DNA of 64,000 bases from Paraliobacillus sp. PM-2. Its GTDB lineage: Bacteria; Bacillota; Bacilli; Bacillales; Amphibacillaceae. The notes beneath the pieces were generated by a model, which was not told the origin of the DNA, searched no databases, and saw only the letters and a list, made by a program, of their open reading frames with translations. The DNA is taken from the NCBI RefSeq assembly GCF_001368815.1, contig NZ_CTEI01000001.1:372001-436000 (forward strand). The letters are read 5' to 3'. Positions 1 through 64,000 of this stretch are shown piece by piece. The number at the start of each line of letters is the position of its first letter. Positions within the stretch are counted from its first letter, which is position 1. The position numbers and the translations under genes were made by a program.

Positions 1-205
1 CGGGGATGTCGATGTAACGAAAGGCGTTTTTACCTATAAAAAAATAACGCATTATCCAATGGTAAGATTAAAATCGGATGCGACTGCAAAACAACTTTCC
101 CAATTACATGATCTAGTACAGAAAGCAGAAAAAACGTGTATGATCTCTAAAGCAATTCAAGGTAATGTCGAGTTGGCGGTGATTTCTGATTTATCAAAAG
201 CGTAA
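1..205 (+). CDS. OsmC/Ohr-family protein, C-terminal fragment
   Basis: The first 205 bases read in frame from base 2 as the last 67 residues of a protein, ending in TAA at 203-205. The segment contains AEKTCMISKAIQGNVELAV, which resembles the second conserved cysteine region of OsmC/Ohr-like peroxide-resistance proteins (family knowledge, thiol-dependent reduction of organic hydroperoxides). The start and the first conserved cysteine lie outside the window, so osmC, ohr and related OsmC-like subfamilies cannot be told apart. It is separated from the next gene by 185 bases that hold a promoter for the downstream gene. Confidence 0.6.
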   Translation, partial: GDVDVTKGVFTYKKITHYPMVRLKSDATAKQLSQLHDLVQKAEKTCMISKAIQGNVELAVISDLSKA

Positions 206-277
206 TGCTTTTTACTAATAACTACAGGTTAGCTACGGGTAGTTAATTAAAATCAATTTTATTTTAATTGAAAAAAC

Positions 278-309
278 TTGACATCATTTTACCTTTCTTT
301 TAGTATAAT
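278..309 (+). promoter_or_regulatory. Sigma-A-type promoter of tcyP
   Basis: A perfect TTGACA lies at 278-283. The -10 is either TAGTAT at 301-306 (17-base spacer) or the overlapping TATAAT at 304-309 (20-base spacer). It lies 80-110 bases before the tcyP start and overlaps the CymR-type operator listed next. Confidence 0.7.
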
Positions 310-329
310 ACAGTAAAACCATCGGAATT
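306..329 (+). promoter_or_regulatory. CymR-type operator (cysteine-metabolism repressor site)
   Basis: Bases 306-329 match every fixed position of the 24-base consensus I recall for B. subtilis CymR, TAAWNCNNNANWNNNATNGGAATT (given from memory). The site overlaps the -10 and the start region of the tcyP promoter, as expected for a repressor. CymR with CysK represses cystine uptake genes, including tcyP, when cysteine is plentiful. The GGAATT half is also the left arm of an 11-bp inverted repeat (322-332 with 349-359). Confidence 0.75.
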
Positions 330-390
330 AAATGTATTATACGTTAGTTTTAATTCCGACTAATTTTATCAACATACAAGGAGGATTTAC

Positions 391-1785
391 GTGGATACTT
401 TATTTATTGTGTTAAATATCGTGATTATGCTCGCAATTATCGGTTTATTATTTTATATGCAGAAGAAGCATGTATCATTCAGTAAACGTGTTTTTACTGG
501 GTTAGGTCTAGGTATTGTACTTGGTGCTTTTCTGCAAATAGTTTATTCGGCAGATTCTGAGGTTGTTAGTGTGACAACAGATTGGTATAACATTGCAGGT
601 AGAGGGTATGTATCACTTTTAATGATGATCGTTATTCCTCTTGTTATGGTTTCTATTATTCAATCTATCATTAATTTAGAAAAATCAGCAGATTTAGGTA
701 AGATGTCTGCATGGATACTTGTGTTTTTAGTAGGTACGGCAATGATCGCAGCATTGGTAGGTATTACGAGTGCGGCAATTTTTGATCTGAATGCAGATCA
801 AATTGAAATTGGTCAGGCCGAGCAAGATCGAGGGATAGCATTAGAAGAACGATTAGGTGATGTGCAAGATTTATCAACACCTGAAAAGATATTAAGCTTT
901 ATTCCATCTAATCCATTTTTAGATATGACGGGACAGCGTGCAACATCAACGATTGCTGTGGTTATTTTCTCCATCTTTATTGGTATTGCTGCATTAGGTG
1001 TTCGGCGTAAAAAACCAGAGGAAGCAAAACGGTTTATTAATGGTGTTAACGCTATTTATGCTGTTGTTATGCGAATGGTTACACTCATTTTACGTTTAAC
1101 ACCATATGGTATTTTAGGTTTAATGGCCAATACAGTTGCCCGTACAGATATTGCAGGGATTTTAGAATTAGGTAAGTTTGTTGGTGCATCCTATGTTGCC
1201 TTACTCGCTATGTTTGTTATTCATTTACTTTTCATTGCAGGATTTGGTTTGAATCCTTTCACCTATCTTAAAAAAGTATTACCAGTATTAGGTTTCGCTT
1301 TTACATCTCGTTCAAGTGCAGGTACGATTCCATTAAATATTCAAGCGCAAAGAAACAGTTTAGGTGTGCATAATGGAATTGCCAATATGTCTGCTTCGTT
1401 TGGAGCAACAATTGGTCAAAATGGTTGTGCAGGAATTTATCCAGCGATGCTAGCTGTGATGATTGCTCCTTCACAAGGAATCGATCCATTAGCGCCAGGA
1501 TTTATTATTCAGCTTGTTTTGATTATTGGTATCAGTTCATTTGGTGTAGCTGGAGTTGGTGGTGGTGCAACCTTCGCTGCTTTAATCGTACTATCATCGA
1601 TGAACTTACCGGTTGCATTAGCTGGTTTACTTATTTCCGTAGAACCATTAATTGATATGGGGCGTACAGCACTTAACGTTAATGACGCGATGCTTTCAGG
1701 GACATTAACATCGAAAGTAATGAAAAAGTTGAATATCAAGCGTTTTAATGATCCAGATGCAATTGAAAAAGATGTAAGCTTATAA
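391..1785 (+). CDS. tcyP: L-cystine:sodium/proton symporter TcyP
   Basis: This 464-residue integral membrane protein belongs to the sodium:dicarboxylate symporter family and closely fits the cystine importer TcyP (YhcL) of B. subtilis in length and character. Its role would be uptake of L-cystine across the cytoplasmic membrane as a sulfur source. Visible features are an N-terminal membrane helix, then a KKHVSF/KR cytoplasmic stretch, hydrophobic helices through residue 430, a serine-rich re-entrant segment FTSRSSAGTIPLN near 305-317, and the signature N-(X)3-D near the C-terminus (NVNDAMLSG). Translation starts at GTG 391 after AAGGAGG. It is monocistronic, with its own promoter, a CymR-type operator and a strong terminator. 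Substrate assignment rests on family resemblance plus the CymR-like site. Confidence 0.88.
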   Translation: MDTLFIVLNIVIMLAIIGLLFYMQKKHVSFSKRVFTGLGLGIVLGAFLQIVYSADSEVVSVTTDWYNIAGRGYVSLLMMIVIPLVMVSIIQSIINLEKSADLGKMSAWILVFLVGTAMIAALVGITSAAIFDLNADQIEIGQAEQDRGIALEERLGDVQDLSTPEKILSFIPSNPFLDMTGQRATSTIAVVIFSIFIGIAALGVRRKKPEEAKRFINGVNAIYAVVMRMVTLILRLTPYGILGLMANTVARTDIAGILELGKFVGASYVALLAMFVIHLLFIAGFGLNPFTYLKKVLPVLGFAFTSRSSAGTIPLNIQAQRNSLGVHNGIANMSASFGATIGQNGCAGIYPAMLAVMIAPSQGIDPLAPGFIIQLVLIIGISSFGVAGVGGGATFAALIVLSSMNLPVALAGLLISVEPLIDMGRTALNVNDAMLSGTLTSKVMKKLNIKRFNDPDAIEKDVSL

Positions 1786-1803
1786 AAAGGAAAAAAGAAT
1801 AAG

Positions 1804-1837
1804 AAAAGCGTGGATTTATCAAGAAATCCACGCTTTT
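1804..1837. terminator. Bidirectional intrinsic terminator between tcyP and the RND gene
   Basis: Perfect 14-bp stem (1804-1817 with 1824-1837) around a 6-base loop. A-runs on the left and T-runs on the right allow it to serve both convergent genes. Confidence 0.85.
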
Positions 1838-1844
1838 TACGTTG

Positions 1845-4800
1845 TTATTTTTTTATTTTGTCCATTGTAATATAGAATGCAGGTAGTAACACTAACGTTA
1901 AGATCGTAGAGAACAACAATCCATATACAATAGAAACTGCTAGAGGTCTAAAAAGTACATCTCCTGTGAAAATGATAGGAACAAGCGCTGCAATAGATGT
2001 CAAGGTTGTTAAAATAATCGGTCTAACTCTTGCACGGCCTGCTTCTATAATTGCCTGTAGTACGGAATCATAAATATTTCGATTTTGTTCAATAAACTCA
2101 ATGAGTAAGATTGAATTTCGAACAACAATTCCTGACAAGGAAACAATACCTAATACTGCTAGGAAGCTTAATGGTTCACCAGAAATAAACAGCCCTACAA
2201 TGGCACCAGTTATCGCAAGAAATACGGTACTTGTAATTAATAAAGGTGTTAATAGCGAATTAAACTGGATAGCAATAGTTAAATAGATAAGAAATAGCAC
2301 AATAAAGAATAGTTTTGCTACTTCAACGAAAAAGGCTGTTTCTGCAGAAGCAGCACCTTCTTCTATAATTTGATAATCATCTGGTAAGTCTTCAGACAGA
2401 GAAGCAATGACTTTGTCTGCTTCTTCCGTAAATGTCTGTTCCTCACCGTCTACTTCATAACCTTCAATCGTAATGGTTCGATTTCCATTATAATGTGGAA
2501 TTGCTCCGATCTGATTACTTGCTTCTTTTGTTATAAAGGAATCATAAGATAATATTTTTGGTGGTGAAGTATTATCACTACTTGGTACCGCCAAGTTTAG
2601 TTCTGTTAGGTCTATCCCTTCTGCATTTCCATCATCTAATGACAATTGGATAGGTAATCGTTCTTCCCCATTGTCAAAGTTACCTAAAGGTATACCAATA
2701 TTGGCAAGTTGAAGTGTCCCAATAACTTGATTAGGATCTATTCCTTCACTAGCCAAAAATTCACGATCTAATTGATAAGTAATATAATTTTGTTCTTTGC
2801 TAGTATTTGATGTCACAATTTTGGCACTATCTAAATCTGCTAATTGCTGTTTTAAATCGTCTGCAATCGAAACAAGTTGCTCCACTTCAGGTCCTTGAAC
2901 CTTTACTTCTACACTTGGAGAGGGAGGCGGCCCAGATACAATGGTTTCTAAGAAGATTTCCACATTAGGAAAAGCCTCTCGTAATGGTGATTCCCATTCA
3001 TCAATAAAATTAGATGCACTTGTTGTCTCTCGATCAACCCGTACAACGAGTTGGCCTGTATTTTCACCAGTTCGTGTCATGCTAGAATTGAAAATACCAG
3101 GGAGTCCACTTCCTGCATAGGCAACGGTTTCCGTGATCTTATCTGATTGCTCAAGCAAATAGTTTTCCATCTCTTCTAATGTTTGATTGGTATCTTCTAT
3201 TGTAGTGCCTTGACTTAACCTTGCTGAAATAGTTACCTCCGCTCGATCAGCAGCAGGGAAAAATTCGAATGGAACTTTAAATGCTAATAACACTAATAAC
3301 AAACAAAGTACAACCCCTAAACTTACTGTTAACCAAGGTTTTTTCAATGTTGTCGGAATAATAGAATCAGCATAAAGCTTTTCGATCTTATCAAACAAGT
3401 GACCAAGTACCCCAACCCGTTTTTTCTTCCTTCTCTTATGTTTTTGTTTGTCTGTATTCTTTTGCTTCGTATATTGTACGGTTGGAATAAGTGTTAGAGC
3501 TAATACTGTAGATGCAAGAACCGTACAGATAAGTGCTAATGGTAATGCTCGAATAAAATCCCCGTTACTTCCAGAGAGAAAGGTTAAAGGGAAGAAACTG
3601 AAAACAATCATTAAAGTAGATGTAATAATAGAAACACCGACTTCACGTACGCCATTAATGGTTCCTTTTAGTGCAGGATCGCCTAATTGGAAACGACGTT
3701 GAATGTTATCATTGACCACAATTGCATCGTCAACAAGAATGCCAATAGCTACAATCATACCAATAATCGATATTTGATTTAAGTCTACTCCTGCATATGG
3801 TAAAGGAATTAAACCAACAATAATGGAAATTGGTATAGCTAATGCAACTAATATAGCTGAAGAAATAGGTAAACCAAGTAGCATGATAACTAATACAGCA
3901 ATTAATGAGATAACGAAAGAAGAAATCAGACTAGAATAGACTTCATTAATAACCGTACTTTGTGTATAAAATTGATCTACTGTAATAGCCTCAGGTAATT
4001 CAGCAGTTAACGTATCAACTTTATCTGTAATATTCGCCTGGATTTGTTCAATATTAACGCCTTCTTCGGCTTGGACAGTAATAGAGAGTGCATAGTTGTC
4101 GTCGTAACGAATAATATCTGAAGCTGGCTTGTTGATTTGTTCTATAGAAGCAACATCATGTAAATAAATCGCTTTGCCTGAAGCTGGACTGTTTGCAAGA
4201 TAAATATCTTTTAAATCTTCTAGGTTTTCATTTGAATTAATCGTTAATTGGTAAAGTGTGTTGCCTTCTTGTTCAGAACCAAGTGCCTTTGGAGAAGTAG
4301 CATTTGTGATTGCTGTTATCACTTGATTCGGTTGAATTTGGTTTTTGCCTAATGCTTCCGGGTCGATTGAAATAGACAATTGTTCATCGGGAAGTCCTTT
4401 TATTAAAAGACCTTCCACCCCATTAATAGAGGTGAGTTCTTCTTTCCAATGTTCTAACTGATCACGGAAGCTATACAATGATTGCTGATCTTCTGCTAAC
4501 AGATGATAGGTAGCGACGTTAGATTTAACTAAATCTGTCGAAACACTGGGCGTTTGTACTTCACTTGGAAATGATTTAGATGTTTCAGAAACGGTTTGTC
4601 TTATCGAACTATACACATTATTTGCATCTATACCACTATCTAAAGATAATGTAATAGTAGAAAAACCGGTAGTTGAAGCGGAAGACATTTCTGAGATGCC
4701 ATCAACATCTTCTAAGGCATCCTCCATTGGATTTGTAACCGTCTGTTCCATTTCTTTAGGTGTTGCTCCAGGATATACTGTAGAGATAGAAGCAATATTT

Positions 4801-4916
4801 TGATTGATTTCTGGAATATCTCGTTTAGGTAATTGGATATATGTAAAAATCCCAGTGAAAATTAATAGTATAATAAATACCCAAACAATTTTTCGATATC
4901 GCAGTAAATGCTTCAT
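1845..4916 (-). CDS. RND-family efflux transporter (AcrB/SwrC-like)
   Basis: This 1023-residue protein has the full RND layout: a first membrane helix at about residues 9-28, a large external loop, a block of five or more helices at about 330-470, a basic cytoplasmic loop (KRRKKKR near 490), a second helix and loop, and a final helix block. Helix 4 carries the adjacent Asp pair of the proton relay (GILVDDAIVVND). It probably exports amphipathic compounds using the proton motive force; SwrC (YerP) of B. subtilis is the nearest well-known Gram-positive relative. No membrane-fusion-protein gene adjoins it, so it seems to act alone or with an unlinked partner. Start is ATG 4916 after a GGGGG-type site. 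Substrate unknown. Confidence 0.85.
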   Translation of the reverse strand: MKHLLRYRKIVWVFIILLIFTGIFTYIQLPKRDIPEINQNIASISTVYPGATPKEMEQTVTNPMEDALEDVDGISEMSSASTTGFSTITLSLDSGIDANNVYSSIRQTVSETSKSFPSEVQTPSVSTDLVKSNVATYHLLAEDQQSLYSFRDQLEHWKEELTSINGVEGLLIKGLPDEQLSISIDPEALGKNQIQPNQVITAITNATSPKALGSEQEGNTLYQLTINSNENLEDLKDIYLANSPASGKAIYLHDVASIEQINKPASDIIRYDDNYALSITVQAEEGVNIEQIQANITDKVDTLTAELPEAITVDQFYTQSTVINEVYSSLISSFVISLIAVLVIMLLGLPISSAILVALAIPISIIVGLIPLPYAGVDLNQISIIGMIVAIGILVDDAIVVNDNIQRRFQLGDPALKGTINGVREVGVSIITSTLMIVFSFFPLTFLSGSNGDFIRALPLALICTVLASTVLALTLIPTVQYTKQKNTDKQKHKRRKKKRVGVLGHLFDKIEKLYADSIIPTTLKKPWLTVSLGVVLCLLLVLLAFKVPFEFFPAADRAEVTISARLSQGTTIEDTNQTLEEMENYLLEQSDKITETVAYAGSGLPGIFNSSMTRTGENTGQLVVRVDRETTSASNFIDEWESPLREAFPNVEIFLETIVSGPPPSPSVEVKVQGPEVEQLVSIADDLKQQLADLDSAKIVTSNTSKEQNYITYQLDREFLASEGIDPNQVIGTLQLANIGIPLGNFDNGEERLPIQLSLDDGNAEGIDLTELNLAVPSSDNTSPPKILSYDSFITKEASNQIGAIPHYNGNRTITIEGYEVDGEEQTFTEEADKVIASLSEDLPDDYQIIEEGAASAETAFFVEVAKLFFIVLFLIYLTIAIQFNSLLTPLLITSTVFLAITGAIVGLFISGEPLSFLAVLGIVSLSGIVVRNSILLIEFIEQNRNIYDSVLQAIIEAGRARVRPIILTTLTSIAALVPIIFTGDVLFRPLAVSIVYGLLFSTILTLVLLPAFYITMDKIKK

Positions 4917-5059
4917 GATAAACCCCCTTTATTTTAGTTTGTAAAGTGATATTAGTATACCAGATAATACCCCACTCCATCACTTTTAAAACGCTACTCA
5001 TACATAAAAAAGTATGAAATAATAAAGAGGAACATGTTAAAAAGGAGGAAGAAATAATT

Positions 5060-6310
5060 ATGTCTCAAACATTAAATATGGAAAAATATGCACGATTAAT
5101 CTTAGAAACTGGGGTGAACCTTCAGTTGAAACAAGGATTAATTATTAATGCACCGATTGAAGCTGCTCCATTTGTTCGATTACTCGTGAAGAAAGCGTAT
5201 GATTTAGGAGCTAAGAATGTACATATTGAATGGAATGATGGAGAACTTACTTATTTAAAGATGAAACATGCTCCTATGCATGTATTAGAGACATTTCCAA
5301 AGTGGAAAGCAGATGGCTTGCTAGAAATGGTTAGAGATGGATATTCGTTATTAACCATTTATGGCCCAGATCCAGACTTGTTAAATGGAATAGATGCAGA
5401 ACGAATTACAGCAGTAAATAAAGCAAGTGCTCAAGCATTAACAACCTATCGGGATTATGTCATGAATGATCGTGTCACTTGGTCCGTTGTAGGCTATCCA
5501 ACCAAAGCCTGGGCAAAGAAGGTTTTTCCGGATCTATCTGTTGTGGAAGCGCAAGAAAAGTTATGGGATCAAATTTTCTCTATTACACGGGTTGATCAAG
5601 ATGATCCATTACAAGCATGGCAACAGCATAATCAGCTATTAGAGAAGGCTAGAGAGTATTTAAATAAAAAACAATATTGTAAATTAATTTACAAAGCGGA
5701 AGGGACAGATTTGATTATTGAGTTACCAGATGGTCACATTTGGCATGGTGGTTCTGGTCGATCAGAGAATGGTATACCATTTAATGCAAATATTCCAACA
5801 GAAGAAGTGTTTACTATGCCACATAAATATGGCGTGCATGGAACAGTAAGGAGCACCAAGCCTTTAAGCTATGGTGGGAATATTATTGACGATTTTTCTT
5901 TAACCTTTAAAGAGGGTAAAGTGGTTAATTTCACTGCCGGAAAAGGAGAAGAAGCATTAAAACATTTATTAGAAACCGATCAAGGTGGGGCAAAACGATT
6001 AGGAGAAGTGGCATTAGTTCCTCATCAGTCGCCCATCTCTCAATCAGGGTTGATTTTTTATAATACTTTATTTGATGAGAATGCATCCTGTCACCTTGCC
6101 CTTGGAAAAGCATATCCAAATACCATAAAGAACGGTTCAGCGATGACAGAAGAAGAAATGGACCAGTTTGGTGTGAATAATAGCTTAATCCATGAAGATT
6201 TTATGATTGGTTCAGCCCATATGGATATTGACGGGGTAACAAGTGATGGTGAGACCGAGCCAATCTTTCGAAAAGGAAATTGGGCAATTGATTTTAACAA
6301 CCTAAAGTAG
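5060..6310 (+). CDS. M29-family metallo-aminopeptidase (AmpS/PepS type)
   Basis: A 416-residue cytosolic aminopeptidase of family M29 (thermophilic aminopeptidase family), which removes N-terminal residues from peptides with a dinuclear metal centre. The expected metal and catalytic motifs are visible in order: NIPTEEVFT (Glu ligand), GEVALV (Glu ligand), FDENASCHLALG (His ligand, preceded by the catalytic-region Tyr/Asn segment), and HEDFMIGSAHMDIDG (His and Asp ligands). Length matches the family (about 410). Start ATG 5060 follows a clear AAAGGAGG at 5041-5048. Single gene, with a terminator after it. Exact subclass (AmpS, aminopeptidase II, PepS) is not resolved. Confidence 0.88.
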   Translation: MSQTLNMEKYARLILETGVNLQLKQGLIINAPIEAAPFVRLLVKKAYDLGAKNVHIEWNDGELTYLKMKHAPMHVLETFPKWKADGLLEMVRDGYSLLTIYGPDPDLLNGIDAERITAVNKASAQALTTYRDYVMNDRVTWSVVGYPTKAWAKKVFPDLSVVEAQEKLWDQIFSITRVDQDDPLQAWQQHNQLLEKAREYLNKKQYCKLIYKAEGTDLIIELPDGHIWHGGSGRSENGIPFNANIPTEEVFTMPHKYGVHGTVRSTKPLSYGGNIIDDFSLTFKEGKVVNFTAGKGEEALKHLLETDQGGAKRLGEVALVPHQSPISQSGLIFYNTLFDENASCHLALGKAYPNTIKNGSAMTEEEMDQFGVNNSLIHEDFMIGSAHMDIDGVTSDGETEPIFRKGNWAIDFNNLK

Positions 6311-6342
6311 AATAAAATAATACGATTGAATGGAAACAAACT

Positions 6343-6392
6343 AATGGAATGCACAAGACTTTTATTTTAAGGTCGGTTGCATTCCATTTTTA
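6343..6392 (+). terminator. Intrinsic terminator after the M29 aminopeptidase
   Basis: AATGGAATGCA (6343-6353) pairs with TGCATTCCATT (6378-6388), followed by TTTATT. The loop is long (24 bases), with further weak pairing inside. Confidence 0.6.
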
Positions 6393-6529
6393 TTACATTT
6401 GTTTAACAACTCACTTACAATCCCATTAAATTAGCTTTAATAGAACGAATCTTTTATTATATCGGGTATAGTTTAGAGACTGATAACTACAATAGAAAAG
6501 ATATAGATGTTTTTTTAGGGGTGAACCAT

Positions 6530-7546
6530 ATGAAACGTGAGGCTTTCTTTGATAATGCAAAATTTATTCTAATATTTCTTGTTGTGTTTGGCCATATGAT
6601 TCAGCCATTTACAGATAATCAAGTAATCGAAGTATTATATTATTTTATTTATATCTTTCATATGCCAGCTTTTATTTTACTTAGTGGTTTTTTTGCAAAA
6701 GGGGTTGGAGATTTAGGATATATTTGGAGTTTGTGCAGAAAATTGATTATGCCTTACCTTATCTTTCAACTATTATATTCTGGCTATTATTACATGATTG
6801 GAGATACTGGTTGGCAAACAGCATGGTATAAACCTCATTGGGCTCTGTGGTTCTTATTAAGTTTGTTTTGTTGGCATATCTTGTTGATTGTGTTTAAAAA
6901 AATACCGTCTATATTCAGTATAATCATTGCTGTTGAGATAGGCATTATTGTTGGGTATATCGATGTCATTGGACATGCACTTAGTCTTTCTAGAACCTTT
7001 GTTTTCTTTCCTTTCTTTTTGATCGGCTATTGGTTGTCTAAAGAGCAGTTAATAAAATTATCCCACCCTTTAGTGAAAGGGACTACTTTACTTGTATTTA
7101 GTGTAGTAATGATAGCTTTAACTGTAACACCATCTTTTTCTTCGAGTTGGTTATTAGGCTCTTTTTCTTATAGTGAGATGGGACAGCCGATTTGGGGTGG
7201 CGTTATTCGATTTGGAGTATATTTATTGGCAATAATAATAACTTGCGGTGTCTTTGCTTGGATTCCGTGGAAAACATATAGCTGGACAAAGTTTGGTAAA
7301 CAGACGTTATATGTCTATTTATTACATGGGTTGTTTATTCAATTTTTTAGAGAAGCTGGCTGGTTTAAAGTCGGTCGAATGTTAGATGTAGTAGGATTGG
7401 CGATGCTATCTATGTTTATTGTATTATTACTTTCTAGTAGAGTAGTGTTTGTTTCGTTTCAACCATTCATTGAAGGAAAAATAACACAGTTAAGACGATG
7501 GATAGATAAACGAAAAGAACGGAAGAATAGAGAATTATTGCAGTAG
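6530..7546 (+). CDS. Acyltransferase 3 family membrane protein
   Basis: A polytopic membrane protein of 338 residues with about ten hydrophobic helices. The N-terminal DNAKFILIFLVVFGHMIQPF motif is typical of acyltransferase-3 family proteins related to fucose 4-O-acetylase and exopolysaccharide O-acetyltransferases; the His in VFGH is the family's conserved catalytic-region residue. It probably O-acylates a cell-surface sugar, but the target is not evident because no polysaccharide gene is next to it. An in-frame GTG at 6521 exists, but AGGGGTG at 6517-6523 fits ATG 6530, which I chose. The C-terminus is strongly basic (RRWIDKRKERKNR), cytosolic. It is followed by a terminator shared with the convergent kinase gene. 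Confidence 0.78.
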   Translation: MKREAFFDNAKFILIFLVVFGHMIQPFTDNQVIEVLYYFIYIFHMPAFILLSGFFAKGVGDLGYIWSLCRKLIMPYLIFQLLYSGYYYMIGDTGWQTAWYKPHWALWFLLSLFCWHILLIVFKKIPSIFSIIIAVEIGIIVGYIDVIGHALSLSRTFVFFPFFLIGYWLSKEQLIKLSHPLVKGTTLLVFSVVMIALTVTPSFSSSWLLGSFSYSEMGQPIWGGVIRFGVYLLAIIITCGVFAWIPWKTYSWTKFGKQTLYVYLLHGLFIQFFREAGWFKVGRMLDVVGLAMLSMFIVLLLSSRVVFVSFQPFIEGKITQLRRWIDKRKERKNRELLQ

Positions 7547-7548
7547 GC

Positions 7549-7589
7549 AAAAGCTGATGGAAAGAAAATTTTTCATCAGCTTTTATTTT
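7549..7589 (+). terminator. Terminator after the acyltransferase gene
   Basis: AAAAGCTGATG (7549-7559) pairs with CATCAGCTTTT (7574-7584), followed by ATTTTTTT. The A-rich left arm may also serve the gene on the minus strand. Confidence 0.8.
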
Positions 7590-7598
7590 TTTCTATTA

Positions 7599-8468
7599 TC
7601 AATGAATGTAATACGCTAAGACACGATCGACCGCAGCGCCATATCCTTCACCAAACAGAATAAGGTGGACGAGTAAATAATAAAGTTGGTAGATTTGTTT
7701 TACATCTTCATAATACGGTTCGATTGGAAATACTTCTTGATATGCATCATAGAAGGTTTGTGGAAAGCCACCAAAAAGTTCTGTGAATGCTAGTTCAAAT
7801 AAGTGATCACCGTAAAAAACAGCAGGGTCAATCAGATAGGGGTTCCCATTAGGGCCAACAAGCCAATTTCCACCCCATAGATCTCCATGTAGAAGGGATG
7901 CTTTTGGAGAATGTGGTAACCAATTCGTAAGATTATCAATCAATTTCTCTAATTTTTCTCTCCTGTATTTTGGTAAAAGATTGTGTTTAGTAGCTCTTTC
8001 TAACAAAGGGATCAGCCGATATTGTTGAAGATAAGTCACCCAGTTTGATGTGAATTGATTAGGCTGGTCAATTAAACCAATAAAACCATGCTGATCTAAA
8101 CCGAAATAATTAGACGTATCTTGGTGCATGTTTGCAAGGTGGTAACCTAATGTTGCGGTGGTTTCACTGTTTACATCTCCTTCAATCCAATCCATAATGA
8201 TGATGGCTTGTTCAGATCCAATTGGTTCGTTGTAATAGTAAACATGCGGTACAGCAATCGTATTCGTTTGCTCAATTAGTGATAACCCTTTCGCCTCGAA
8301 ATAGAAGAAATGTGAAGGAACACCATCGTTTTGCTTAACAAAATAGTTATGCTGGTTGGTTTGGACATGGTATGCTTGATTAATATCACCACCGGTCACA
8401 GGGGTGATGGTTTGAATTAGTGAATCATCACCCATCTGTTTTAGCGCATATTTTAATTGTTGTTTCAC
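7599..8468 (-). CDS. Fructosamine kinase family protein (aminoglycoside phosphotransferase fold)
   Basis: A 289-residue kinase-like protein of the fructosamine/ketosamine-3-kinase family (compare YniA of E. coli). Visible landmarks are GGDINQAYHV (ATP-lid region), YFVKQND (the ATP-binding Lys), the catalytic loop LLHGDLWGGNWLV and the metal-binding LIDPAVFYGDHLFELAF. Such enzymes phosphorylate ketosamines on glycated proteins or small amines, leading to deglycation. Bacterial members are often of unproven substrate, and Bacillus frlD-type enzymes are unrelated, so the substrate is left open. Translation starts at GTG 8468 behind a GGATGTGATC leader. It stands alone, convergent with the acyltransferase gene. 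Confidence 0.8.
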   Translation of the reverse strand: MKQQLKYALKQMGDDSLIQTITPVTGGDINQAYHVQTNQHNYFVKQNDGVPSHFFYFEAKGLSLIEQTNTIAVPHVYYYNEPIGSEQAIIIMDWIEGDVNSETTATLGYHLANMHQDTSNYFGLDQHGFIGLIDQPNQFTSNWVTYLQQYRLIPLLERATKHNLLPKYRREKLEKLIDNLTNWLPHSPKASLLHGDLWGGNWLVGPNGNPYLIDPAVFYGDHLFELAFTELFGGFPQTFYDAYQEVFPIEPYYEDVKQIYQLYYLLVHLILFGEGYGAAVDRVLAYYIH

Positions 8469-8696
8469 ACGATCACATCCTTTATAGCTATGATACGTGC
8501 TATATGCAAACGAATCAAGCAGACCACTAGATGTTTAAAGTTAGATGTAATGAATAAAGCTAGGGTTTGGATTTTACATTTCTGATCATGTAAAATAATG
8601 ATGACAGTTTTATTTTTAAAACAGTTATTTTAGCTTTAATAATGAATAAGCTTTGAATGATTATTTTGGTGGTAGTAAACAACAGGAGGGATGAAA

Positions 8697-8996
8697 ATGA
8701 TTCGTAATGAACAAGTATTGCAAAAAATGTTACAAGAAGTGAAAGAGGCGCTTGAGATAAGTAATCAGTCATTGGAAGTAAAAGCACACGCAAAATCAAT
8801 TCGTCTATTATGTGATTTATTAATAGATACAGAAGAAGAGCTATCAAATCCTAATGCTGCTTCTTCATCAAAACATCCTACTTCAAATGAGTTGGAATTA
8901 CAAAAAATGATGGGAGATATGCAGAGTCAAACGATAAATCAACCAAAAAAATTAGAAGAAAAAGAGGCTAATGGGGATTCCATTTTTGATTTCTAA
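8697..8996 (+). CDS. ywdI: YwdI-like small protein (DUF5327 type)
   Basis: A 99-residue soluble, mostly helical protein of unknown function. It fits the YwdI family by size, N-terminal helical pattern (LQKMLQEVKEALEISNQSL), a low-complexity Asn/Ser-rich middle and the position directly before ywdK, as in B. subtilis. GGAGGG at 8685-8690 abuts an ATG at 8691 but is well spaced for the in-frame ATG at 8697, so the latter is chosen. The C-terminus ends in an acidic-aromatic tail (DSIFDF). Likely cotranscribed with ywdK, 27 bases downstream. No role can be inferred from sequence. Confidence 0.7.
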   Translation: MIRNEQVLQKMLQEVKEALEISNQSLEVKAHAKSIRLLCDLLIDTEEELSNPNAASSSKHPTSNELELQKMMGDMQSQTINQPKKLEEKEANGDSIFDF

Positions 8997-9023
8997 TTTC
9001 TAGTCGGAAAGGAAGAATAAACA

Positions 9024-9392
9024 ATGAAACTCTTTATGCTATTCGGCGTCATTAATGGCTTTTTAGCAGTTGCTTTAGGGGCCTTTGGTGCCCATGGATT
9101 AGAAGGGAAACTTACAGAAAAAGCGCTAAATACTTGGGAAAAGGCAGTTCAATATCAGATGTTCCATACTGGTGCACTCCTAGTTACTGCCCTTCTTTTA
9201 GCCAAATACCAACTATCCACAATCTCAATGGCAGGTTGGTTTTTTCTTATAGGTATTATTATATTTTCTGGAAGTCTATATGTTTACGCAACAACATCCC
9301 TTAAGGCATTTGCAATGATTACACCAATCGGTGGATTCGCATTTTTAATTGGCTGGGTCTTACTTGGTTATGCAGCAATCAAATTCATGTGA
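9024..9392 (+). CDS. ywdK: DUF423 membrane protein YwdK
   Basis: A 122-residue protein with four predicted membrane helices. The glycine-rich start FLAVALGAFGAHGLEGKLTEKAL and the LNTWEKAVQYQMFHTGAL segment are typical of DUF423 proteins (YwdK in B. subtilis, YgdD in E. coli). Function is not established. It follows ywdI with a GGAAGG-type site upstream. Its 3' end overlaps by 8 bases the 3' end of a convergent membrane-protein gene on the other strand. Confidence 0.85.
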   Translation: MKLFMLFGVINGFLAVALGAFGAHGLEGKLTEKALNTWEKAVQYQMFHTGALLVTALLLAKYQLSTISMAGWFFLIGIIIFSGSLYVYATTSLKAFAMITPIGGFAFLIGWVLLGYAAIKFM

Positions 9393-9633
9393 TATATAAA
9401 TAACTAATAAAAATAATAAGAAGAATGGCTCGAATCATCTGATGACCAGCTTGTGTGATATATCCCTTCTTAAGTTCAATATATCCTTCAATAAAGAAGC
9501 TGCTTATTACAGCGATACAAGCAAAAAATGAAAAAAACAAGGTTGCAGTCCACATCATCATAAAACCAGCGAAGATAGCGAGAATCAATAAAATCAGTTG
9601 TAGTTGAATCAATTTTTCAAATGGTTGTCTCAC
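9385..9633 (-). CDS. Small three-helix membrane protein, unrecognised
   Basis: An 82-residue hydrophobic protein with about three membrane segments (residues 10-30, 32-50 and 64-82) and a short charged N-terminus (MRQPFEKLIQ). I do not recognise the family. The reading frame extends upstream to a TTG at 9651, but that segment encodes the ribosome binding site itself (AAAGGAGGG), which is ideally spaced for GTG at 9633; hence the shorter start. It lies just downstream of, and on the same strand as, the gerQ-cwlJ pair, but the gerQ terminator (about 9653-9690) separates them. Its 3' end overlaps ywdK. Confidence 0.6.
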   Translation of the reverse strand: MRQPFEKLIQLQLILLILAIFAGFMMMWTATLFFSFFACIAVISSFFIEGYIELKKGYITQAGHQMIRAILLIIFISYLYIT

Positions 9634-9652
9634 TGTAGCCCTCCTTTCCAAA

Positions 9653-9690
9653 AAGAAAAGCCCTTGCCTTTTGAAAGAGCAAGGGATATT
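9653..9690 (-). terminator. Terminator of the cwlJ-gerQ operon
   Basis: GCAAGGG (9679-9685) pairs with CCCTTGC (9661-9667). Read on the minus strand, the hairpin is followed by CTTTTCTTTTT. Confidence 0.8.
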
Positions 9691-9698
9691 CTTTATGC

Positions 9699-10184
9699 TT
9701 ATCGCCCTTTATAGGAATGATTAGCTCTTTGAGATCTTGGATAATCGTAATTGATTTCTTCATCAAATGTAATGTAGTCCAAGTAAATCGTTAATAATAG
9801 ATAGCGTTTATTTGTTTCCGGGTCACTTAAGATAATATGATCTCTTCCGGCCGCTTCAATTATTCCCTTGAATATTTTCGCATTCCATCGATCGTTATTT
9901 TCAAAGGTCATATAAATCGTTGCGATTTTCCCTTTGTTCAAACGAAGAATATTTTCAATGTAAGATTCTTCCAAAGGCAACATTCCTGGCAGTTGACTCA
10001 TACTTGGTTGGTCTTGTGGTGGACTCTGTGTTTGATAGGGTGGATAACCATAAGATGGATAATATACCGGTTGCTGTTGTGTGTAACCTGGCTGATACAT
10101 CATTCCTGGATAATACGAACCGCCTTGCATTTGCTGTTGATACATACTTTGTTGTTTGTTACGCTGTTTGTTTTCATCACTCAT
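9699..10184 (-). CDS. gerQ: Spore coat/germination protein GerQ
   Basis: A 161-residue protein with two parts. Residues 1-60 are rich in Gln, Tyr and Pro (for example YYPGMMYQPGY), and residues 65-161 form the conserved GerQ domain (LPLEESYIENILRLNKGK, IYMTFENNDRW, YLDYITFDEEI). In B. subtilis GerQ (YwdL) sits in the inner spore coat, is cross-linked by the transglutaminase Tgl, and is needed to localise the lytic enzyme CwlJ. The Gln/Lys-rich head fits that cross-linking. It is slightly shorter than the B. subtilis protein. It lies 18 bases downstream of cwlJ, on the same strand, which supports joint expression in the mother cell. Confidence 0.9.
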   Translation of the reverse strand: MSDENKQRNKQQSMYQQQMQGGSYYPGMMYQPGYTQQQPVYYPSYGYPPYQTQSPPQDQPSMSQLPGMLPLEESYIENILRLNKGKIATIYMTFENNDRWNAKIFKGIIEAAGRDHIILSDPETNKRYLLLTIYLDYITFDEEINYDYPRSQRANHSYKGR

Positions 10185-10202
10185 TTACATAACACTCCTC
10201 TC

Positions 10203-10622
10203 TTATACGTTCGGGCACTCAGAAGCTAAAGGTGCAAAAAAACAATGTGATTTATATCTGCCAGAATTCCATTGGCCAAACCATTGTGATGGACAACTTC
10301 CTTCTGGTCTAAAAAACCATAATGAACGTGTGGCTGGGTGAAATCGTTCTCCTTTAATGACGCGCCTTGCTAGTTCGCGATCTGCTTCTCTGGCACGCTG
10401 ATGAAAATATCCCTTTTGTGTAGCTTCAAATCCACCAGGGCTTTGAAAGACCATATTGTTAATGGATCTGATATTTTTAAAGTCTAAACAATCCGCTCGC
10501 ACACGATTGATTCCGGTATTTCCAACCATTAGCATACCTAGTCGACCATCACCTTCTGCTTCAGCTCGCATTAATCGGGCAAGTAAATCCACATCTTTGC
10601 TTGTGTTTTGAACTACAGCCAT
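10203..10622 (-). CDS. cwlJ: Spore cortex-lytic cell wall hydrolase CwlJ
   Basis: A 139-residue enzyme of the Hydrolase_2/SleB fold. Conserved marks are the catalytic-region Glu in LMRAEAEGDGRLGMLMVGN, NRVRADC, PGGFEAT, and the aromatic/cysteine tail SLWFFRPEGSCPSQWFGQW. CwlJ degrades the cortex peptidoglycan (muramic-delta-lactam) at germination and depends on GerQ, its partner gene here. No signal peptide is seen, as is usual for CwlJ. The frame runs 11 codons further up to 10655, but GAGGTGAAGCG before ATG 10622 and the family's usual N-terminus (MAVV) favour the shorter start. Length equals the B. subtilis protein (about 142). Confidence 0.92.
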   Translation of the reverse strand: MAVVQNTSKDVDLLARLMRAEAEGDGRLGMLMVGNTGINRVRADCLDFKNIRSINNMVFQSPGGFEATQKGYFHQRAREADRELARRVIKGERFHPATRSLWFFRPEGSCPSQWFGQWNSGRYKSHCFFAPLASECPNV

Positions 10623-10756
10623 CGCTTCACCTCGCTTTTGTACCAATCGTCCCACTACATATACCTATGCAGCAGAAAATAAAATGATGAAAGAATTTTT
10701 ATTTTGTTATTAGATTTGTTCTTGGTATAAATGATGACACACCGTTTTTAACGTAT

Positions 10757-10791
10757 AAAAAAAGATCTCACTATATATAGCGAGATCTTAT
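10757..10791 (-). terminator. Terminator of hemQ
   Basis: AAGATCTC (10762-10769) pairs with GAGATCTT (10782-10789), with further CTATATATAG pairing inside. On the minus strand the hairpin is followed by a run of seven T. Confidence 0.8.
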
Positions 10792-10809
10792 TCGTGTGAT
10801 AAAAAATAA

Positions 10810-11556
10810 TTATACTTGTAAAAAGCTCGGCACTTCATCTTTTGGAAGAATATTACCTATATAAAAAGAACCGAATTCACCAAAACGAGCGCTGACTTCA
10901 TCAAAACGCATTTCATATACTAACTTTTTAATATCTAATGCATCTTTAGCAAATAGAGTAACACTCCATTCCCAATCATCGAATCCCATGGAACCAGTAA
11001 TGATTTGACGAATTTTCCCAGCGTACTTTCTCCCGGTCATTCCATGTTCATACATTAAACGGCGACGCTCATCCATGGGTAACACATACCAATTATCCTC
11101 ACCTTGACGTCTTTTATCCATTGGATAGAAGCAAAGATGCTCCCATTTTGGTAAGCGAGGACGCAACCTTGCTTGTGTTCCAGGATGTTCTTCAGGCTTT
11201 TCTCCTTCCTTTGCCATGTACTTCGACAATTCTACAATTGAAACATAGGAATAGGTTTGCTTTGTAAAGGAAGCTAATGCTGTTTTATTAAATGACAACT
11301 CGACCTCTTGTAATTCTTTTAGTGTAGGGCGGAGAACCATGAGGATTAGATCCGCCTTATGTCCTAAAATGGAATAGACAGCGTGACTGCCGTTTTTTTC
11401 CTCATCTATTACATCCCATTTTGTTAGCAGTTCTTGAAATTCAGTGATTGCTGCATCCCTTTGTGACGCTGTGGCTTGTTTCCAAGCTTGCCAATCTATT
11501 TTTCTTAAGTCATGTAAGCAATACCAACCATCCATTGTTTCTACAGCTTCTGCCAT
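10810..11556 (-). CDS. hemQ: Coproheme decarboxylase HemQ (chlorite-dismutase family)
   Basis: A 248-residue protein matching HemQ (YwfI). The enzyme converts Fe-coproporphyrin III to heme b by two peroxide-driven decarboxylations, the last step of the coproporphyrin-dependent heme pathway of Gram-positive bacteria. Visible active-site residues are the radical-forming Tyr144 and nearby Lys148 in FYPMDKRR, and the proximal heme ligand His171 in [12 protein letters not shown]. The C-terminal [16 protein letters not shown] and [15 protein letters not shown] stretches are also family signatures. ATG 11556 follows AAGGAG. It is divergent from pta, the same arrangement as in B. subtilis. Its own terminator lies downstream. 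Confidence 0.95.
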
Positions 11557-11923
11557 AGTAACCGCTCCTTACTTTATAATAATTTCTATTTGATATTTCC
11601 TATCAGCTTTTAATATACCATAAAACGGGTATAGTAAACATGCAGAATGCTTACTTTATAAAGGAATAAATGGCTACGAACAGGTGTCATTACATGTTAG
11701 TAATAATGAATGATTAAATTGTCATGATTTAGACAAAAATCAAACAGGAAATGGTAGCTGGGAAAAAAGCAAATTAACTGCTTGATTTCAATGTTTTATC
11801 GGTCTTTAGAGAGAATGTTTTTTGCAAACTTATTCATGTAATAAAAAAAGTCAAAGCTAATACTTTCATTCAAACACAAAAAGGCGTATTATATATAACA
11901 GAAATGATTTTGGAGGGTGACAC
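11557..11923. other. Intergenic region between hemQ and pta (367 bases)
   Basis: AT-rich divergent promoter region with no convincing reading frame. A candidate -10 for pta is TATTAT at 11887-11892 close to the start, but its -35 is weak. I did not find a good cre site. No hairpin with a T-run is visible. Confidence 0.4.
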
Positions 11924-12895
11924 ATGAGTAATTTATTTGATACGTTGAAAAACAGATTATCAGGAAATAGCAGAAAAATTGTATTCCCAGAGGGATCTGA
12001 TCAAAGAATTTTAACTGCAGCTAGTAAGTTAGCAGTAGATGGTTTAGTTCAACCTGTACTAGTCGGGAATCGTGAAAAATTAGAACAGAAAGCAAAAGAA
12101 TTAGAAGTTGTACTTGATCAAGTAGAAATAATTGATCCAACTAATTACGATCAATTTGATGATATGGTTGCTAGCTTTGTCGAACGTCGAAAAGGAAAAG
12201 CGACAGAAGAAGATGCTCGTAAGATTCTATTAGATGAGAATTACTTTGGAACCATGCTTGTATATATGGATAAAGCAGATGGATTAGTTAGTGGTGCTGC
12301 TCATTCTACAGCAGACACTGTTCGCCCGGCTTTACAAATTATAAAAACCAAAGCAGGTATTAAGAAAACATCTGGCGTATTTATCATGGTTCGTGATGAT
12401 GAAAAATATGTATTTGCAGACTGTGCCATTAACATTGCACCAGATAGTCAAGATTTAGCTGAGATTGCCTTAGCAAGTGCAGAAACAGCTCAACTTTTTG
12501 ATATGGACCCTCGTGTTGCGATGCTTAGCTTCTCAACGAAAGGATCTGCTAAATCAGAGGAAACAGAAAAGGTTTCAGAAGCAGTAAAAATTGCTAAAGA
12601 ACAACGACCAGATTTAACACTAGATGGTGAATTCCAATTTGATGCAGCCTTTGTACCTAGTGTAGCAGAGAAAAAAGCACCAGATGCCGATATAAAAGGA
12701 AACGCAAATGTTTTCGTATTCCCAGGATTAGAAGCTGGTAACATCGGATATAAGATTGCACAACGTTTAGGTAATTTTGATGCTGTAGGTCCAATCTTGC
12801 AAGGGTTAAACAAACCGGTAAATGATCTATCTCGTGGCTGTGACACAGATGATGTCTATAAATTAGCCATTATTACAGCGGCTCAATCACTATAA
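11924..12895 (+). CDS. pta: Phosphate acetyltransferase Pta
   Basis: A 323-residue enzyme interconverting acetyl-CoA plus phosphate with acetyl phosphate plus CoA, the first step of overflow acetate production (with acetate kinase, not in this window). Typical segments are IVFPEGSDQRILTAA at the N-terminus, DGLVSGAAHSTADTVRPALQII in the CoA/phosphate site, and near the C-terminus NVFVFPGLEAGNIGYKIAQR and GPILQGLNKPVNDLSRGC. Length equals the short Bacillus-type Pta with no N-terminal DRTGG extension. ATG 11924 follows TGGAGGGTG. Single gene closed by a strong terminator. Neighbours hemQ and lipL match the B. subtilis order. Confidence 0.96.
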   Translation: MSNLFDTLKNRLSGNSRKIVFPEGSDQRILTAASKLAVDGLVQPVLVGNREKLEQKAKELEVVLDQVEIIDPTNYDQFDDMVASFVERRKGKATEEDARKILLDENYFGTMLVYMDKADGLVSGAAHSTADTVRPALQIIKTKAGIKKTSGVFIMVRDDEKYVFADCAINIAPDSQDLAEIALASAETAQLFDMDPRVAMLSFSTKGSAKSEETEKVSEAVKIAKEQRPDLTLDGEFQFDAAFVPSVAEKKAPDADIKGNANVFVFPGLEAGNIGYKIAQRLGNFDAVGPILQGLNKPVNDLSRGCDTDDVYKLAIITAAQSL

Positions 12896-12915
12896 AAAGC
12901 AGTTATTTTTTCTAG

Positions 12916-12951
12916 AACAGAGTTATTCTTCGTGATAACTCTGTTTTTTTG
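12916..12951 (+). terminator. Terminator of pta
   Basis: AACAGAGTTAT (12916-12926) pairs with ATAACTCTGTT (12935-12945), followed by TTTTTT. Confidence 0.9.
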
Positions 12952-13033
12952 ACAAGAGTAATAGTATTTTTCTATTCAATAAGCAAAATGTTGGATGATC
13001 CAGCAAACACTTTTGCACTACATGAGCGAAGGC

Positions 13034-13146
13034 AACAAATGGGCGACACTCTAGGAACAGCACGGGCTGAAGATCCAGTTATTCAAGTGGTCTTTGCTTG
13101 AATAACTTAGCTGAAGCCGTACCTGCAGAAAGGGAGCCCATTTGTT
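13034..13146. repeat. Structured dispersed repeat, diverged core copy (copy A)
   Basis: A nested hairpin related to the elements at 48473-48906 and 50807-51096. Shared primary sequence includes AACAGCACG, GAAGATCCA and the descending GAAGCCGT with CTGCAGAAAG. The outer stem is AACAAATGGGC (13034-13044) with GCCCATTTGTT (13136-13146), and the inner stem is AGTTATTCAAG (13077-13087) with CTTGAATAACT (13097-13107). Both stems have different bases from copy C but stay paired. The terminal inverted repeats of the other copies are not recognisable here. It fills most of the gap of about 380 bases between pta and the next gene, and contains no plausible gene. Confidence 0.65.
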
Positions 13147-13184
13147 TCCGTAGCGGAATTGGAGTGCTTCGTATGATATTTTAA

Positions 13185-13211
13185 AAGACCGGGTGAGTTG
13201 CCCGGTTTTTC
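13185..13211 (+). terminator. Second intrinsic terminator downstream of pta
   Basis: ACCGGG (13188-13193) pairs with CCCGGT (13201-13206) around a 7-base loop, preceded by AAAAG and followed by TTTTC. It lies just after repeat copy A. Confidence 0.75.
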
Positions 13212-13276
13212 TTGATACACTATATTAAATACAAAGTTTCACGTTGAGAATTTTATTTAAAATAAGCGAAAGCGTG

Positions 13277-14401
13277 GTGACTACGTTGGAACTCAATCAA
13301 GTAATTCTTCATCATTTGTTAATGGATTACAAACACCCATTTGTTACAAGCCACGGAAAAGTAGAGAAGAAGGACTTCTATATTATAGAAATAATTGATG
13401 ATCAAGGAAATGCAGGGTTTGGTGAAACAGAAGCATTCACTACTCCGTGGTATACGGAAGAAACGACAGAAACTACTAGGATAATGTTAGAAAATCATCT
13501 GATTCCTATGTTATTACAAACGCCTGTCAAACACCCGAATGAGCTAGGGAAGCTGTTCCACTCGATTCGTCGCAATCAGATGGCGAAAGCAGCGATTGAA
13601 GGCGCGTTATGGGATCTTTACGCGAAAAAATTAGGAAAACCATTATTTCAAGTAATTGGTGGGGAGAAACCAAGCATCGATGTTGGGGTTAGCATCGGAA
13701 TAAAGCCAACAGATCAAGAGTTACTTGAAACAATTGAAGAAAAATGTTTGCAAGGATATCAACGAGTAAAGTTAAAAGTCAAAAAAGGGGAAGAACTACG
13801 CGTATTAGAAAAAGTAAGAACGGCATTTCCCTCGCTTTCCTTAATGATTGATGCCAACGGTGCTTATTCTTGGGCAGATCAAGAGCGATTGCTTGCATTA
13901 GATCAGTTTGACTTATTAATGATTGAACAGCCTTTTGCGCAAGATGATTTTGTGGAACATGCAAAGTTACAAGCTTTATTACAAACACCCATTTGTTTAG
14001 ATGAAAGTATTCATACATTTAATGACTTAAAAACAGCTATTGCCTTACAAAGCTGTCAAATTGTCAATATTAAACTTAGTCGAGTAGGTGGTATCCAAAA
14101 TGCTAAGGATATGCATGATTATGCCAAGCGACGCGATATGCCATTGTGGTGTGGTGGGATGCTTGAAGCTGGGATTGGTAGGGCACATAGTTTAGCGATA
14201 GCTACTTTACCTCAATTCACGCTACCAGCAGACACGGCAGGCTCAGCACATTATTGGGAAAGAGATATTATTTACCCGGAGATAAAGACTGAAAAGGGAA
14301 AGATTCATTTATCTCAAGATCCAGGTATAGGATATGCTGTAGATTATGAAGCATTAGCGTATTATCGAATGGAAAAACGTATTCATACTAGAAAAAAGTA
14401 G
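13277..14401 (+). CDS. o-Succinylbenzoate synthase / N-acylamino acid racemase family enzyme
   Basis: An enolase-superfamily enzyme of about 374 residues in the MenC/NAAAR group. The barrel carries the expected residues: the Lys pair in QRVKLKVKKG, metal ligands Asp in LMIDANGAYSW, Glu in LLMIEQPF and Asp in ICLDESIHT, and the second catalytic Lys in VNIKLSRVGG. Members make o-succinylbenzoate for menaquinone or racemise N-acyl amino acids; some do both. No menaquinone genes are nearby, so the main role is undecided. The frame opens at 13244, but that TTG has no ribosome binding site. Family alignment suggests a start near GTG 13277 or TTG 13286, so the start is uncertain by a few codons. Confidence 0.8.
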   Translation: MTTLELNQVILHHLLMDYKHPFVTSHGKVEKKDFYIIEIIDDQGNAGFGETEAFTTPWYTEETTETTRIMLENHLIPMLLQTPVKHPNELGKLFHSIRRNQMAKAAIEGALWDLYAKKLGKPLFQVIGGEKPSIDVGVSIGIKPTDQELLETIEEKCLQGYQRVKLKVKKGEELRVLEKVRTAFPSLSLMIDANGAYSWADQERLLALDQFDLLMIEQPFAQDDFVEHAKLQALLQTPICLDESIHTFNDLKTAIALQSCQIVNIKLSRVGGIQNAKDMHDYAKRRDMPLWCGGMLEAGIGRAHSLAIATLPQFTLPADTAGSAHYWERDIIYPEIKTEKGKIHLSQDPGIGYAVDYEALAYYRMEKRIHTRKK

Positions 14402-14438
14402 GCACTCGGACTTATACTAAGTTACCGAGTGCTTTTTT
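14402..14438. terminator. Bidirectional terminator between the MenC-like gene and lipL
   Basis: GCACTCGG (14402-14409) pairs with CCGAGTGC (14425-14432), followed by TTTTTTA. The hairpin overlaps the last codons of the convergent lipL gene. Confidence 0.85.
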
Positions 14439-15254
14439 ATTTCGATCTTCCATTTGCTGTTTGCGTTTATCATAATTAGCTTGTTCCTCTTCGGTTAATG
14501 CGGATTTAGTCCATTCTAATGAATGATTGGTTAAAGAATCAGTGATTTTTTGTTTCATCTCATCAACCGTAATTGGCTTATTTAATAACTCACTTAATGA
14601 ACGCATGGTGTCAGGTTGAACGGTAGGGTAGTCGAATTTACCTTGTTGACCTTGTAAGCCTTGTGTATAGAATTCCTGAATCAGCTTTGCTCTTTCTTGT
14701 CCACTTCCTTCTACAGCAATATAAATTTGTACAGCAACACCATTACGCACGCGCCGTTGGGAAATACCAGCAAACTTCTTTCCATTAATACTTAAATCAT
14801 AATCGCCAGGACAGTAAGAACCTACTATCTCGTATGCTTCAATTGCATCTGTTTCAGCGTATAGGATATCTCTAATGAAAGATACCATGACCTCATACCC
14901 TTGATGAATGCCAATTTTGTTTCCATTTGGAAGTAATAGAGATAAATTTAAAACCCCTTTATCCAACACGACAGCTAATCCACCTGAATTACGTACAATC
15001 GTTTGGAATCCATGCTGCTGTAAGAAGCTAACCGCCTCTTCTTTATGAGGAATACGTGTATCAGGGATCCCGAGAACAATTGTTTTATCATGTGTCCATA
15101 ATCGAATCACTGGTGGAGATATTTGTTTACTAACCGATAATGCTAGTGCATCGTCAATTGCAAATTCGTCCATCGTTGTTTTATTTATGGTTAGTTGATA
15201 ATCATCAATTAAACGAATCTGTGTATTTGTAAAAAAATCTTTCCAATTAGTCAT
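14412..15254 (-). CDS. lipL: Octanoyl-[GcvH]:protein N-octanoyltransferase LipL
   Basis: A 280-residue protein of the LplA/LipB superfamily that fits LipL (YwfL). In B. subtilis-type lipoate synthesis, LipM loads octanoate on GcvH and LipL transfers it by amidotransfer to E2 subunits such as PDH and OGDH. The catalytic cysteine is visible in IVGSYCPGDYDLSINGKKFAGISQRR, together with the RNSGGLAVVLDKGVLN binding motif. The frame extends to 15371, but AAGGAGCAAGCACAC before ATG 15254 and the family length (about 281) set the start. The C-terminus is charged and helical. Position near pta and ywfO matches B. subtilis. Confidence 0.9.
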   Translation of the reverse strand: MTNWKDFFTNTQIRLIDDYQLTINKTTMDEFAIDDALALSVSKQISPPVIRLWTHDKTIVLGIPDTRIPHKEEAVSFLQQHGFQTIVRNSGGLAVVLDKGVLNLSLLLPNGNKIGIHQGYEVMVSFIRDILYAETDAIEAYEIVGSYCPGDYDLSINGKKFAGISQRRVRNGVAVQIYIAVEGSGQERAKLIQEFYTQGLQGQQGKFDYPTVQPDTMRSLSELLNKPITVDEMKQKITDSLTNHSLEWTKSALTEEEQANYDKRKQQMEDRNKKALGNLV

Positions 15255-15412
15255 GTGTGCTTGCTCCTTTTTTGTGCCTTGATTTAACGATTGAAATGCT
15301 TTGAAATTTATCTTTATCCTCTTTTGAACATCCTCTTTTAGATTACCCAAAACTATTATATAATGAATCAATACATAATGCAGAAAAAAATGTCGGCAGA
15401 AAGGGTTAATAT

Positions 15413-16717
15413 ATGTACAAAGACGAGCAATTAGAAGAAGAAAAAGTATTTAAAGACCCAGTACACCGGTATATTCATGTGAAAGATCGTGTGATATGGG
15501 ATTTGATTGGCACGGCAGAATTTCAACGACTCCGACGAATTAAACAGCTTGGCACATCATTTCTAACTTTTCATGGTGCAGAACACAGTAGATTTAATCA
15601 CTCGTTAGGTGTCTATGAAATTGTTCGCCGTATTTTGTTTAATTTTAATGGACGAAGACATTGGAATAAAGATGAACGATTACTCTGTCTATGTGCGGCG
15701 TTACTTCATGATCTAGGGCATGGACCGTTTTCACACTCTTTTGAGAAGGTGTTTAAATTAGATCATGAGGCATTCACAAGGCAAATTGTACTTGGAGATA
15801 CCGAAATTAATCATGTTTTGCGTCGAGTAGAAAAAGATTTTCCGCAAAAAGTTGCAGATGTTATTAACAAAACATATGAAGATAAATTAGTGGTTAGCTT
15901 AATATCCAGTCAAATAGATGCTGATAGAATGGATTATTTACAACGTGATGCTTACTTTACAGGAGTAAGTTATGGTCACTTTGATATGGAACGAATTTTG
16001 CGTGTCATGCGTCCATTAGAAGACCAGGTAGTTATAAAACAAACTGGGATGCATGCTGTAGAAGATTATATTATGAGCAGATATCAAATGTACTGGCAAG
16101 TTTATTTTCATCCAGTCAGTAGAAGTGCAGAGGTTATTTTATCAAAAATTCTTCATCGTGCAAAACATCTCTATGAACAAGGGTATCAATTTTCATTAAA
16201 GCCAACACATTTCTTATCTTTCTTTTCAGGTGATGTTTCATTAGATGACTATTTGCGCTTAGATGAGTCTGTCGTATTATATTATTTTCAAATGTGGATA
16301 GATGAATCAGATGAAATATTGAGTGATCTATGTGTAAGGTTTACGAATCGGAAACTATTAAAATACATAGAATTTAATCCGAATTCGCAGATGAATGAAT
16401 GGATGGAACTCTATCAATTGTTTAAGCAAATAGGGATTGATCCTGAATATTATTTAGTCGTAGATTCTTCTTCTGATTTACCATACGATTTTTATCGCCC
16501 GGGTGAAGAGGGCGAACGTTTGCCCATTTATTTATTGATGCCAAATCAAGAGTTAAAGGAATTATCTAGGGAATCGGATATTGTTGAATCCATCTCAGGG
16601 AAAAAAAGAACAGATCATAAGCTTTATTTTCCGATGGATTTTATTGAGGCATTATCGGATGATCAACCGGAAAAAAATAAAATTAAGACAATCTTAGGAT
16701 TGACCACTATAGAATAG
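15413..16717 (+). CDS. ywfO: HD-domain phosphohydrolase YwfO
   Basis: A 434-residue soluble protein of the HD superfamily. Metal ligands follow the H...HD...D scheme: HSRFNHSLGVYEIVRR, LLHDLGHGPFSHSFE and DADRMDYLQRDAYFTGVSYG. It matches the YwfO family of dNTP-triphosphohydrolase-like (SAMHD1-type) proteins in length and N-terminus (VFKDPVHRYIHV). Likely activity is hydrolysis of deoxynucleoside triphosphates or a related nucleotide; this is inferred from family. ATG 15413 lies 9 bases after AAAGGG. It precedes ywgA by 36 bases, as in B. subtilis, and the two are probably cotranscribed. Confidence 0.88.
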   Translation: MYKDEQLEEEKVFKDPVHRYIHVKDRVIWDLIGTAEFQRLRRIKQLGTSFLTFHGAEHSRFNHSLGVYEIVRRILFNFNGRRHWNKDERLLCLCAALLHDLGHGPFSHSFEKVFKLDHEAFTRQIVLGDTEINHVLRRVEKDFPQKVADVINKTYEDKLVVSLISSQIDADRMDYLQRDAYFTGVSYGHFDMERILRVMRPLEDQVVIKQTGMHAVEDYIMSRYQMYWQVYFHPVSRSAEVILSKILHRAKHLYEQGYQFSLKPTHFLSFFSGDVSLDDYLRLDESVVLYYFQMWIDESDEILSDLCVRFTNRKLLKYIEFNPNSQMNEWMELYQLFKQIGIDPEYYLVVDSSSDLPYDFYRPGEEGERLPIYLLMPNQELKELSRESDIVESISGKKRTDHKLYFPMDFIEALSDDQPEKNKIKTILGLTTIE

Positions 16718-16753
16718 ATTGTGCAACTAAGCTTGGAATAGGGGTTGTTTTAA

Positions 16754-17245
16754 ATGTTAGCAAATCATGCAAAGCTAATGAAGTTTTTCATGAATGCAGG
16801 AGAAATTGTAGGACGTAAAAAACTACAAAAAATGATATATATTCTAAAAAAATGTGATATTCCTTTTGAAGAAAAGTATGAATTTCATTTTTATGGACCG
16901 TATTCTGAAGAATTAACACTTCGAATAGAAGAGTTATGTAACCTAGGATTTATATCAGAGCAAAAAGAACAAAAGAGCAATTATTATCAATATCGATATA
17001 CGGTTACAACGGCTGGAGAAGATTTTCTGGAACATTCTATGGTAGAGTTCCCCTCTTGCAATGATAAAATAGAAAAAATGAAAGAAAAGAGCTCAAGGTT
17101 TCTTGAATTAGTATCTACCATGCTGTATTTTGACCATTTAACAAAAGAAGAAGTCGAAGAAAAAGTACAAGTCGTAAAGAAAAGCTCTAATTATACCCAT
17201 GCGGATCTACAAGCAGGATGGCAATTTATCACAGAATTAAAATAA
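16754..17245 (+). CDS. ywgA: YwgA family protein
   Basis: A 163-residue soluble protein of unknown function, recognised from its position after ywfO and the pattern KLQKMIYILKKCDIPFEEKYEFHFYGPYSEEL. This resembles the winged-helix-like SocA/Panacea (DUF4065) domain, in which KLQKLLY and F-x-GP-Y motifs recur. The C-terminal part (residues 100-163) is charged and helical. Panacea proteins can be antitoxins, but there is no toxin candidate beside it, so a toxin-antitoxin role is not claimed. The start ATG 16754 has only a weak GGGG element. The TAA stop forms the left edge of a perfect 16-bp REP-like hairpin. Confidence 0.8.
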   Translation: MLANHAKLMKFFMNAGEIVGRKKLQKMIYILKKCDIPFEEKYEFHFYGPYSEELTLRIEELCNLGFISEQKEQKSNYYQYRYTVTTAGEDFLEHSMVEFPSCNDKIEKMKEKSSRFLELVSTMLYFDHLTKEEVEEKVQVVKKSSNYTHADLQAGWQFITELK

Positions 17246-17278
17246 ATGGGACAAGGGGTCAGCCCCTTGTCCCATTTA
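17243..17278. repeat. REP-like palindrome 1 (also a likely terminator of ywgA)
   Basis: Perfect 16-bp stem with a 4-base loop: 17243-17258 pairs with 17263-17278. The core GGGACAAGGGG...CCCCTTGTCCC belongs to the widespread GGGACA-GGGGTC type of palindrome. It overlaps the ywgA stop codon and lies 15 bases before the next gene start. A related copy follows that gene at 19304-19334. Confidence 0.8.
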
Positions 17279-17292
17279 TAAGGAGACTTGAT

Positions 17293-19302
17293 ATGCAGAA
17301 GCTGATACGCTTTACCTTATATTATATCTTAGGTATTATCGGAATCTTGTTTATTAGCGCAACACCTGCTTTATTTCAATCCACACACCTCATCGACATC
17401 TCTTTTTACGTTGAACAACTGATAGAACTAATGAAATCAATTGTTCAACCAGAGAATTGGACCTACTATTATTTAGATCGAGAACTTTCTGTTATTTCCT
17501 TTTTGTGGGATCCGTATGTTTATTCAACAAGCCTTTTTATTGGTGCGCTATTTTTAGGTTTTGGGCTTGCGTTTTTACTTGCTATTTTTACAATGTTTCT
17601 TCCTTCATCCGTCAAACAAATAGTTAAACGTGTGTTAGGTTTTTTAGAATCTATTCCAGATTTGATGGTGGCATTTCTAATTCAATTATTAGTGGTGTTC
17701 ATTTATCAACATACAGATATACTACTTATGAAATTTGTAACACTTGGTGAAGAAAGGATTTATTTAGCGCCAATCGTTGTACTGTCCTTTTTACCAATGG
17801 TTTCTATGTATCGGGTGTTAAGCTTACTATTGGATGAAGAAATGACGAAGCCTTATGTAGAATTGGCACGCAGTAAAGGATTACGAGAGCATTTTATTAT
17901 TGTAAGACATGTCTTGCAAAATAGTATGAAAAGTGTTTTTTATCAATCAAAAATAATTGTTTGGACAACCTTATCTAGTCTTTTTGTTGTTGAATACATA
18001 TTTAATATTAATGGGCTTTCTAACTTTATTCTATCGGATTTCCGACCATTGGTTTTAACGATTGGACTTACCATGATCTTCACCCCACTGTTTCTTATCT
18101 ATCAAGGGGTAGAGGTTTTTGTTTTTAAAGAAGCTTATCATTCCACTACGGTCCATTTAAAAAAGAAAAATAATGTAAAGCAAAAGCAATTAAAAATAGA
18201 GAAGACGCAAAAGGTTAATCCAAAGCTATCGTTCACTGCAATAAAAAAATATGTTATTCGTTTACTAAAAAGTTTTGTTCAATATATGAAAAATTTTAAA
18301 TTTATAACAGGATTCACTGTTATCTTTGGCTTAGTTATTATTAGCTTCGTACACACGATCAGTCATGATAATCCGGTCCAACAATACGTTTTGGTTTATG
18401 ATGATGCAGGAAATTTAGTAAGTAACAAGCCGCATCCGCCATCAAATTATGTCCCAATGGGTAGTGATTATCTAGGCTATAGTATAAAAGACCAGTTATT
18501 AACAGGAGCAAAATATACGATTTTATTTGCTGCTTCAATCAGTTTGTTACGCATTTTCTTTGGTTTTTTATTAGCGATTCCATATGCTTTTTTTATAAAA
18601 GATAAATGGCAGCGCTGGATCAGAAAATGTGTCGATGGATTTCATTATTTGCCATTGACGGTTATTTCAGTTGTTCTTCTAAGTTCCTTATTAATGGGTG
18701 GGGTTACAGGGTTTTCTAATAGTTTGACTGAACGGATTCTTGTACAAGGTTTAATCCTGACTATTTTAGTTGTACCATTAGTAACGGTGTTAATTGGAAA
18801 TGAGATGAACATGCTTTTGAAAAAAGAGTTTATCACAGGAGCGAGAGTGCTTGGGGCTTCTCGAAAACAGTTGATAAGCAAGCATATCATGCCGCATTTA
18901 GGGTCGAAATTGGGGATTCTTTTTGGTCAACAATTTATTCAAGTACTACTGTTGATGATTCATTTAGGATTGTTTCAATTATTTTTAGGTGGAACAAGTG
19001 TGATGTATGATCAATTTTACAAAGCCCCAAAGCATTCGGTAACTTTTGAGTGGTCAGGTTTAATTAGTAACACAAGAGAAGCGTTGATGACTGGACATTA
19101 CTGGATTGTTGTACCAGTACTTGTTGCATTTATGATTGTTATTATAGCAATGCAGTTAATGATTGAAGGTATACAAGAGGTACAGCAAGGACGAGTAGGT
19201 ATCGGGCGCAAAAAAAATAGGTGGCGGAAGAAAAAAAGCTATACACAAGAAAACCCTGAGACAAGTCTCCCTGTAAAACCAGAGCAGTTTTATTTTCATT
19301 AG
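17293..19302 (+). CDS. Fused two-domain ABC transporter permease (oligopeptide/nickel type)
   Basis: A 669-residue membrane protein that looks like an OppB-type and an OppC-type permease joined in one chain. Each half has the cytoplasmic EAA loop for ATPase contact: YVELARSKGLREHFIIVRHVLQ in the first half (near residues 195-216) and GARVLGASRKQLISKHIMPHL in the second (near 516-536). A basic linker (KKKNNVKQKQLKIEKTQK, about 295-315) joins the halves. The second half carries the extracellular loop GSDYLGYSIKDQLLTGAKYT, typical of OppC/DppC proteins. No binding-protein or ATPase gene adjoins it, so partners must be elsewhere. ATG 17293 follows AAGGAG; the frame upstream of it is not used. REP-like palindromes flank it. 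Confidence 0.8.
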   Translation: MQKLIRFTLYYILGIIGILFISATPALFQSTHLIDISFYVEQLIELMKSIVQPENWTYYYLDRELSVISFLWDPYVYSTSLFIGALFLGFGLAFLLAIFTMFLPSSVKQIVKRVLGFLESIPDLMVAFLIQLLVVFIYQHTDILLMKFVTLGEERIYLAPIVVLSFLPMVSMYRVLSLLLDEEMTKPYVELARSKGLREHFIIVRHVLQNSMKSVFYQSKIIVWTTLSSLFVVEYIFNINGLSNFILSDFRPLVLTIGLTMIFTPLFLIYQGVEVFVFKEAYHSTTVHLKKKNNVKQKQLKIEKTQKVNPKLSFTAIKKYVIRLLKSFVQYMKNFKFITGFTVIFGLVIISFVHTISHDNPVQQYVLVYDDAGNLVSNKPHPPSNYVPMGSDYLGYSIKDQLLTGAKYTILFAASISLLRIFFGFLLAIPYAFFIKDKWQRWIRKCVDGFHYLPLTVISVVLLSSLLMGGVTGFSNSLTERILVQGLILTILVVPLVTVLIGNEMNMLLKKEFITGARVLGASRKQLISKHIMPHLGSKLGILFGQQFIQVLLLMIHLGLFQLFLGGTSVMYDQFYKAPKHSVTFEWSGLISNTREALMTGHYWIVVPVLVAFMIVIIAMQLMIEGIQEVQQGRVGIGRKKNRWRKKKSYTQENPETSLPVKPEQFYFH

Positions 19303-19303
19303 A

Positions 19304-19334
19304 TTGGGACAGAGGGTCTGACCCCGTGTCCCGA
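19304..19334. repeat. REP-like palindrome 2
   Basis: Imperfect hairpin with core GGGACAGAGGGTCTGACCCC and closing GTGTCCC, two bases after the permease stop codon. It resembles palindrome 1 (17243-17278) but is not identical. It may act as a terminator, although no T-run follows directly. Confidence 0.7.
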
Positions 19335-19420
19335 TTGTCTTCCTTTGTCCTGTAATATGATTGTGCTACAATACATGTAAATAGAAGGATTTAGTTAGGT
19401 ATTGGAGGTTTTAGTTTATC

Positions 19421-19930
19421 ATGGAAAACAAGAAAAATAACGCTTTTACGATAATGAAAGATGACTCGACAGATGGCCATGGCGGCTATGGAGTAGGAGC
19501 GATAAGTTTAGAAAATATTTCTCCAGTCATTGTTGATCCGAATGAAAATCGAGCGTTTGTTGATATGGGAGCAATGCATGCACGTAGTGAAGTAGAACGT
19601 CGAGTGAAATTTATCCCTAATAAAGATGAAGTGCCTAATGGAAAATTGTATTGGATTGTTTGGGTAACGGTTGAACGAGGAGAAAATGGTCCATATTATC
19701 ATGGAGTGGCAGGAAGTGAAATACGTGTTGACCGTTCCATTAAGCGTGCCTATAAATCAATGCCAGAGCATGTGACACATATGGAGAAATCTATGAAGGG
19801 GCATGTGATTGTAAAACATATGGACGATACTTCAAAAAAACTACTAGCTCAATTTCTAAGAGAATTCAACCAAGAGATGTGGAAAAACGCATCCGAAGAA
19901 CTACACCAAGCATTACCTGAAGCTGATTAG
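19421..19930 (+). CDS. ywhD: YwhD family protein
   Basis: A 169-residue soluble protein of unknown function, recognised as YwhD from NNAFTIMKDDSTDGHGGYGVG at the N-terminus, the central FVDMGAMHARSEVERRVKF and its place beside pbpG (ywhE), as in B. subtilis. No membrane segment or signal peptide. The start ATG 19421 lies behind TGGAGGTTTTAG. No catalytic motif is evident. A convergent terminator separates it from the PBP gene. Confidence 0.85.
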   Translation: MENKKNNAFTIMKDDSTDGHGGYGVGAISLENISPVIVDPNENRAFVDMGAMHARSEVERRVKFIPNKDEVPNGKLYWIVWVTVERGENGPYYHGVAGSEIRVDRSIKRAYKSMPEHVTHMEKSMKGHVIVKHMDDTSKKLLAQFLREFNQEMWKNASEELHQALPEAD

Positions 19931-19987
19931 TAAATCAACACGGACGAGAATATAAAACATATAAAGCGTATCCACTATGTTTAATAA

Positions 19988-20018
19988 AAAGGTTCTCCCA
20001 ATCATAAGGAGAACCTTT
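19988..20018. terminator. Bidirectional terminator between ywhD and pbpG
   Basis: AAAGGTTCTCC (19988-19998) pairs perfectly with GGAGAACCTTT (20008-20018), with A-runs before and T-rich bases after. Confidence 0.8.
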
Positions 20019-22008
20019 AATCTTTTGGCCGATGAATCGAACAATACGATGTTGGCTCTGTACCTTCAACAAAATACATCAGACGACTTGTTTCACAATA
20101 AGCGCTAGATAATTCACCACTTGTAGGATCTACATAAGCAGCTACAATCCCAGGCGGTGCAATGAAACTACCTTTCGCATCCGCTTTACTTGCCTCCATA
20201 ACAGAAGCCCAGATTTTTTTTGCGGCTTGTTTATCTACTGTTTTTCTCATTTTTCGATTATCATCATAGCCATTCCATACCCCTGCTACTAAATTGGGGC
20301 TATAGCCAATCATCCAACTATCTGACGTTGTTGTACCTGACTTACCGGCATAGGTTCTAGTAAGATTAGAAGCTATTGTTTCTCCGGTTACATGCATATA
20401 TCCATTTAAGTTGGTATCAAACATACCTGTCATTAATTGAGTCAAAATAAAAGAAGCTTGTGGGTCGAGCTTTTGTTTTTGTTTTGATTCAATATGTTTA
20501 TAAATAACATCTCCATTTGCCTTTTCTATCTTTTCTATGGTATAGGGTTTTAATGATTTGCCACCATTAGCAAGCATGCTATAAGCCGTAACCATCTCTT
20601 TTACACTAACTGAAGCTGTTCCAAGTGCCAAAGATGGAACGGGCTGTATGTTACTTTTGATACCAAATGATTTGGCAGTTTCAACAAGTCGCTCAGGTGT
20701 GAGAAACAAGTTTGTTTTTACAGCATAAACATTATCGCTTACGGCCAGTGCTTGTGCTAAAGTAACTTCTTTATCTGCATAATAGCCATTATAATTACTA
20801 GGTTGATAACTGGTTCCATCTTTTAACATAAAGGTAGTTGGCTGGCTCATCAAGGTGGTTGTAGCTGTATACCCATTTGTTAAAGCAGTATAGTATAAAA
20901 ATGGTTTAAAAGTCGATCCTGCCATTCGCTTTGCTTGGGTTGCTCGATTAAAAGGGCTGTCTACATAATTTGTTCCACCAATTAAACCACGGATTGCTCC
21001 ATTAGTAGGATCCATGACGATTGCGCCAATTTGTAATTCGCTATCCTTTGGCATGTAATCATTTGTTGCCGTTTGAAGTGCTTGTTGTTTCATTTTATCG
21101 AGTGTTGTGTACACCCGGTAACCACCTGTGCGAATCGCTTGTTCATCCTTTTTGATGATCGATTTCAATTCCTCCATGACGATGTCTTGAAAGTAAGGTG
21201 CCAAATCTTTATCTTGATTTTGATCTACTTGATTAACGGTAATATGCTCAAGTGAAGCAAGGAAACGCTTTGTTTGATTGATTTTCCCCTCTTTAAAAAG
21301 AGAGGTTAATATTTTTTCCTGTCTTTCTTTTGCGTGTTTCATGTGGTTTATGGGTGAATAGTAACTTGGGCGATTTGGAATACCCACAAGTAATGCTGTT
21401 TCTGCTAGGGTCAAATCGGTATTTTGTTTTTGAAAATAAAATTGACTAGCAGCTTCAATTCCGTATTTACCGTGTCCGTAATATATCGTGTTTAAATAGC
21501 CTTCTAATAACGTATCTTTATCATAAAATAACTCTAAACGAATCGTATAAAAAGCCTCACGTAATTTCCTGCTCCAGGTTTTTTCATGTGATAAATAAAG
21601 ATTTCTTGCATATTGCTGGGTAATCGTACTAGCCCCTTCCTCTAATGATAAAGCTTTTAGATCAATCAATGCTGCAGCAAGAATTCGTTTAAAATCAAAG
21701 CCGTTATGTTCATAAAAACGTTTGTCTTCTGCTTGGATCGTAGCATCAATCACCTGCTGATCAATCTGTTCTAATTCGATCCAGTCTCTAGTTTCTATTG
21801 TTTTTTCTTGCCCGATTTTGGTTCCATCAGAACTAAGGTAAATGGTGTTTTGAGCAGTAGATAAAGATGGTGGACCAAGTACTAGAGCATAAGTATAAAG
21901 TCCAACGAAAAATAGACAAATTATACTTATGAAGGAGAGCAGAATAAATAAAATCCAAGCAAATGGTTTATGTTTAAATCGGTTAAATAATTTATTTTTG
22001 TCAATCAT
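20017..22008 (-). CDS. pbpG: Class A penicillin-binding protein (PBP2d/PbpG type)
   Basis: A 663-residue bifunctional peptidoglycan synthase. Residues 15-38 form the membrane anchor. The GT51 glycosyltransferase follows (EDKRFYEHNGFDFKRI, GASTITQQYARNL, RKLREAFYTIRLE), and then the transpeptidase with the serine motif STFKPFLYY, SDN and KSGTTTSDSW. It polymerises glycan strands and cross-links peptides outside the membrane. Synteny (ywhD-pbpG-speE) points to PBP2d, the sporulation-expressed PBP of B. subtilis, which is similar in size (about 691). ATG 22008 follows a weak GGAG. The C-terminus ends soon after the transpeptidase, with Cys residues (YCETSRLMYFVEGTEPTSYC). Confidence 0.88.
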   Translation of the reverse strand: MIDKNKLFNRFKHKPFAWILFILLSFISIICLFFVGLYTYALVLGPPSLSTAQNTIYLSSDGTKIGQEKTIETRDWIELEQIDQQVIDATIQAEDKRFYEHNGFDFKRILAAALIDLKALSLEEGASTITQQYARNLYLSHEKTWSRKLREAFYTIRLELFYDKDTLLEGYLNTIYYGHGKYGIEAASQFYFQKQNTDLTLAETALLVGIPNRPSYYSPINHMKHAKERQEKILTSLFKEGKINQTKRFLASLEHITVNQVDQNQDKDLAPYFQDIVMEELKSIIKKDEQAIRTGGYRVYTTLDKMKQQALQTATNDYMPKDSELQIGAIVMDPTNGAIRGLIGGTNYVDSPFNRATQAKRMAGSTFKPFLYYTALTNGYTATTTLMSQPTTFMLKDGTSYQPSNYNGYYADKEVTLAQALAVSDNVYAVKTNLFLTPERLVETAKSFGIKSNIQPVPSLALGTASVSVKEMVTAYSMLANGGKSLKPYTIEKIEKANGDVIYKHIESKQKQKLDPQASFILTQLMTGMFDTNLNGYMHVTGETIASNLTRTYAGKSGTTTSDSWMIGYSPNLVAGVWNGYDDNRKMRKTVDKQAAKKIWASVMEASKADAKGSFIAPPGIVAAYVDPTSGELSSAYCETSRLMYFVEGTEPTSYCSIHRPKD

Positions 22009-22200
22009 TGTAGTAATTACTCCTTTAGATCATCCTGTCATCGTAGTATCATTATGGCAATAATTGTCGATAATTAAACGCAACTTATGCCTAAGTTTTT
22101 TAAAAAAAGTATTGCTTTTTTTGTTAAATTCTCTAAAATTAATTTGTTTGAATCAGAAATAATAATTTGAAATAGATTGCGTAATAAAGGAGGCAGTAAA

Positions 22201-23037
22201 ATGGACTTATGGTTTACAGAAAAGCAAACCGAGAATTATGGGATTACCGCTAAAGTAAAGCGGACTTTGCATACGGAACAAACAGATTTTCAAGCATTAG
22301 CCATGATAGAAACAGATGAATGGGGAAACATGTTGGTATTAGATGACATGGTTATGACAACACAAAAAGATGAATTTGTTTACCATGAAATGATGACACA
22401 CGTTCCATTGTTTACCCATCCAAATCCCAAACATGTACTGGTTGTTGGCGGTGGTGATGGCGGTGTTATTCGTGAAATTCTAAAGCATCCATCAATTGAA
22501 AAAGCAGTTTTAGTCGAAATTGATGGCAAAGTAATTGAATACGCAAAAAAATATTTACCTGAAATAGCAGGGGAATTAGATGACCCACGTGTAGAAGTAA
22601 AAGTAGCAGATGGATTTAGCCATATTGCTGAGAGTGAAGCTGCTTATGATATCATTTTAGTAGATTCAACAGAGCCAGTTGGACCCGCGGTGAACTTATT
22701 TACAAAAGGCTTTTATGCTGGAATTGCTAAAGCACTAAAAGAGGATGGGATTTTTGTTGCACAATCGGATAATCCTTGGTTTAAAGCTGATCTGATTAAA
22801 CAAGTGTATCAAGATGTGAAAGAGATTTTCCCAATTACTAAATTATATACTGCAAATATTCCTACCTATCCAAGCGGTTTATGGACGTTTACCATGGGAA
22901 GTAAAACCCATGATCCATTAAATGTGAACGCTGATCGTTTTCACAAAATACACACAAAGTATTACACAGAAGAGATACACCATGCATGTTTCGCATTGCC
23001 GAAATTCGTTAAGGACCTAACCGAAAAGGAGGGGTAG
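22201..23037 (+). CDS. speE: Spermidine synthase SpeE
   Basis: A 278-residue aminopropyltransferase making spermidine from putrescine and decarboxylated SAM. Typical motifs are the N-terminal beta domain ([18 protein letters not shown]), the nucleotide-binding loop [17 protein letters not shown] and the catalytic Asp region [17 protein letters not shown]. The length equals B. subtilis SpeE (276). The frame is open from 22177, but AAAGGAGG before ATG 22201 fixes the start. One base separates its stop from speB, so they form one operon supplying the whole agmatine-to-spermidine route. Confidence 0.97.
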
Positions 23038-23038
23038 T

Positions 23039-23911
23039 ATGCGTTTTGATGAAGCATATTCAGGTAAAGTATTTATTATGTCTAGGCCAACATTCGAAGA
23101 AGCAAACGCTGTGATCTATGGTATGCCAATGGATTGGACAGTTAGCTTTCGGCCTGGATCTCGTTTTGGACCAAATCGGATTCGGGAAGCATCTTTAGGT
23201 TTAGAAGAATACAGCCCTTATATGGACAAGCATCTGGAAGAGATCTCTTATTTTGATGCGGGTGATATCCCATTACCATTTGGAAATGCCAAACGAAGCA
23301 TTGATCAAATTTATACTTATGTAAAATATTTATTAGATCAAGGTAAATTCCCGTTAGGATTAGGCGGAGAACACCTAGTATCCTGGCCTGTTTTTCAAGC
23401 AATGTATGAGACGTACCCAAATCTGAAAATCATTCATATCGATGCACACGCTGATTTGAGGGAAGAATACGAAGGGGAATCACTCTCTCACTCTACCCCT
23501 ATTCGTAAAGCTTGTGAATTAATTGGTCCATCGAATGTGTACTCATTTGGTATTCGTTCAGGAATGAGAGAAGAATTTCAATACGCTGAAAACAATGATA
23601 TGTTCATGGCGCGCTATGAGGTGGCAAAACCATTAGCAGAAATATTACCTCAACTAGCTGGGCAACCTGTCTATGTAACAATCGATATTGATGTACTAGA
23701 TCCCGCCTTTGCACCCGGAACTGGAACAGCAGAGGCTGGTGGCATTAGCTCGAAAGAATTACTTGAAGCCATACAATTGATTGCAAAATCTGATCTGCAC
23801 GTGGTAGGGGCTGATTTAGTAGAGGTAGCCCCAAATTATGATCCAACAGAACAGACCTCCATTGCTGCGAGTAAGTTTGTACGTGAAATGCTTTTAGGAT
23901 GGGTGAAATAA
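23039..23911 (+). CDS. speB: Agmatinase SpeB
   Basis: A 290-residue ureohydrolase that splits agmatine into putrescine and urea. The binuclear manganese site is visible: GGEHLVS, HIDAHADLREEYEGE, SHSTPIRKA, and IDIDVLDPAFAPGTGTAEAGGIS. Its product feeds SpeE, encoded directly upstream. GGAGGGGTAGT precedes ATG 23039. A hairpin without T-run follows it at 23931-23955, then a promoter region for ywiB. Confidence 0.96.
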   Translation: MRFDEAYSGKVFIMSRPTFEEANAVIYGMPMDWTVSFRPGSRFGPNRIREASLGLEEYSPYMDKHLEEISYFDAGDIPLPFGNAKRSIDQIYTYVKYLLDQGKFPLGLGGEHLVSWPVFQAMYETYPNLKIIHIDAHADLREEYEGESLSHSTPIRKACELIGPSNVYSFGIRSGMREEFQYAENNDMFMARYEVAKPLAEILPQLAGQPVYVTIDIDVLDPAFAPGTGTAEAGGISSKELLEAIQLIAKSDLHVVGADLVEVAPNYDPTEQTSIAASKFVREMLLGWVK

Positions 23912-23930
23912 AAATAGCTGTCCGAAACCG

Positions 23931-23955
23931 CGCTTCCGCTACATTAGTGGAAGCG
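23931..23955. terminator. Hairpin after speB, possible weak terminator
   Basis: CGCTTCCGCT (23931-23940) pairs with AGTGGAAGCG (23946-23955), with one G-U pair and a 5-base loop. The following bases TGTTCTCC lack a T-run, so it may rather be an RNA-stabilising hairpin. Confidence 0.45.
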
Positions 23956-24157
23956 TGTTCTCCATTATGCAAAGAAAAATATGGAAGGAAGTAATTATTA
24001 CAATAGCTAAGCAATCATCTATTGTTAGCCACATTTCCTTAAGGTGAGAATTGTGATAAACTTTTACAACAAATCATAAAAAATCAACAGAATTACTTGT
24101 GTTTCATTACATTCATTCCTATACTAAAAGTTATGTAAATGAAAAAGGAGATGTAAC

Positions 24158-24595
24158 ATGGAGAGCCAACACATTCCTGTTTCCATTCGATTAGTCACAG
24201 AGATTAGGGAATTAGGGGAAAAAGCAGTTACGACCGTTGAAGAAACAGGCTCTTTTATTCAAAAAGGGAATATCGCAGTGCTTCGTTTTACGGAACATCA
24301 AGAGGAGCAGGAACCAATCGATTCGCTTATTACGATTTCTAATGATAAAGTAAGTATCAAACGTACAGGTGCAGTTGACATGCATCAGCAATTTAAAAAG
24401 AAACAGTATACGGAGAATGTTTATCGACATGCTTTTGGTACCATTCACATGGAAACACATACTGACCAAATTACTTACCAAGAGCCAAGAAATGATCATA
24501 ATGGAAAGCTATTTATTAGCTATACGACAAAGTTAAATGGAGAAGGTAATCGTAGACATCGTTTAACACTAACTTTTAAGGAGGTCACACAATGA
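24158..24595 (+). CDS. ywiB: DUF1934 beta-barrel protein YwiB
   Basis: A 145-residue soluble protein of the DUF1934 family. The predicted all-beta pattern and phrases such as [11 protein letters not shown] and [12 protein letters not shown] fit YwiB, a calycin-like barrel of unknown function. It overlaps the argS start by 4 bases (ATGA), so the pair is translationally coupled, as in other Bacillaceae. AAAGGAGATGTAAC precedes ATG 24158. Confidence 0.85.
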
Positions 24596-26262
24596 ACAGT
24601 GTACAACAAATACAAGAAGCATTAAAAGCTGATATCAAGCAAGCAATTATACAAGCAGAACTAGCTACTGAAGCTGAATTACCAGCTATCGTACTAGAAA
24701 AACCAAAGGAAAAAGCCCATGGTGATTATGCTACTAACATTGCGATGCAACTGGCTCGAATTGCTAAAAAAGCACCTCGCCAGATTGCAGAGGATATCAT
24801 TGCAAACCTTGATCAAGCGAAAGCTTCAGTCAATGAAATAGAAATAGCAGGTCCAGGATTCATTAATTTCTTTATGGATAACAGCTATTTGACGGATTTA
24901 ATCCCCGTAATTTTAAAAGAACAAGATGCATATGGTAAAACGAATGCGGGTAATGGTCATAAAATGCAGGTGGAATTTGTATCTGCCAATCCGACTGGTG
25001 ATTTACACTTAGGACATGCCCGTGGTGCAGCAGTTGGTGATTCATTGTGTAATATTCTAGATGCGGCTGGTTATAATGTTGAACGAGAATATTATATTAA
25101 TGATGCAGGAAATCAAATCAATAATTTAGCTATTTCTGTTGAAGCGCGTTACATGCAAGCATTAGGCAGAGAATGGCCAATGCCAGAGGATGGGTATCAC
25201 GGGAAGGACATTATTACTTTAGGTGAAGAGCTTGCTGCTAACTATAAAGATGAATGGGTGAATAAGCCAGAGGAAGAGAGATTAGCATTTTTCCGTTCAT
25301 ACGGTTTAAAATATGAGTTAAAAAAATTAGCAGCCGATTTAGAACAATTTCGTGTAACATTTGATCACTGGTTCTCTGAAACTTCTTTATATGAAGAAGG
25401 AAAGATTGAACCTGCATTAAACGTGTTAAAAGAAAAAGATTATACGTATGAAAAAGATGCTGCGACATGGTTTCGTACCACTGACTTCGGTGATGACAAA
25501 GATCGTGTCTTAATTAAAAATGATGGCTCTTACACCTACTTAACACCAGATATCGCTTACCACAAAAATAAACTAGACCGTGGTTTTGAAACACTCATTA
25601 ATATTTGGGGTGCTGATCATCATGGTTATATTCCAAGAATGCGTGCCGCGATTCAAGCACTTGGTTATAAAGCAAATACGTTGGAAGTGGAAATTATTCA
25701 AATGGTGAACCTATTTGAAAATGGAGAAAAAGTTAAAATGAGTAAGCGTACCGGAAAAGCAGTTACCCTGCGCGAACTAATGGAAGAAGTTGGTATAGAT
25801 GCAATGCGTTACTTCTTTGTTATGCGTTCAAGTGATGCTCATTTAGACTTTGACATGGATTTAGCAAAATCAGAGTCAAACGACAACCCAGTTTATTATG
25901 TGCAATATGCACATGCAAGAATTTGCACGATGCTACGTCAAGCAACAGAAAAAGGATTTTCTATCAATGAAGATTTTGATGCTAATTTGTTAGGTACTGA
26001 AAAAGAAGAGGATCTGTTAAAACAATTAGGAGCATTTCCTCAAGTTATTGTCGATGCTGCTCAAAACCGTACACCGCATCGGATGACACAGTATGTTTTT
26101 GACTTATCCTCTAATTTGCATAGTTTTTATAATGCAGAAAAAGTACTGGATGCCGAACATCCAGAACGTACAAAAGCGCGTCTTGCCTTAATGCAAGCAG
26201 TACGTATTACATTAGCAAACGCTCTAGACCTTATCGGAGTATCTGCCCCAGAAAGCATGTAA
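24592..26262 (+). CDS. argS: Arginyl-tRNA synthetase
   Basis: A 556-residue class I aminoacyl-tRNA synthetase charging tRNA-Arg. The HIGH-type signature is in [20 protein letters not shown] and the KMSKS-type loop reads [14 protein letters not shown]. The N-terminal arginyl-tRNA core domain is residues 1-115, and the C-terminal DALR anticodon-binding domain is about 435-556. ATG 24592 overlaps the end of ywiB; AAGGAGGTCAC provides the ribosome binding site inside ywiB. A terminator follows at once. No T-box is visible before ywiB. Confidence 0.97.
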
Positions 26263-26266
26263 TTAG

Positions 26267-26298
26267 AAGCACTTCTCTTTTGAGGAGTGCTTTTTTTT
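26267..26298 (+). terminator. Terminator of ywiB-argS
   Basis: AAGCACTTCTC pairs with GAGGAGTGCTT around TTTT (one mismatch), then eight T. Confidence 0.85.
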
Positions 26299-26433
26299 GT
26301 TGTGCTAGAAGGATCGTTTTAACAGATCGTTTTTGCGATTCATCCATTCTCGCTAAATATATCTTTCTATTTCAAAAAAAGGGTGATAAACTAATTTTCA
26401 ATATACATGCCGCATTAGGGGAGGTTGCAAGCT

Positions 26434-27216
26434 GTGATTCGAAAGTTAACAATGGAAGATGACCAACAAGTGCAAACATTGATTCAACAGAAACCAGCGG
26501 AAAATTTGTTCATTATTGGTGATATTGAAGCATTTGGTTATGATCAAGATTTTCAGACAGTCTGGGGCGATTTTGATAATAACAACTTGCGGGCTATTTT
26601 ATTAAAGTACGAAAAAAATTACATTCCTTTTGCTTTGGATACCTTTGATGCTAATGGATTTGCAAAAATTATAAACGAAGACCCTGACCAACCAATGTTG
26701 TCTGGACTAAAAGATATTACGGCACAGATCGAACCCTATTTAACCATTACCTATCAAAAAAAACGAGAAACACATTATGCGAAATTAACATCTAACACGC
26801 AGCTGCCATTAGTAAATACACATGCTGTTAAATTACTCACTAGTGAAGATGTTGATCGATTAGGTGCATTTTTAACAAATGTCCGAGAATTTGATAGCTT
26901 ATTATTTAATGCCGAAAGCAAACGAAGAAACTTAGAAAAAGGTGTAACTAGAGGATATTATATAGAAAATAATGGACAAATTGTTTCAACCGCATCGACA
27001 ACAGCAGAGAATACGAAATCAGCTATGGTGGTAGCTGTTGCCACAGCGGAAAGTTATCAGCAAAAAGGCTTAGCAACGCGTTGTTTAACCAAACTATGCA
27101 AGGACCTTGTCACAGAAGGAAAGCAATTGTGTCTATTTTACGATAATCCAAATGCTGGGAAATTGTACAAGCGAATTGGATTCGAGGATATTGGAATTTG
27201 GATGATGTATCGTTAA
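26434..27216 (+). CDS. GNAT-family N-acetyltransferase
   Basis: A 260-residue protein with a C-terminal GNAT domain (about residues 125-260): VVAVATAESYQQKGLATRCLTKLCKDL is the acetyl-CoA loop (Q/R-x-x-G-x-A type), and LFYDNPNAGKLYKRIGFEDIGIWMMY the final strands. The N-terminal half (IRKLTMEDDQQV, ENLFIIGDIEAFGYD) looks like a second, degenerate GNAT-like domain. The substrate is unknown. GTG 26434 is well spaced behind AGGGGAGG; an in-frame TTG at 26425 is not. The 3' end is 2 bases from the convergent cardiolipin-synthase-like gene. Confidence 0.82.
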   Translation: MIRKLTMEDDQQVQTLIQQKPAENLFIIGDIEAFGYDQDFQTVWGDFDNNNLRAILLKYEKNYIPFALDTFDANGFAKIINEDPDQPMLSGLKDITAQIEPYLTITYQKKRETHYAKLTSNTQLPLVNTHAVKLLTSEDVDRLGAFLTNVREFDSLLFNAESKRRNLEKGVTRGYYIENNGQIVSTASTTAENTKSAMVVAVATAESYQQKGLATRCLTKLCKDLVTEGKQLCLFYDNPNAGKLYKRIGFEDIGIWMMYR

Positions 27217-27218
27217 CG

Positions 27219-28403
27219 CTATAAAAACGGCCGTAACAAGCGGCTGAGCACACGATTGATTTTTATAGTTATTGGCATTTGTTTAATGGCTTGTTCTGTC
27301 AGTAGAAAACTATCAGAGAGATCTTTTGAAATCGCATGTTTAATCGGTCTAATAAGGTTTTTATTGTTAACAATTAAATTAATTTCTTGATTATATAAAA
27401 AACTACGTTGATCGAAATTAGCGGTACCAATGTCACACCAATTATGGTCAATCAAAATTACTTTTGTATGATAAAAACCATTATTATAATAATAAACCGA
27501 TCCACCATGTTTTAGAATTTTCTTAAAAAATGGAAGTGCTGCAGCTTTAACAAATGGATGATCCGCTTTTTTGGGTACAAGAATCGTAAGCTCAACTCCG
27601 CGCTCAAGTGCCGCCAGCAAACTTGAAAAAACACGCTTTGTTGGGATGAAATATGGTGAGCCGATCATAATAGAATCAGTCGCATGGTTGATCCATTCGA
27701 TTATATTTAATTCTAATTGTCCGGCTTCAGTAATCGTTAGTGCACAATTACGATCGCTTGTATTTGTATAATAATTATTTGTAAGTCCTTGTCCCTCTCT
27801 TCTCCAATCATATGAAAAAATTTTTTCCATAGTGATCGCTAAAGAAGGGTGGGGCAATCGAATGTGGTAATCTTTCCAGTGTCCCAATTTTGGATCAGCA
27901 CCTAAATATTCTTTACCAACATTGAATCCTCCTAAATAGGAGATTTGTCCATCAATAATTGCGATTTTTCGATGATTTCTTCGATTGAGTCGATAAAATA
28001 AAAAAGGTAACATTGGTTTGTTTCCTCTTTTTACTTTAACACCACATTTTTTTAGACGTTGAATATATTTCCTCTTGACTTTTAAAGAGCCCATCCAGTC
28101 CATTAATAAATAGACAGGAATACCTGATTGCGCTTTATCCTGTAAAATTCGAAAAAATTCTTGGCTAATTGCATCATTACCTACAATAAAAAAGCAGATA
28201 CGAATAGATTTTTTTGCTTTATTAAGATCATTAAACAATAAATCAAAAAAGTCCTTTCCCTCAGTAATTAGTTCCATATCAGATAAGTTCGTTTCATAAG
28301 AAAAAACAGGTGCATTTTTTTTAAAATATTTACTTCCTAGCCAAAAATCTAACCAAATAAATAATATAATAATGCATGCAATTGCTATACTCCAAGTTAT
28401 CAT
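27219..28403 (-). CDS. Phospholipase D-family cardiolipin synthase-like protein
   Basis: A 394-residue protein with one N-terminal membrane helix (about residues 2-22) and two PLD repeats. The first HKD motif is HRKIAIIDGQISYLGGFNVG and the second is HTKVILIDHNWCDIGTANFD. Such enzymes condense two phosphatidylglycerols, or phosphatidylglycerol with another phospholipid, into cardiolipin. In B. subtilis the ywiE cardiolipin synthase gene lies in the same neighbourhood; this protein is shorter by about 100 residues and has one instead of two N-terminal helices, so orthology is uncertain. GAGGAGAACACAAAT before ATG 28403 sets the start; the longer frame to 28448 lacks a site. Confidence 0.82.
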   Translation of the reverse strand: MITWSIAIACIIILFIWLDFWLGSKYFKKNAPVFSYETNLSDMELITEGKDFFDLLFNDLNKAKKSIRICFFIVGNDAISQEFFRILQDKAQSGIPVYLLMDWMGSLKVKRKYIQRLKKCGVKVKRGNKPMLPFLFYRLNRRNHRKIAIIDGQISYLGGFNVGKEYLGADPKLGHWKDYHIRLPHPSLAITMEKIFSYDWRREGQGLTNNYYTNTSDRNCALTITEAGQLELNIIEWINHATDSIMIGSPYFIPTKRVFSSLLAALERGVELTILVPKKADHPFVKAAALPFFKKILKHGGSVYYYNNGFYHTKVILIDHNWCDIGTANFDQRSFLYNQEINLIVNNKNLIRPIKHAISKDLSDSFLLTEQAIKQMPITIKINRVLSRLLRPFL

Positions 28404-28608
28404 ATTTGTGTTCTCCTCGTAGTAACATGATTGACGTATTAAAATCATACGAAAAATATTTTATCGTCACCTTGCCATCTATTACGTATAGCAAAACGGA
28501 ATAATTGTAGTCTGTCCGATTTAAGAAAAAATATAAAGGAATACTTTTCTTTTATCACAAGAATGCGTTACTATAATACTAATCATTTAATGGGATGGGG
28601 TGTATTTC

Positions 28609-29199
28609 ATGCAAAAGTTAGTATTTTTCGTAGGGGTAGCAGGGACAGGTAAGACGACAGTAGCAAGAGAAGTTGCTGCAAAGGTCCCTTGCGCATTTCT
28701 TGATCGTGATACAGTGGGTGGTCGATTTGTTGAACGTTTCTTAGAGAAAGAAGGACTAGATAAAGATGATCGAGATTCTAAATTTTATAAGGAGCATTTG
28801 CGAGATTTAGAATATGATACAACGAAGGACATTTGTATTGAAAATTTATCAGTAGGACAAAATGTATTTATGATTTCTCCTTTTACCTCGGAATTAAAAA
28901 GCAAACAATGGCTAGAAGAAGTGCTGGAACAAAGTGGGAGAACAAAAGAAAACACCGATGTAAAAGTTGTTATCGTTACTTTGAATGATATAGATAAACA
29001 AAAAAAACGAATAGAAGATCGTGGAACAGTCCGTGATACATGGAAATTGCAAAATTGGGATAGTTATGAAGATAGGGTGCATTTTATTCCAACAATTAAT
29101 TGGGATATTCCGGCGAATAACAAGTATACATTTGATAATTCTGGTAAATTATCAAAAGAAAAGGTATCAACATTAGTTAATTTTATTCAATCATCCTAA
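28609..29199 (+). CDS. P-loop kinase-like ATP-binding protein
   Basis: A 196-residue protein starting with a Walker A motif in LVFFVGVAGTGKTTVAREVA, followed by DRDTVGGRFVERFL and a lid-like basic segment (KKRIEDRGTVRDTWKLQNWD). The fold suggests a small-molecule kinase of the AAA_33/shikimate-gluconate kinase group. I do not recognise a specific member. ATG 28609 lies behind GGGATGGGG; a GTG nine bases earlier is less well spaced. It stands alone between the PLD gene and rpoE, a place where it is not found in B. subtilis, so it may be an insertion. Confidence 0.65.
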   Translation: MQKLVFFVGVAGTGKTTVAREVAAKVPCAFLDRDTVGGRFVERFLEKEGLDKDDRDSKFYKEHLRDLEYDTTKDICIENLSVGQNVFMISPFTSELKSKQWLEEVLEQSGRTKENTDVKVVIVTLNDIDKQKKRIEDRGTVRDTWKLQNWDSYEDRVHFIPTINWDIPANNKYTFDNSGKLSKEKVSTLVNFIQSS

Positions 29200-29338
29200 A
29201 CTGTTTGTCTAGCGAATATTGCATTTTACTATTCATACCAATATAATATATTGAGTAATATAATATTGACATGTATTAACTAAGTAACATGGTACATAAA
29301 CTCGGATAAATAATAACAATAGAGGGAGTGCTTTGACG

Positions 29339-29875
29339 GTGAGCTTGAATAATTATAGCCGCGAAGAATTAAAAGATATTTCGATGATTGAGTTAGCACA
29401 GATGATCTTAAAAGAAGAGAAAAAGGCGATAACTTACCAAGAAATATATCAAAAAGTAATCGAATATAAGGAATTTAATGAGGTACAGCAACAAGAATAT
29501 TTAGCACAATTCTATACAGATTTAAATATTGATGGTCGTTTCTTAAGTATAGGATCAGGACAATGGGGATTACGTGATTGGTATCCAGTTGAACAAATTG
29601 AGGAAGAAATTAGTTCTGCTCCAAAGAAAAAGAAAAAGAAGAAAAAAGCAGCTAAAAAACCGAAAAAAGAAAAGGTGTACGAGGATACAGAAGATGATAT
29701 TACAGAAGAAAGCCTTGACTTTGATCAATCTGATTTTAGCGATGATGACGTTGATTTTGATGGTGTAGGTAATGACGAAGCAGAAGAAGAAAATTATGAT
29801 GAAGATTATGATGCATTTGATGAAGAAACATTTGATGAAGATGAAAACGAAGAAGAGGGAGAAGAAGACAAATAA
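29339..29875 (+). CDS. rpoE: RNA polymerase delta subunit RpoE
   Basis: A 178-residue protein with the HARE-HTH domain at residues 5-80 (NYSREELKDISMIELAQMIL, RFLSIGSGQWGLRDWYPVEQI), then a lysine tract (about residues 96-113), then about 65 residues of almost pure Asp/Glu. Delta binds RNA polymerase in Gram-positive bacteria, promotes recycling and sharpens promoter selectivity; the lysine tract and acidic tail modulate nucleic-acid displacement. The frame includes a TTG at 29333, but GTG 29339 gives MSLNNYS, aligning with B. subtilis MGIKQYS, and is better spaced from GGGAG. No terminator of its own is evident before the pyrG promoter. Confidence 0.95.
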   Translation: MSLNNYSREELKDISMIELAQMILKEEKKAITYQEIYQKVIEYKEFNEVQQQEYLAQFYTDLNIDGRFLSIGSGQWGLRDWYPVEQIEEEISSAPKKKKKKKKAAKKPKKEKVYEDTEDDITEESLDFDQSDFSDDDVDFDGVGNDEAEEENYDEDYDAFDEETFDEDENEEEGEEDK

Positions 29876-29882
29876 ATTGTAC

Positions 29883-29984
29883 TTGACTTTTTTTCATGGA
29901 ATAAGTAATATTTAGTTTGGGCTCTATTGTTTAATTTTTAAATTAAATCTAACGTCCCCCTATATTTCTAGGGGGACGTTTTTT
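29883..29984 (+). promoter_or_regulatory. pyrG promoter and CTP-sensing G-slippage attenuator
   Basis: TTGACT (29883-29888), a 17-base spacer and TAATAT (29906-29911) place the transcription start at GGG, 29919-29921, followed by CTC. A terminator hairpin follows: AACGTCCCCCTA (29951-29962) with TAGGGGGACGTT (29969-29980) and a T-run. In B. subtilis pyrG, low CTP stalls polymerase after pppGGG, extra G residues are added by slippage, and the poly-G pairs with the pyrimidine run in the hairpin's left arm, preventing termination. All elements are present here: GGGC start, CCCCC arm and hairpin. Mechanism inferred from that precedent. Confidence 0.88.
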
Positions 29985-30065
29985 ATTGTTGCTTAGTAGA
30001 TCAAAAAAATCCTGCGATGCGATACAATTCTTTCATCAATAGTTATCTTACCATGGATATCGTAA

Positions 30066-31754
<1,689 letters not shown>

Positions 31755-31768
31755 ATATATAATTTACA

Positions 31769-31806
31769 GAAAGGAAGGTGAGCATTCTCGCCTTTCTTTT
31801 GTTTTA
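31769..31806 (+). terminator. Terminator of pyrG
   Basis: About 13 pairs, with two G-U pairs, between AAAGGAAGGTGAG and CTCGCCTTTCTTT around a CATT loop, then TTTGTTTT. Confidence 0.75.
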
Positions 31807-31829
31807 ATTAGGATAAAATACACAAATTA

Positions 31830-31858
31830 GCAGGAAAAACACAAAATGTATCGAAATT
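31830..31858 (+). promoter_or_regulatory. Candidate sigma-H promoter of spo0F
   Basis: GCAGGAAAA (31830-31838) matches the sigma-H -35 consensus RNAGGAWWW. After 11 bases, ATCGAAATT (31850-31858) matches 8 of 9 positions of RNNGAATWW. In B. subtilis, spo0F is transcribed from a sigma-H promoter. A clean Spo0A box was not found. Confidence 0.5.
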
Positions 31859-31986
31859 CATGTATATTAGTACTTTTGTATCCATCCATATACTGTATAA
31901 AGTCATTAATTATCAAAAAATGCAAGCGATAAAAACAATAATCAAAATTTATACCCAATAACAAACAATGGAGGTGCTTGTTCTTC

Positions 31987-32367
31987 ATGGATGACTATGT
32001 GCTAATCGTAGATGATCAAATTGGTATACGAATTTTATTAGAAGAGATTGTTAAGAATGAAGGATATGCAGTAAGTAGTTGTGAAAGTGGACCAGAGGCC
32101 TTAGAATATATCGAAAACAACAAGCCGAGCTTATTATTAATCGACTTCTGGTTGCCAGTTATGGACGGAGCTAAAGTGATAGAGCGAATCGAACAACAAG
32201 AGATATTTATTCCAACTGTTGTATTGAGTGGCCTTCCCGAAGAAGCAAAGGAAAAAACGTCGCATTTACAATCGATTAAACAAATTATGGCGAAACCGTT
32301 TAATATTGTACAGGTAAAAGAAGTCATTCAAAGTCTTTTAGAAAATGAACAAGTACAGGATAATTAG
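31987..32367 (+). CDS. spo0F: Spo0F-like sporulation phosphorelay response regulator
   Basis: A 126-residue stand-alone receiver domain. It takes phosphate from sporulation kinases and passes it to Spo0B, then Spo0A. The pyrG-spo0F-fbaA order is the B. subtilis order. The acidic pair D9-D10 (VDDQIGIRILL), phosphoacceptor D53 (LLLIDFWLPVMDG) and K102 (AKPF) are present. It is divergent: Trp55 replaces Spo0F Lys56, Ser81 replaces Thr82, and the beta4-alpha4 loop is SGLPE instead of TAYGE. The start helix DQ-x-GIRILL, important for kinase/Spo0B contact, is kept. GGAGGTG with ATG 31987 sets the start; an in-frame TTG at 31978 abuts the site. Confidence 0.82.
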   Translation: MDDYVLIVDDQIGIRILLEEIVKNEGYAVSSCESGPEALEYIENNKPSLLLIDFWLPVMDGAKVIERIEQQEIFIPTVVLSGLPEEAKEKTSHLQSIKQIMAKPFNIVQVKEVIQSLLENEQVQDN

Positions 32368-32421
32368 GAGATGAAAACAGTAAAATAAAGCTGTTTTCAT
32401 AAAAAAGTCAAAAAATAAAAT

Positions 32422-32435
32422 AGTAACCGTTTACA
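32422..32435 (-). promoter_or_regulatory. Candidate cre (CcpA) site upstream of fbaA
   Basis: On the minus strand the bases read TGTAAACGGTTACT, 13 of 14 positions of the cre consensus TGWAARCGYTWNCW (from memory). It lies about 130 bases before the fbaA start, likely upstream of the promoter. Confidence 0.4.
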
Positions 32436-32564
32436 AATTATAAGTTTTGTTGCACCTTTTTGTTGAAGTTGGTATTCTTATACTGTATCCAATCAACAAA
32501 CATATTTGACTGGCTATAGGGAATAGTATTTTTATCTTTACAAAATATCTAAGGAGGAACATTC

Positions 32565-33419
32565 ATGCCATTAGTATCAATGAAACAAATGTTAGAAGAT
32601 GCCAAAAAAGGCGGCTATGCAGTTGGGCAGTTTAACTTAAACAACTTAGAATATGGTCAAGCAATTCTACAAGCTGCTGAAGAAGAAAAATCTCCAGTAA
32701 TCATAGGGGTTTCAGAAGGTGCAGCTCGCTATATGGGTGGTTACAAAGTAGTAGTTGCGATGGTTGAATCATTAATGGAAGTATATGGTACTACTGTGCC
32801 GGTTGCTATTCATTTAGATCATGGTTCAAGCTTTGAGCAATGTGCAAAAGCAATTCATGCTGGATTTACTTCAGTAATGATCGACGCTTCTCATGACCCA
32901 TTTGAAGAAAATGTAGCAACTACATCAAAAGTAGTAGAACTTGCTCATTTCCATGGCGTATCTGTTGAAGCTGAATTGGGAACTGTTGGTGGACAAGAAG
33001 ATGATGTTTCAGGAAGCATTATTTATGCTGATCCAAAAGAATGTCAAGAACTTGTTGAGCGCACAGGAATTGACTGTCTAGCTCCAGCATTAGGTTCCGT
33101 ACATGGCCCTTACAAAGGTGAACCAAACTTAGGATTTAAAGAAATGGAAGAAATCGGTAAAGCAACTGGACTTCCACTTGTTTTACACGGAGGAACTGGT
33201 ATCCCGACCGCTGACATTAAACGTGCGATTTCTTATGCAACTTCAAAAATCAACGTTAATACAGAAAACCAAATTGCTCAGGCAGAAAAGGTTCGTCAAG
33301 TACTAGCTGAACAACCTGAACAATATGATCCACGTAAATACTTAGGACCTGGACGTGACGCGATTAAAGAAACAGTTATCGGTAAAATGCGTGAGTTCGG
33401 TTCATCTAACCAAGCATAA
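32565..33419 (+). CDS. fbaA: Class II fructose-1,6-bisphosphate aldolase FbaA
   Basis: A 284-residue zinc-dependent aldolase cleaving fructose-1,6-bisphosphate into DHAP and glyceraldehyde-3-phosphate in glycolysis, and the reverse in gluconeogenesis. Key motifs are [15 protein letters not shown] (catalytic Asp and zinc His), [30 protein letters not shown] (zinc His) and VLHGGTGIP (zinc His), then [10 protein letters not shown] for phosphate binding. ATG 32565 follows AAGGAGGAACATTC, a strong site. It is single, with a terminator after it. The cre-like site upstream suggests carbon control. Confidence 0.97.
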
Positions 33420-33432
33420 TAAACAACATATT

Positions 33433-33466
33433 AAAAAACCATTCCTATTAGGGATGGTTTTTTTTA
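33433..33466 (+). terminator. Terminator of fbaA
   Basis: AAAAAACCATTCC pairs with GGGATGGTTTTTT (one offset pair) around TATTA, followed by more T. Confidence 0.85.
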
Positions 33467-33512
33467 TTTTGCCAAAAATGATGTTTTGAAAATGGGGACA
33501 CTGCGAATCTAC

Positions 33513-33568
33513 ACTTGTCTTACCTTTTATGATTTAAGGTAGATACAAGTAAAAAAACTTTGTATAAT
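33513..33568 (+). promoter_or_regulatory. murA2 promoter region with a large inverted repeat before the -10
   Basis: A consensus TATAAT lies at 33563-33568. Upstream, ACTTGTCTTACCTT (33513-33526) is mirrored by AAGGTAGATACAAGT (33536-33550), 12 paired bases with a small mismatch. No good -35 exists at the right distance (TAGATA), which would fit a promoter that depends on an activator bound to the repeat. This is inference. Confidence 0.4.
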
Positions 33569-33680
33569 AGAAGTAGTGATTTAATGTATGCATGTTTTTG
33601 GTAAATATGTGTAAACTAAAGATGAAAGTGAATACGCTCCTTAGGATAGATAACCAATAAATAAAGTGAGGAATTTTAAT

Positions 33681-34967
33681 ATGCAAAAGCTATTTGTGCA
33701 GGGTGGTGCACCACTGAATGGAAAAGTTCGAATTAGTGGCGCGAAAAATAGTGCGGTAGCCTTGTTACCTGCAGCTATTTTAGCTGATTCTAAGGTAATT
33801 ATAGAGGGATTACCTAATATCTCAGATGTGGGTGTACTGGGTGATTTGTTGGAGGAGATTGGTGGTTCCGTTTCATGGAATGGACAAACAGTACATATTG
33901 ATCCGACACATATGACTGCAATGCCATTACCAAATGGAAAAGTAAAAAAATTACGAGCATCTTATTACTTTATGGGTGCAATGCTTGGTCGCTTTAAGCA
34001 AGCTGTGATCGGTTTACCTGGCGGTTGTCATATTGGTCCGCGTCCAATCGATCAACACATAAAAGGGTTTGAAGCATTAGGTGCAAAAGTAACCAATGAA
34101 CAAGGTGCGATTTATTTACGAGCGGATGAATTAAGAGGTGCGCGGATCTATTTAGATGTAGTAAGTGTAGGGGCAACGATCAATATTATGTTGGCTGCGG
34201 TTAAAGCAAAGGGAAAGACAATTATTGAAAATGCCGCTCGCGAACCTGAAATTATAGACGTAGCAACATTATTAACAAGTATGGGTGCAAAAATTAAAGG
34301 TGCTGGAACGGATGTTATTCGAATTGAAGGTGTAGATGCATTGACGGGCTGTATGCATACGATTATTCCAGATCGTATTGAAGCAGGAACTTATGCCATA
34401 ATGGCTGCTGCACATGGAGAAAAAGTTCTAATCGACAATGTTATCCCACAACATTTGGAACCATTATTAGCAAAACTCCGTGAAATGGGTGTGCAAATTG
34501 AAGAAGGAGAAGAACAACTACTTATTACACGTAGTGAAAATCTCCAATCAGTGGATATTAAGACGTTAGTACACCCAGGTTTTCCCACTGACTTGCAACA
34601 ACCCTTCACGTCATTATTAACAAAGGCAACAGGAACATCGGTAGTCACGGATACCATTTATCAGGCGCGTTTTAAGCATATCGATGAATTAAGAAGAATG
34701 AACGCCCAAATTAAAGTGGAAGGCAGTTCAGCTATTATTACTGGTCCTGTTCAACTTGAAGGTGCTAAAGTAAAGGCGAGTGATTTACGTGCAGGTGCAG
34801 CACTTATTGTTGCTGGATTAATTGCTGAAGGTGTAACAGAGATTACAGGACTTGAACATATTGATCGCGGCTATGAAGAATTAACCCAAAAACTATCAAG
34901 CCTTGGTGCTATCATTTGGCGAGAAGAAATGACAGCTACTGAAATGGAGCAATTCCAGAATTCTTAA
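33681..34967 (+). CDS. murZ: UDP-N-acetylglucosamine 1-carboxyvinyltransferase (MurZ/MurA2)
   Basis: A 428-residue enzyme transferring enolpyruvate from PEP to UDP-GlcNAc, the first committed step of peptidoglycan precursor synthesis. The catalytic Cys is in [25 protein letters not shown], and Lys/Asn in [15 protein letters not shown]. Its place after fbaA and before rho is that of the second paralogue (murZ, formerly murAB) of B. subtilis; the main murA lies in the atp-spoIID region, outside the window. The frame opens at 33666, but GTGAGGA with ATG 33681 gives the family start [10 protein letters not shown] terminator and a long gap before rho follow; tal and glpX, present here in B. subtilis, are absent. 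Confidence 0.94.
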
Positions 34968-34998
34968 TGGTAAACAACATATTTTAATAAAATAGCGT

Positions 34999-35029
34999 GG
35001 AGTTGTCTGTACTGGCAACTCCTGTTTTT
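34999..35029 (+). terminator. Terminator of murZ
   Basis: GGAGTTG (34999-35005) pairs with CAACTCC (35016-35022), followed by TGTTTTT. Confidence 0.7.
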
Positions 35030-35136
35030 ACATAATAAGAAAGTTTGATTTAACGTAATCAAATGTTTTTTAAAACTATAGCAAATGAAAGTTAAACTTA
35101 TTCTATTATTAAATCAGACAAATTTAAAAAATATAG

Positions 35137-35468
35137 TTGAATAAAATAGAAGAACACGGTACGATAAAGAGGGTTTAATAATAAATCTTAAGGGAATGCT
35201 TGTTAAAAAGTATTCAAAACTTCTATTCTATTATAAATAATTTCCTTCACATCACTTCTTGGTAGAAACAAGTCATGTGCTTATTACATCTTCATAGAGA
35301 ACAATACAACACTGACAAAATACAAAACTTCAAAATCAAGAGGTATCCAAATAGAAATCATTAATCAAAAAACATAAATAAAAATAGATAAAACATTGAA
35401 ACGATGCATGTCATTTTAATTCAATGAAAAAATGCTCGTTGTAAAATAATAATAGGTGTGGTGATTGT
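35137..35468 (+). promoter_or_regulatory. rho promoter and long C-rich leader
   Basis: A candidate promoter is TTGAAT (35137-35142), a 17-base spacer and TACGAT (35160-35165), leaving a leader of about 300 bases. Within 35221-35340 I count 24 C against 10 G, with short C-containing pyrimidine patches and little self-pairing. This composition favours Rho loading. B. subtilis rho is known to be autoregulated through its leader. No open reading frame or terminator hairpin is evident. Confidence 0.5.
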
Positions 35469-36752
35469 GTGTCTGAAGTAACCATTTCTCAACTGGAGAC
35501 AATGACGTTAAAAGAGCTTTATGCGAAAGCTAGAGAGTATAAAGTATCATATTATGCAAAATTAACTAAAAGAGAATTGATTTTTGCTATTTTAAAAGCA
35601 CAAGCAGAAAAAAGTGGCTATTTATTCATGGATGGAATTTTAGAAATTATTCCATCAGAAGGGTTCGGATTTTTGCGTCCAATTAATTATTCTCCAAGTG
35701 CAGAGGATATTTATATCTCAGCTTCTCAAATTCGTCGCTTTGATCTTCGGAATGGAGATAAAGTTTCTGGTAAAGTACGTCCACCAAAGGAAAATGAACG
35801 TTACTATGGTTTATTACATGTGGATGCAGTAAACGGAGAGAATCCAGAGATGGCTAAAGAGCGTGTCCATTTCCCTGCCTTAACGCCATTATATCCTGAT
35901 CGCTTAATGCATTTAGAAACAAAAACAAAAAATATTTCCACTCGAATTATGGATTTAATTACACCAGTCGGTTATGGGCAACGTGGCCTCATTGTAGCCC
36001 CACCAAAAGCTGGTAAAACGATGTTGTTAACGCAGATTGCGAATAGCATTACAGAGAATCATCCAGATGTTAAGCTAATTATTTTATTAGTAGATGAACG
36101 ACCAGAAGAAGTAACAGATATTGAACGTTCCGTGCATCCTGATGTAGATGTGGTAAGTTCTACATTTGACGAAGTACCTGAGAATCATATTAAAGTTTCT
36201 GAGCTTGTATTGGAGCGTGCGATGCGTCTGGTTGAACATAAGAAGGATGTTGTTGTGTTAATGGACAGTATTACTCGATTGGCGCGTGCTTATAACTTAG
36301 TTATCCCACCAAGTGGACGAACCTTATCTGGTGGTATTGACCCAGCGGCATTCCATCGTCCAAAACGCTTTTTCGGAGCTGCTCGAAATATTGAAGAAGG
36401 TGGTAGTTTTACTATCTTAGCAACTGCATTAGTAGAAACTGGATCACGCATGGATGACGTCATTTATGAAGAATTTAAAGGAACAGGTAACATGGAACTT
36501 CATTTAGATCGTTCACTTGCACAAAGACGGATTTTCCCTGCGATTGATATCATACGATCAAGTACAAGAAAAGAAGAACTACTATTATCTAAACCACAAT
36601 TAGATATGATGTGGGCTGTTCGTAAGTCCATGCAAGATTCACCTGATTTCTTAGATCGCTTCTTACGCAAATTGAAAAACACGAAAAATAATGAAGAATT
36701 TTTTCAACAATTGGAAGAAGAAATGAAACGTAAAGGAACAACCAGAAAGTAA
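35469..36752 (+). CDS. rho: Transcription termination factor Rho
   Basis: A 427-residue hexameric RNA-dependent ATPase that loads on nascent RNA and releases transcripts. It has an N-terminal helical domain (residues 1-48), a cold-shock-like RNA-binding domain (about 50-125, [20 protein letters not shown]), Walker A in [15 protein letters not shown], Walker B in [17 protein letters not shown], and [21 protein letters not shown] covering the Q/R loops. Length matches B. subtilis (427). The start is GTG 35469 behind AGGTGTGGTG. It is likely autoregulated via the long leader. Confidence 0.97.
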
Positions 36753-36826
36753 TAATTGCACTAGAATAGCTAACAATAGGAATAAAATAATAAAAGTATA
36801 ATCGTAAAGGAAAGATAAACTCACTC

Positions 36827-36855
36827 TTGCAAACAGTAGTGTACACTGTTATAAT
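36827..36855 (+). promoter_or_regulatory. Promoter of the L31 gene with a palindromic spacer
   Basis: TTGCAA (36827-36832), a 17-base spacer and perfect TATAAT (36850-36855). The spacer holds ACAGT...ACTGT arms and the perfect 10-base palindrome AGTGTACACT, a possible operator. No full Zur-type box was found. Confidence 0.65.
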
Positions 36856-36953
36856 CTTTCTGTATGACACATATCGACGCATATTACACAAAAGGTGTGA
36901 TATAGTGAATAACTCTGTTTCCAAAGGATTCAGGGCAAAAGGAGTGGAAAGAC

Positions 36954-37199
36954 ATGAAACAAGGAATTCACCCAGAATACAGAAAAGTTGTATTTCTTGA
37001 CACAAGTTCTGATTACAAATTTCTTACCGGATCTACGAAAAATTCAGATGAAACAATTGAATGGGAAGATGGTAACACATACCCTCTAATCCGTGTGGAA
37101 ATTAGTTCAGATTCTCATCCGTTCTATACTGGTAAGCAAAAAGCAGATAAAGCTGGTGGCCGTGTAGATCGCTTTAAGAAAAAATATAACCTTAGCTAA
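36954..37199 (+). CDS. rpmE2: 50S ribosomal protein L31, type B (zinc-free)
   Basis: An 81-residue L31 protein. It lacks the CxxC zinc ribbon of type A L31 and has the type B features: [57 protein letters not shown] and the basic tail [10 protein letters not shown]. In B. subtilis the rho-tdk interval carries the zinc-binding RpmE, and the zinc-free YtiA is encoded elsewhere under Zur control. Here the zinc-free form occupies the canonical place. AAAGGAGTGGAAAGAC precedes ATG 36954. Whether a type A copy exists elsewhere is not knowable from the window. Confidence 0.95.
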
Positions 37200-37221
37200 T
37201 TATTTAATTAGTTAACATGAA

Positions 37222-37308
37222 GAGCCATTTCTTTTGTAGAAATGGCTCATCTTAACCTTAGACAAGTGGAGAAAACAGGCATATGTTTGTAGCCTGTTTT
37301 TTCTTTTT
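37222..37308 (+). terminator. Two tandem hairpins after the L31 gene
   Basis: First hairpin: GAGCCATTTC (37222-37231) with GAAATGGCTC (37239-37248), weak T-tract. Second: AAAACAGGC (37272-37280) with GCCTGTTTT (37292-37300), followed by TTCTTTTT, a strong terminator. Confidence 0.8.
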
Positions 37309-37462
37309 CACGATAGAACAATGTATATAATCACTGTATAAATAAGAAAGTTTATATATACTAGAATTATCAATAAAAAATAAAGAAATCTTTACTTTTT
37401 ACTATGGATAATCAGGTGTATAATGCTGCAATTTGTTTTACATAAGAAAGGAGAGGCCGTAC

Positions 37463-38080
37463 GTGTATGTAATGAAGCAAAGTGGATGGGTAGAACTTAT
37501 CTGTGGTAGCATGTTTTCGGGAAAATCAGAGGAATTAATTCGCCGTGTTAGAAGAGCAACTTATGGCAATTTAACCGTTCGAGTCTTTAAGCCTGCAATA
37601 GATAATCGATATGGTGAAGAATCTGTCGTTTCGCATAATGGAAACTCCATTCTCGCTAGACCAGTAACATGTGCGAATGACATTATTGAACAAATGGATG
37701 ATACGATTGATGTAGTTGGAATAGATGAAATACAGTTTTTTGATGATGAAATTATAGAAATTGTTGATGAATTGGCCAATCATGGGCACCGTGTTATTGT
37801 AGCTGGCCTAGATACTGATTTTCGTGGAGAACCATTTGGACCAATGCCGCAATTAATGGCTTTAAGTGAGTCTATTTCTAAATTAAATGCTATCTGTCCA
37901 ATCTGTTCTTCTCCTGCAAGTCGAACACAACGCTTAATTGATGGGAAACCGGCATCTTATAACGATCCGATTATTTTGGTAGGTGCATCAGAATCTTATG
38001 AACCGAGGTGCCGTCATCACCATGAGGTTCCTAATAAACCAAGACCGACCATACGTAAAAACACAACTTCAAATCCATGA
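37463..38080 (+). CDS. tdk: Thymidine kinase Tdk
   Basis: A 205-residue type II thymidine kinase phosphorylating thymidine to dTMP in the salvage pathway. The P-loop is in [20 protein letters not shown], the Walker B/DEIQFF motif in [14 protein letters not shown], and the lasso domain zinc ligands are CPIC and CRHHH (Cys4/His-type site). GTG 37463 lies 9 bases after AAAGGAG; the in-frame ATG at 37472 is too far. The C-terminus [13 protein letters not shown] is a basic tail. Own terminator. Confidence 0.95.
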
Positions 38081-38120
38081 AAGTGAACAAACAAGCTAAG
38101 ATAAAAGAATAGGAAAGTTA

Positions 38121-38159
38121 AAAGCGAACTATAATTTATTAATCATTATAGTTCGCTTT
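38121..38159 (+). terminator. Terminator-like hairpin after tdk
   Basis: Perfect 15-bp stem: AAAGCGAACTATAAT (38121-38135) with ATTATAGTTCGCTTT (38145-38159), loop of 9 bases. Confidence 0.85.
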
Positions 38160-38327
38160 ATTAAAATCAATCATGCATAGCCATCATATTTTTGGGGAAA
38201 GTGAGTATAATTCCTATTTAAAAACATGATTTTGACGGACGATTTTTGCTATATTATAATAAAAAGTATTGTATAATAATAAAATGGACTGTACGCGTTA
38301 CGTGTAAAAGAAAAAGAGGTGAAGAAC

Positions 38328-39398
38328 GTGCTTGATAAACTACAATCACTAGAAGCCCGTTATGATAAATTAAATGAATTGTTAAGTGACCCTGAAGTAA
38401 TCAGCGATACAAAAAAATTAAGAGAGTACTCGAAAGAACAAGCAGACTTAACGGAAATCATTCAAGTGTATCGAGAATACAAAGATATATCTAATCAGCT
38501 AAATGATGCAAAACAGATGTTGGAAGATAAATTGGATGATGAGATGTATGAAATGGTTAAAATGGAAATTAACGAGTTAGAAGATCAAATCCCGGAATTA
38601 GAGGAAAAACTAAAAGTTCTCTTATTACCAAAAGATCCAAACGATGATAAAAACGTTATTATGGAAATTCGTGGGGCAGCAGGTGGAGATGAAGCAGCGC
38701 TATTTGCTGGCGATCTTTTTCGAATGTATGCTCGATTTGCTGAAGCCCAAGGTTGGAAACTCGATGTAATGGAATCCAACTCCACTGGGGTCGGTGGTTA
38801 TAAAGAAATTATTTTTATGATTAATGGTAAAGGTGCCTATTCAAAGTTAAAATATGAAAATGGTGCCCACCGTGTGCAACGTGTTCCTGAAACGGAATCT
38901 GGCGGGCGCATTCACACATCAACGGCTACCGTTGTTGCTTTGCCGGAAACAGAAGAGGTAGAAGTAGATATCCATGAAAAAGATATTCGCGTCGATACGT
39001 TTGCTTCAAGTGGACCTGGTGGACAGAGTGTAAACACAACAATGTCTGCTGTTCGTTTGACCCATGAACCAACTGGCGTTGTCGTATCGATGCAAGATGA
39101 AAAATCACAAATTAAAAATAAAGAAAAAGCGATGAAAATTTTGCGTGCTAGAATTTATGATAAATTCCAACAAGAAGCACAGGCGGAATATGACGAAACA
39201 AGAAAATCCGCTGTAGGATCAGGTGACCGTTCGGAACGAATTAGAACGTATAACTTTCCACAAAATCGTGTGACTGACCATCGTATAGGCCTAACCATTC
39301 AAAAATTAGATCAAATTTTAGAAGGGAAGCTAAACGAAGTCATTGATGCGCTTTTAATGGAAGAACAAACAAATAGAATGGAACAAATCGGTGAATAA
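38328..39398 (+). CDS. prfA: Peptide chain release factor 1
   Basis: A 356-residue class I release factor recognising UAA and UAG. The GGQ tripeptide that triggers peptidyl-tRNA hydrolysis is in [20 protein letters not shown], and the stop-codon recognition domain lies about residues 105-200. Start is GTG 38328 after AGAGGTGAAGAAC; the earlier in-frame GTG at 38319 overlaps the ribosome binding site. The length equals B. subtilis RF1. prmC, whose product methylates the GGQ glutamine, follows with essentially no gap. Confidence 0.96.
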
Positions 39399-39399
39399 T

Positions 39400-40254
39400 A
39401 TGACACAGCCTAACTTACAAGAAGTCCTTCGTCGGGCTTCTCTTTTTTTAGAACAAAATAATAGAGAACCGCGTATAGCAGAACTATTGCTAATGCATCA
39501 TTTACAACTGGATAAAACACAATTACTTATGCAACTACGCCAATCAATAGCAGAACCAGTGTATCAAGCATATCAACGTGATATGGTTAAGCATGTTGAA
39601 ACAGGTGTACCTATTCAACATCTTATTGGATATGAATCTTTTTATGGTCGAAAATTCAATGTAAATAAAGATGTACTTATCCCAAGACCGGAAACGGAAG
39701 AACTTGTATTAGGCACACTTGAGAAAGTGAAGCAACTGAAACGACCCCTTCGAGTAGTGGATGTTGGTACAGGTAGTGGGATTATTGCGATTACATTAAA
39801 GCTAGAAGACCCAACCTTAGATGTACATGCACTAGATATCTCTGAAGCAGCATTAACAGTAGCGCAAGCAAATGCAAAGCAGCATCATGCAAACGTATCA
39901 TTTGCGCAAAGTGACTTTCTACAATCTTGGATTAATCAAGGGAATAAGGCAGATGTGATTATCTCCAACCCTCCTTATATTCCTTGGAAAGATAGTGACA
40001 CATTATCTGATACAGTGAAAAATTTTGATCCCTCATTAGCATTGTTTGCAGACGATAATGGCTTGTACGCTTATCAACAACTTATTGAACAAGCAGAACA
40101 AGTGTTATCCACATGTGGATTACTTGCCTTTGAAATAGGTTATCAACAAGGGGAAGAAGTAAAAGCACGTATTCAAGCAAAATTTCCTAATAGTGATGTA
40201 GAAATAAGAAAAGACATAAACGGAAAAGACAGAATGGTATTTGCAACATTGTAG
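39400..40254 (+). CDS. prmC: Release factor glutamine methyltransferase PrmC
   Basis: A 284-residue SAM-dependent N5-glutamine methyltransferase acting on the GGQ glutamine of RF1/RF2. The SAM site is in RVVDVGTGSGIIAITLKL and the catalytic NPPY in VIISNPPYIPWKDSD. The N-terminal helical domain (residues 1-85) binds the release factor (LIGYESFYGRKFNVNKDVLIPRPETEELV). ATG 39400 lies one base after the prfA stop; GGTGA inside prfA is the likely ribosome binding site. A perfect DnaA box (TTATCCACA) occurs inside the gene at 40105-40113. Confidence 0.95.
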   Translation: MTQPNLQEVLRRASLFLEQNNREPRIAELLLMHHLQLDKTQLLMQLRQSIAEPVYQAYQRDMVKHVETGVPIQHLIGYESFYGRKFNVNKDVLIPRPETEELVLGTLEKVKQLKRPLRVVDVGTGSGIIAITLKLEDPTLDVHALDISEAALTVAQANAKQHHANVSFAQSDFLQSWINQGNKADVIISNPPYIPWKDSDTLSDTVKNFDPSLALFADDNGLYAYQQLIEQAEQVLSTCGLLAFEIGYQQGEEVKARIQAKFPNSDVEIRKDINGKDRMVFATL

Positions 40255-40416
40255 AACCGAATAATCAACTATTAATGTAAACGACCGAAATAGCGCACAT
40301 ATAATTAGAACGATTGATGTATTCAAGTAAATTGAAAAAATAGTAGTTTCCTAGTTTAAAAGTTAATAAGCACGCCCATACTGTTTGTATAGCAAACAAT
40401 GGGGAGCGATATAAAG

Positions 40417-41055
40417 ATGAAGAAACATATAGTTATTGTAATTATTTCATTTATAGGTTTATTTATTTTAGTCAATCAGTTGTGGATAAATCAAGAGGCC
40501 GCCGCAAGTGATTACCAAGTGATTCCGGATGAAGCCATACGTTTACGCATTTTAGCAAATAGTGATCAAGAAAAAGATCAATCGATAAAACGAGTAGTAA
40601 GGGATGAGGTTAATCAAGAAATAACAAAGTGGGTAGAAGAACTAGATTCTATTGAAGTTGCTAGAAAAGTAATTCAAGAACGTTTACCTGCCATCGAGAA
40701 AATTGTTGAACGAACATTAAAGCAAGAAAATATAGCAACGGATTATCAAGTCAATTATGGTAAAGAAGTAAACTTTCCTTCAAAAGTTTATGGGAAATAT
40801 GTTTACCCTGCAGGAGAGTATGAAGCGATCCTCATTACACTAGGGGAAGGAAAAGGTGCAAATTGGTGGTGCGTGTTATTTCCGCCATTATGTTTTCTTG
40901 ATTTTTCTAATGGGACAACGGTAGCTGCCGCAGAAGAACCTGAAGAATCCGAAGAACCTAAAGAACCTAAGGAATCCAGAGAAACAAAACCAATTCAAAC
41001 AGAGGAAGAAAAAGATGTAGAAGTGAGATTTTTTTTCTTAGAATGGTTTCGTTAA
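40417..41055 (+). CDS. spoIIR: Stage II sporulation protein R (SpoIIR)
   Basis: A 212-residue secreted signalling protein. Made in the forespore under sigma-F, SpoIIR is exported and activates the SpoIIGA protease in the mother cell, which processes pro-sigma-E. Visible: signal peptide or anchor at residues 5-25, then the conserved domain AIRLRILANSDQEKDQSIKRVVRDEVNQ, GKEVNFPSKVYGKYVYPAGEYEAILITLGEGKGANWWCVLFPPLCF. The C-terminal region holds an unusual Glu/Pro-rich stretch (EEPEESEEPKEPKESRETKP) before a short hydrophobic end. The frame opens at 40399, but GGGGAG with ATG 40417 sets the start. The gene is placed after prmC as in B. subtilis. Confidence 0.93.
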   Translation: MKKHIVIVIISFIGLFILVNQLWINQEAAASDYQVIPDEAIRLRILANSDQEKDQSIKRVVRDEVNQEITKWVEELDSIEVARKVIQERLPAIEKIVERTLKQENIATDYQVNYGKEVNFPSKVYGKYVYPAGEYEAILITLGEGKGANWWCVLFPPLCFLDFSNGTTVAAAEEPEESEEPKEPKESRETKPIQTEEEKDVEVRFFFLEWFR

Positions 41056-41122
41056 GGTATAATGAAACAAATCTATCATAGAAATAGTAGAAAGCTAGAT
41101 TTTCTATGAGGAGATGATTACA

Positions 41123-41536
41123 ATGGAATGTATAAAGGCAAGTGAACTGACAAGAGATGTTTGGGAAGAATTTTTTTATCATCAATTACCTGCAAATCTT
41201 ACAGAAGAAGATATTCATGCTTATGGCTATTTTATAAAAGAAGATGTGATGCATGCTTTCTTTATGCTAGTACCTGTGAAAGATAATGGTGTGCAATTAA
41301 AGCATTTATATATGAAAGAAAAATTAGCACCGATGTATATTCTTGCCATAATAGAAGTGTGTATTCAATTAGTAAAAACAAAGCAATTAAAGTACATGTT
41401 TATCTATAGTGAACAGGATGCATTAAATCAATTACTAAAACAATTACATTTTGAACCAGTCACATCACCACCAGATAATCAACAAAAGCCAGGTAAGTGG
41501 TGGGGAATAGTAGTAGATAACGCGGAAGTTTATTAA
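41123..41536 (+). CDS. Hypothetical protein in the YwlB position, possibly GNAT-like
   Basis: A 137-residue soluble protein I do not firmly recognise. It lies between spoIIR and ywlC, where B. subtilis has ywlB, annotated as an acetyltransferase. The order of strands and helices and the closing ALNQLLKQLHFEPV (like the GNAT GFxxv end) hint at a degenerate GNAT fold, but no acetyl-CoA loop (Q/R-x-x-G-x-G/A) is visible. GAGGAG at 41108-41113 fits ATG 41123; the in-frame ATG 41114 abuts the site. The DnaA-box cluster starts 5 bases after its stop. Confidence 0.5.
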   Translation: MECIKASELTRDVWEEFFYHQLPANLTEEDIHAYGYFIKEDVMHAFFMLVPVKDNGVQLKHLYMKEKLAPMYILAIIEVCIQLVKTKQLKYMFIYSEQDALNQLLKQLHFEPVTSPPDNQQKPGKWWGIVVDNAEVY

Positions 41537-41540
41537 CAGT

Positions 41541-41708
41541 TGTGGATAACCATTGTTGATAACTTGTTAATAATGCACTATAGTTAATAAAAATTATATG
41601 ATTAAAGTGAAAACGTAAACAGTTTACGGTGATTGGCAAATGTAAGTTGTTCACATCTGGATAACGTGTGGATAAGTTGTGATGTATTTGTTGATAACTT
41701 GTTAATAA
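41541..41708. promoter_or_regulatory. DnaA-box cluster upstream of ywlC
   Basis: The 168-base span holds two perfect DnaA boxes, TGTGGATAA at 41541-41549 and 41667-41675 (TTATCCACA on the other strand). One-mismatch boxes are at 41554-41562, 41656-41664 and 41689-41697, and two-mismatch boxes at 41565-41573 and 41700-41708. All of these have the same orientation, and several are exactly 11 bases apart. An exact 21-base direct repeat (41553-41573 and 41688-41708) contains two boxes. The ywlC upstream region is one of the known DnaA-bound clusters in B. subtilis, so this is probably its counterpart. Confidence 0.85.
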
Positions 41709-41723
41709 CAGAAAGGGATTCTT

Positions 41724-42761
41724 ATGGAAAGACAGACAAAATATTGGACAATCAGAGAATTGGATCAAAAAGGACAACAATCAATTAAAGAAGCTGCAGC
41801 TTTACTAAAAAAACAAGAATTAGTTGCTTTTCCAACAGAGACAGTATATGGATTAGGTGCTGATGCGACGAAGGAAACAGCTGTTTCAAAAATTTTTAAA
41901 GCAAAAGGACGTCCTTCAGACAATCCGTTGATTGTTCATCTAGCAGATATAGAACAAGTACCGCATTATGTGAAACGTGTGACCCCAATTGCGGAAAAAC
42001 TAATCAATACGTTTATGCCGGGGCCAATCACTGTCATTCTACCTAGTAATGAAAAAATTGCTACTAACGTTACTGCGGGCTTAGATACCCTCGGGTTACG
42101 TATTCCGGATCACCCCATTGCTAGAGCCTTATTAAGAGAAGCTGGACTTCCAATTGCAGCACCAAGTGCCAATACGTCTGGTAAACCTAGCCCAACTACT
42201 GCGATCCATGTCTTTCATGATTTAAATGGAAAGATAGCTGGGATTGTTGACAGTGCTTCTACAAACGTTGGAGTGGAATCGACTGTTGTTGATTGTACAG
42301 GAGATGTGCCCATCATATTACGACCTGGTGGGATCACGAGGGAGCAAATAGAAGAAGCTACTGGTGTAGTAACTGTTGATCCAACAAATGATCAGCAAAC
42401 AGATAAGCCAAAAGCCCCTGGTATGAAATACAATCACTATGAACCAGAAATGCCACTCTGGTTAGTTGATGGTACAAGTGCGTTTTTTCAAAAAGAAATT
42501 GACCGTCTAACAAAGCAAGGATTAAGGGTTGGAGTAATGGCAAGTGAGGAGTTAATTGGCAAATTACACGTTTCCAATAGTAGAATTTGTGGTTCGAAGT
42601 CAGATTTAACTACAATAGCTGTCCACTTATATGATACGCTTCGATCATTCCAAGCAAAGGATACCGATGTTATTTTAGGAGAAGTGTTTCCAAAACAAGG
42701 CATTGGTCAAGCAATTATGAATCGTTTAGAAAAAGCAGCATCAGAAATCATAAGACAATGA
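41724..42761 (+). CDS. ywlC: L-threonylcarbamoyladenylate synthase (Sua5/YwlC)
   Basis: A 345-residue enzyme making threonylcarbamoyl-AMP from threonine, bicarbonate and ATP, the first step of t6A tRNA modification at position 37. The YrdC core is residues 15-205 (VAFPTETVYGLGADA, KGRPSDNPLIVHL, GLDTLGLRIPDHPIAR, APSANTSGKPSPTTA). The C-terminal Sua5 domain follows from about 230 (KAPGMKYNHYEPEMPLWLVDG). The start ATG 41724 lies 15 bases after the DnaA-box cluster, so DnaA binding could influence its transcription. Terminator downstream. Confidence 0.95.
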   Translation: MERQTKYWTIRELDQKGQQSIKEAAALLKKQELVAFPTETVYGLGADATKETAVSKIFKAKGRPSDNPLIVHLADIEQVPHYVKRVTPIAEKLINTFMPGPITVILPSNEKIATNVTAGLDTLGLRIPDHPIARALLREAGLPIAAPSANTSGKPSPTTAIHVFHDLNGKIAGIVDSASTNVGVESTVVDCTGDVPIILRPGGITREQIEEATGVVTVDPTNDQQTDKPKAPGMKYNHYEPEMPLWLVDGTSAFFQKEIDRLTKQGLRVGVMASEELIGKLHVSNSRICGSKSDLTTIAVHLYDTLRSFQAKDTDVILGEVFPKQGIGQAIMNRLEKAASEIIRQ

Positions 42762-42772
42762 TAAACAAACGG

Positions 42773-42806
42773 ATCAAACGTTATACTTTTATGACGTTTG
42801 ATTTTT
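42773..42806 (+). terminator. Terminator of ywlC
   Basis: ATCAAACGT (42773-42781) pairs with ACGTTTGAT (42793-42801), then TTTTG. Confidence 0.8.
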
Positions 42807-42937
42807 GTATTTTCTTGAGCGTGTCCTCCATTCAGGTAGAAAACAACTTTCTTTTGGGATAATTTACTTTCTCGGCATATCTGGCAAGCCCTTCACATAT
42901 AGTAGACTAGCATGTCCTATAAATGGAGGGAATAGCT

Positions 42938-43486
42938 ATGATTGAACTAAATGGCACCATTTCATTACTTATTATGGCCATTGCACTTGGTATGGATGCA
43001 TTCTCAGTAGGTTTAGGAATGGGGCTACAGTTACTACGGTTAAAACGTATATTCTTTATAGGTGTCACGGTAGGTATCTTTCATATTATCATGCCATTTA
43101 TAGGGATGATTGTCGGACGATTAATTTCAACTCAATTAGAGGGTGCAGCAATACTTTGTGCTGGCTTGTTACTTTTTGGGCTAGGCATACATATGATGCT
43201 ACAAACTTTTCAAGAAGAAAGAAAGCAGCCAATGAAACCAATTGGTATCGGCTTATTTCTGTTTTCGTTCAGTGTAAGTATGGATAGTTTTTCTGTAGGG
43301 CTAAGCCTAGGCATGTCTGGTGTAAAAATCCTATTAAGCCTTATATTATTTGGTATAATGAGTATGATTTTAACATGGAGTGGCTTGCTTTTAGGAAGGA
43401 AAGCACGTGGGTTATTAGGTGTGTATAGTGAACTACTTGGTGGCACGATTTTATGTGGATTTGGCCTTCACTTTATTTTTGGTTAA
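42938..43486 (+). CDS. mntP: Manganese efflux pump MntP (YwlD)
   Basis: A 182-residue membrane protein with six helices in two related halves. Each half has a conserved Asp-containing motif: LLIMAIALGMDAFSVGLGMG in the first and FSFSVSMDSFSVGLSLGMSG in the second. These mark MntP, which exports Mn(II) and prevents manganese toxicity. GGAGGG before ATG 42938 sets the start; the ATG at 42923 precedes the site. I found no convincing yybP-ykoY riboswitch in the 130 bases upstream. A terminator-like hairpin lies at 43617-43647. Confidence 0.9.
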   Translation: MIELNGTISLLIMAIALGMDAFSVGLGMGLQLLRLKRIFFIGVTVGIFHIIMPFIGMIVGRLISTQLEGAAILCAGLLLFGLGIHMMLQTFQEERKQPMKPIGIGLFLFSFSVSMDSFSVGLSLGMSGVKILLSLILFGIMSMILTWSGLLLGRKARGLLGVYSELLGGTILCGFGLHFIFG

Positions 43487-43915
43487 GTAGGTATAATAAG
43501 TGTACATAGATAACCTACTAATTACGTATAATAGATTAAGAGGAATAGTTTTCCTGTTTAACCTAAAAAATGAACAGGATATATTGTAAAAAGAATAGAA
43601 ATGTATAATAATAGATATAGGCTAAATCATTTAGTCTATTTTTTATAGGTCAAATACGTAGAAAAGGAGGAATCTTGATAAGAAAAGTCTATTTTTAAAC
43701 TAAATTGTCATGTAATTCAGAAAAAAACGCTTATAGTATTAAGCTGTTATGGACAAGGAAAGTTTGTATGTCGTAGTTCAACATGTTTTAAAAGTTGCTA
43801 ATGAAGAGGATGCTTTATTTATGTGCACATATTAAATGCAGTTGCTTGTTCAGTAGAGAACATGCAGCAGATCATTCACCTGTTTAATTATGAATGATTA
43901 AAGGGAGGAAACGCG
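43487..43915. other. Intergenic region between mntP and the GH20 gene (429 bases)
   Basis: Contains TCCTGTT/AACAGGA arms (43552-43558 and 43573-43579), a terminator-like hairpin at 43617-43647 (ATAG.CTAAAT with ATTTAG.CTAT and TTTTTT), a ribosome-binding-site-like AAAAGGAGG near 43662-43670 leading only to a 7-codon frame, a 28-codon frame from ATG 43749, and an ATCATTCA/TGAATGAT inverted repeat (43871-43898) just before the GH20 ribosome binding site. The scraps suggest decayed sequence. A promoter is not clear. Confidence 0.4.
43617..43647 (+). terminator. Terminator-like hairpin downstream of mntP
   Basis: ATAG-G-CTAAAT (43617-43627) pairs with ATTTAG-T-CTAT (43629-43639) around one loop base in the drawn form (the tip must open in practice), followed by TTTTTTA. 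Confidence 0.6.
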
Positions 43916-46900
43916 TTGAAGAATTATATTAAAAAAATAGCAATCTGTTTTATTGCAGTAATGGTGTTCATGCCGTCACTATTGACAAATTTTGCGGTGC
44001 CTATCCATGCAGTAGGGGATGAACCTATTTTCACGGCTTCTGGTTCAGAAATGGGGTCAACAGGTCCTGAGAAAGCATTTGATGGGCTTTATAACCGATA
44101 TGACAATCCTGATTCTAGATGGAGTAGTGAAGCATCATTAGCTTCAGAAGAGAATCCAAAATGGTTACAGGTTGAATACCCTGAACAAAAGACCTTTGAA
44201 GGGTTCAAGATACATTGGGAAAGAATAAATGTAAACGCTTATCGCATTGAAGTATCAACAGATGGCGATAACTTTGAAACAGTCTATGATTCAACAACGA
44301 ATAAAAAGCAATGGATTGAAACAGTGAAATTAGACGAAGCCGTTACTGCTAAAGTTGTTCGTTTAGTTATTACTGATTTTGATGAAACTGCTCCTAATAT
44401 TGACAAAAGTGTTACTTGGCCAACTGTATCTGTGTATGAATTCGAAGTATTAGAGAATTTAGATACGGTAGTAGTTGGAACAGACAATGTAGCAGTTGGA
44501 AAAGAGGCTACTGCTTCAAATGAAGAAGCTGGTACAGATTTTGTGGCTAGTAATACAATTGATGGCGATCTAACAACACGCTGGTCTACCGATAAAAGTG
44601 AAGACATTACCCCAAGAACGCTCACCATTGATCTACAGCATTTGACCCAATTACAATCTGTTATTATTAATTGGGAAAGAGAAAACCCAAACATTATTGC
44701 TTTTGATTTAAGTTATTCGGAGGACAACGAACAATACTTCCCCATTTATGAACAAACAGAGAAATCTGGTATACAACGTCAAATAGTGAATTTGCAAAAT
44801 AGTATAAATGCCAGATATATTAAACTACATGTGACAGAATATGATGGTGGTAGTAGTAACTGGCCAAATGTTGGCGTGAATGAAGTGGAAGCCTTTTCTA
44901 CACCTGTAGAGGAGTCACCAGATGAAATTACTTCATTAAATCAAATTACAACGCTTTCAGTCAATGAAGAAACAGGTGCATTAGATATTCCACAAGCATC
45001 GAATGGTACTATTTCGGTTGTTGGAAGCAATGCACAACCAGTTATTGATCTGAATGGTAACGTTTTCGAACCTTTGACTGATAAAGATGTGAAAGTAACA
45101 TTAGAATTAACAAAATCAGAAAGTACAGAAACAAAAGAATTTACCGTTTCTGTTAAAGGTAAATATGACAATGAAGGAACAAATGAAAAACCAAAAGTAA
45201 TTCCAGCCCTGCAAGAATGGTATGGATTAGAGGGAATGACTACGGTCGATACCGATACTACATTAGTAGTAAAAGATGCTTCTTTCACTAAAGCTGCTGA
45301 AATTTTTAAGCAGGACCTAGTTGAAATGGAAGATCTGGATTTAACCATTGGTACAGCAGAGACCAATGCGATTATCTTCCAAAAAGATGAAGCTGGTGTT
45401 TATGGTGAAGAAGGCTATCACATGGAAGTGAAAGACGGGAATATCGTCATAACTGCTGAGGAGTACACAGGGGCATTTTATGCAACAAGAACATTACTAC
45501 AACAGTTGAAACTTAGTGAAACAAATGAACTTCCTAACGGTTTGATTCGTGACTATCCAAAATATAAAGTTCGTGGATTCATGTTAGATGTTGGGCGAAA
45601 GTTTACGGATTTAGAGTATATGTACCAATATATGAAAAACATGAGTTATTATAAAATGAACGATTTTCAAGTTCATTTAAATGACAATGAATTAGAAATG
45701 GATTTGTATGGTTCGATCGAGAACGCTATCGAGAACGCTTATGCAGGTTTCCGACTAGAATCAGATATTGTGGGTGAAAATGGCGTAGCCCTTACTTCAG
45801 AAGATGGTTATTATACAAAAGAAGAATTCTCACAATTTATAACAGATGCTGGAAATTACGGTGTAGATATTGTTCCAGAATTCGATACACCAGGGCATGC
45901 GTTATCTATGGTGAAAGTAAGACCAGAACTTCACTATAAAGGGGAAATCATTAATAATAAGCCACCTGAAGAAGCGGCAGCAATGCTAGATTTATCACAT
46001 CCAGACACGATGCCTTTTATTAAATCAATCTATAATGAATATTTAGATGGTTCAGATCCTGTGTTCCAAGATATGCCAATTCATATCGGAAGTGATGAAT
46101 ATTATGGGGAAGCAGAAGCATATCGTGCATATGCAGATGAGATGCTTAAATTCATTCGTGATGAGAAGAATCACACTGTACGATTATGGGGAAGCCTATC
46201 CAATAAAACGGGTAGTACACCGGTAACATCAAAGGATGTTCAAATGCAAGTATGGAACACGTGGTGGGCAAATCCGAATCAGATGCTTGAACAAGGCTAT
46301 GACATTATCAACATTGATGATGGCCAGATCTATATTGTACCAAGAGCGGGATACTATAACGATCGTTTGAATCCGGAACGTTTATACAATAACTATCAAC
46401 CAAATAAGTTTTCAAATGGGACAATTGTCAATGAATCAAGTCCTCAATTCTTAGGCGGTATGTTTGCTCTTTGGAATGATAAGATCGGCAAACTTGAGAA
46501 TGGTATTACTACTTATGACATGTTTGACCGCATATTTGAAGCTATCCCTGTTATGGCACAAAAGAATTGGGGAAGTAGTACAGAAGATATGCCTTATGCT
46601 TCATTTGCAGAATTAGCACAAAATACAAACCTAGCTCCTGAAACAAATCCGTTTTATGAGGTACCAACGGTAGAAGATACGGTACTTGATTATGATTTCT
46701 CACAAAGTACAGTAGACCAAAGTAAAAATGGGTATGATATCAAAGACACAGTCAATGCCGACGTGGTAGAAGGACAAGGGTTACAGCTACATGCTAATGA
46801 AAGTTATGTAACTACAGGACTAACCAATCTAGGCCCTAGCGCTGTAATGAATGTAACACTGACTTTGGATGACACAGATGGTACACAAATTTTAGCGGAA

Positions 46901-48367
46901 ACAGTTAACCATGGCTTATTAGATGGTTTAGCATCTGAAGACTATGCTACGCTATATGCGGTAAATGAGGATGGATATGTAGGATACGATTTTGGTAACC
47001 TATCTTATTCTTTCAATCACAAATTAGTTGCAGGTGAACAAACCACACTAACCTTCATTACCGATATGGAGAAAACGAGATTATTAGTAAATGGTGATGA
47101 GGTAGCGCTTACTGAAGATACAAGTATGCCATACAATACACTTGTATTGCCACTTGAGCGAATTGGAAGTGCAACCGATGCATTAGATGGTACCATTTCA
47201 ACATTTAATGTCACAAAGGGTAAATATATTGATCCAACAAAGATAGACCCTAGTACAATGACAATCACCGCTTCAAGTGAAGAAAAAAATCAAAGTAATA
47301 CTTCTGTAGAAGGACCAATTGAACTTGCATTTGATAATGATACAGACACGATTTGGCATAGTGAATGGGATAAAAATCCTCCACTACCATACGAGGTGAA
47401 CTTGGAATTATCAGAAGAAACGAACTTGGATAAATTCCTTTATACACCACGTAAAGGTGGCGCTGATGGAGCTGCTAATGGTTTAATCACAGCATATCGA
47501 ATGGAAGTAAGTACAGATGGTGAAAATTATCAAGAAGTTGCTTCAGGTAATTGGGAAGCAAATTCTATCGTTAAGAACATTGATTTAAACGGTGTAAATG
47601 CAAAATATGTTCGTTTTATTGTAGAAGACGGTGTCAATGGTTTTGCCAGTGCTGCAGAATTTTCATTGCACACACCAGACACACCAGAACCAGTTGAACC
47701 AGTTCTAACGGTAAAAGATGCAACAATCAAAGCAGGAGAATCGTTAGACTTACGCTCATTAATTACAGAAGCCACAGATGAGGCGGGAGAAGAAGCCACA
47801 GAAGCGGTAGTAATTGATGAAGGAGACTATGATGCATCCGTGCCAGGAACGTATACAATCACCTATACATTAGGAGATGTAGAACAAACAGCAACGGTGA
47901 CGGTAGAAGAAGCAGACACACCAGAACCAGTTGAACCAGTTCTAACGGTAAAAGATGCAACAATCAAAGCAGGAGACTCGTTAGACTTACGCTCATTAAT
48001 TACAGAAGCCGCAGATGAGGCAGGCGAAGAAGCCACAGAAGCGGTAGTAATTGATGAAGGAGACTATGATGCATCCGTACCAGGAACGTATACAATCACC
48101 TATACATTAGGAGATGTAGAACAAACAGCAACGGTGACGGTAGAAGAAGCAGATACACCAGATCCAGTAGATCCAGGTGATTCTGATGACTCCGATGACT
48201 CAACTACTGACAAAGAAGAATCAGATCAAGATTCAAATCAGTCAGATAGTGAGGAAGAATTACCTGAAACAAGCACATCTATCTTTAATAGTCTATTTAT
48301 TGGTTTAATCCTATTAGTAATAGGTGGTGCAGCTTTTGTCTTATTAAGAAGAAGATCTCATTCTTAA
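43916..48367 (+). CDS. Cell-wall-anchored GH20 beta-N-acetylhexosaminidase, multi-domain
   Basis: A 1483-residue surface enzyme. In order: signal peptide (1-33); two discoidin-type carbohydrate-binding domains (about 40-185 and 190-335); an Ig-like strand region; a GH20b-like domain (about 430-545); the GH20 catalytic barrel (about 548-900) with FDTPGHALS and the catalytic Asp727-Glu728 in HIGSDEYYG; a LamG-like domain (about 920-1110); a third discoidin domain (1112-1252); two 79-residue repeats (1255-1333, 1334-1412); an acidic Asp/Ser linker; and LPETS at 1449 with a membrane helix and RRRSHS tail. It should cleave terminal GlcNAc/GalNAc from external glycans. LPETS fits the LPDT[S/A] signals used by Bacillus class D sortase. 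TTG 43916 follows AAAGGGAGG. The gene is absent from this locus in B. subtilis. Confidence 0.88.
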   Translation: MKNYIKKIAICFIAVMVFMPSLLTNFAVPIHAVGDEPIFTASGSEMGSTGPEKAFDGLYNRYDNPDSRWSSEASLASEENPKWLQVEYPEQKTFEGFKIHWERINVNAYRIEVSTDGDNFETVYDSTTNKKQWIETVKLDEAVTAKVVRLVITDFDETAPNIDKSVTWPTVSVYEFEVLENLDTVVVGTDNVAVGKEATASNEEAGTDFVASNTIDGDLTTRWSTDKSEDITPRTLTIDLQHLTQLQSVIINWERENPNIIAFDLSYSEDNEQYFPIYEQTEKSGIQRQIVNLQNSINARYIKLHVTEYDGGSSNWPNVGVNEVEAFSTPVEESPDEITSLNQITTLSVNEETGALDIPQASNGTISVVGSNAQPVIDLNGNVFEPLTDKDVKVTLELTKSESTETKEFTVSVKGKYDNEGTNEKPKVIPALQEWYGLEGMTTVDTDTTLVVKDASFTKAAEIFKQDLVEMEDLDLTIGTAETNAIIFQKDEAGVYGEEGYHMEVKDGNIVITAEEYTGAFYATRTLLQQLKLSETNELPNGLIRDYPKYKVRGFMLDVGRKFTDLEYMYQYMKNMSYYKMNDFQVHLNDNELEMDLYGSIENAIENAYAGFRLESDIVGENGVALTSEDGYYTKEEFSQFITDAGNYGVDIVPEFDTPGHALSMVKVRPELHYKGEIINNKPPEEAAAMLDLSHPDTMPFIKSIYNEYLDGSDPVFQDMPIHIGSDEYYGEAEAYRAYADEMLKFIRDEKNHTVRLWGSLSNKTGSTPVTSKDVQMQVWNTWWANPNQMLEQGYDIINIDDGQIYIVPRAGYYNDRLNPERLYNNYQPNKFSNGTIVNESSPQFLGGMFALWNDKIGKLENGITTYDMFDRIFEAIPVMAQKNWGSSTEDMPYASFAELAQNTNLAPETNPFYEVPTVEDTVLDYDFSQSTVDQSKNGYDIKDTVNADVVEGQGLQLHANESYVTTGLTNLGPSAVMNVTLTLDDTDGTQILAETVNHGLLDGLASEDYATLYAVNEDGYVGYDFGNLSYSFNHKLVAGEQTTLTFITDMEKTRLLVNGDEVALTEDTSMPYNTLVLPLERIGSATDALDGTISTFNVTKGKYIDPTKIDPSTMTITASSEEKNQSNTSVEGPIELAFDNDTDTIWHSEWDKNPPLPYEVNLELSEETNLDKFLYTPRKGGADGAANGLITAYRMEVSTDGENYQEVASGNWEANSIVKNIDLNGVNAKYVRFIVEDGVNGFASAAEFSLHTPDTPEPVEPVLTVKDATIKAGESLDLRSLITEATDEAGEEATEAVVIDEGDYDASVPGTYTITYTLGDVEQTATVTVEEADTPEPVEPVLTVKDATIKAGDSLDLRSLITEAADEAGEEATEAVVIDEGDYDASVPGTYTITYTLGDVEQTATVTVEEADTPDPVDPGDSDDSDDSTTDKEESDQDSNQSDSEEELPETSTSIFNSLFIGLILLVIGGAAFVLLRRRSHS
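47678..48151 (+). repeat. Two tandem 237-bp repeats inside the GH20 gene
   Basis: Copies 47678-47914 and 47915-48151 are nearly identical at DNA level (a handful of differences, e.g. GAATCG/GACTCG and ACAGAT/GCAGAT). Each encodes a 79-residue Ig-like stalk module containing EPVEPVLTVKDATIKAG and PGTYTITYTLGDVEQTATV. A third copy starts (48152) but turns into the acidic linker. Confidence 0.95.
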
Positions 48368-48401
48368 TAAACAATTAGCATAGTCATGTCATAAAATGAA
48401 T

Positions 48402-48449
48402 AAACCGCAAGAAATCATTATTTTTAAACTGATTTCTTGCGGTTTTTTT
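48402..48449 (+). terminator. Terminator of the GH20 gene
   Basis: Perfect 16-bp stem AAACCGCAAGAAATCA (48402-48417) with TGATTTCTTGCGGTTT (48430-48445), then TTTT. Confidence 0.9.
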
Positions 48450-48472
48450 GAATGAATTTTAGGTTATTGTTT

Positions 48473-48906
48473 GGTTCGATCCTAAATGTGGTGGTGCTCA
48501 CTGTTTTATCAATGCTTAAAGACAAACAAAAAATACACGCACATATTGTGGAGACAAGAGGTGCGAACGTTTTTAGCATAAAAGAGCCTTAGCATAGGAA
48601 ATATGCGAGACTCCTCGAAAATAAAGAGCAATTTTCTTCGTGCGATGCATCGCTGTCGAAGTGTTTCTTGTCCTGCAGGAACAGCACGAGTCCGAAGATC
48701 CACTTGGTAAAGAATAGATGTTAGACTAAGACCGTCACGTCCTGTGACAACGTCTAACTGACCCACGTCTTGTGGGCCTGAGTCCGTGACTGCGGAAAGC
48801 GAGTATATTTCCTCTGCGGTTCAGGCATAGTCTATTTTTAGCAAAAAGGCTTTAAATAAAAGAGATGATGGAGTGACAATCACACCACCATATTTGACAG
48901 AGAACC
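48473..48906. repeat. TIR-bounded dispersed repeat element, long chimeric copy (copy B)
   Basis: A 434-base non-coding element. Imperfect 24-base terminal inverted repeats: left GGTTCGATCCTAAATGTGGTGGTG (48473-48496) written in part, and right 48883-48906, sharing GGTTC and AAATRTGGTGGTG. The right end is 23/24 identical to that of copy C. The interior shares GCATAAAAG, GGAAATATGCGAGACTCC, AACAGCACGAG, CCGAAGATCCACTTGGTAAAG and GCGGAAAGCGAGT with copy C. It also carries two extra blocks with their own hairpins: GCGATGCATCGC (48642-48653) inside CTTCG/CGAAG arms, and GTTAGAC/GTCTAAC (48720-48758) enclosing GTCAC/GTGAC, followed by CCCAC/GTGGG (48762-48776). No transposase or credible gene inside. 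Confidence 0.8.
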
Positions 48907-49085
48907 TTTAAACATTGTTTATAACATAGCAATCTACAGCTTGCACTTTAAACATACTAATTATATCATAGACAAAAGACTTCAAATGAATTCGAAGCCA
49001 AATGGAAATGGTGAAAAAGGTTATGCTCATTCTTGGGAATTATTTTTTGAAAAGTGTGATAGAAAAGTAGGAGGAATCAATACGC

Positions 49086-49676
49086 ATGAATGTATTATTT
49101 ATATGTACAGGAAATACATGTCGGAGTCCAATGGCAGAAGCACTCCTGCGAAAGAAATCAAGTGTAAACGTAAAATCAGCAGGGATGTTTGCAAATGAAG
49201 GATCACCGGTGTCAGAAGGTACACAAACAGCATTATCATCAGTTGGTGTGACACATCAACATCAATCACAACCAATAACAGCTGATTTACTCGATTGGGC
49301 AGACTTAATTTTAACCATGACAATGAGTCATAAAGAAACATTACTCACTACCTATTCACAAGTTTATGATAAGACGTATACCTTAAAAGAATATGTTTTA
49401 TTAGATGGAGAATTTACTTGGGAAAAATTAAAAGACGCTTATCGTCGTTTAGAAGAAAAGCGTGCAACCATTGTATATGAAAAAGACCAACTACAGACTG
49501 AACAACAGATGCGGGCATTTTTACGTGAAGAACAAGATGAAATTGATCGATTGGAAAGAGAAATGCCTAATTACGATATAGCTGATCCTTTCGGAGGAAA
49601 TGCAGCTACTTATGAAGAGACGCTTCAAGAAATGGAAAAATACATCAATTTATTAATAGAGAAATTAGAAAAATAA
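49086..49676 (+). CDS. ywlE: Low-molecular-weight protein arginine phosphatase YwlE, with insertion
   Basis: A 196-residue phosphatase. The P-loop LFICTGNTCRSPMAEAL has Cys7, Arg13 and Thr11; Thr11 is the residue that gives YwlE its phospho-arginine preference. YwlE reverses protein-arginine phosphorylation by McsB, which marks proteins for ClpCP. The general-acid loop is ADPFGGNAATYEETLQEM (Asp167). Unusually, about 55 residues (roughly 106-163), highly charged and helical (EKLKDAYRRLEEKR, REEQDEIDRLEREM), are inserted between KEYV and DPFGG, where B. subtilis YwlE (150 residues) has only eight. ATG 49086 follows AGTAGGAGG. The gene lies between two copies of the dispersed repeat. Confidence 0.9.
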   Translation: MNVLFICTGNTCRSPMAEALLRKKSSVNVKSAGMFANEGSPVSEGTQTALSSVGVTHQHQSQPITADLLDWADLILTMTMSHKETLLTTYSQVYDKTYTLKEYVLLDGEFTWEKLKDAYRRLEEKRATIVYEKDQLQTEQQMRAFLREEQDEIDRLEREMPNYDIADPFGGNAATYEETLQEMEKYINLLIEKLEK

Positions 49677-49772
49677 ACAAAAAGCATAATTAATCCAATA
49701 CGCTCTGTAAATTCGTCAGCAAAACAAGTAAAATAAGAGGTAAGAACAAGGTTAATAAAGGAGTGATAAAAA

Positions 49773-50213
49773 ATGAAAATTGTATTAGCTTCCGATCATG
49801 GTGGCTTTGAATTATTGCGGGAAATCGCGTCACAGCTAGATGATCTAGGAATTGATTATGACAATATTGGTTGTGATTGTGAAACGTCTGTTGATTATCC
49901 AGACTATGGCATACCGGCTGCGGAAAAAGTAGCTAATGGCTCATATGATCGTGGCATCTTAATCTGTGGAACGGGAATTGGAATGTCCATTGCCGCCAAT
50001 AAAGTGAAAGGCATTCGAGCCGCATTAGTGCATGATGTTTATACTGCACGCGTAACTAGGGAACACAATGATTCTAACATATTAGTCATGGGGGCTCGTG
50101 TCATTGGTGTTGACCTAGCAAAAGAAATTGTGAAAACATGGTTAGCTGGAGAGTTTCAAGGAGGCAGACATGCCAATCGGATTGGAAAAGTTGCAGCCTA
50201 TGAAGAAAAATAA
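49773..50213 (+). CDS. rpiB: Ribose-5-phosphate isomerase B
   Basis: A 146-residue RpiB/LacA/LacB-family sugar isomerase (YwlF in B. subtilis) interconverting ribose-5-phosphate and ribulose-5-phosphate. Motifs are ASDHGGFELLREI at the N-terminus, DYPDYGIPAAEKV, the catalytic Cys in GILICGTGIGMSIAANKVKGIRAALVHD, and EHNDSNILVMGARVIG. ATG 49773 follows AAAGGAGTGAT. ywlG follows after 13 bases, so the two are probably cotranscribed. It supplies the pentose phosphate route. Confidence 0.94.
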   Translation: MKIVLASDHGGFELLREIASQLDDLGIDYDNIGCDCETSVDYPDYGIPAAEKVANGSYDRGILICGTGIGMSIAANKVKGIRAALVHDVYTARVTREHNDSNILVMGARVIGVDLAKEIVKTWLAGEFQGGRHANRIGKVAAYEEK

Positions 50214-50226
50214 GGAAGTGTGATCG

Positions 50227-50760
50227 ATGACGCTAGAACAACAACTGGATCAACTTGTCTCAGACTGGTTAGCAGTAAATTACTTACACCAAGATGAATT
50301 ATTTGTTATTGGCTGCTCAACAAGTGAAGTAATGGGAGAAAAGATAGGAACTGCAGGAAGTGAAGAAGTAGCTACCCATGTTTTTTCAGCAATGCAAGAC
50401 CTACAATCGAAAACGGGTATTCTTCTTGCTTTTCAATGTTGTGAACATTTGAATCGAGCACTAGTTCTGGAGCGGTCTACTTGTGAGAAGTATGGCTATG
50501 AAGCGGTTCGTGTAATCCCTGCAAAAACAGCAGGTGGATCGATGGCTACCTATGCGTTTCAGCAGATGGAAGACCCGGTAGTCGTTGAGCATATACAAGC
50601 TCATGCAGGGGTAGATATCGGTGAAACAATGATTGGAATGCATGTAAAGCCAGTAGCTGTTCCCGTTCGATTAAGTCAACGAAAACTAGGTGAGGCGCGT
50701 GTTAATGCAGCCTACGCTAGACCAAAATTAATTGGTGGGGCACGCGCGATATATCAGTAA
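50227..50760 (+). CDS. ywlG: DUF436 family protein YwlG
   Basis: A 177-residue soluble protein of the UPF0340/DUF436 family (YwlG). Recognised by FVIGCSTSEVMGEKIGTAGSEEVA, LAFQCCEHLNRALVLER, VDIGETMIGMHVKPVAVPVR and the closing ARPKLIGGARAIY. It contains conserved cysteines and a phosphate-binding-like glycine motif, but its function is not known to me. GGAAGTGTGATCG precedes ATG 50227. It ends the rpiB operon; a dispersed repeat element separates it from glyA. Confidence 0.9.
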   Translation: MTLEQQLDQLVSDWLAVNYLHQDELFVIGCSTSEVMGEKIGTAGSEEVATHVFSAMQDLQSKTGILLAFQCCEHLNRALVLERSTCEKYGYEAVRVIPAKTAGGSMATYAFQQMEDPVVVEHIQAHAGVDIGETMIGMHVKPVAVPVRLSQRKLGEARVNAAYARPKLIGGARAIYQ

Positions 50761-50806
50761 CATTTCAGGTTAAAAAGTAGAGCAAATAAACGTTTGATAA
50801 AAGGAA

Positions 50807-51096
50807 GGATCTATACCAAATGTAGTGGTGCTCTCTATTTTATTAAGGCTCAGAAGGTAACAAGCATTTAGCATAAAAGCGGCTTAGCAGAGGAAATATG
50901 CGAGACTCCAGCGGAAACAGCACGAGACCGAAGATCCACTTGGTAAAGTGAATTTCTTTACCAAGTTAGCTTCGGCCGTGCCCGCGGAAAGCGAGTGTAT
51001 TTCCCCTGCGGTTTAGGTACAAGCATTGCTTATAATAAACTTTTTATAAAAGAGATGGTGGAGCGAGAACCACACCACCACATTTGACAGAGAACC
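50807..51096. repeat. TIR-bounded dispersed repeat element, compact copy (copy C)
   Basis: A 290-base non-coding element between ywlG and glyA. The 24-base terminal inverted repeats (50807-50830 and 51073-51096) match at 19 of 24 positions. The interior folds as one long nested hairpin: GGAAATA/TATTTCC arms outside, CCGAAG (50929-50934) with CTTCGG (50970-50975), and an 11-bp inner stem ACTTGGTAAAG (50938-50948) with CTTTACCAAGT (50956-50966). Related to copy B (48473-48906) and core copy A (13034-13146). No gene inside. It occupies most of the 407-base gap. Confidence 0.85.
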
Positions 51097-51167
51097 AAAA
51101 GGAATAGTCGGTTTTACACTGCTATTTTTTTATATATAAACTACTTTCACTTAAGGGGGATAATGAA

Positions 51168-52406
51168 ATGGAGCATGTGAAGCAAAACGATTTAGAACTA
51201 TTTAAAGCAATGGAGCAGGAAAGGCAGCGTCAACACGATAAAATTGAGCTTATTGCCTCAGAAAATTTTGTATCAGAAACTGTAATGGAAGCGCAAGGGT
51301 CTGTATTAACAAATAAATATGCAGAAGGTTACCCAGGTCGCCGTTATTATGGGGGATGTGAATATGTTGATATTGCTGAAAACTTAGCCAGAGATCGAGC
51401 AAAACAATTATTTGGTGCAGCGCATGCTAATGTGCAGCCGCATTCAGGTGCACAGGCGAATATGGCAGTATATTTTACAATTTTAGAACCTGGGGATACT
51501 GTGTTGGGAATGGACTTAAGCCATGGTGGTCATTTAACGCATGGAAGCCCAGTCAATTTTAGTGGAACATTGTATAATTTTGAAGCATATGGTGTCGATA
51601 AAGAAACAGAACAAATTGACTATGATGCAGTTTTGAAAAAAGCAAAAGAAGTAAAACCAAAACTAATTGTAGCTGGTGCAAGTGCATATTCAAGAACAAT
51701 TGATTTTGAAGCATTCCGCAAAATTGCTGATGAAGTAGGCGCTTATTTTATGGTAGACATGGCGCATATCGCAGGATTAGTTGCTGCTGGATTGCATCCT
51801 GATCCGGTTCCGCATGCTCATTTCGTTACAACAACTACACATAAAACATTGCGTGGCCCTCGTGGTGGAATGATTTTATGTAAAGAAGAATTTGCAAAAC
51901 AAATCGATAAATCCGTTTTTCCTGGTATTCAAGGTGGCCCACTTATGCATGTAATTGCTGCCAAAGCAGTAGCCTTTAAAGAAGCCTTAGACGTTAATTT
52001 TAAAGATTATGCAAAACAAATTATTGCTAATGCAAAACGTTTCTCTGAAGCGTTAAATAAAGAAGGCATTCGTTTGGTTTCTGGTGGCACAGACAATCAC
52101 TTACTTTTACTTGATGTTCGTGACCTTGATTTAACTGGAAAAGATGCAGAAAAAGCTTTAGATGATGTTGGTATCACAACCAATAAAAATACCATTCCTT
52201 TTGATCCTGAAAGTCCATTCGTAACCAGTGGAATTCGTGTTGGTACAGCGGCAGTGACTACACGCGGATTTGGTTTAACAGAAATGGATGAAGTAGCCTC
52301 TATTATTGCTGCTACACTAAAAAATTATCAAGATAAAGACAAATTAGAAGAAGTGAAAGCGCGCGTAAAAGCATTAGCAGATAAATTCCCGCTTTATCAG
52401 CGTTAA
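51168..52406 (+). CDS. glyA: Serine hydroxymethyltransferase GlyA
   Basis: A 412-residue PLP enzyme converting serine and tetrahydrofolate to glycine and 5,10-methylene-THF, the main source of one-carbon units. The PLP Lys is in [20 protein letters not shown]. Other landmarks are [38 protein letters not shown] and [19 protein letters not shown] 51168 follows AAGGGGGATAATGAA. Its upstream region begins at the right terminal repeat of copy C, 71 bases away, so the glyA promoter is likely inside or abutting that element. Terminator downstream. Confidence 0.97.
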
Positions 52407-52419
52407 GTAATTAATAGGT

Positions 52420-52454
52420 AAATCCCTTGTCATTTGAGCTGGCAAGGGATTTTG
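52420..52454 (+). terminator. Terminator of glyA
   Basis: AAATCCCTTG (52420-52429) pairs with CAAGGGATTT (52443-52452), then TG; moderate T-tract. Confidence 0.75.
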
Positions 52455-52635
52455 TCGAGCGATAAACGAATGATGCTGCTTATTCTCTCTTGTAAAACAA
52501 AGGAATGGTAAGGAACCGTCATGGGCAATATATCTTGTGATAAGTGCTAGAGCTAATCCAATGTCTTTGCTTGAAGCAACCTCTGTTTCTTTAAAATTTT
52601 TAAGGATGTAAAAAAACAATAAGGAGTGATCGGAA

Positions 52636-53265
52636 TTGGGTAATGTATTTGTACTAGACCATCCACTTATTCAACACAAACTAACCTATATTCGTAACAA
52701 AGAAACTGGTACGAAGGAATTTCGTGAACTAGTTGATGAAGTTTCTGGATTAATGGCATTTGAAATTACACGTGATCTACCCCTAGAAGAGAAAACAATT
52801 GAAACCCCTGTTACAACTGCGGTAGCAAAAACATTAAGTGGTAAAAAAATCGGCTTAGTACCTATATTGAGAGCTGGTTTAGGAATGGTTGATGGTATAT
52901 TACGTTTAATTCCAGCGGCGAAAGTTGGACATGTTGGTCTATATCGTGATCCTGAAACACTTCAGCCAGTCGAATATTATATTAAACTCCCTTCTGATAT
53001 TGAGGAACGCGAATTAATCGTTATTGACCCAATGCTTGCGACTGGTGGATCAGCAAATGATGCAATTGCTTCATTAAAAAAACGTGGAGCAACCAATATT
53101 AAATTAATGTGTTTAATTGCAGCGCCAGAAGGTGTAGAATTGATTAAGAAAAATCATCCAGATGTTGATATTTATTTGGCTGGCCTAGATGAAAAGTTAA
53201 ATGAAAAAAGTTATATCGTTCCTGGTTTAGGTGACGCTGGCGATCGTTTATTTGGAACAAAATAA
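52636..53265 (+). CDS. upp: Uracil phosphoribosyltransferase Upp
   Basis: A 209-residue enzyme making UMP from uracil and PRPP in pyrimidine salvage. The PRPP-binding loop is in [23 protein letters not shown], and the uracil-binding C-terminus reads [17 protein letters not shown]. The N-terminal [18 protein letters not shown] is standard. The start is TTG 52636, 7 bases after AAGGAGTG; this is the same place as the usual start in the family. It lies between glyA and mnaA/atp as in B. subtilis. Own terminator. Confidence 0.96.
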
Positions 53266-53277
53266 AAAAAGTATGAA

Positions 53278-53311
53278 AAAGCGTTACAGTTGCTGTAGCG
53301 TTTTTTTGTAG
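53278..53311 (+). terminator. Terminator of upp
   Basis: AAAGCGTTACAG pairs with CTGTAGCGTTT (G-U pairs) around a TTG loop, then a run of T. Confidence 0.75.
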
Positions 53312-53348
53312 AAGATTTAGTAGTGGGGAATGGAAAGGTGTGAAGCAA

Positions 53349-54464
53349 TTGTCAAAGCGTATAAAGGTAATGACTATTTTTGGTACAAGGCCAGAAGCAA
53401 TAAAAATGGCGCCACTTGTATTAGAACTAAAAAAAAGATCAGAAACGTTTGAACCGATCGTTACAGTAACAGCACAACATCGAGAAATGCTTGATCAAGT
53501 CCTTGACATATTCGGTATAACACCAGATTTTGATTTGAACATTATGAAAGAGCGACAAACATTAGCTCAGATCACCACAAGAGCCCTTGAAGGATTAGAT
53601 ACAGTAATGAAAGAAACAGCTCCTGATATTGTATTAGTACATGGCGATACGACAACTACTTTTGCTGCTTCACTTGCAGCATACTATAATCAAATTGCTG
53701 TTGGACATGTTGAGGCAGGATTACGTACATGGAATAAATACTCTCCATATCCTGAAGAAATGAATCGTCAATTAACTGGAATCATGGCTGATCTTCATTT
53801 TGCTCCAACTGAAAAAGCAAAACAAAACTTAATGCAAGAAAACAAATTAGAAGAAACCATATATGTAACAGGAAATACAGCAATTGACGCATTAAAAACG
53901 ACAGTTAATTCAGCATATACAAGTGAGATCTTACAAGCATTTTCAGATAAAAGACTAGTCCTTATGACAGCACATCGTCGGGAAAATCTTGGCCGAAATA
54001 TGTATCAAATGTTTCGTGCGATACGTAGGTTGGTTGATCAACATCAGGATATTCATGTTGTCTATCCTGTTCACTTAAATCCAGTTGTGAAAGAAGCGGC
54101 ACAAACGGTGTTAGGAAACCATGACCGTATTAATCTGATTGATCCATTAGGAGTTGTTGATTTTCATAATTTTGCCTCACGTGCGCAATTAATTTTAACC
54201 GATTCTGGTGGTGTCCAAGAGGAAGCACCATCTTTAGGTGTTCCTGTACTCGTTCTAAGAGATACAACCGAGCGTCCTGAAGGGATAGAAGCGGGTACAT
54301 TGAAATTGGCCGGAACAGAAGAAGAAGCTATTTTCAAACTAGCCGATGAATTATTAAGTGATGATCACATGCATCAGCAAATGGCCCAAGCTGCCAATCC
54401 TTACGGAGATGGGCAAGCAAGTGCACGCATTGCCGACGCCATTATTACTTATTTTAATAACTAA
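53349..54464 (+). CDS. mnaA: UDP-N-acetylglucosamine 2-epimerase MnaA
   Basis: A 371-residue non-hydrolysing epimerase interconverting UDP-GlcNAc and UDP-ManNAc, the donor for the teichoic acid linkage unit. The nucleotide-binding Rossmann halves show MTIFGTRPEAIKMAPLVLEL, TAQHREMLDQVLDIFGI, VHGDTTTTFAASLAA, HVEAGLRTWNKYSPYPEEMNRQ and LTDSGGVQEEAPSLGVPVLVLRDTTERPEG. AAAGG at 53334-53338 fits TTG 53349, which gives MSKRIKVMTIFG in line with B. subtilis MnaA; GTG 53340 abuts the site. Position between upp and the atp operon is conserved. Confidence 0.92.
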   Translation: MSKRIKVMTIFGTRPEAIKMAPLVLELKKRSETFEPIVTVTAQHREMLDQVLDIFGITPDFDLNIMKERQTLAQITTRALEGLDTVMKETAPDIVLVHGDTTTTFAASLAAYYNQIAVGHVEAGLRTWNKYSPYPEEMNRQLTGIMADLHFAPTEKAKQNLMQENKLEETIYVTGNTAIDALKTTVNSAYTSEILQAFSDKRLVLMTAHRRENLGRNMYQMFRAIRRLVDQHQDIHVVYPVHLNPVVKEAAQTVLGNHDRINLIDPLGVVDFHNFASRAQLILTDSGGVQEEAPSLGVPVLVLRDTTERPEGIEAGTLKLAGTEEEAIFKLADELLSDDHMHQQMAQAANPYGDGQASARIADAIITYFNN

Positions 54465-54542
54465 ACTATTTCACTTGAGCAGCGGTATAAAGATGTAATT
54501 ATATCAAAATTAACCACCTTTCTGTGCTAGTAAGATCAAGAT

Positions 54543-54580
54543 AAGAAGGATCCTCAAAAAAGCAGGATTCTTCTTTTATT
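54543..54580 (+). terminator. Terminator of mnaA
   Basis: AAGAAGGATCCT (54543-54554) pairs with AGGATTCTTCTT (54564-54575, one G-U), then TTATTT. Confidence 0.8.
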
Positions 54581-54692
54581 TATGCAAAATGTGATGATGC
54601 TAATATATTGCATAGGATGATCTGTAAACCTCCATAATAAAATGTAAAACTTTTTCAATGGATGTTCTAAGATAAAAAAGGAGATTAATCTT

Positions 54693-56861
54693 ATGCGCTA
54701 TACGCCCCATGTTATCCTCATTGCAATGTTTCTGTTTATTTCACCAACAATACTAAAAGCAAAGTCACCAATCGAAGAGACTCAAATGATTATAGAAGTA
54801 GACGGTGACCCTTATCAGCAAAAGCAATATATTGAAACATACTATCCAACGATTGAAGTTGTAGAAGTGTTCCACACGCTATTTCAAGGACTTGCCATCA
54901 GAGCAAAAGATCATCAACTAAAACAATTAGCCAATGAAACGTTTATTAGAAACGATTATCCAGTAAGAACGTATCGAACAGCAATCAATCAAAGTGTACC
55001 TTTTTTATTAAAAAATGAAACCAATCAAGTAACCCAAACGTATACAGGAAAAGGTGTGAAAATCGGTGTGATTGATACAGGGATTGATTATAATCATCCT
55101 GATCTCCAAGCCAATTATCATGGTGGATTTGATTTAGTTGATCTGGATGATGATCCAATGGAGACCCTGATAACACAAGGTCAGCCTACGATTCATGGCA
55201 CACATGTTGCTGGCATTATTGCTGCAAATGGAAAGATGAAAGGGATGGCGCCAAATGCTTCCCTATATAGCTATCGCGCGCTAGGACCTGGTGGTGCAGG
55301 TACATCCATCCAAGTCATTGCAGCGTTAGAAAAGGCAGTAAACGATGGCATGGATATTGTAAACATGTCATTAGGTAATTCGGTCAATGGTCCAGATTGG
55401 CCAACAAGTATTGCCGTAAACCGAGCGGTTGAAGAGGGAGTTTCTGTTGTTATAGCAAATGGGAATTCAGGTCCTGCAAATTGGACGGTGGGTTCACCAG
55501 CAACAGCAACAAATGCCATCGCAGTAGGAGCATCTACCCCTTTATTACAAACCGCCGCTATTGTTGATCGTTTTGAAAAAAAAGAAATTCCCTTAACCGC
55601 AATAGCTGGATCAAGCAATTGGAAGATACAACGAGATTATCCGTTAGTAGATGGTGGGATTGGAGAAGAAAATCTGGCTCATATAGCTGGAAAAATTGTT
55701 TTAATGCAACGAGGAAAACTTACTTTCACTGAAAAAGTCAAAAAAGCAGAAGCAGCTGGTGCAGTGGGTGTAATTATCTATAATAATGAAAAGGGAATGT
55801 TTAAGGCTGCTATTCAAGCAGAAAGCGCAATTCCAGCAGTAACTGTATCGAAAGAAGATGGAGAATGGTTAAAAAAACAAGCACAAAAAGATCCCTATTG
55901 GGTGCATTCGGTTTATCATCAACAGCAAGATCAAATGACAGATTTTAGTTCAAGAGGTCCTGTAACAGCTAATTGGTCAATTAAACCTGAAATTGTGGCT
56001 CCGGGTGCAAATATAGTAAGTACTGTTCCTAATAGCGGCTATCAATCTTTACAAGGAACAAGTATGGCGGCACCGCATATAGCGGGTGCGCTTGCTTTAT
56101 TGAAAGAAGCACATCCGAATTGGACACCGGTGCAATTAAAAGGGGCACTTTTAACCCAAGCAATGCCACTAAAAGACGAAGGAGTATTGTATGATCCGAT
56201 CGAGCAAGGGATGGGACGTATGCAATTAAATGAAGCGATAGCGACGGATACCATCCTGTATAGCTCGCTACTGTCATTTGGGAAAATGGAAGATGGGAAA
56301 AAACGTGTAACCACACAGATTGAAGTGGAAAATGTATCACAACAAACGAATCAATTTCGATTTGATATACCAAAGCAACAACAAGGTTTGCGTTGGTATA
56401 TGCCGAAAACATTTTCAGTAAAGCCAGGCGAAAAGAAATCGATCCCCATTGAACTATCTATTGATACCAACCGCCTTTCTGCAGGCATCCATCAAGGATG
56501 GTTACAACTATCTAATCAAAAGGAACGTTTTCAACTACCATATCTGTTTATTAATCAAACAGCTGCATATCCGAAAGCGATGGGATTAGAATTAGAAGCG
56601 GATCCATTTCAATCGAAAGAATACACGTATCGTCTTTACCTCCCAGAAGATGCAACAGAGGTGAAAGTAGATCTTTATGACCCTGATACACTTGTCTTTG
56701 TTCAAACATTAATGAAAAAAACGGATCAAACAAAAGGGGTATTAGAAGGAACGATCGCCAAAAAAGATCTACCTAAAGCAGGGGATTATATTGCAGATAT
56801 TACCATTTCGAAGAATAAAAAAGATGTTTACGATGAACAAACGTTTATTCGGATAAAGTAA
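54693..56861 (+). CDS. Secreted subtilisin-like serine protease (S8, Vpr-like) with PA domain
   Basis: A 722-residue exported protease. Signal peptide at 1-23 (cleavage near LKAKS), an I9-like propeptide (about 30-95), and the S8 catalytic domain with Asp128 (GVIDTGIDYNHPDL), His168 (HGTHVAGIIAANG) and Ser457 (GTSMAAPHIAGALALL). The PA insert lies between His and Ser (about 310-400; GKIVLMQRGKLTFTEKVKKAEAAGAVGVIIYNN). A beta-rich C-terminal region without wall anchor follows. This layout is that of minor extracellular protease Vpr, which is somewhat longer (806). AAAAAAGGAGATTAATCTT precedes ATG 54693. In B. subtilis no protease gene lies between mnaA and atpI, so the gene is a local insertion. 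Confidence 0.88.
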   Translation: MRYTPHVILIAMFLFISPTILKAKSPIEETQMIIEVDGDPYQQKQYIETYYPTIEVVEVFHTLFQGLAIRAKDHQLKQLANETFIRNDYPVRTYRTAINQSVPFLLKNETNQVTQTYTGKGVKIGVIDTGIDYNHPDLQANYHGGFDLVDLDDDPMETLITQGQPTIHGTHVAGIIAANGKMKGMAPNASLYSYRALGPGGAGTSIQVIAALEKAVNDGMDIVNMSLGNSVNGPDWPTSIAVNRAVEEGVSVVIANGNSGPANWTVGSPATATNAIAVGASTPLLQTAAIVDRFEKKEIPLTAIAGSSNWKIQRDYPLVDGGIGEENLAHIAGKIVLMQRGKLTFTEKVKKAEAAGAVGVIIYNNEKGMFKAAIQAESAIPAVTVSKEDGEWLKKQAQKDPYWVHSVYHQQQDQMTDFSSRGPVTANWSIKPEIVAPGANIVSTVPNSGYQSLQGTSMAAPHIAGALALLKEAHPNWTPVQLKGALLTQAMPLKDEGVLYDPIEQGMGRMQLNEAIATDTILYSSLLSFGKMEDGKKRVTTQIEVENVSQQTNQFRFDIPKQQQGLRWYMPKTFSVKPGEKKSIPIELSIDTNRLSAGIHQGWLQLSNQKERFQLPYLFINQTAAYPKAMGLELEADPFQSKEYTYRLYLPEDATEVKVDLYDPDTLVFVQTLMKKTDQTKGVLEGTIAKKDLPKAGDYIADITISKNKKDVYDEQTFIRIK

Positions 56862-57366
56862 AGATAGATGTAAATCATATAGTAAACCTTCACTAAATAA
56901 TCGAGGTATACTTGAAAAAATAGGACTTAAATAAGGATTGAGACAAAATTTATGAGATGATAGGATAAAGTGAATAAAAATTTTAAGCAAACTTCACAAA
57001 ATTGTTGCTACCTTTATTAAGGATAATCTATTATAATAAAAGATAGACGTTTTATTGGAGTGAGCGTCAATTCCATGGTAATAGCTTGTTTTTTATGATT
57101 TGCTTTGCAAAGCAATTGACAGTAAGACTTCCCTATTGTAAGCTATTTTTTGTAGATTGTTTAGGCTTTCATGTGATGTTTGTCACTGATTTAGCTTTCG
57201 ACTTATGATACTGGAAGAAGATGACTCCTTGTAACATTAGAGAAATACGAATAATAATCATTTTCGACCTCATCCATTTTGATTGTAGTAGATAGCTCAA
57301 CTAGTAAGTGATGGTTATTGTGCGTGCCTTCCGTTTTATTAAAATTATTTTGGGGGATAAAAATTT
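56862..57366 (+). promoter_or_regulatory. atp operon upstream region and candidate structured leader (505 bases)
   Basis: A plausible promoter is TTGCTA (57005-57010), an 18-base spacer and TATTAT (57029-57034). Downstream come interleaved inverted repeats: GTCAATT (57066-57072) with AATTGAC (57114-57120); AATAGCTT (57080-57087) with AAGCTATT (57140-57147) followed by TTTTTG; and a perfect 16-base palindrome at 57100-57115. The first two pairings exclude each other, which is the layout of an attenuator, but no known family is recognised. No gene is credible here. Confidence 0.4.
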
Positions 57367-58489
<1,123 letters not shown>

Positions 58490-58541
58490 TATAATGTAAA
58501 AAACAAAAAATTTTACATATTTTAAAAGGAGGAGTTTTTAG

Positions 58542-58748
<207 letters not shown>

Positions 58749-58769
58749 TTGATATCAACGAAAAGATAG

Positions 58770-58885
58770 AATGGCGAAGGTCGAGTCTAAAAGAATCTTC
58801 GCCATTGCTTTATTCATTTAAAGCATCTGTTATATATGTTATATGAAGGCTTTCACCATAAGACTTGGCGATGAGCCAAGTCTTA
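58770..58885 (+). other. Two strong hairpins between atpE and atpF
   Basis: Hairpin 1: AATGGCGAAG (58770-58779) with CTTCGCCATT (58797-58806), followed by GCTTTATT. Hairpin 2: perfect 11-bp TAAGACTTGGC (58859-58869) with GCCAAGTCTTA (58875-58885), loop of 5. They sit in a 208-base gap inside an operon that is otherwise tightly packed and could act as partial terminators or mRNA stabilisers raising atpE expression. Confidence 0.7.
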
Positions 58886-58956
58886 AATCTTAGAAGAACA
58901 TGATAGTTCATACACAACACTTATGAATAGAGAAGTGGTTGAAAGGAGTGAAGATA

Positions 58957-59475
58957 GTGCAACCATTAGCTAGCTTTCTTATTGTAGGACTCGGCGGATT
59001 TCATGTTGGGAATATTTTCTTCGCCTTATTAAGCTTTGCGATTTTACTCGTTTTATTAAAGAAATACGCTTGGGGACCATTGATGAACAAAATGGAAGAG
59101 CGTGAAAATTATATCGCGAATGAACTAGATGTTGCGGAGAAGAACCGTGTTGATGCAGAAAAAGCTTCTAAAGAAGCAAATGAACAATTAATGCAAACAC
59201 GTCAAGAAGCCCAAGACATTATTGATAACGCCAAAAAGGCTGGAGCAAAACAGGAACAAGCAATAATCGAAGCTGCACAAGTAGCTGCAGATAAAATAAA
59301 ACAATCAGCTCAAGAAGAAATCAAGCAAGAAAAAGAAAGAGCTATCCAAGCACTACAAGAACAGGTCGCAAGTCTGTCTGTTCAAATTGCAACCAAAGTG
59401 ATTGAGAAAGAAATTAACGCAGAAGATCAAGAACGATTAATTTCTGACTATATGAAACAGATAGGAGAAGAGTGA
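58957..59475 (+). CDS. atpF: ATP synthase subunit b
   Basis: A 172-residue peripheral-stalk subunit: one N-terminal membrane helix (about residues 10-35, VGNIFFALLSFAILLVLLKKYAWGPL), then a long charged helix (Ala/Glu/Lys/Gln rich) that dimerises and binds delta. AAAGGAG with GTG 58957 gives a spacing of 8; upstream frames at 58939 and 58948 lie in or before the site. Its stop overlaps the atpH start (TGATG). Confidence 0.94.
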   Translation: MQPLASFLIVGLGGFHVGNIFFALLSFAILLVLLKKYAWGPLMNKMEERENYIANELDVAEKNRVDAEKASKEANEQLMQTRQEAQDIIDNAKKAGAKQEQAIIEAAQVAADKIKQSAQEEIKQEKERAIQALQEQVASLSVQIATKVIEKEINAEDQERLISDYMKQIGEE

Positions 59476-60017
59476 TGAGTAAAGCATTGATTTCAAAACG
59501 CTACGCAGAAGCTCTTTTTCAACTAGCAGAGGAAAAACATATACTAGAAGCGATGGAATCTGAACTGATGATTGTGAAAGAAGTTTTTCAAAACAATCCA
59601 GATTTTATTCTGTTTTTAGATAATCCAGGTCTTGAAGGAAACGACAAAAAACAATTAATTGATCAAGCATTTACCGATTTTTCTACTGAAGTAGTGAATA
59701 CGCTAAAACTATTAGTTGATCGTCACCATGAAGAAGTGGTAATAGATATGGTTGATGCGTTTATTAATTTATTTGATGAGGCACGTGGAATCAAGCAGGC
59801 GACTGTTTATTCCGTTCGAGAGCTCTCTGACGAAGAAAAAACACAATTAGCGAATGTATTTCAGGCAAAATTACATATTGCTAAATTAAAAATTAATAAT
59901 GTTATTGAGCCAGACATTATTGGCGGTGTAAAGCTACGTATAGGAAACACCATTTATGATGGCTCAGTTAAAGGTAAATTAGAACAATTTGAAAAAAATA
60001 TAGCAGTAACAAATTAA
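59475..60017 (+). CDS. atpH: ATP synthase subunit delta
   Basis: A 180-residue subunit linking the peripheral stalk to the top of F1. The N-terminal helical domain (SKRYAEALFQLAEEKHIL) and the C-terminal strand region (IIGGVKLRIGNTIYDGSVKGKLEQFE) are typical. ATG 59475 overlaps the atpF stop; GGAGAAG lies upstream inside atpF. An alternative GTG one codon earlier exists. Confidence 0.94.
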   Translation: MSKALISKRYAEALFQLAEEKHILEAMESELMIVKEVFQNNPDFILFLDNPGLEGNDKKQLIDQAFTDFSTEVVNTLKLLVDRHHEEVVIDMVDAFINLFDEARGIKQATVYSVRELSDEEKTQLANVFQAKLHIAKLKINNVIEPDIIGGVKLRIGNTIYDGSVKGKLEQFEKNIAVTN

Positions 60018-60034
60018 TGACAGAATAGGGGTGA

Positions 60035-61549
<1,515 letters not shown>

Positions 61550-61612
61550 GTTTTTTTCAAAGATAACGAACGAGTAGATAGTGACCAGAAACCTTCGATG
61601 AAAGGAGGCTGA

Positions 61613-62485
<873 letters not shown>

Positions 62486-62501
62486 TGAAAAAGTGTGTTA
62501 G

Positions 62502-63911
<1,410 letters not shown>

Positions 63912-63935
63912 AAGAAATGCCGAGGAGGGGTTTCA

Positions 63936-64000
63936 TTGAAAACACTAACGGTGAGTGTTGTCACTCCTGATGGCCCTATTCTGGAAGATTCATTTGAAAT
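63936..64000 (+). CDS. atpC: ATP synthase subunit epsilon, N-terminal fragment
   Basis: The window ends 65 bases into this gene. The start is TTG 63936 after GAGGAGGGG; the first residues KTLTVSVVTPDGPILEDSFE match the N-terminal beta-sandwich of the epsilon subunit, which contacts gamma and the c-ring and can inhibit ATP hydrolysis. It is last in the operon order. Confidence 0.92.
   Translation, partial: MKTLTVSVVTPDGPILEDSFE

Follow-up and report, generated by a model that had tools for sequence, protein, structure and literature searches.

A DnaA-box array beside ywlC in Paraliobacillus sp. PM-2, counterpart of a Bacillus subtilis DnaA-binding region, is widely retained across its order

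Why is an intergenic stretch outside the replication origin crowded with DnaA boxes, and is it the binding of DnaA or the control of the neighbouring gene that keeps them there? We addressed this question in a 64,000-nucleotide stretch of the Paraliobacillus sp. PM-2 genome (C1:372001-436000, hereafter the window), in which a cluster of such boxes occupies positions 41541-41708 (C1:413541-413708). The array is the counterpart of the ywlB/ywlC DnaA-binding region of Bacillus subtilis and thus of a known kind, and it has probably been retained for DnaA binding, chiefly to titrate the protein near oriC and secondarily to repress ywlC. The genes around it run in the order prmC-like (PF17827), spoIIR (PF09551), ywlB-position gene, ywlC (Sua5/YrdC) and mntP-type, and the last two of the first four are separated by a gap of 187 bases (41537-41723). 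The ywlB-position gene had no Pfam match at 1e-3; of 140 loci, 109 (the window's included) have a gene ahead of ywlC that matches a profile grown from genes in this position, and the name ywlB denotes position together with this profile, with no database match behind it. For YwlC, the best named protein matches were from Paraliobacillus salinarum (79%), P. ryukyuensis (74%) and P. quinghaiensis (69%). A full-length dnaA gene (PF00308) lies on the minus strand of the same contig (C1:31026-32378) with box clusters on both sides (30888-30989 and 32501-32840), which places the ywlC cluster about 380 kb from oriC, outside it and in the same part of the chromosome. Further along the window, positions 43916-48367 encode a protein of 1483 aa that combines a glycosyl hydrolase family 20 core with F5/8 type C and Ig-like domains. 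Its C-terminus, read from the sequence, resembles a cell-wall anchor, with LPETS followed by hydrophobic residues and a basic tail. The features of the ywlC locus are as follows.

41114-41536, plus strand: ywlB-position gene, open reading frame of 140 aa
41530-41538, plus strand: DnaA box TTATTAACA, one mismatch to TTATNCACA, overlapping the stop codon of the ywlB-position gene
41541-41549, minus strand: perfect DnaA box TTATCCACA
41553-41573, no strand assigned: exact 21-base direct repeat TTGTTGATAACTTGTTAATAA, copy 1
41554-41562, minus strand: DnaA box TTATCAACA, in copy 1 of the repeat
41556-41584, plus strand: candidate sigma-A-like promoter TTGATA-17-TATAGT, its -35 overlapping the box at 41554 (weak; two found against 1.7 expected)
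41565-41573, minus strand: weak DnaA box TTATTAACA, in copy 1 of the repeat
41647-41655, plus strand: DnaA box TTGTTCACA, inside the interval, one mismatch to TTATNCACA
41656-41664, minus strand: DnaA box TTATCCAGA
41667-41675, minus strand: perfect DnaA box TTATCCACA
41688-41708, no strand assigned: exact 21-base direct repeat TTGTTGATAACTTGTTAATAA, copy 2
41689-41697, minus strand: DnaA box TTATCAACA, in copy 2 of the repeat
41700-41708, minus strand: weak DnaA box TTATTAACA, in copy 2 of the repeat
41711-41718, plus strand: ribosome-binding-like sequence GAAAGGGA before the ywlC start, read from the letters
41724-42761, plus strand: ywlC, threonylcarbamoyl-AMP synthase (Sua5/YrdC) of 345 aa (PF01300, 4e-61; PF03481, 1e-34)

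Boxes were defined in two ways, by the consensus TTATNCACA with up to one mismatch counted and by the strict form TTATCCACA. Under the consensus, eight boxes fall within 41537-41723 and a ninth overlaps the ywlB stop. Seven minus-strand boxes form two phased groups (41541, 41554 and 41565; 41656, 41667, 41689 and 41700), and against the strict form these comprise two perfect, three one-mismatch and two two-mismatch sites, as an earlier note on this DNA had listed them; its coordinates and start spacings (13 and 11 bases in one group; 11 and 11 in the other) were also right, the two steps of 11 in the second group lying on either side of a step of 22. That note had placed all boxes in one orientation, which is correct for the seven it listed but not for the cluster, from which it had omitted the plus-strand boxes at 41530 and 41647. 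The succession of a plus box, 11 bases, a minus box, 13 bases and a further minus box recurs in L031, L020, L039, L040, L042 and L044 among the 18 loci listed.

If the cluster were a chance product of AT-rich DNA, it would have arisen from an intergenic stretch of 30% GC in a genome where the box is not over-represented (TTATCCACA at 45 sites against 50 for the reversed pattern; TTATNCACA with up to one mismatch at 4171 against 4428). The excess in the interval is a local one. Across 5000 dinucleotide shuffles the mean was 0.73 boxes and the maximum 5, so none reached the eight observed, and enrichment over shuffled sequence, proposed beforehand as a check, was borne out. None of 1000 permuted consensuses attained eight boxes in the interval either, and 200-base windows of the cluster had the top score in the 64 kb window. 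Together with the retention of the cluster in 114 of 120 relatives described below, the shuffles rule out a chance origin, to which we assign practically no probability. Two further perfect boxes were seen at 40105-40113 and 40481-40489, within the prmC-like gene and early spoIIR, and four of the 45 TTATCCACA sites of the genome fall inside 1.6 kb around the ywlC cluster.

The exact repetition of the 21-base unit at 41553 and 41688, 135 bases apart, was confirmed. The idea that it is a duplicated module of varying number was rejected, as both places exist with diverged letters in three sister species. At the two positions these have either two boxes or a single one whose partner is degenerate, with the last box gone in L013, and no exact repeat of at least 14 bases was found in their corresponding stretch. 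Since both positions are present yet diverged in the sisters, the two positions are likely ancestral in the genus, and exact 21-base identity is confined to this species among the four compared. At the place matching the box at 41667, L014 and L015 have a perfect box and L013 the one-mismatch form TTATCAACA.

Retention in related genomes was examined in windows of 270 bases, in which each perfect box counted 3 and each one-mismatch box 1. A cluster was defined as a score of at least 6, a value that had a frequency of 0.0005 in a background of 19,299 windows lying over 2 kb away from ywlC. Near ywlC (-1400 to +130), this score was reached in 114 of 120 genomes of the order, whereas a control stretch attained it in 1 of 120, the sample being 120 of 149 other genomes and mostly the top of the similarity list. 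With one genome per family, 37 of 39 had a ywlC cluster and none a control cluster, so the retention named in the earlier note as a check was found. In other orders, 17 of 24 genomes had a cluster and 7 had none, these 24 being the best-matching genomes rather than a random draw. The 270 bases at ywlC formed the single best window in 92 of the 120 stretches, with two ties. Six of the 120 genomes were without a cluster (G013, G014, G086, G095, G116 and G123; loci L033, L071, L126, L143, L146 and L150), and G013 (L033) sits in the family of the window itself. This genome was also without a cluster at rlmH (L266) and kept the one at yqeG (L235).

Conservation within the array was concentrated in the boxes. 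When the window was aligned with its Paraliobacillus sisters L014 and L015, 53 of 74 box columns were identical in all three as opposed to 29 of 113 other columns (P = 5e-10; box columns here, as in the alignment of detached clusters below, were defined from one aligned sequence). Among one-per-family genomes, 69 of 148 same-strand pairs 9-55 bases apart were in phase with about 10.6 bases (47% versus 23% for a uniform distribution), with spacing peaks at 12, 21 and 33, and for opposite-strand pairs helical phasing was rarer than under a uniform distribution (20 of 189). A single fixed geometry for all genera was rejected, since across 109 loci the offsets from the ywlB stop shared no more than weak peaks.

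In many genera the array also extends into ywlC itself. Of 136 loci, three with a non-matching motif being left out of this count, 91 had a perfect box downstream of the ywlC start codon and ahead of the conserved FPTET motif, and many of the loci L046-L151 have boxes in the first 100 bases of ywlC. The codons chosen there spell boxes: of 97 VD[KN] sites, 75 were encoded by the full TGTGGATAA, where the codon usage of the individual genes predicts 5.3, and of 54 YP[QH] sites, 41 were encoded by TTATCCACA, where 4.5 are predicted. The 139- and 140-locus sets behind these counts include at least three species in duplicate (L024/L032, L028/L034 and L026/L035) and leave out the short duplicates L010-L012. 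One-per-family figures, which are free of the double-counted species, gave 29 of 38 against 2.1 for VD[KN], 13 of 18 against 1.4 for YP[QH] and a perfect box within the N-terminal ywlC codons in 31 of 38. In the rest of YwlC, VD was written as GTGGAT in 137 of 452 instances. In other orders, 13 of 24 loci had a perfect box within the last 40 codons before the FPTET motif. The Paraliobacillus window and its three sisters had no box past the ywlC start codon within the stretch scanned. Among the open-licence papers listed, supplements aside, none was on boxes within ywlC codons. As the array enters its codons, it is tied to ywlC in many genera, which keeps repression alive beside titration.

Separation of the two functions is offered by genomes in which the cluster has become detached, that is, reached only when the search extends more than 300 bases upstream of ywlC. 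Six of the 120 genomes were of this type (G036, G076, G108, G135, G143 and G149), with near scores of 0-3 and wide scores of 10-16. In four of them, all of one genus (G036, G076, G108 and G135), a minus-strand OsmC-family gene, assigned by Pfam for two of the four proteins and by likeness for the other two, lies between cluster and ywlC with its 3' end towards the cluster (L039, L040, L042 and L044). The cluster at these loci begins 1 to 6 bases past the ywlB stop and follows the order + 11 - 13 - 21 - 18 +, of which Aquibacillus koreensis (L031) has the part + 11 - 13 - 21 -. All five boxes are present in all four species and 41 of 45 box columns are identical, a box-by-box case that comprises one genus and four species in two similar pairs; non-box columns were identical at 14 of 33 positions in the same stretch, 24 of 122 in the next and 20 of 120 in the one after that. 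Small ORFs of 71-120 aa were seen in or near the gap of these four displaced loci, and the gene that stands between cluster and ywlC in Gracilibacillus massiliensis (L019) encodes an IS200-type transposase. For a detached cluster, control of ywlC through promoter occupancy is unlikely, yet the boxes have been kept, and the comparative data favour a DnaA-binding role, rather than control of ywlC, as what would keep the cluster. Weighing against this reading are the small number of displaced clusters, the genomes that have no cluster (six of 120 in the order, seven of 24 in other orders) and the out-of-phase opposite-strand pairs. Order-wide retention, conserved box columns and persistence where ywlC is displaced lend support to the earlier proposal that selection acts on the cluster itself.

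The array could instead be chiefly a DnaA-responsive repressor of ywlC that couples threonylcarbamoyl-AMP synthase, and so tRNA t6A, to the DnaA level or replication state, with titration as a by-product. Repression of ywlC by DnaA has been reported for B. subtilis (PMC4447404, PMC12112137), in which a mutant with roughly doubled DnaA is described as having lower ywlC-lacZ expression (PMC12112137), and the array abuts ywlC and enters its coding region with box-specific codons at the loci counted above; in Paraliobacillus, the final box stops two bases short of the ribosome-binding-like sequence of ywlC. We nevertheless regard this explanation as rather unlikely, for clusters with near-unchanged boxes persist where another gene intervenes, and ywlC itself has few boxes nearby in the six displaced genomes. 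Sigma-A-like candidates moreover overlap boxes in 33 of 102 loci, below the 49 expected by chance, and promoter occlusion as a general rule gains no support from them, although promoter guesses of this kind are poor.

Another DnaA function, as a nucleotide-exchange or hydrolysis site comparable to E. coli datA or DARS, or as a chromosome-organising site, would account for the fixed + 11 - 13 - 21 - 18 + order of four displaced loci, found partly in L031 and L020, which exceeds the needs of a plain sink; the overall geometry varies between genera, however, and B. subtilis is reported to be without datA, DARS1, DARS2 and IHF (PMC13220808), and we consider such a role improbable. A second replication origin or unwinding site would share tandem boxes with oriC, but GC skew was positive in all eight 8-kb bins (0.044 to 0.149) with no sign change at 41.6 kb, and box clusters already flank dnaA, so that this candidate was disfavoured and has only a very slight probability.

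Under the preferred reading, in which the array is a DnaA site that mainly titrates, DnaA would almost certainly bind the Paraliobacillus cluster, by analogy with B. subtilis. Judging from the spacing and the known cooperativity of DnaA, the protein would form rows along the phased same-strand boxes, nucleated on the perfect boxes at 41541 and 41667, and would spread through the weak boxes in steps of 11 to 13 bases. Lying about 380 kb from oriC, the cluster is copied early; if events follow those in B. subtilis, the new copies would bind DnaA soon after initiation and the next round would be restrained. Occupancy beside the ywlC start may also lower ywlC transcription, as reported in B. subtilis. 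Titration by the ywlC cluster is inferred from B. subtilis deletion work as cited in reviews: deletion of six clusters outside oriC led to early initiation, which was read as sensitivity to free DnaA (PMC5295017, PMC13220808). Given that the table in PMC4447404 has six strong regions outside oriC, the ywlC region would be one of the six deleted by Okumura 2012. According to a statement in PMC5295017, B. subtilis clusters are also without a significant role in initiation control, and these reviews leave open how much the clusters weigh in that control (PMC5295017, PMC13220808). Natural strains with detached clusters would make titration and ywlC repression separable.

The ywlC cluster belongs to a genome-wide set. 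In the window genome, further clusters are found before trmE (35303-35383, three perfect boxes), at yqeG (1198937-1199025, five boxes) and at tsaD (1822078-1822278, nine boxes), and no box cluster was detected within 6 kb around rlmH. Among relatives, a score of at least 6 was reached at tsaD and trmE in 26 of 30 genomes each and at yqeG and rlmH in 28 of 30 each, the 30 being the best-matching of 61 genomes in each case and the score that of the highest-scoring window of 270 bases in a region made up of the gene and at most 1.5 kb of flanking sequence to either side. Several Bacilli clusters adjoin RNA-modification genes, namely tsaC/ywlC, tsaD, mnmE and rlmH (loci L152-L211 and L245-L274; window position 41724). 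A broader proposal, which we put forward tentatively and at somewhat less than even probability, is that the array is an autonomous DnaA site across Bacilli that survives being cut off from ywlC and often invades the reading frame, where the boxes largely dictate a variable YwlC N-terminus (VDK, VDN, YPQ). If so, the clusters beside tsaD, mnmE and rlmH might couple the control of replication to the translation machinery. Whilst the kind of cluster is known, the comparative evidence is new, and retention, conservation of detached boxes and box-spelling codons are evolutionary evidence of selection for DnaA binding.

The system against which this locus is to be read is that of B. subtilis, in which region 6, described as 'upstream of ywlC; downstream of ywlB', has nine sites and is listed among the regions most strongly bound by DnaA in vitro, with an apparent Kd of 0.25 uM for ATP-DnaA and 0.45 uM for the ADP form (PMC4447404). 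The gene order and box cluster of the window match that description, in keeping with the earlier identification of the ywlC upstream region as a DnaA-bound cluster of B. subtilis. Further strong regions given in the same source are gcp/ydiF, trmE/jag, yqeG/sda and yydA (PMC4447404). The array is a DnaA-box locus outside oriC that would restrain initiation, as datA of E. coli does (PMC5295017), whereas datA acts together with IHF, a factor reported to be absent from B. subtilis (PMC5295017, PMC13220808). Compared with region 6, which is known here by its description rather than its letters, the Paraliobacillus cluster has nearly all boxes pointing one way and an exact 21-base repeat, and the two are alike in having the same gene neighbours and a similar number of boxes, nine in 300 bp by the matrix of PMC4447404 in B. 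subtilis and, when up to one mismatch is allowed, eight in 187 bp in Paraliobacillus.
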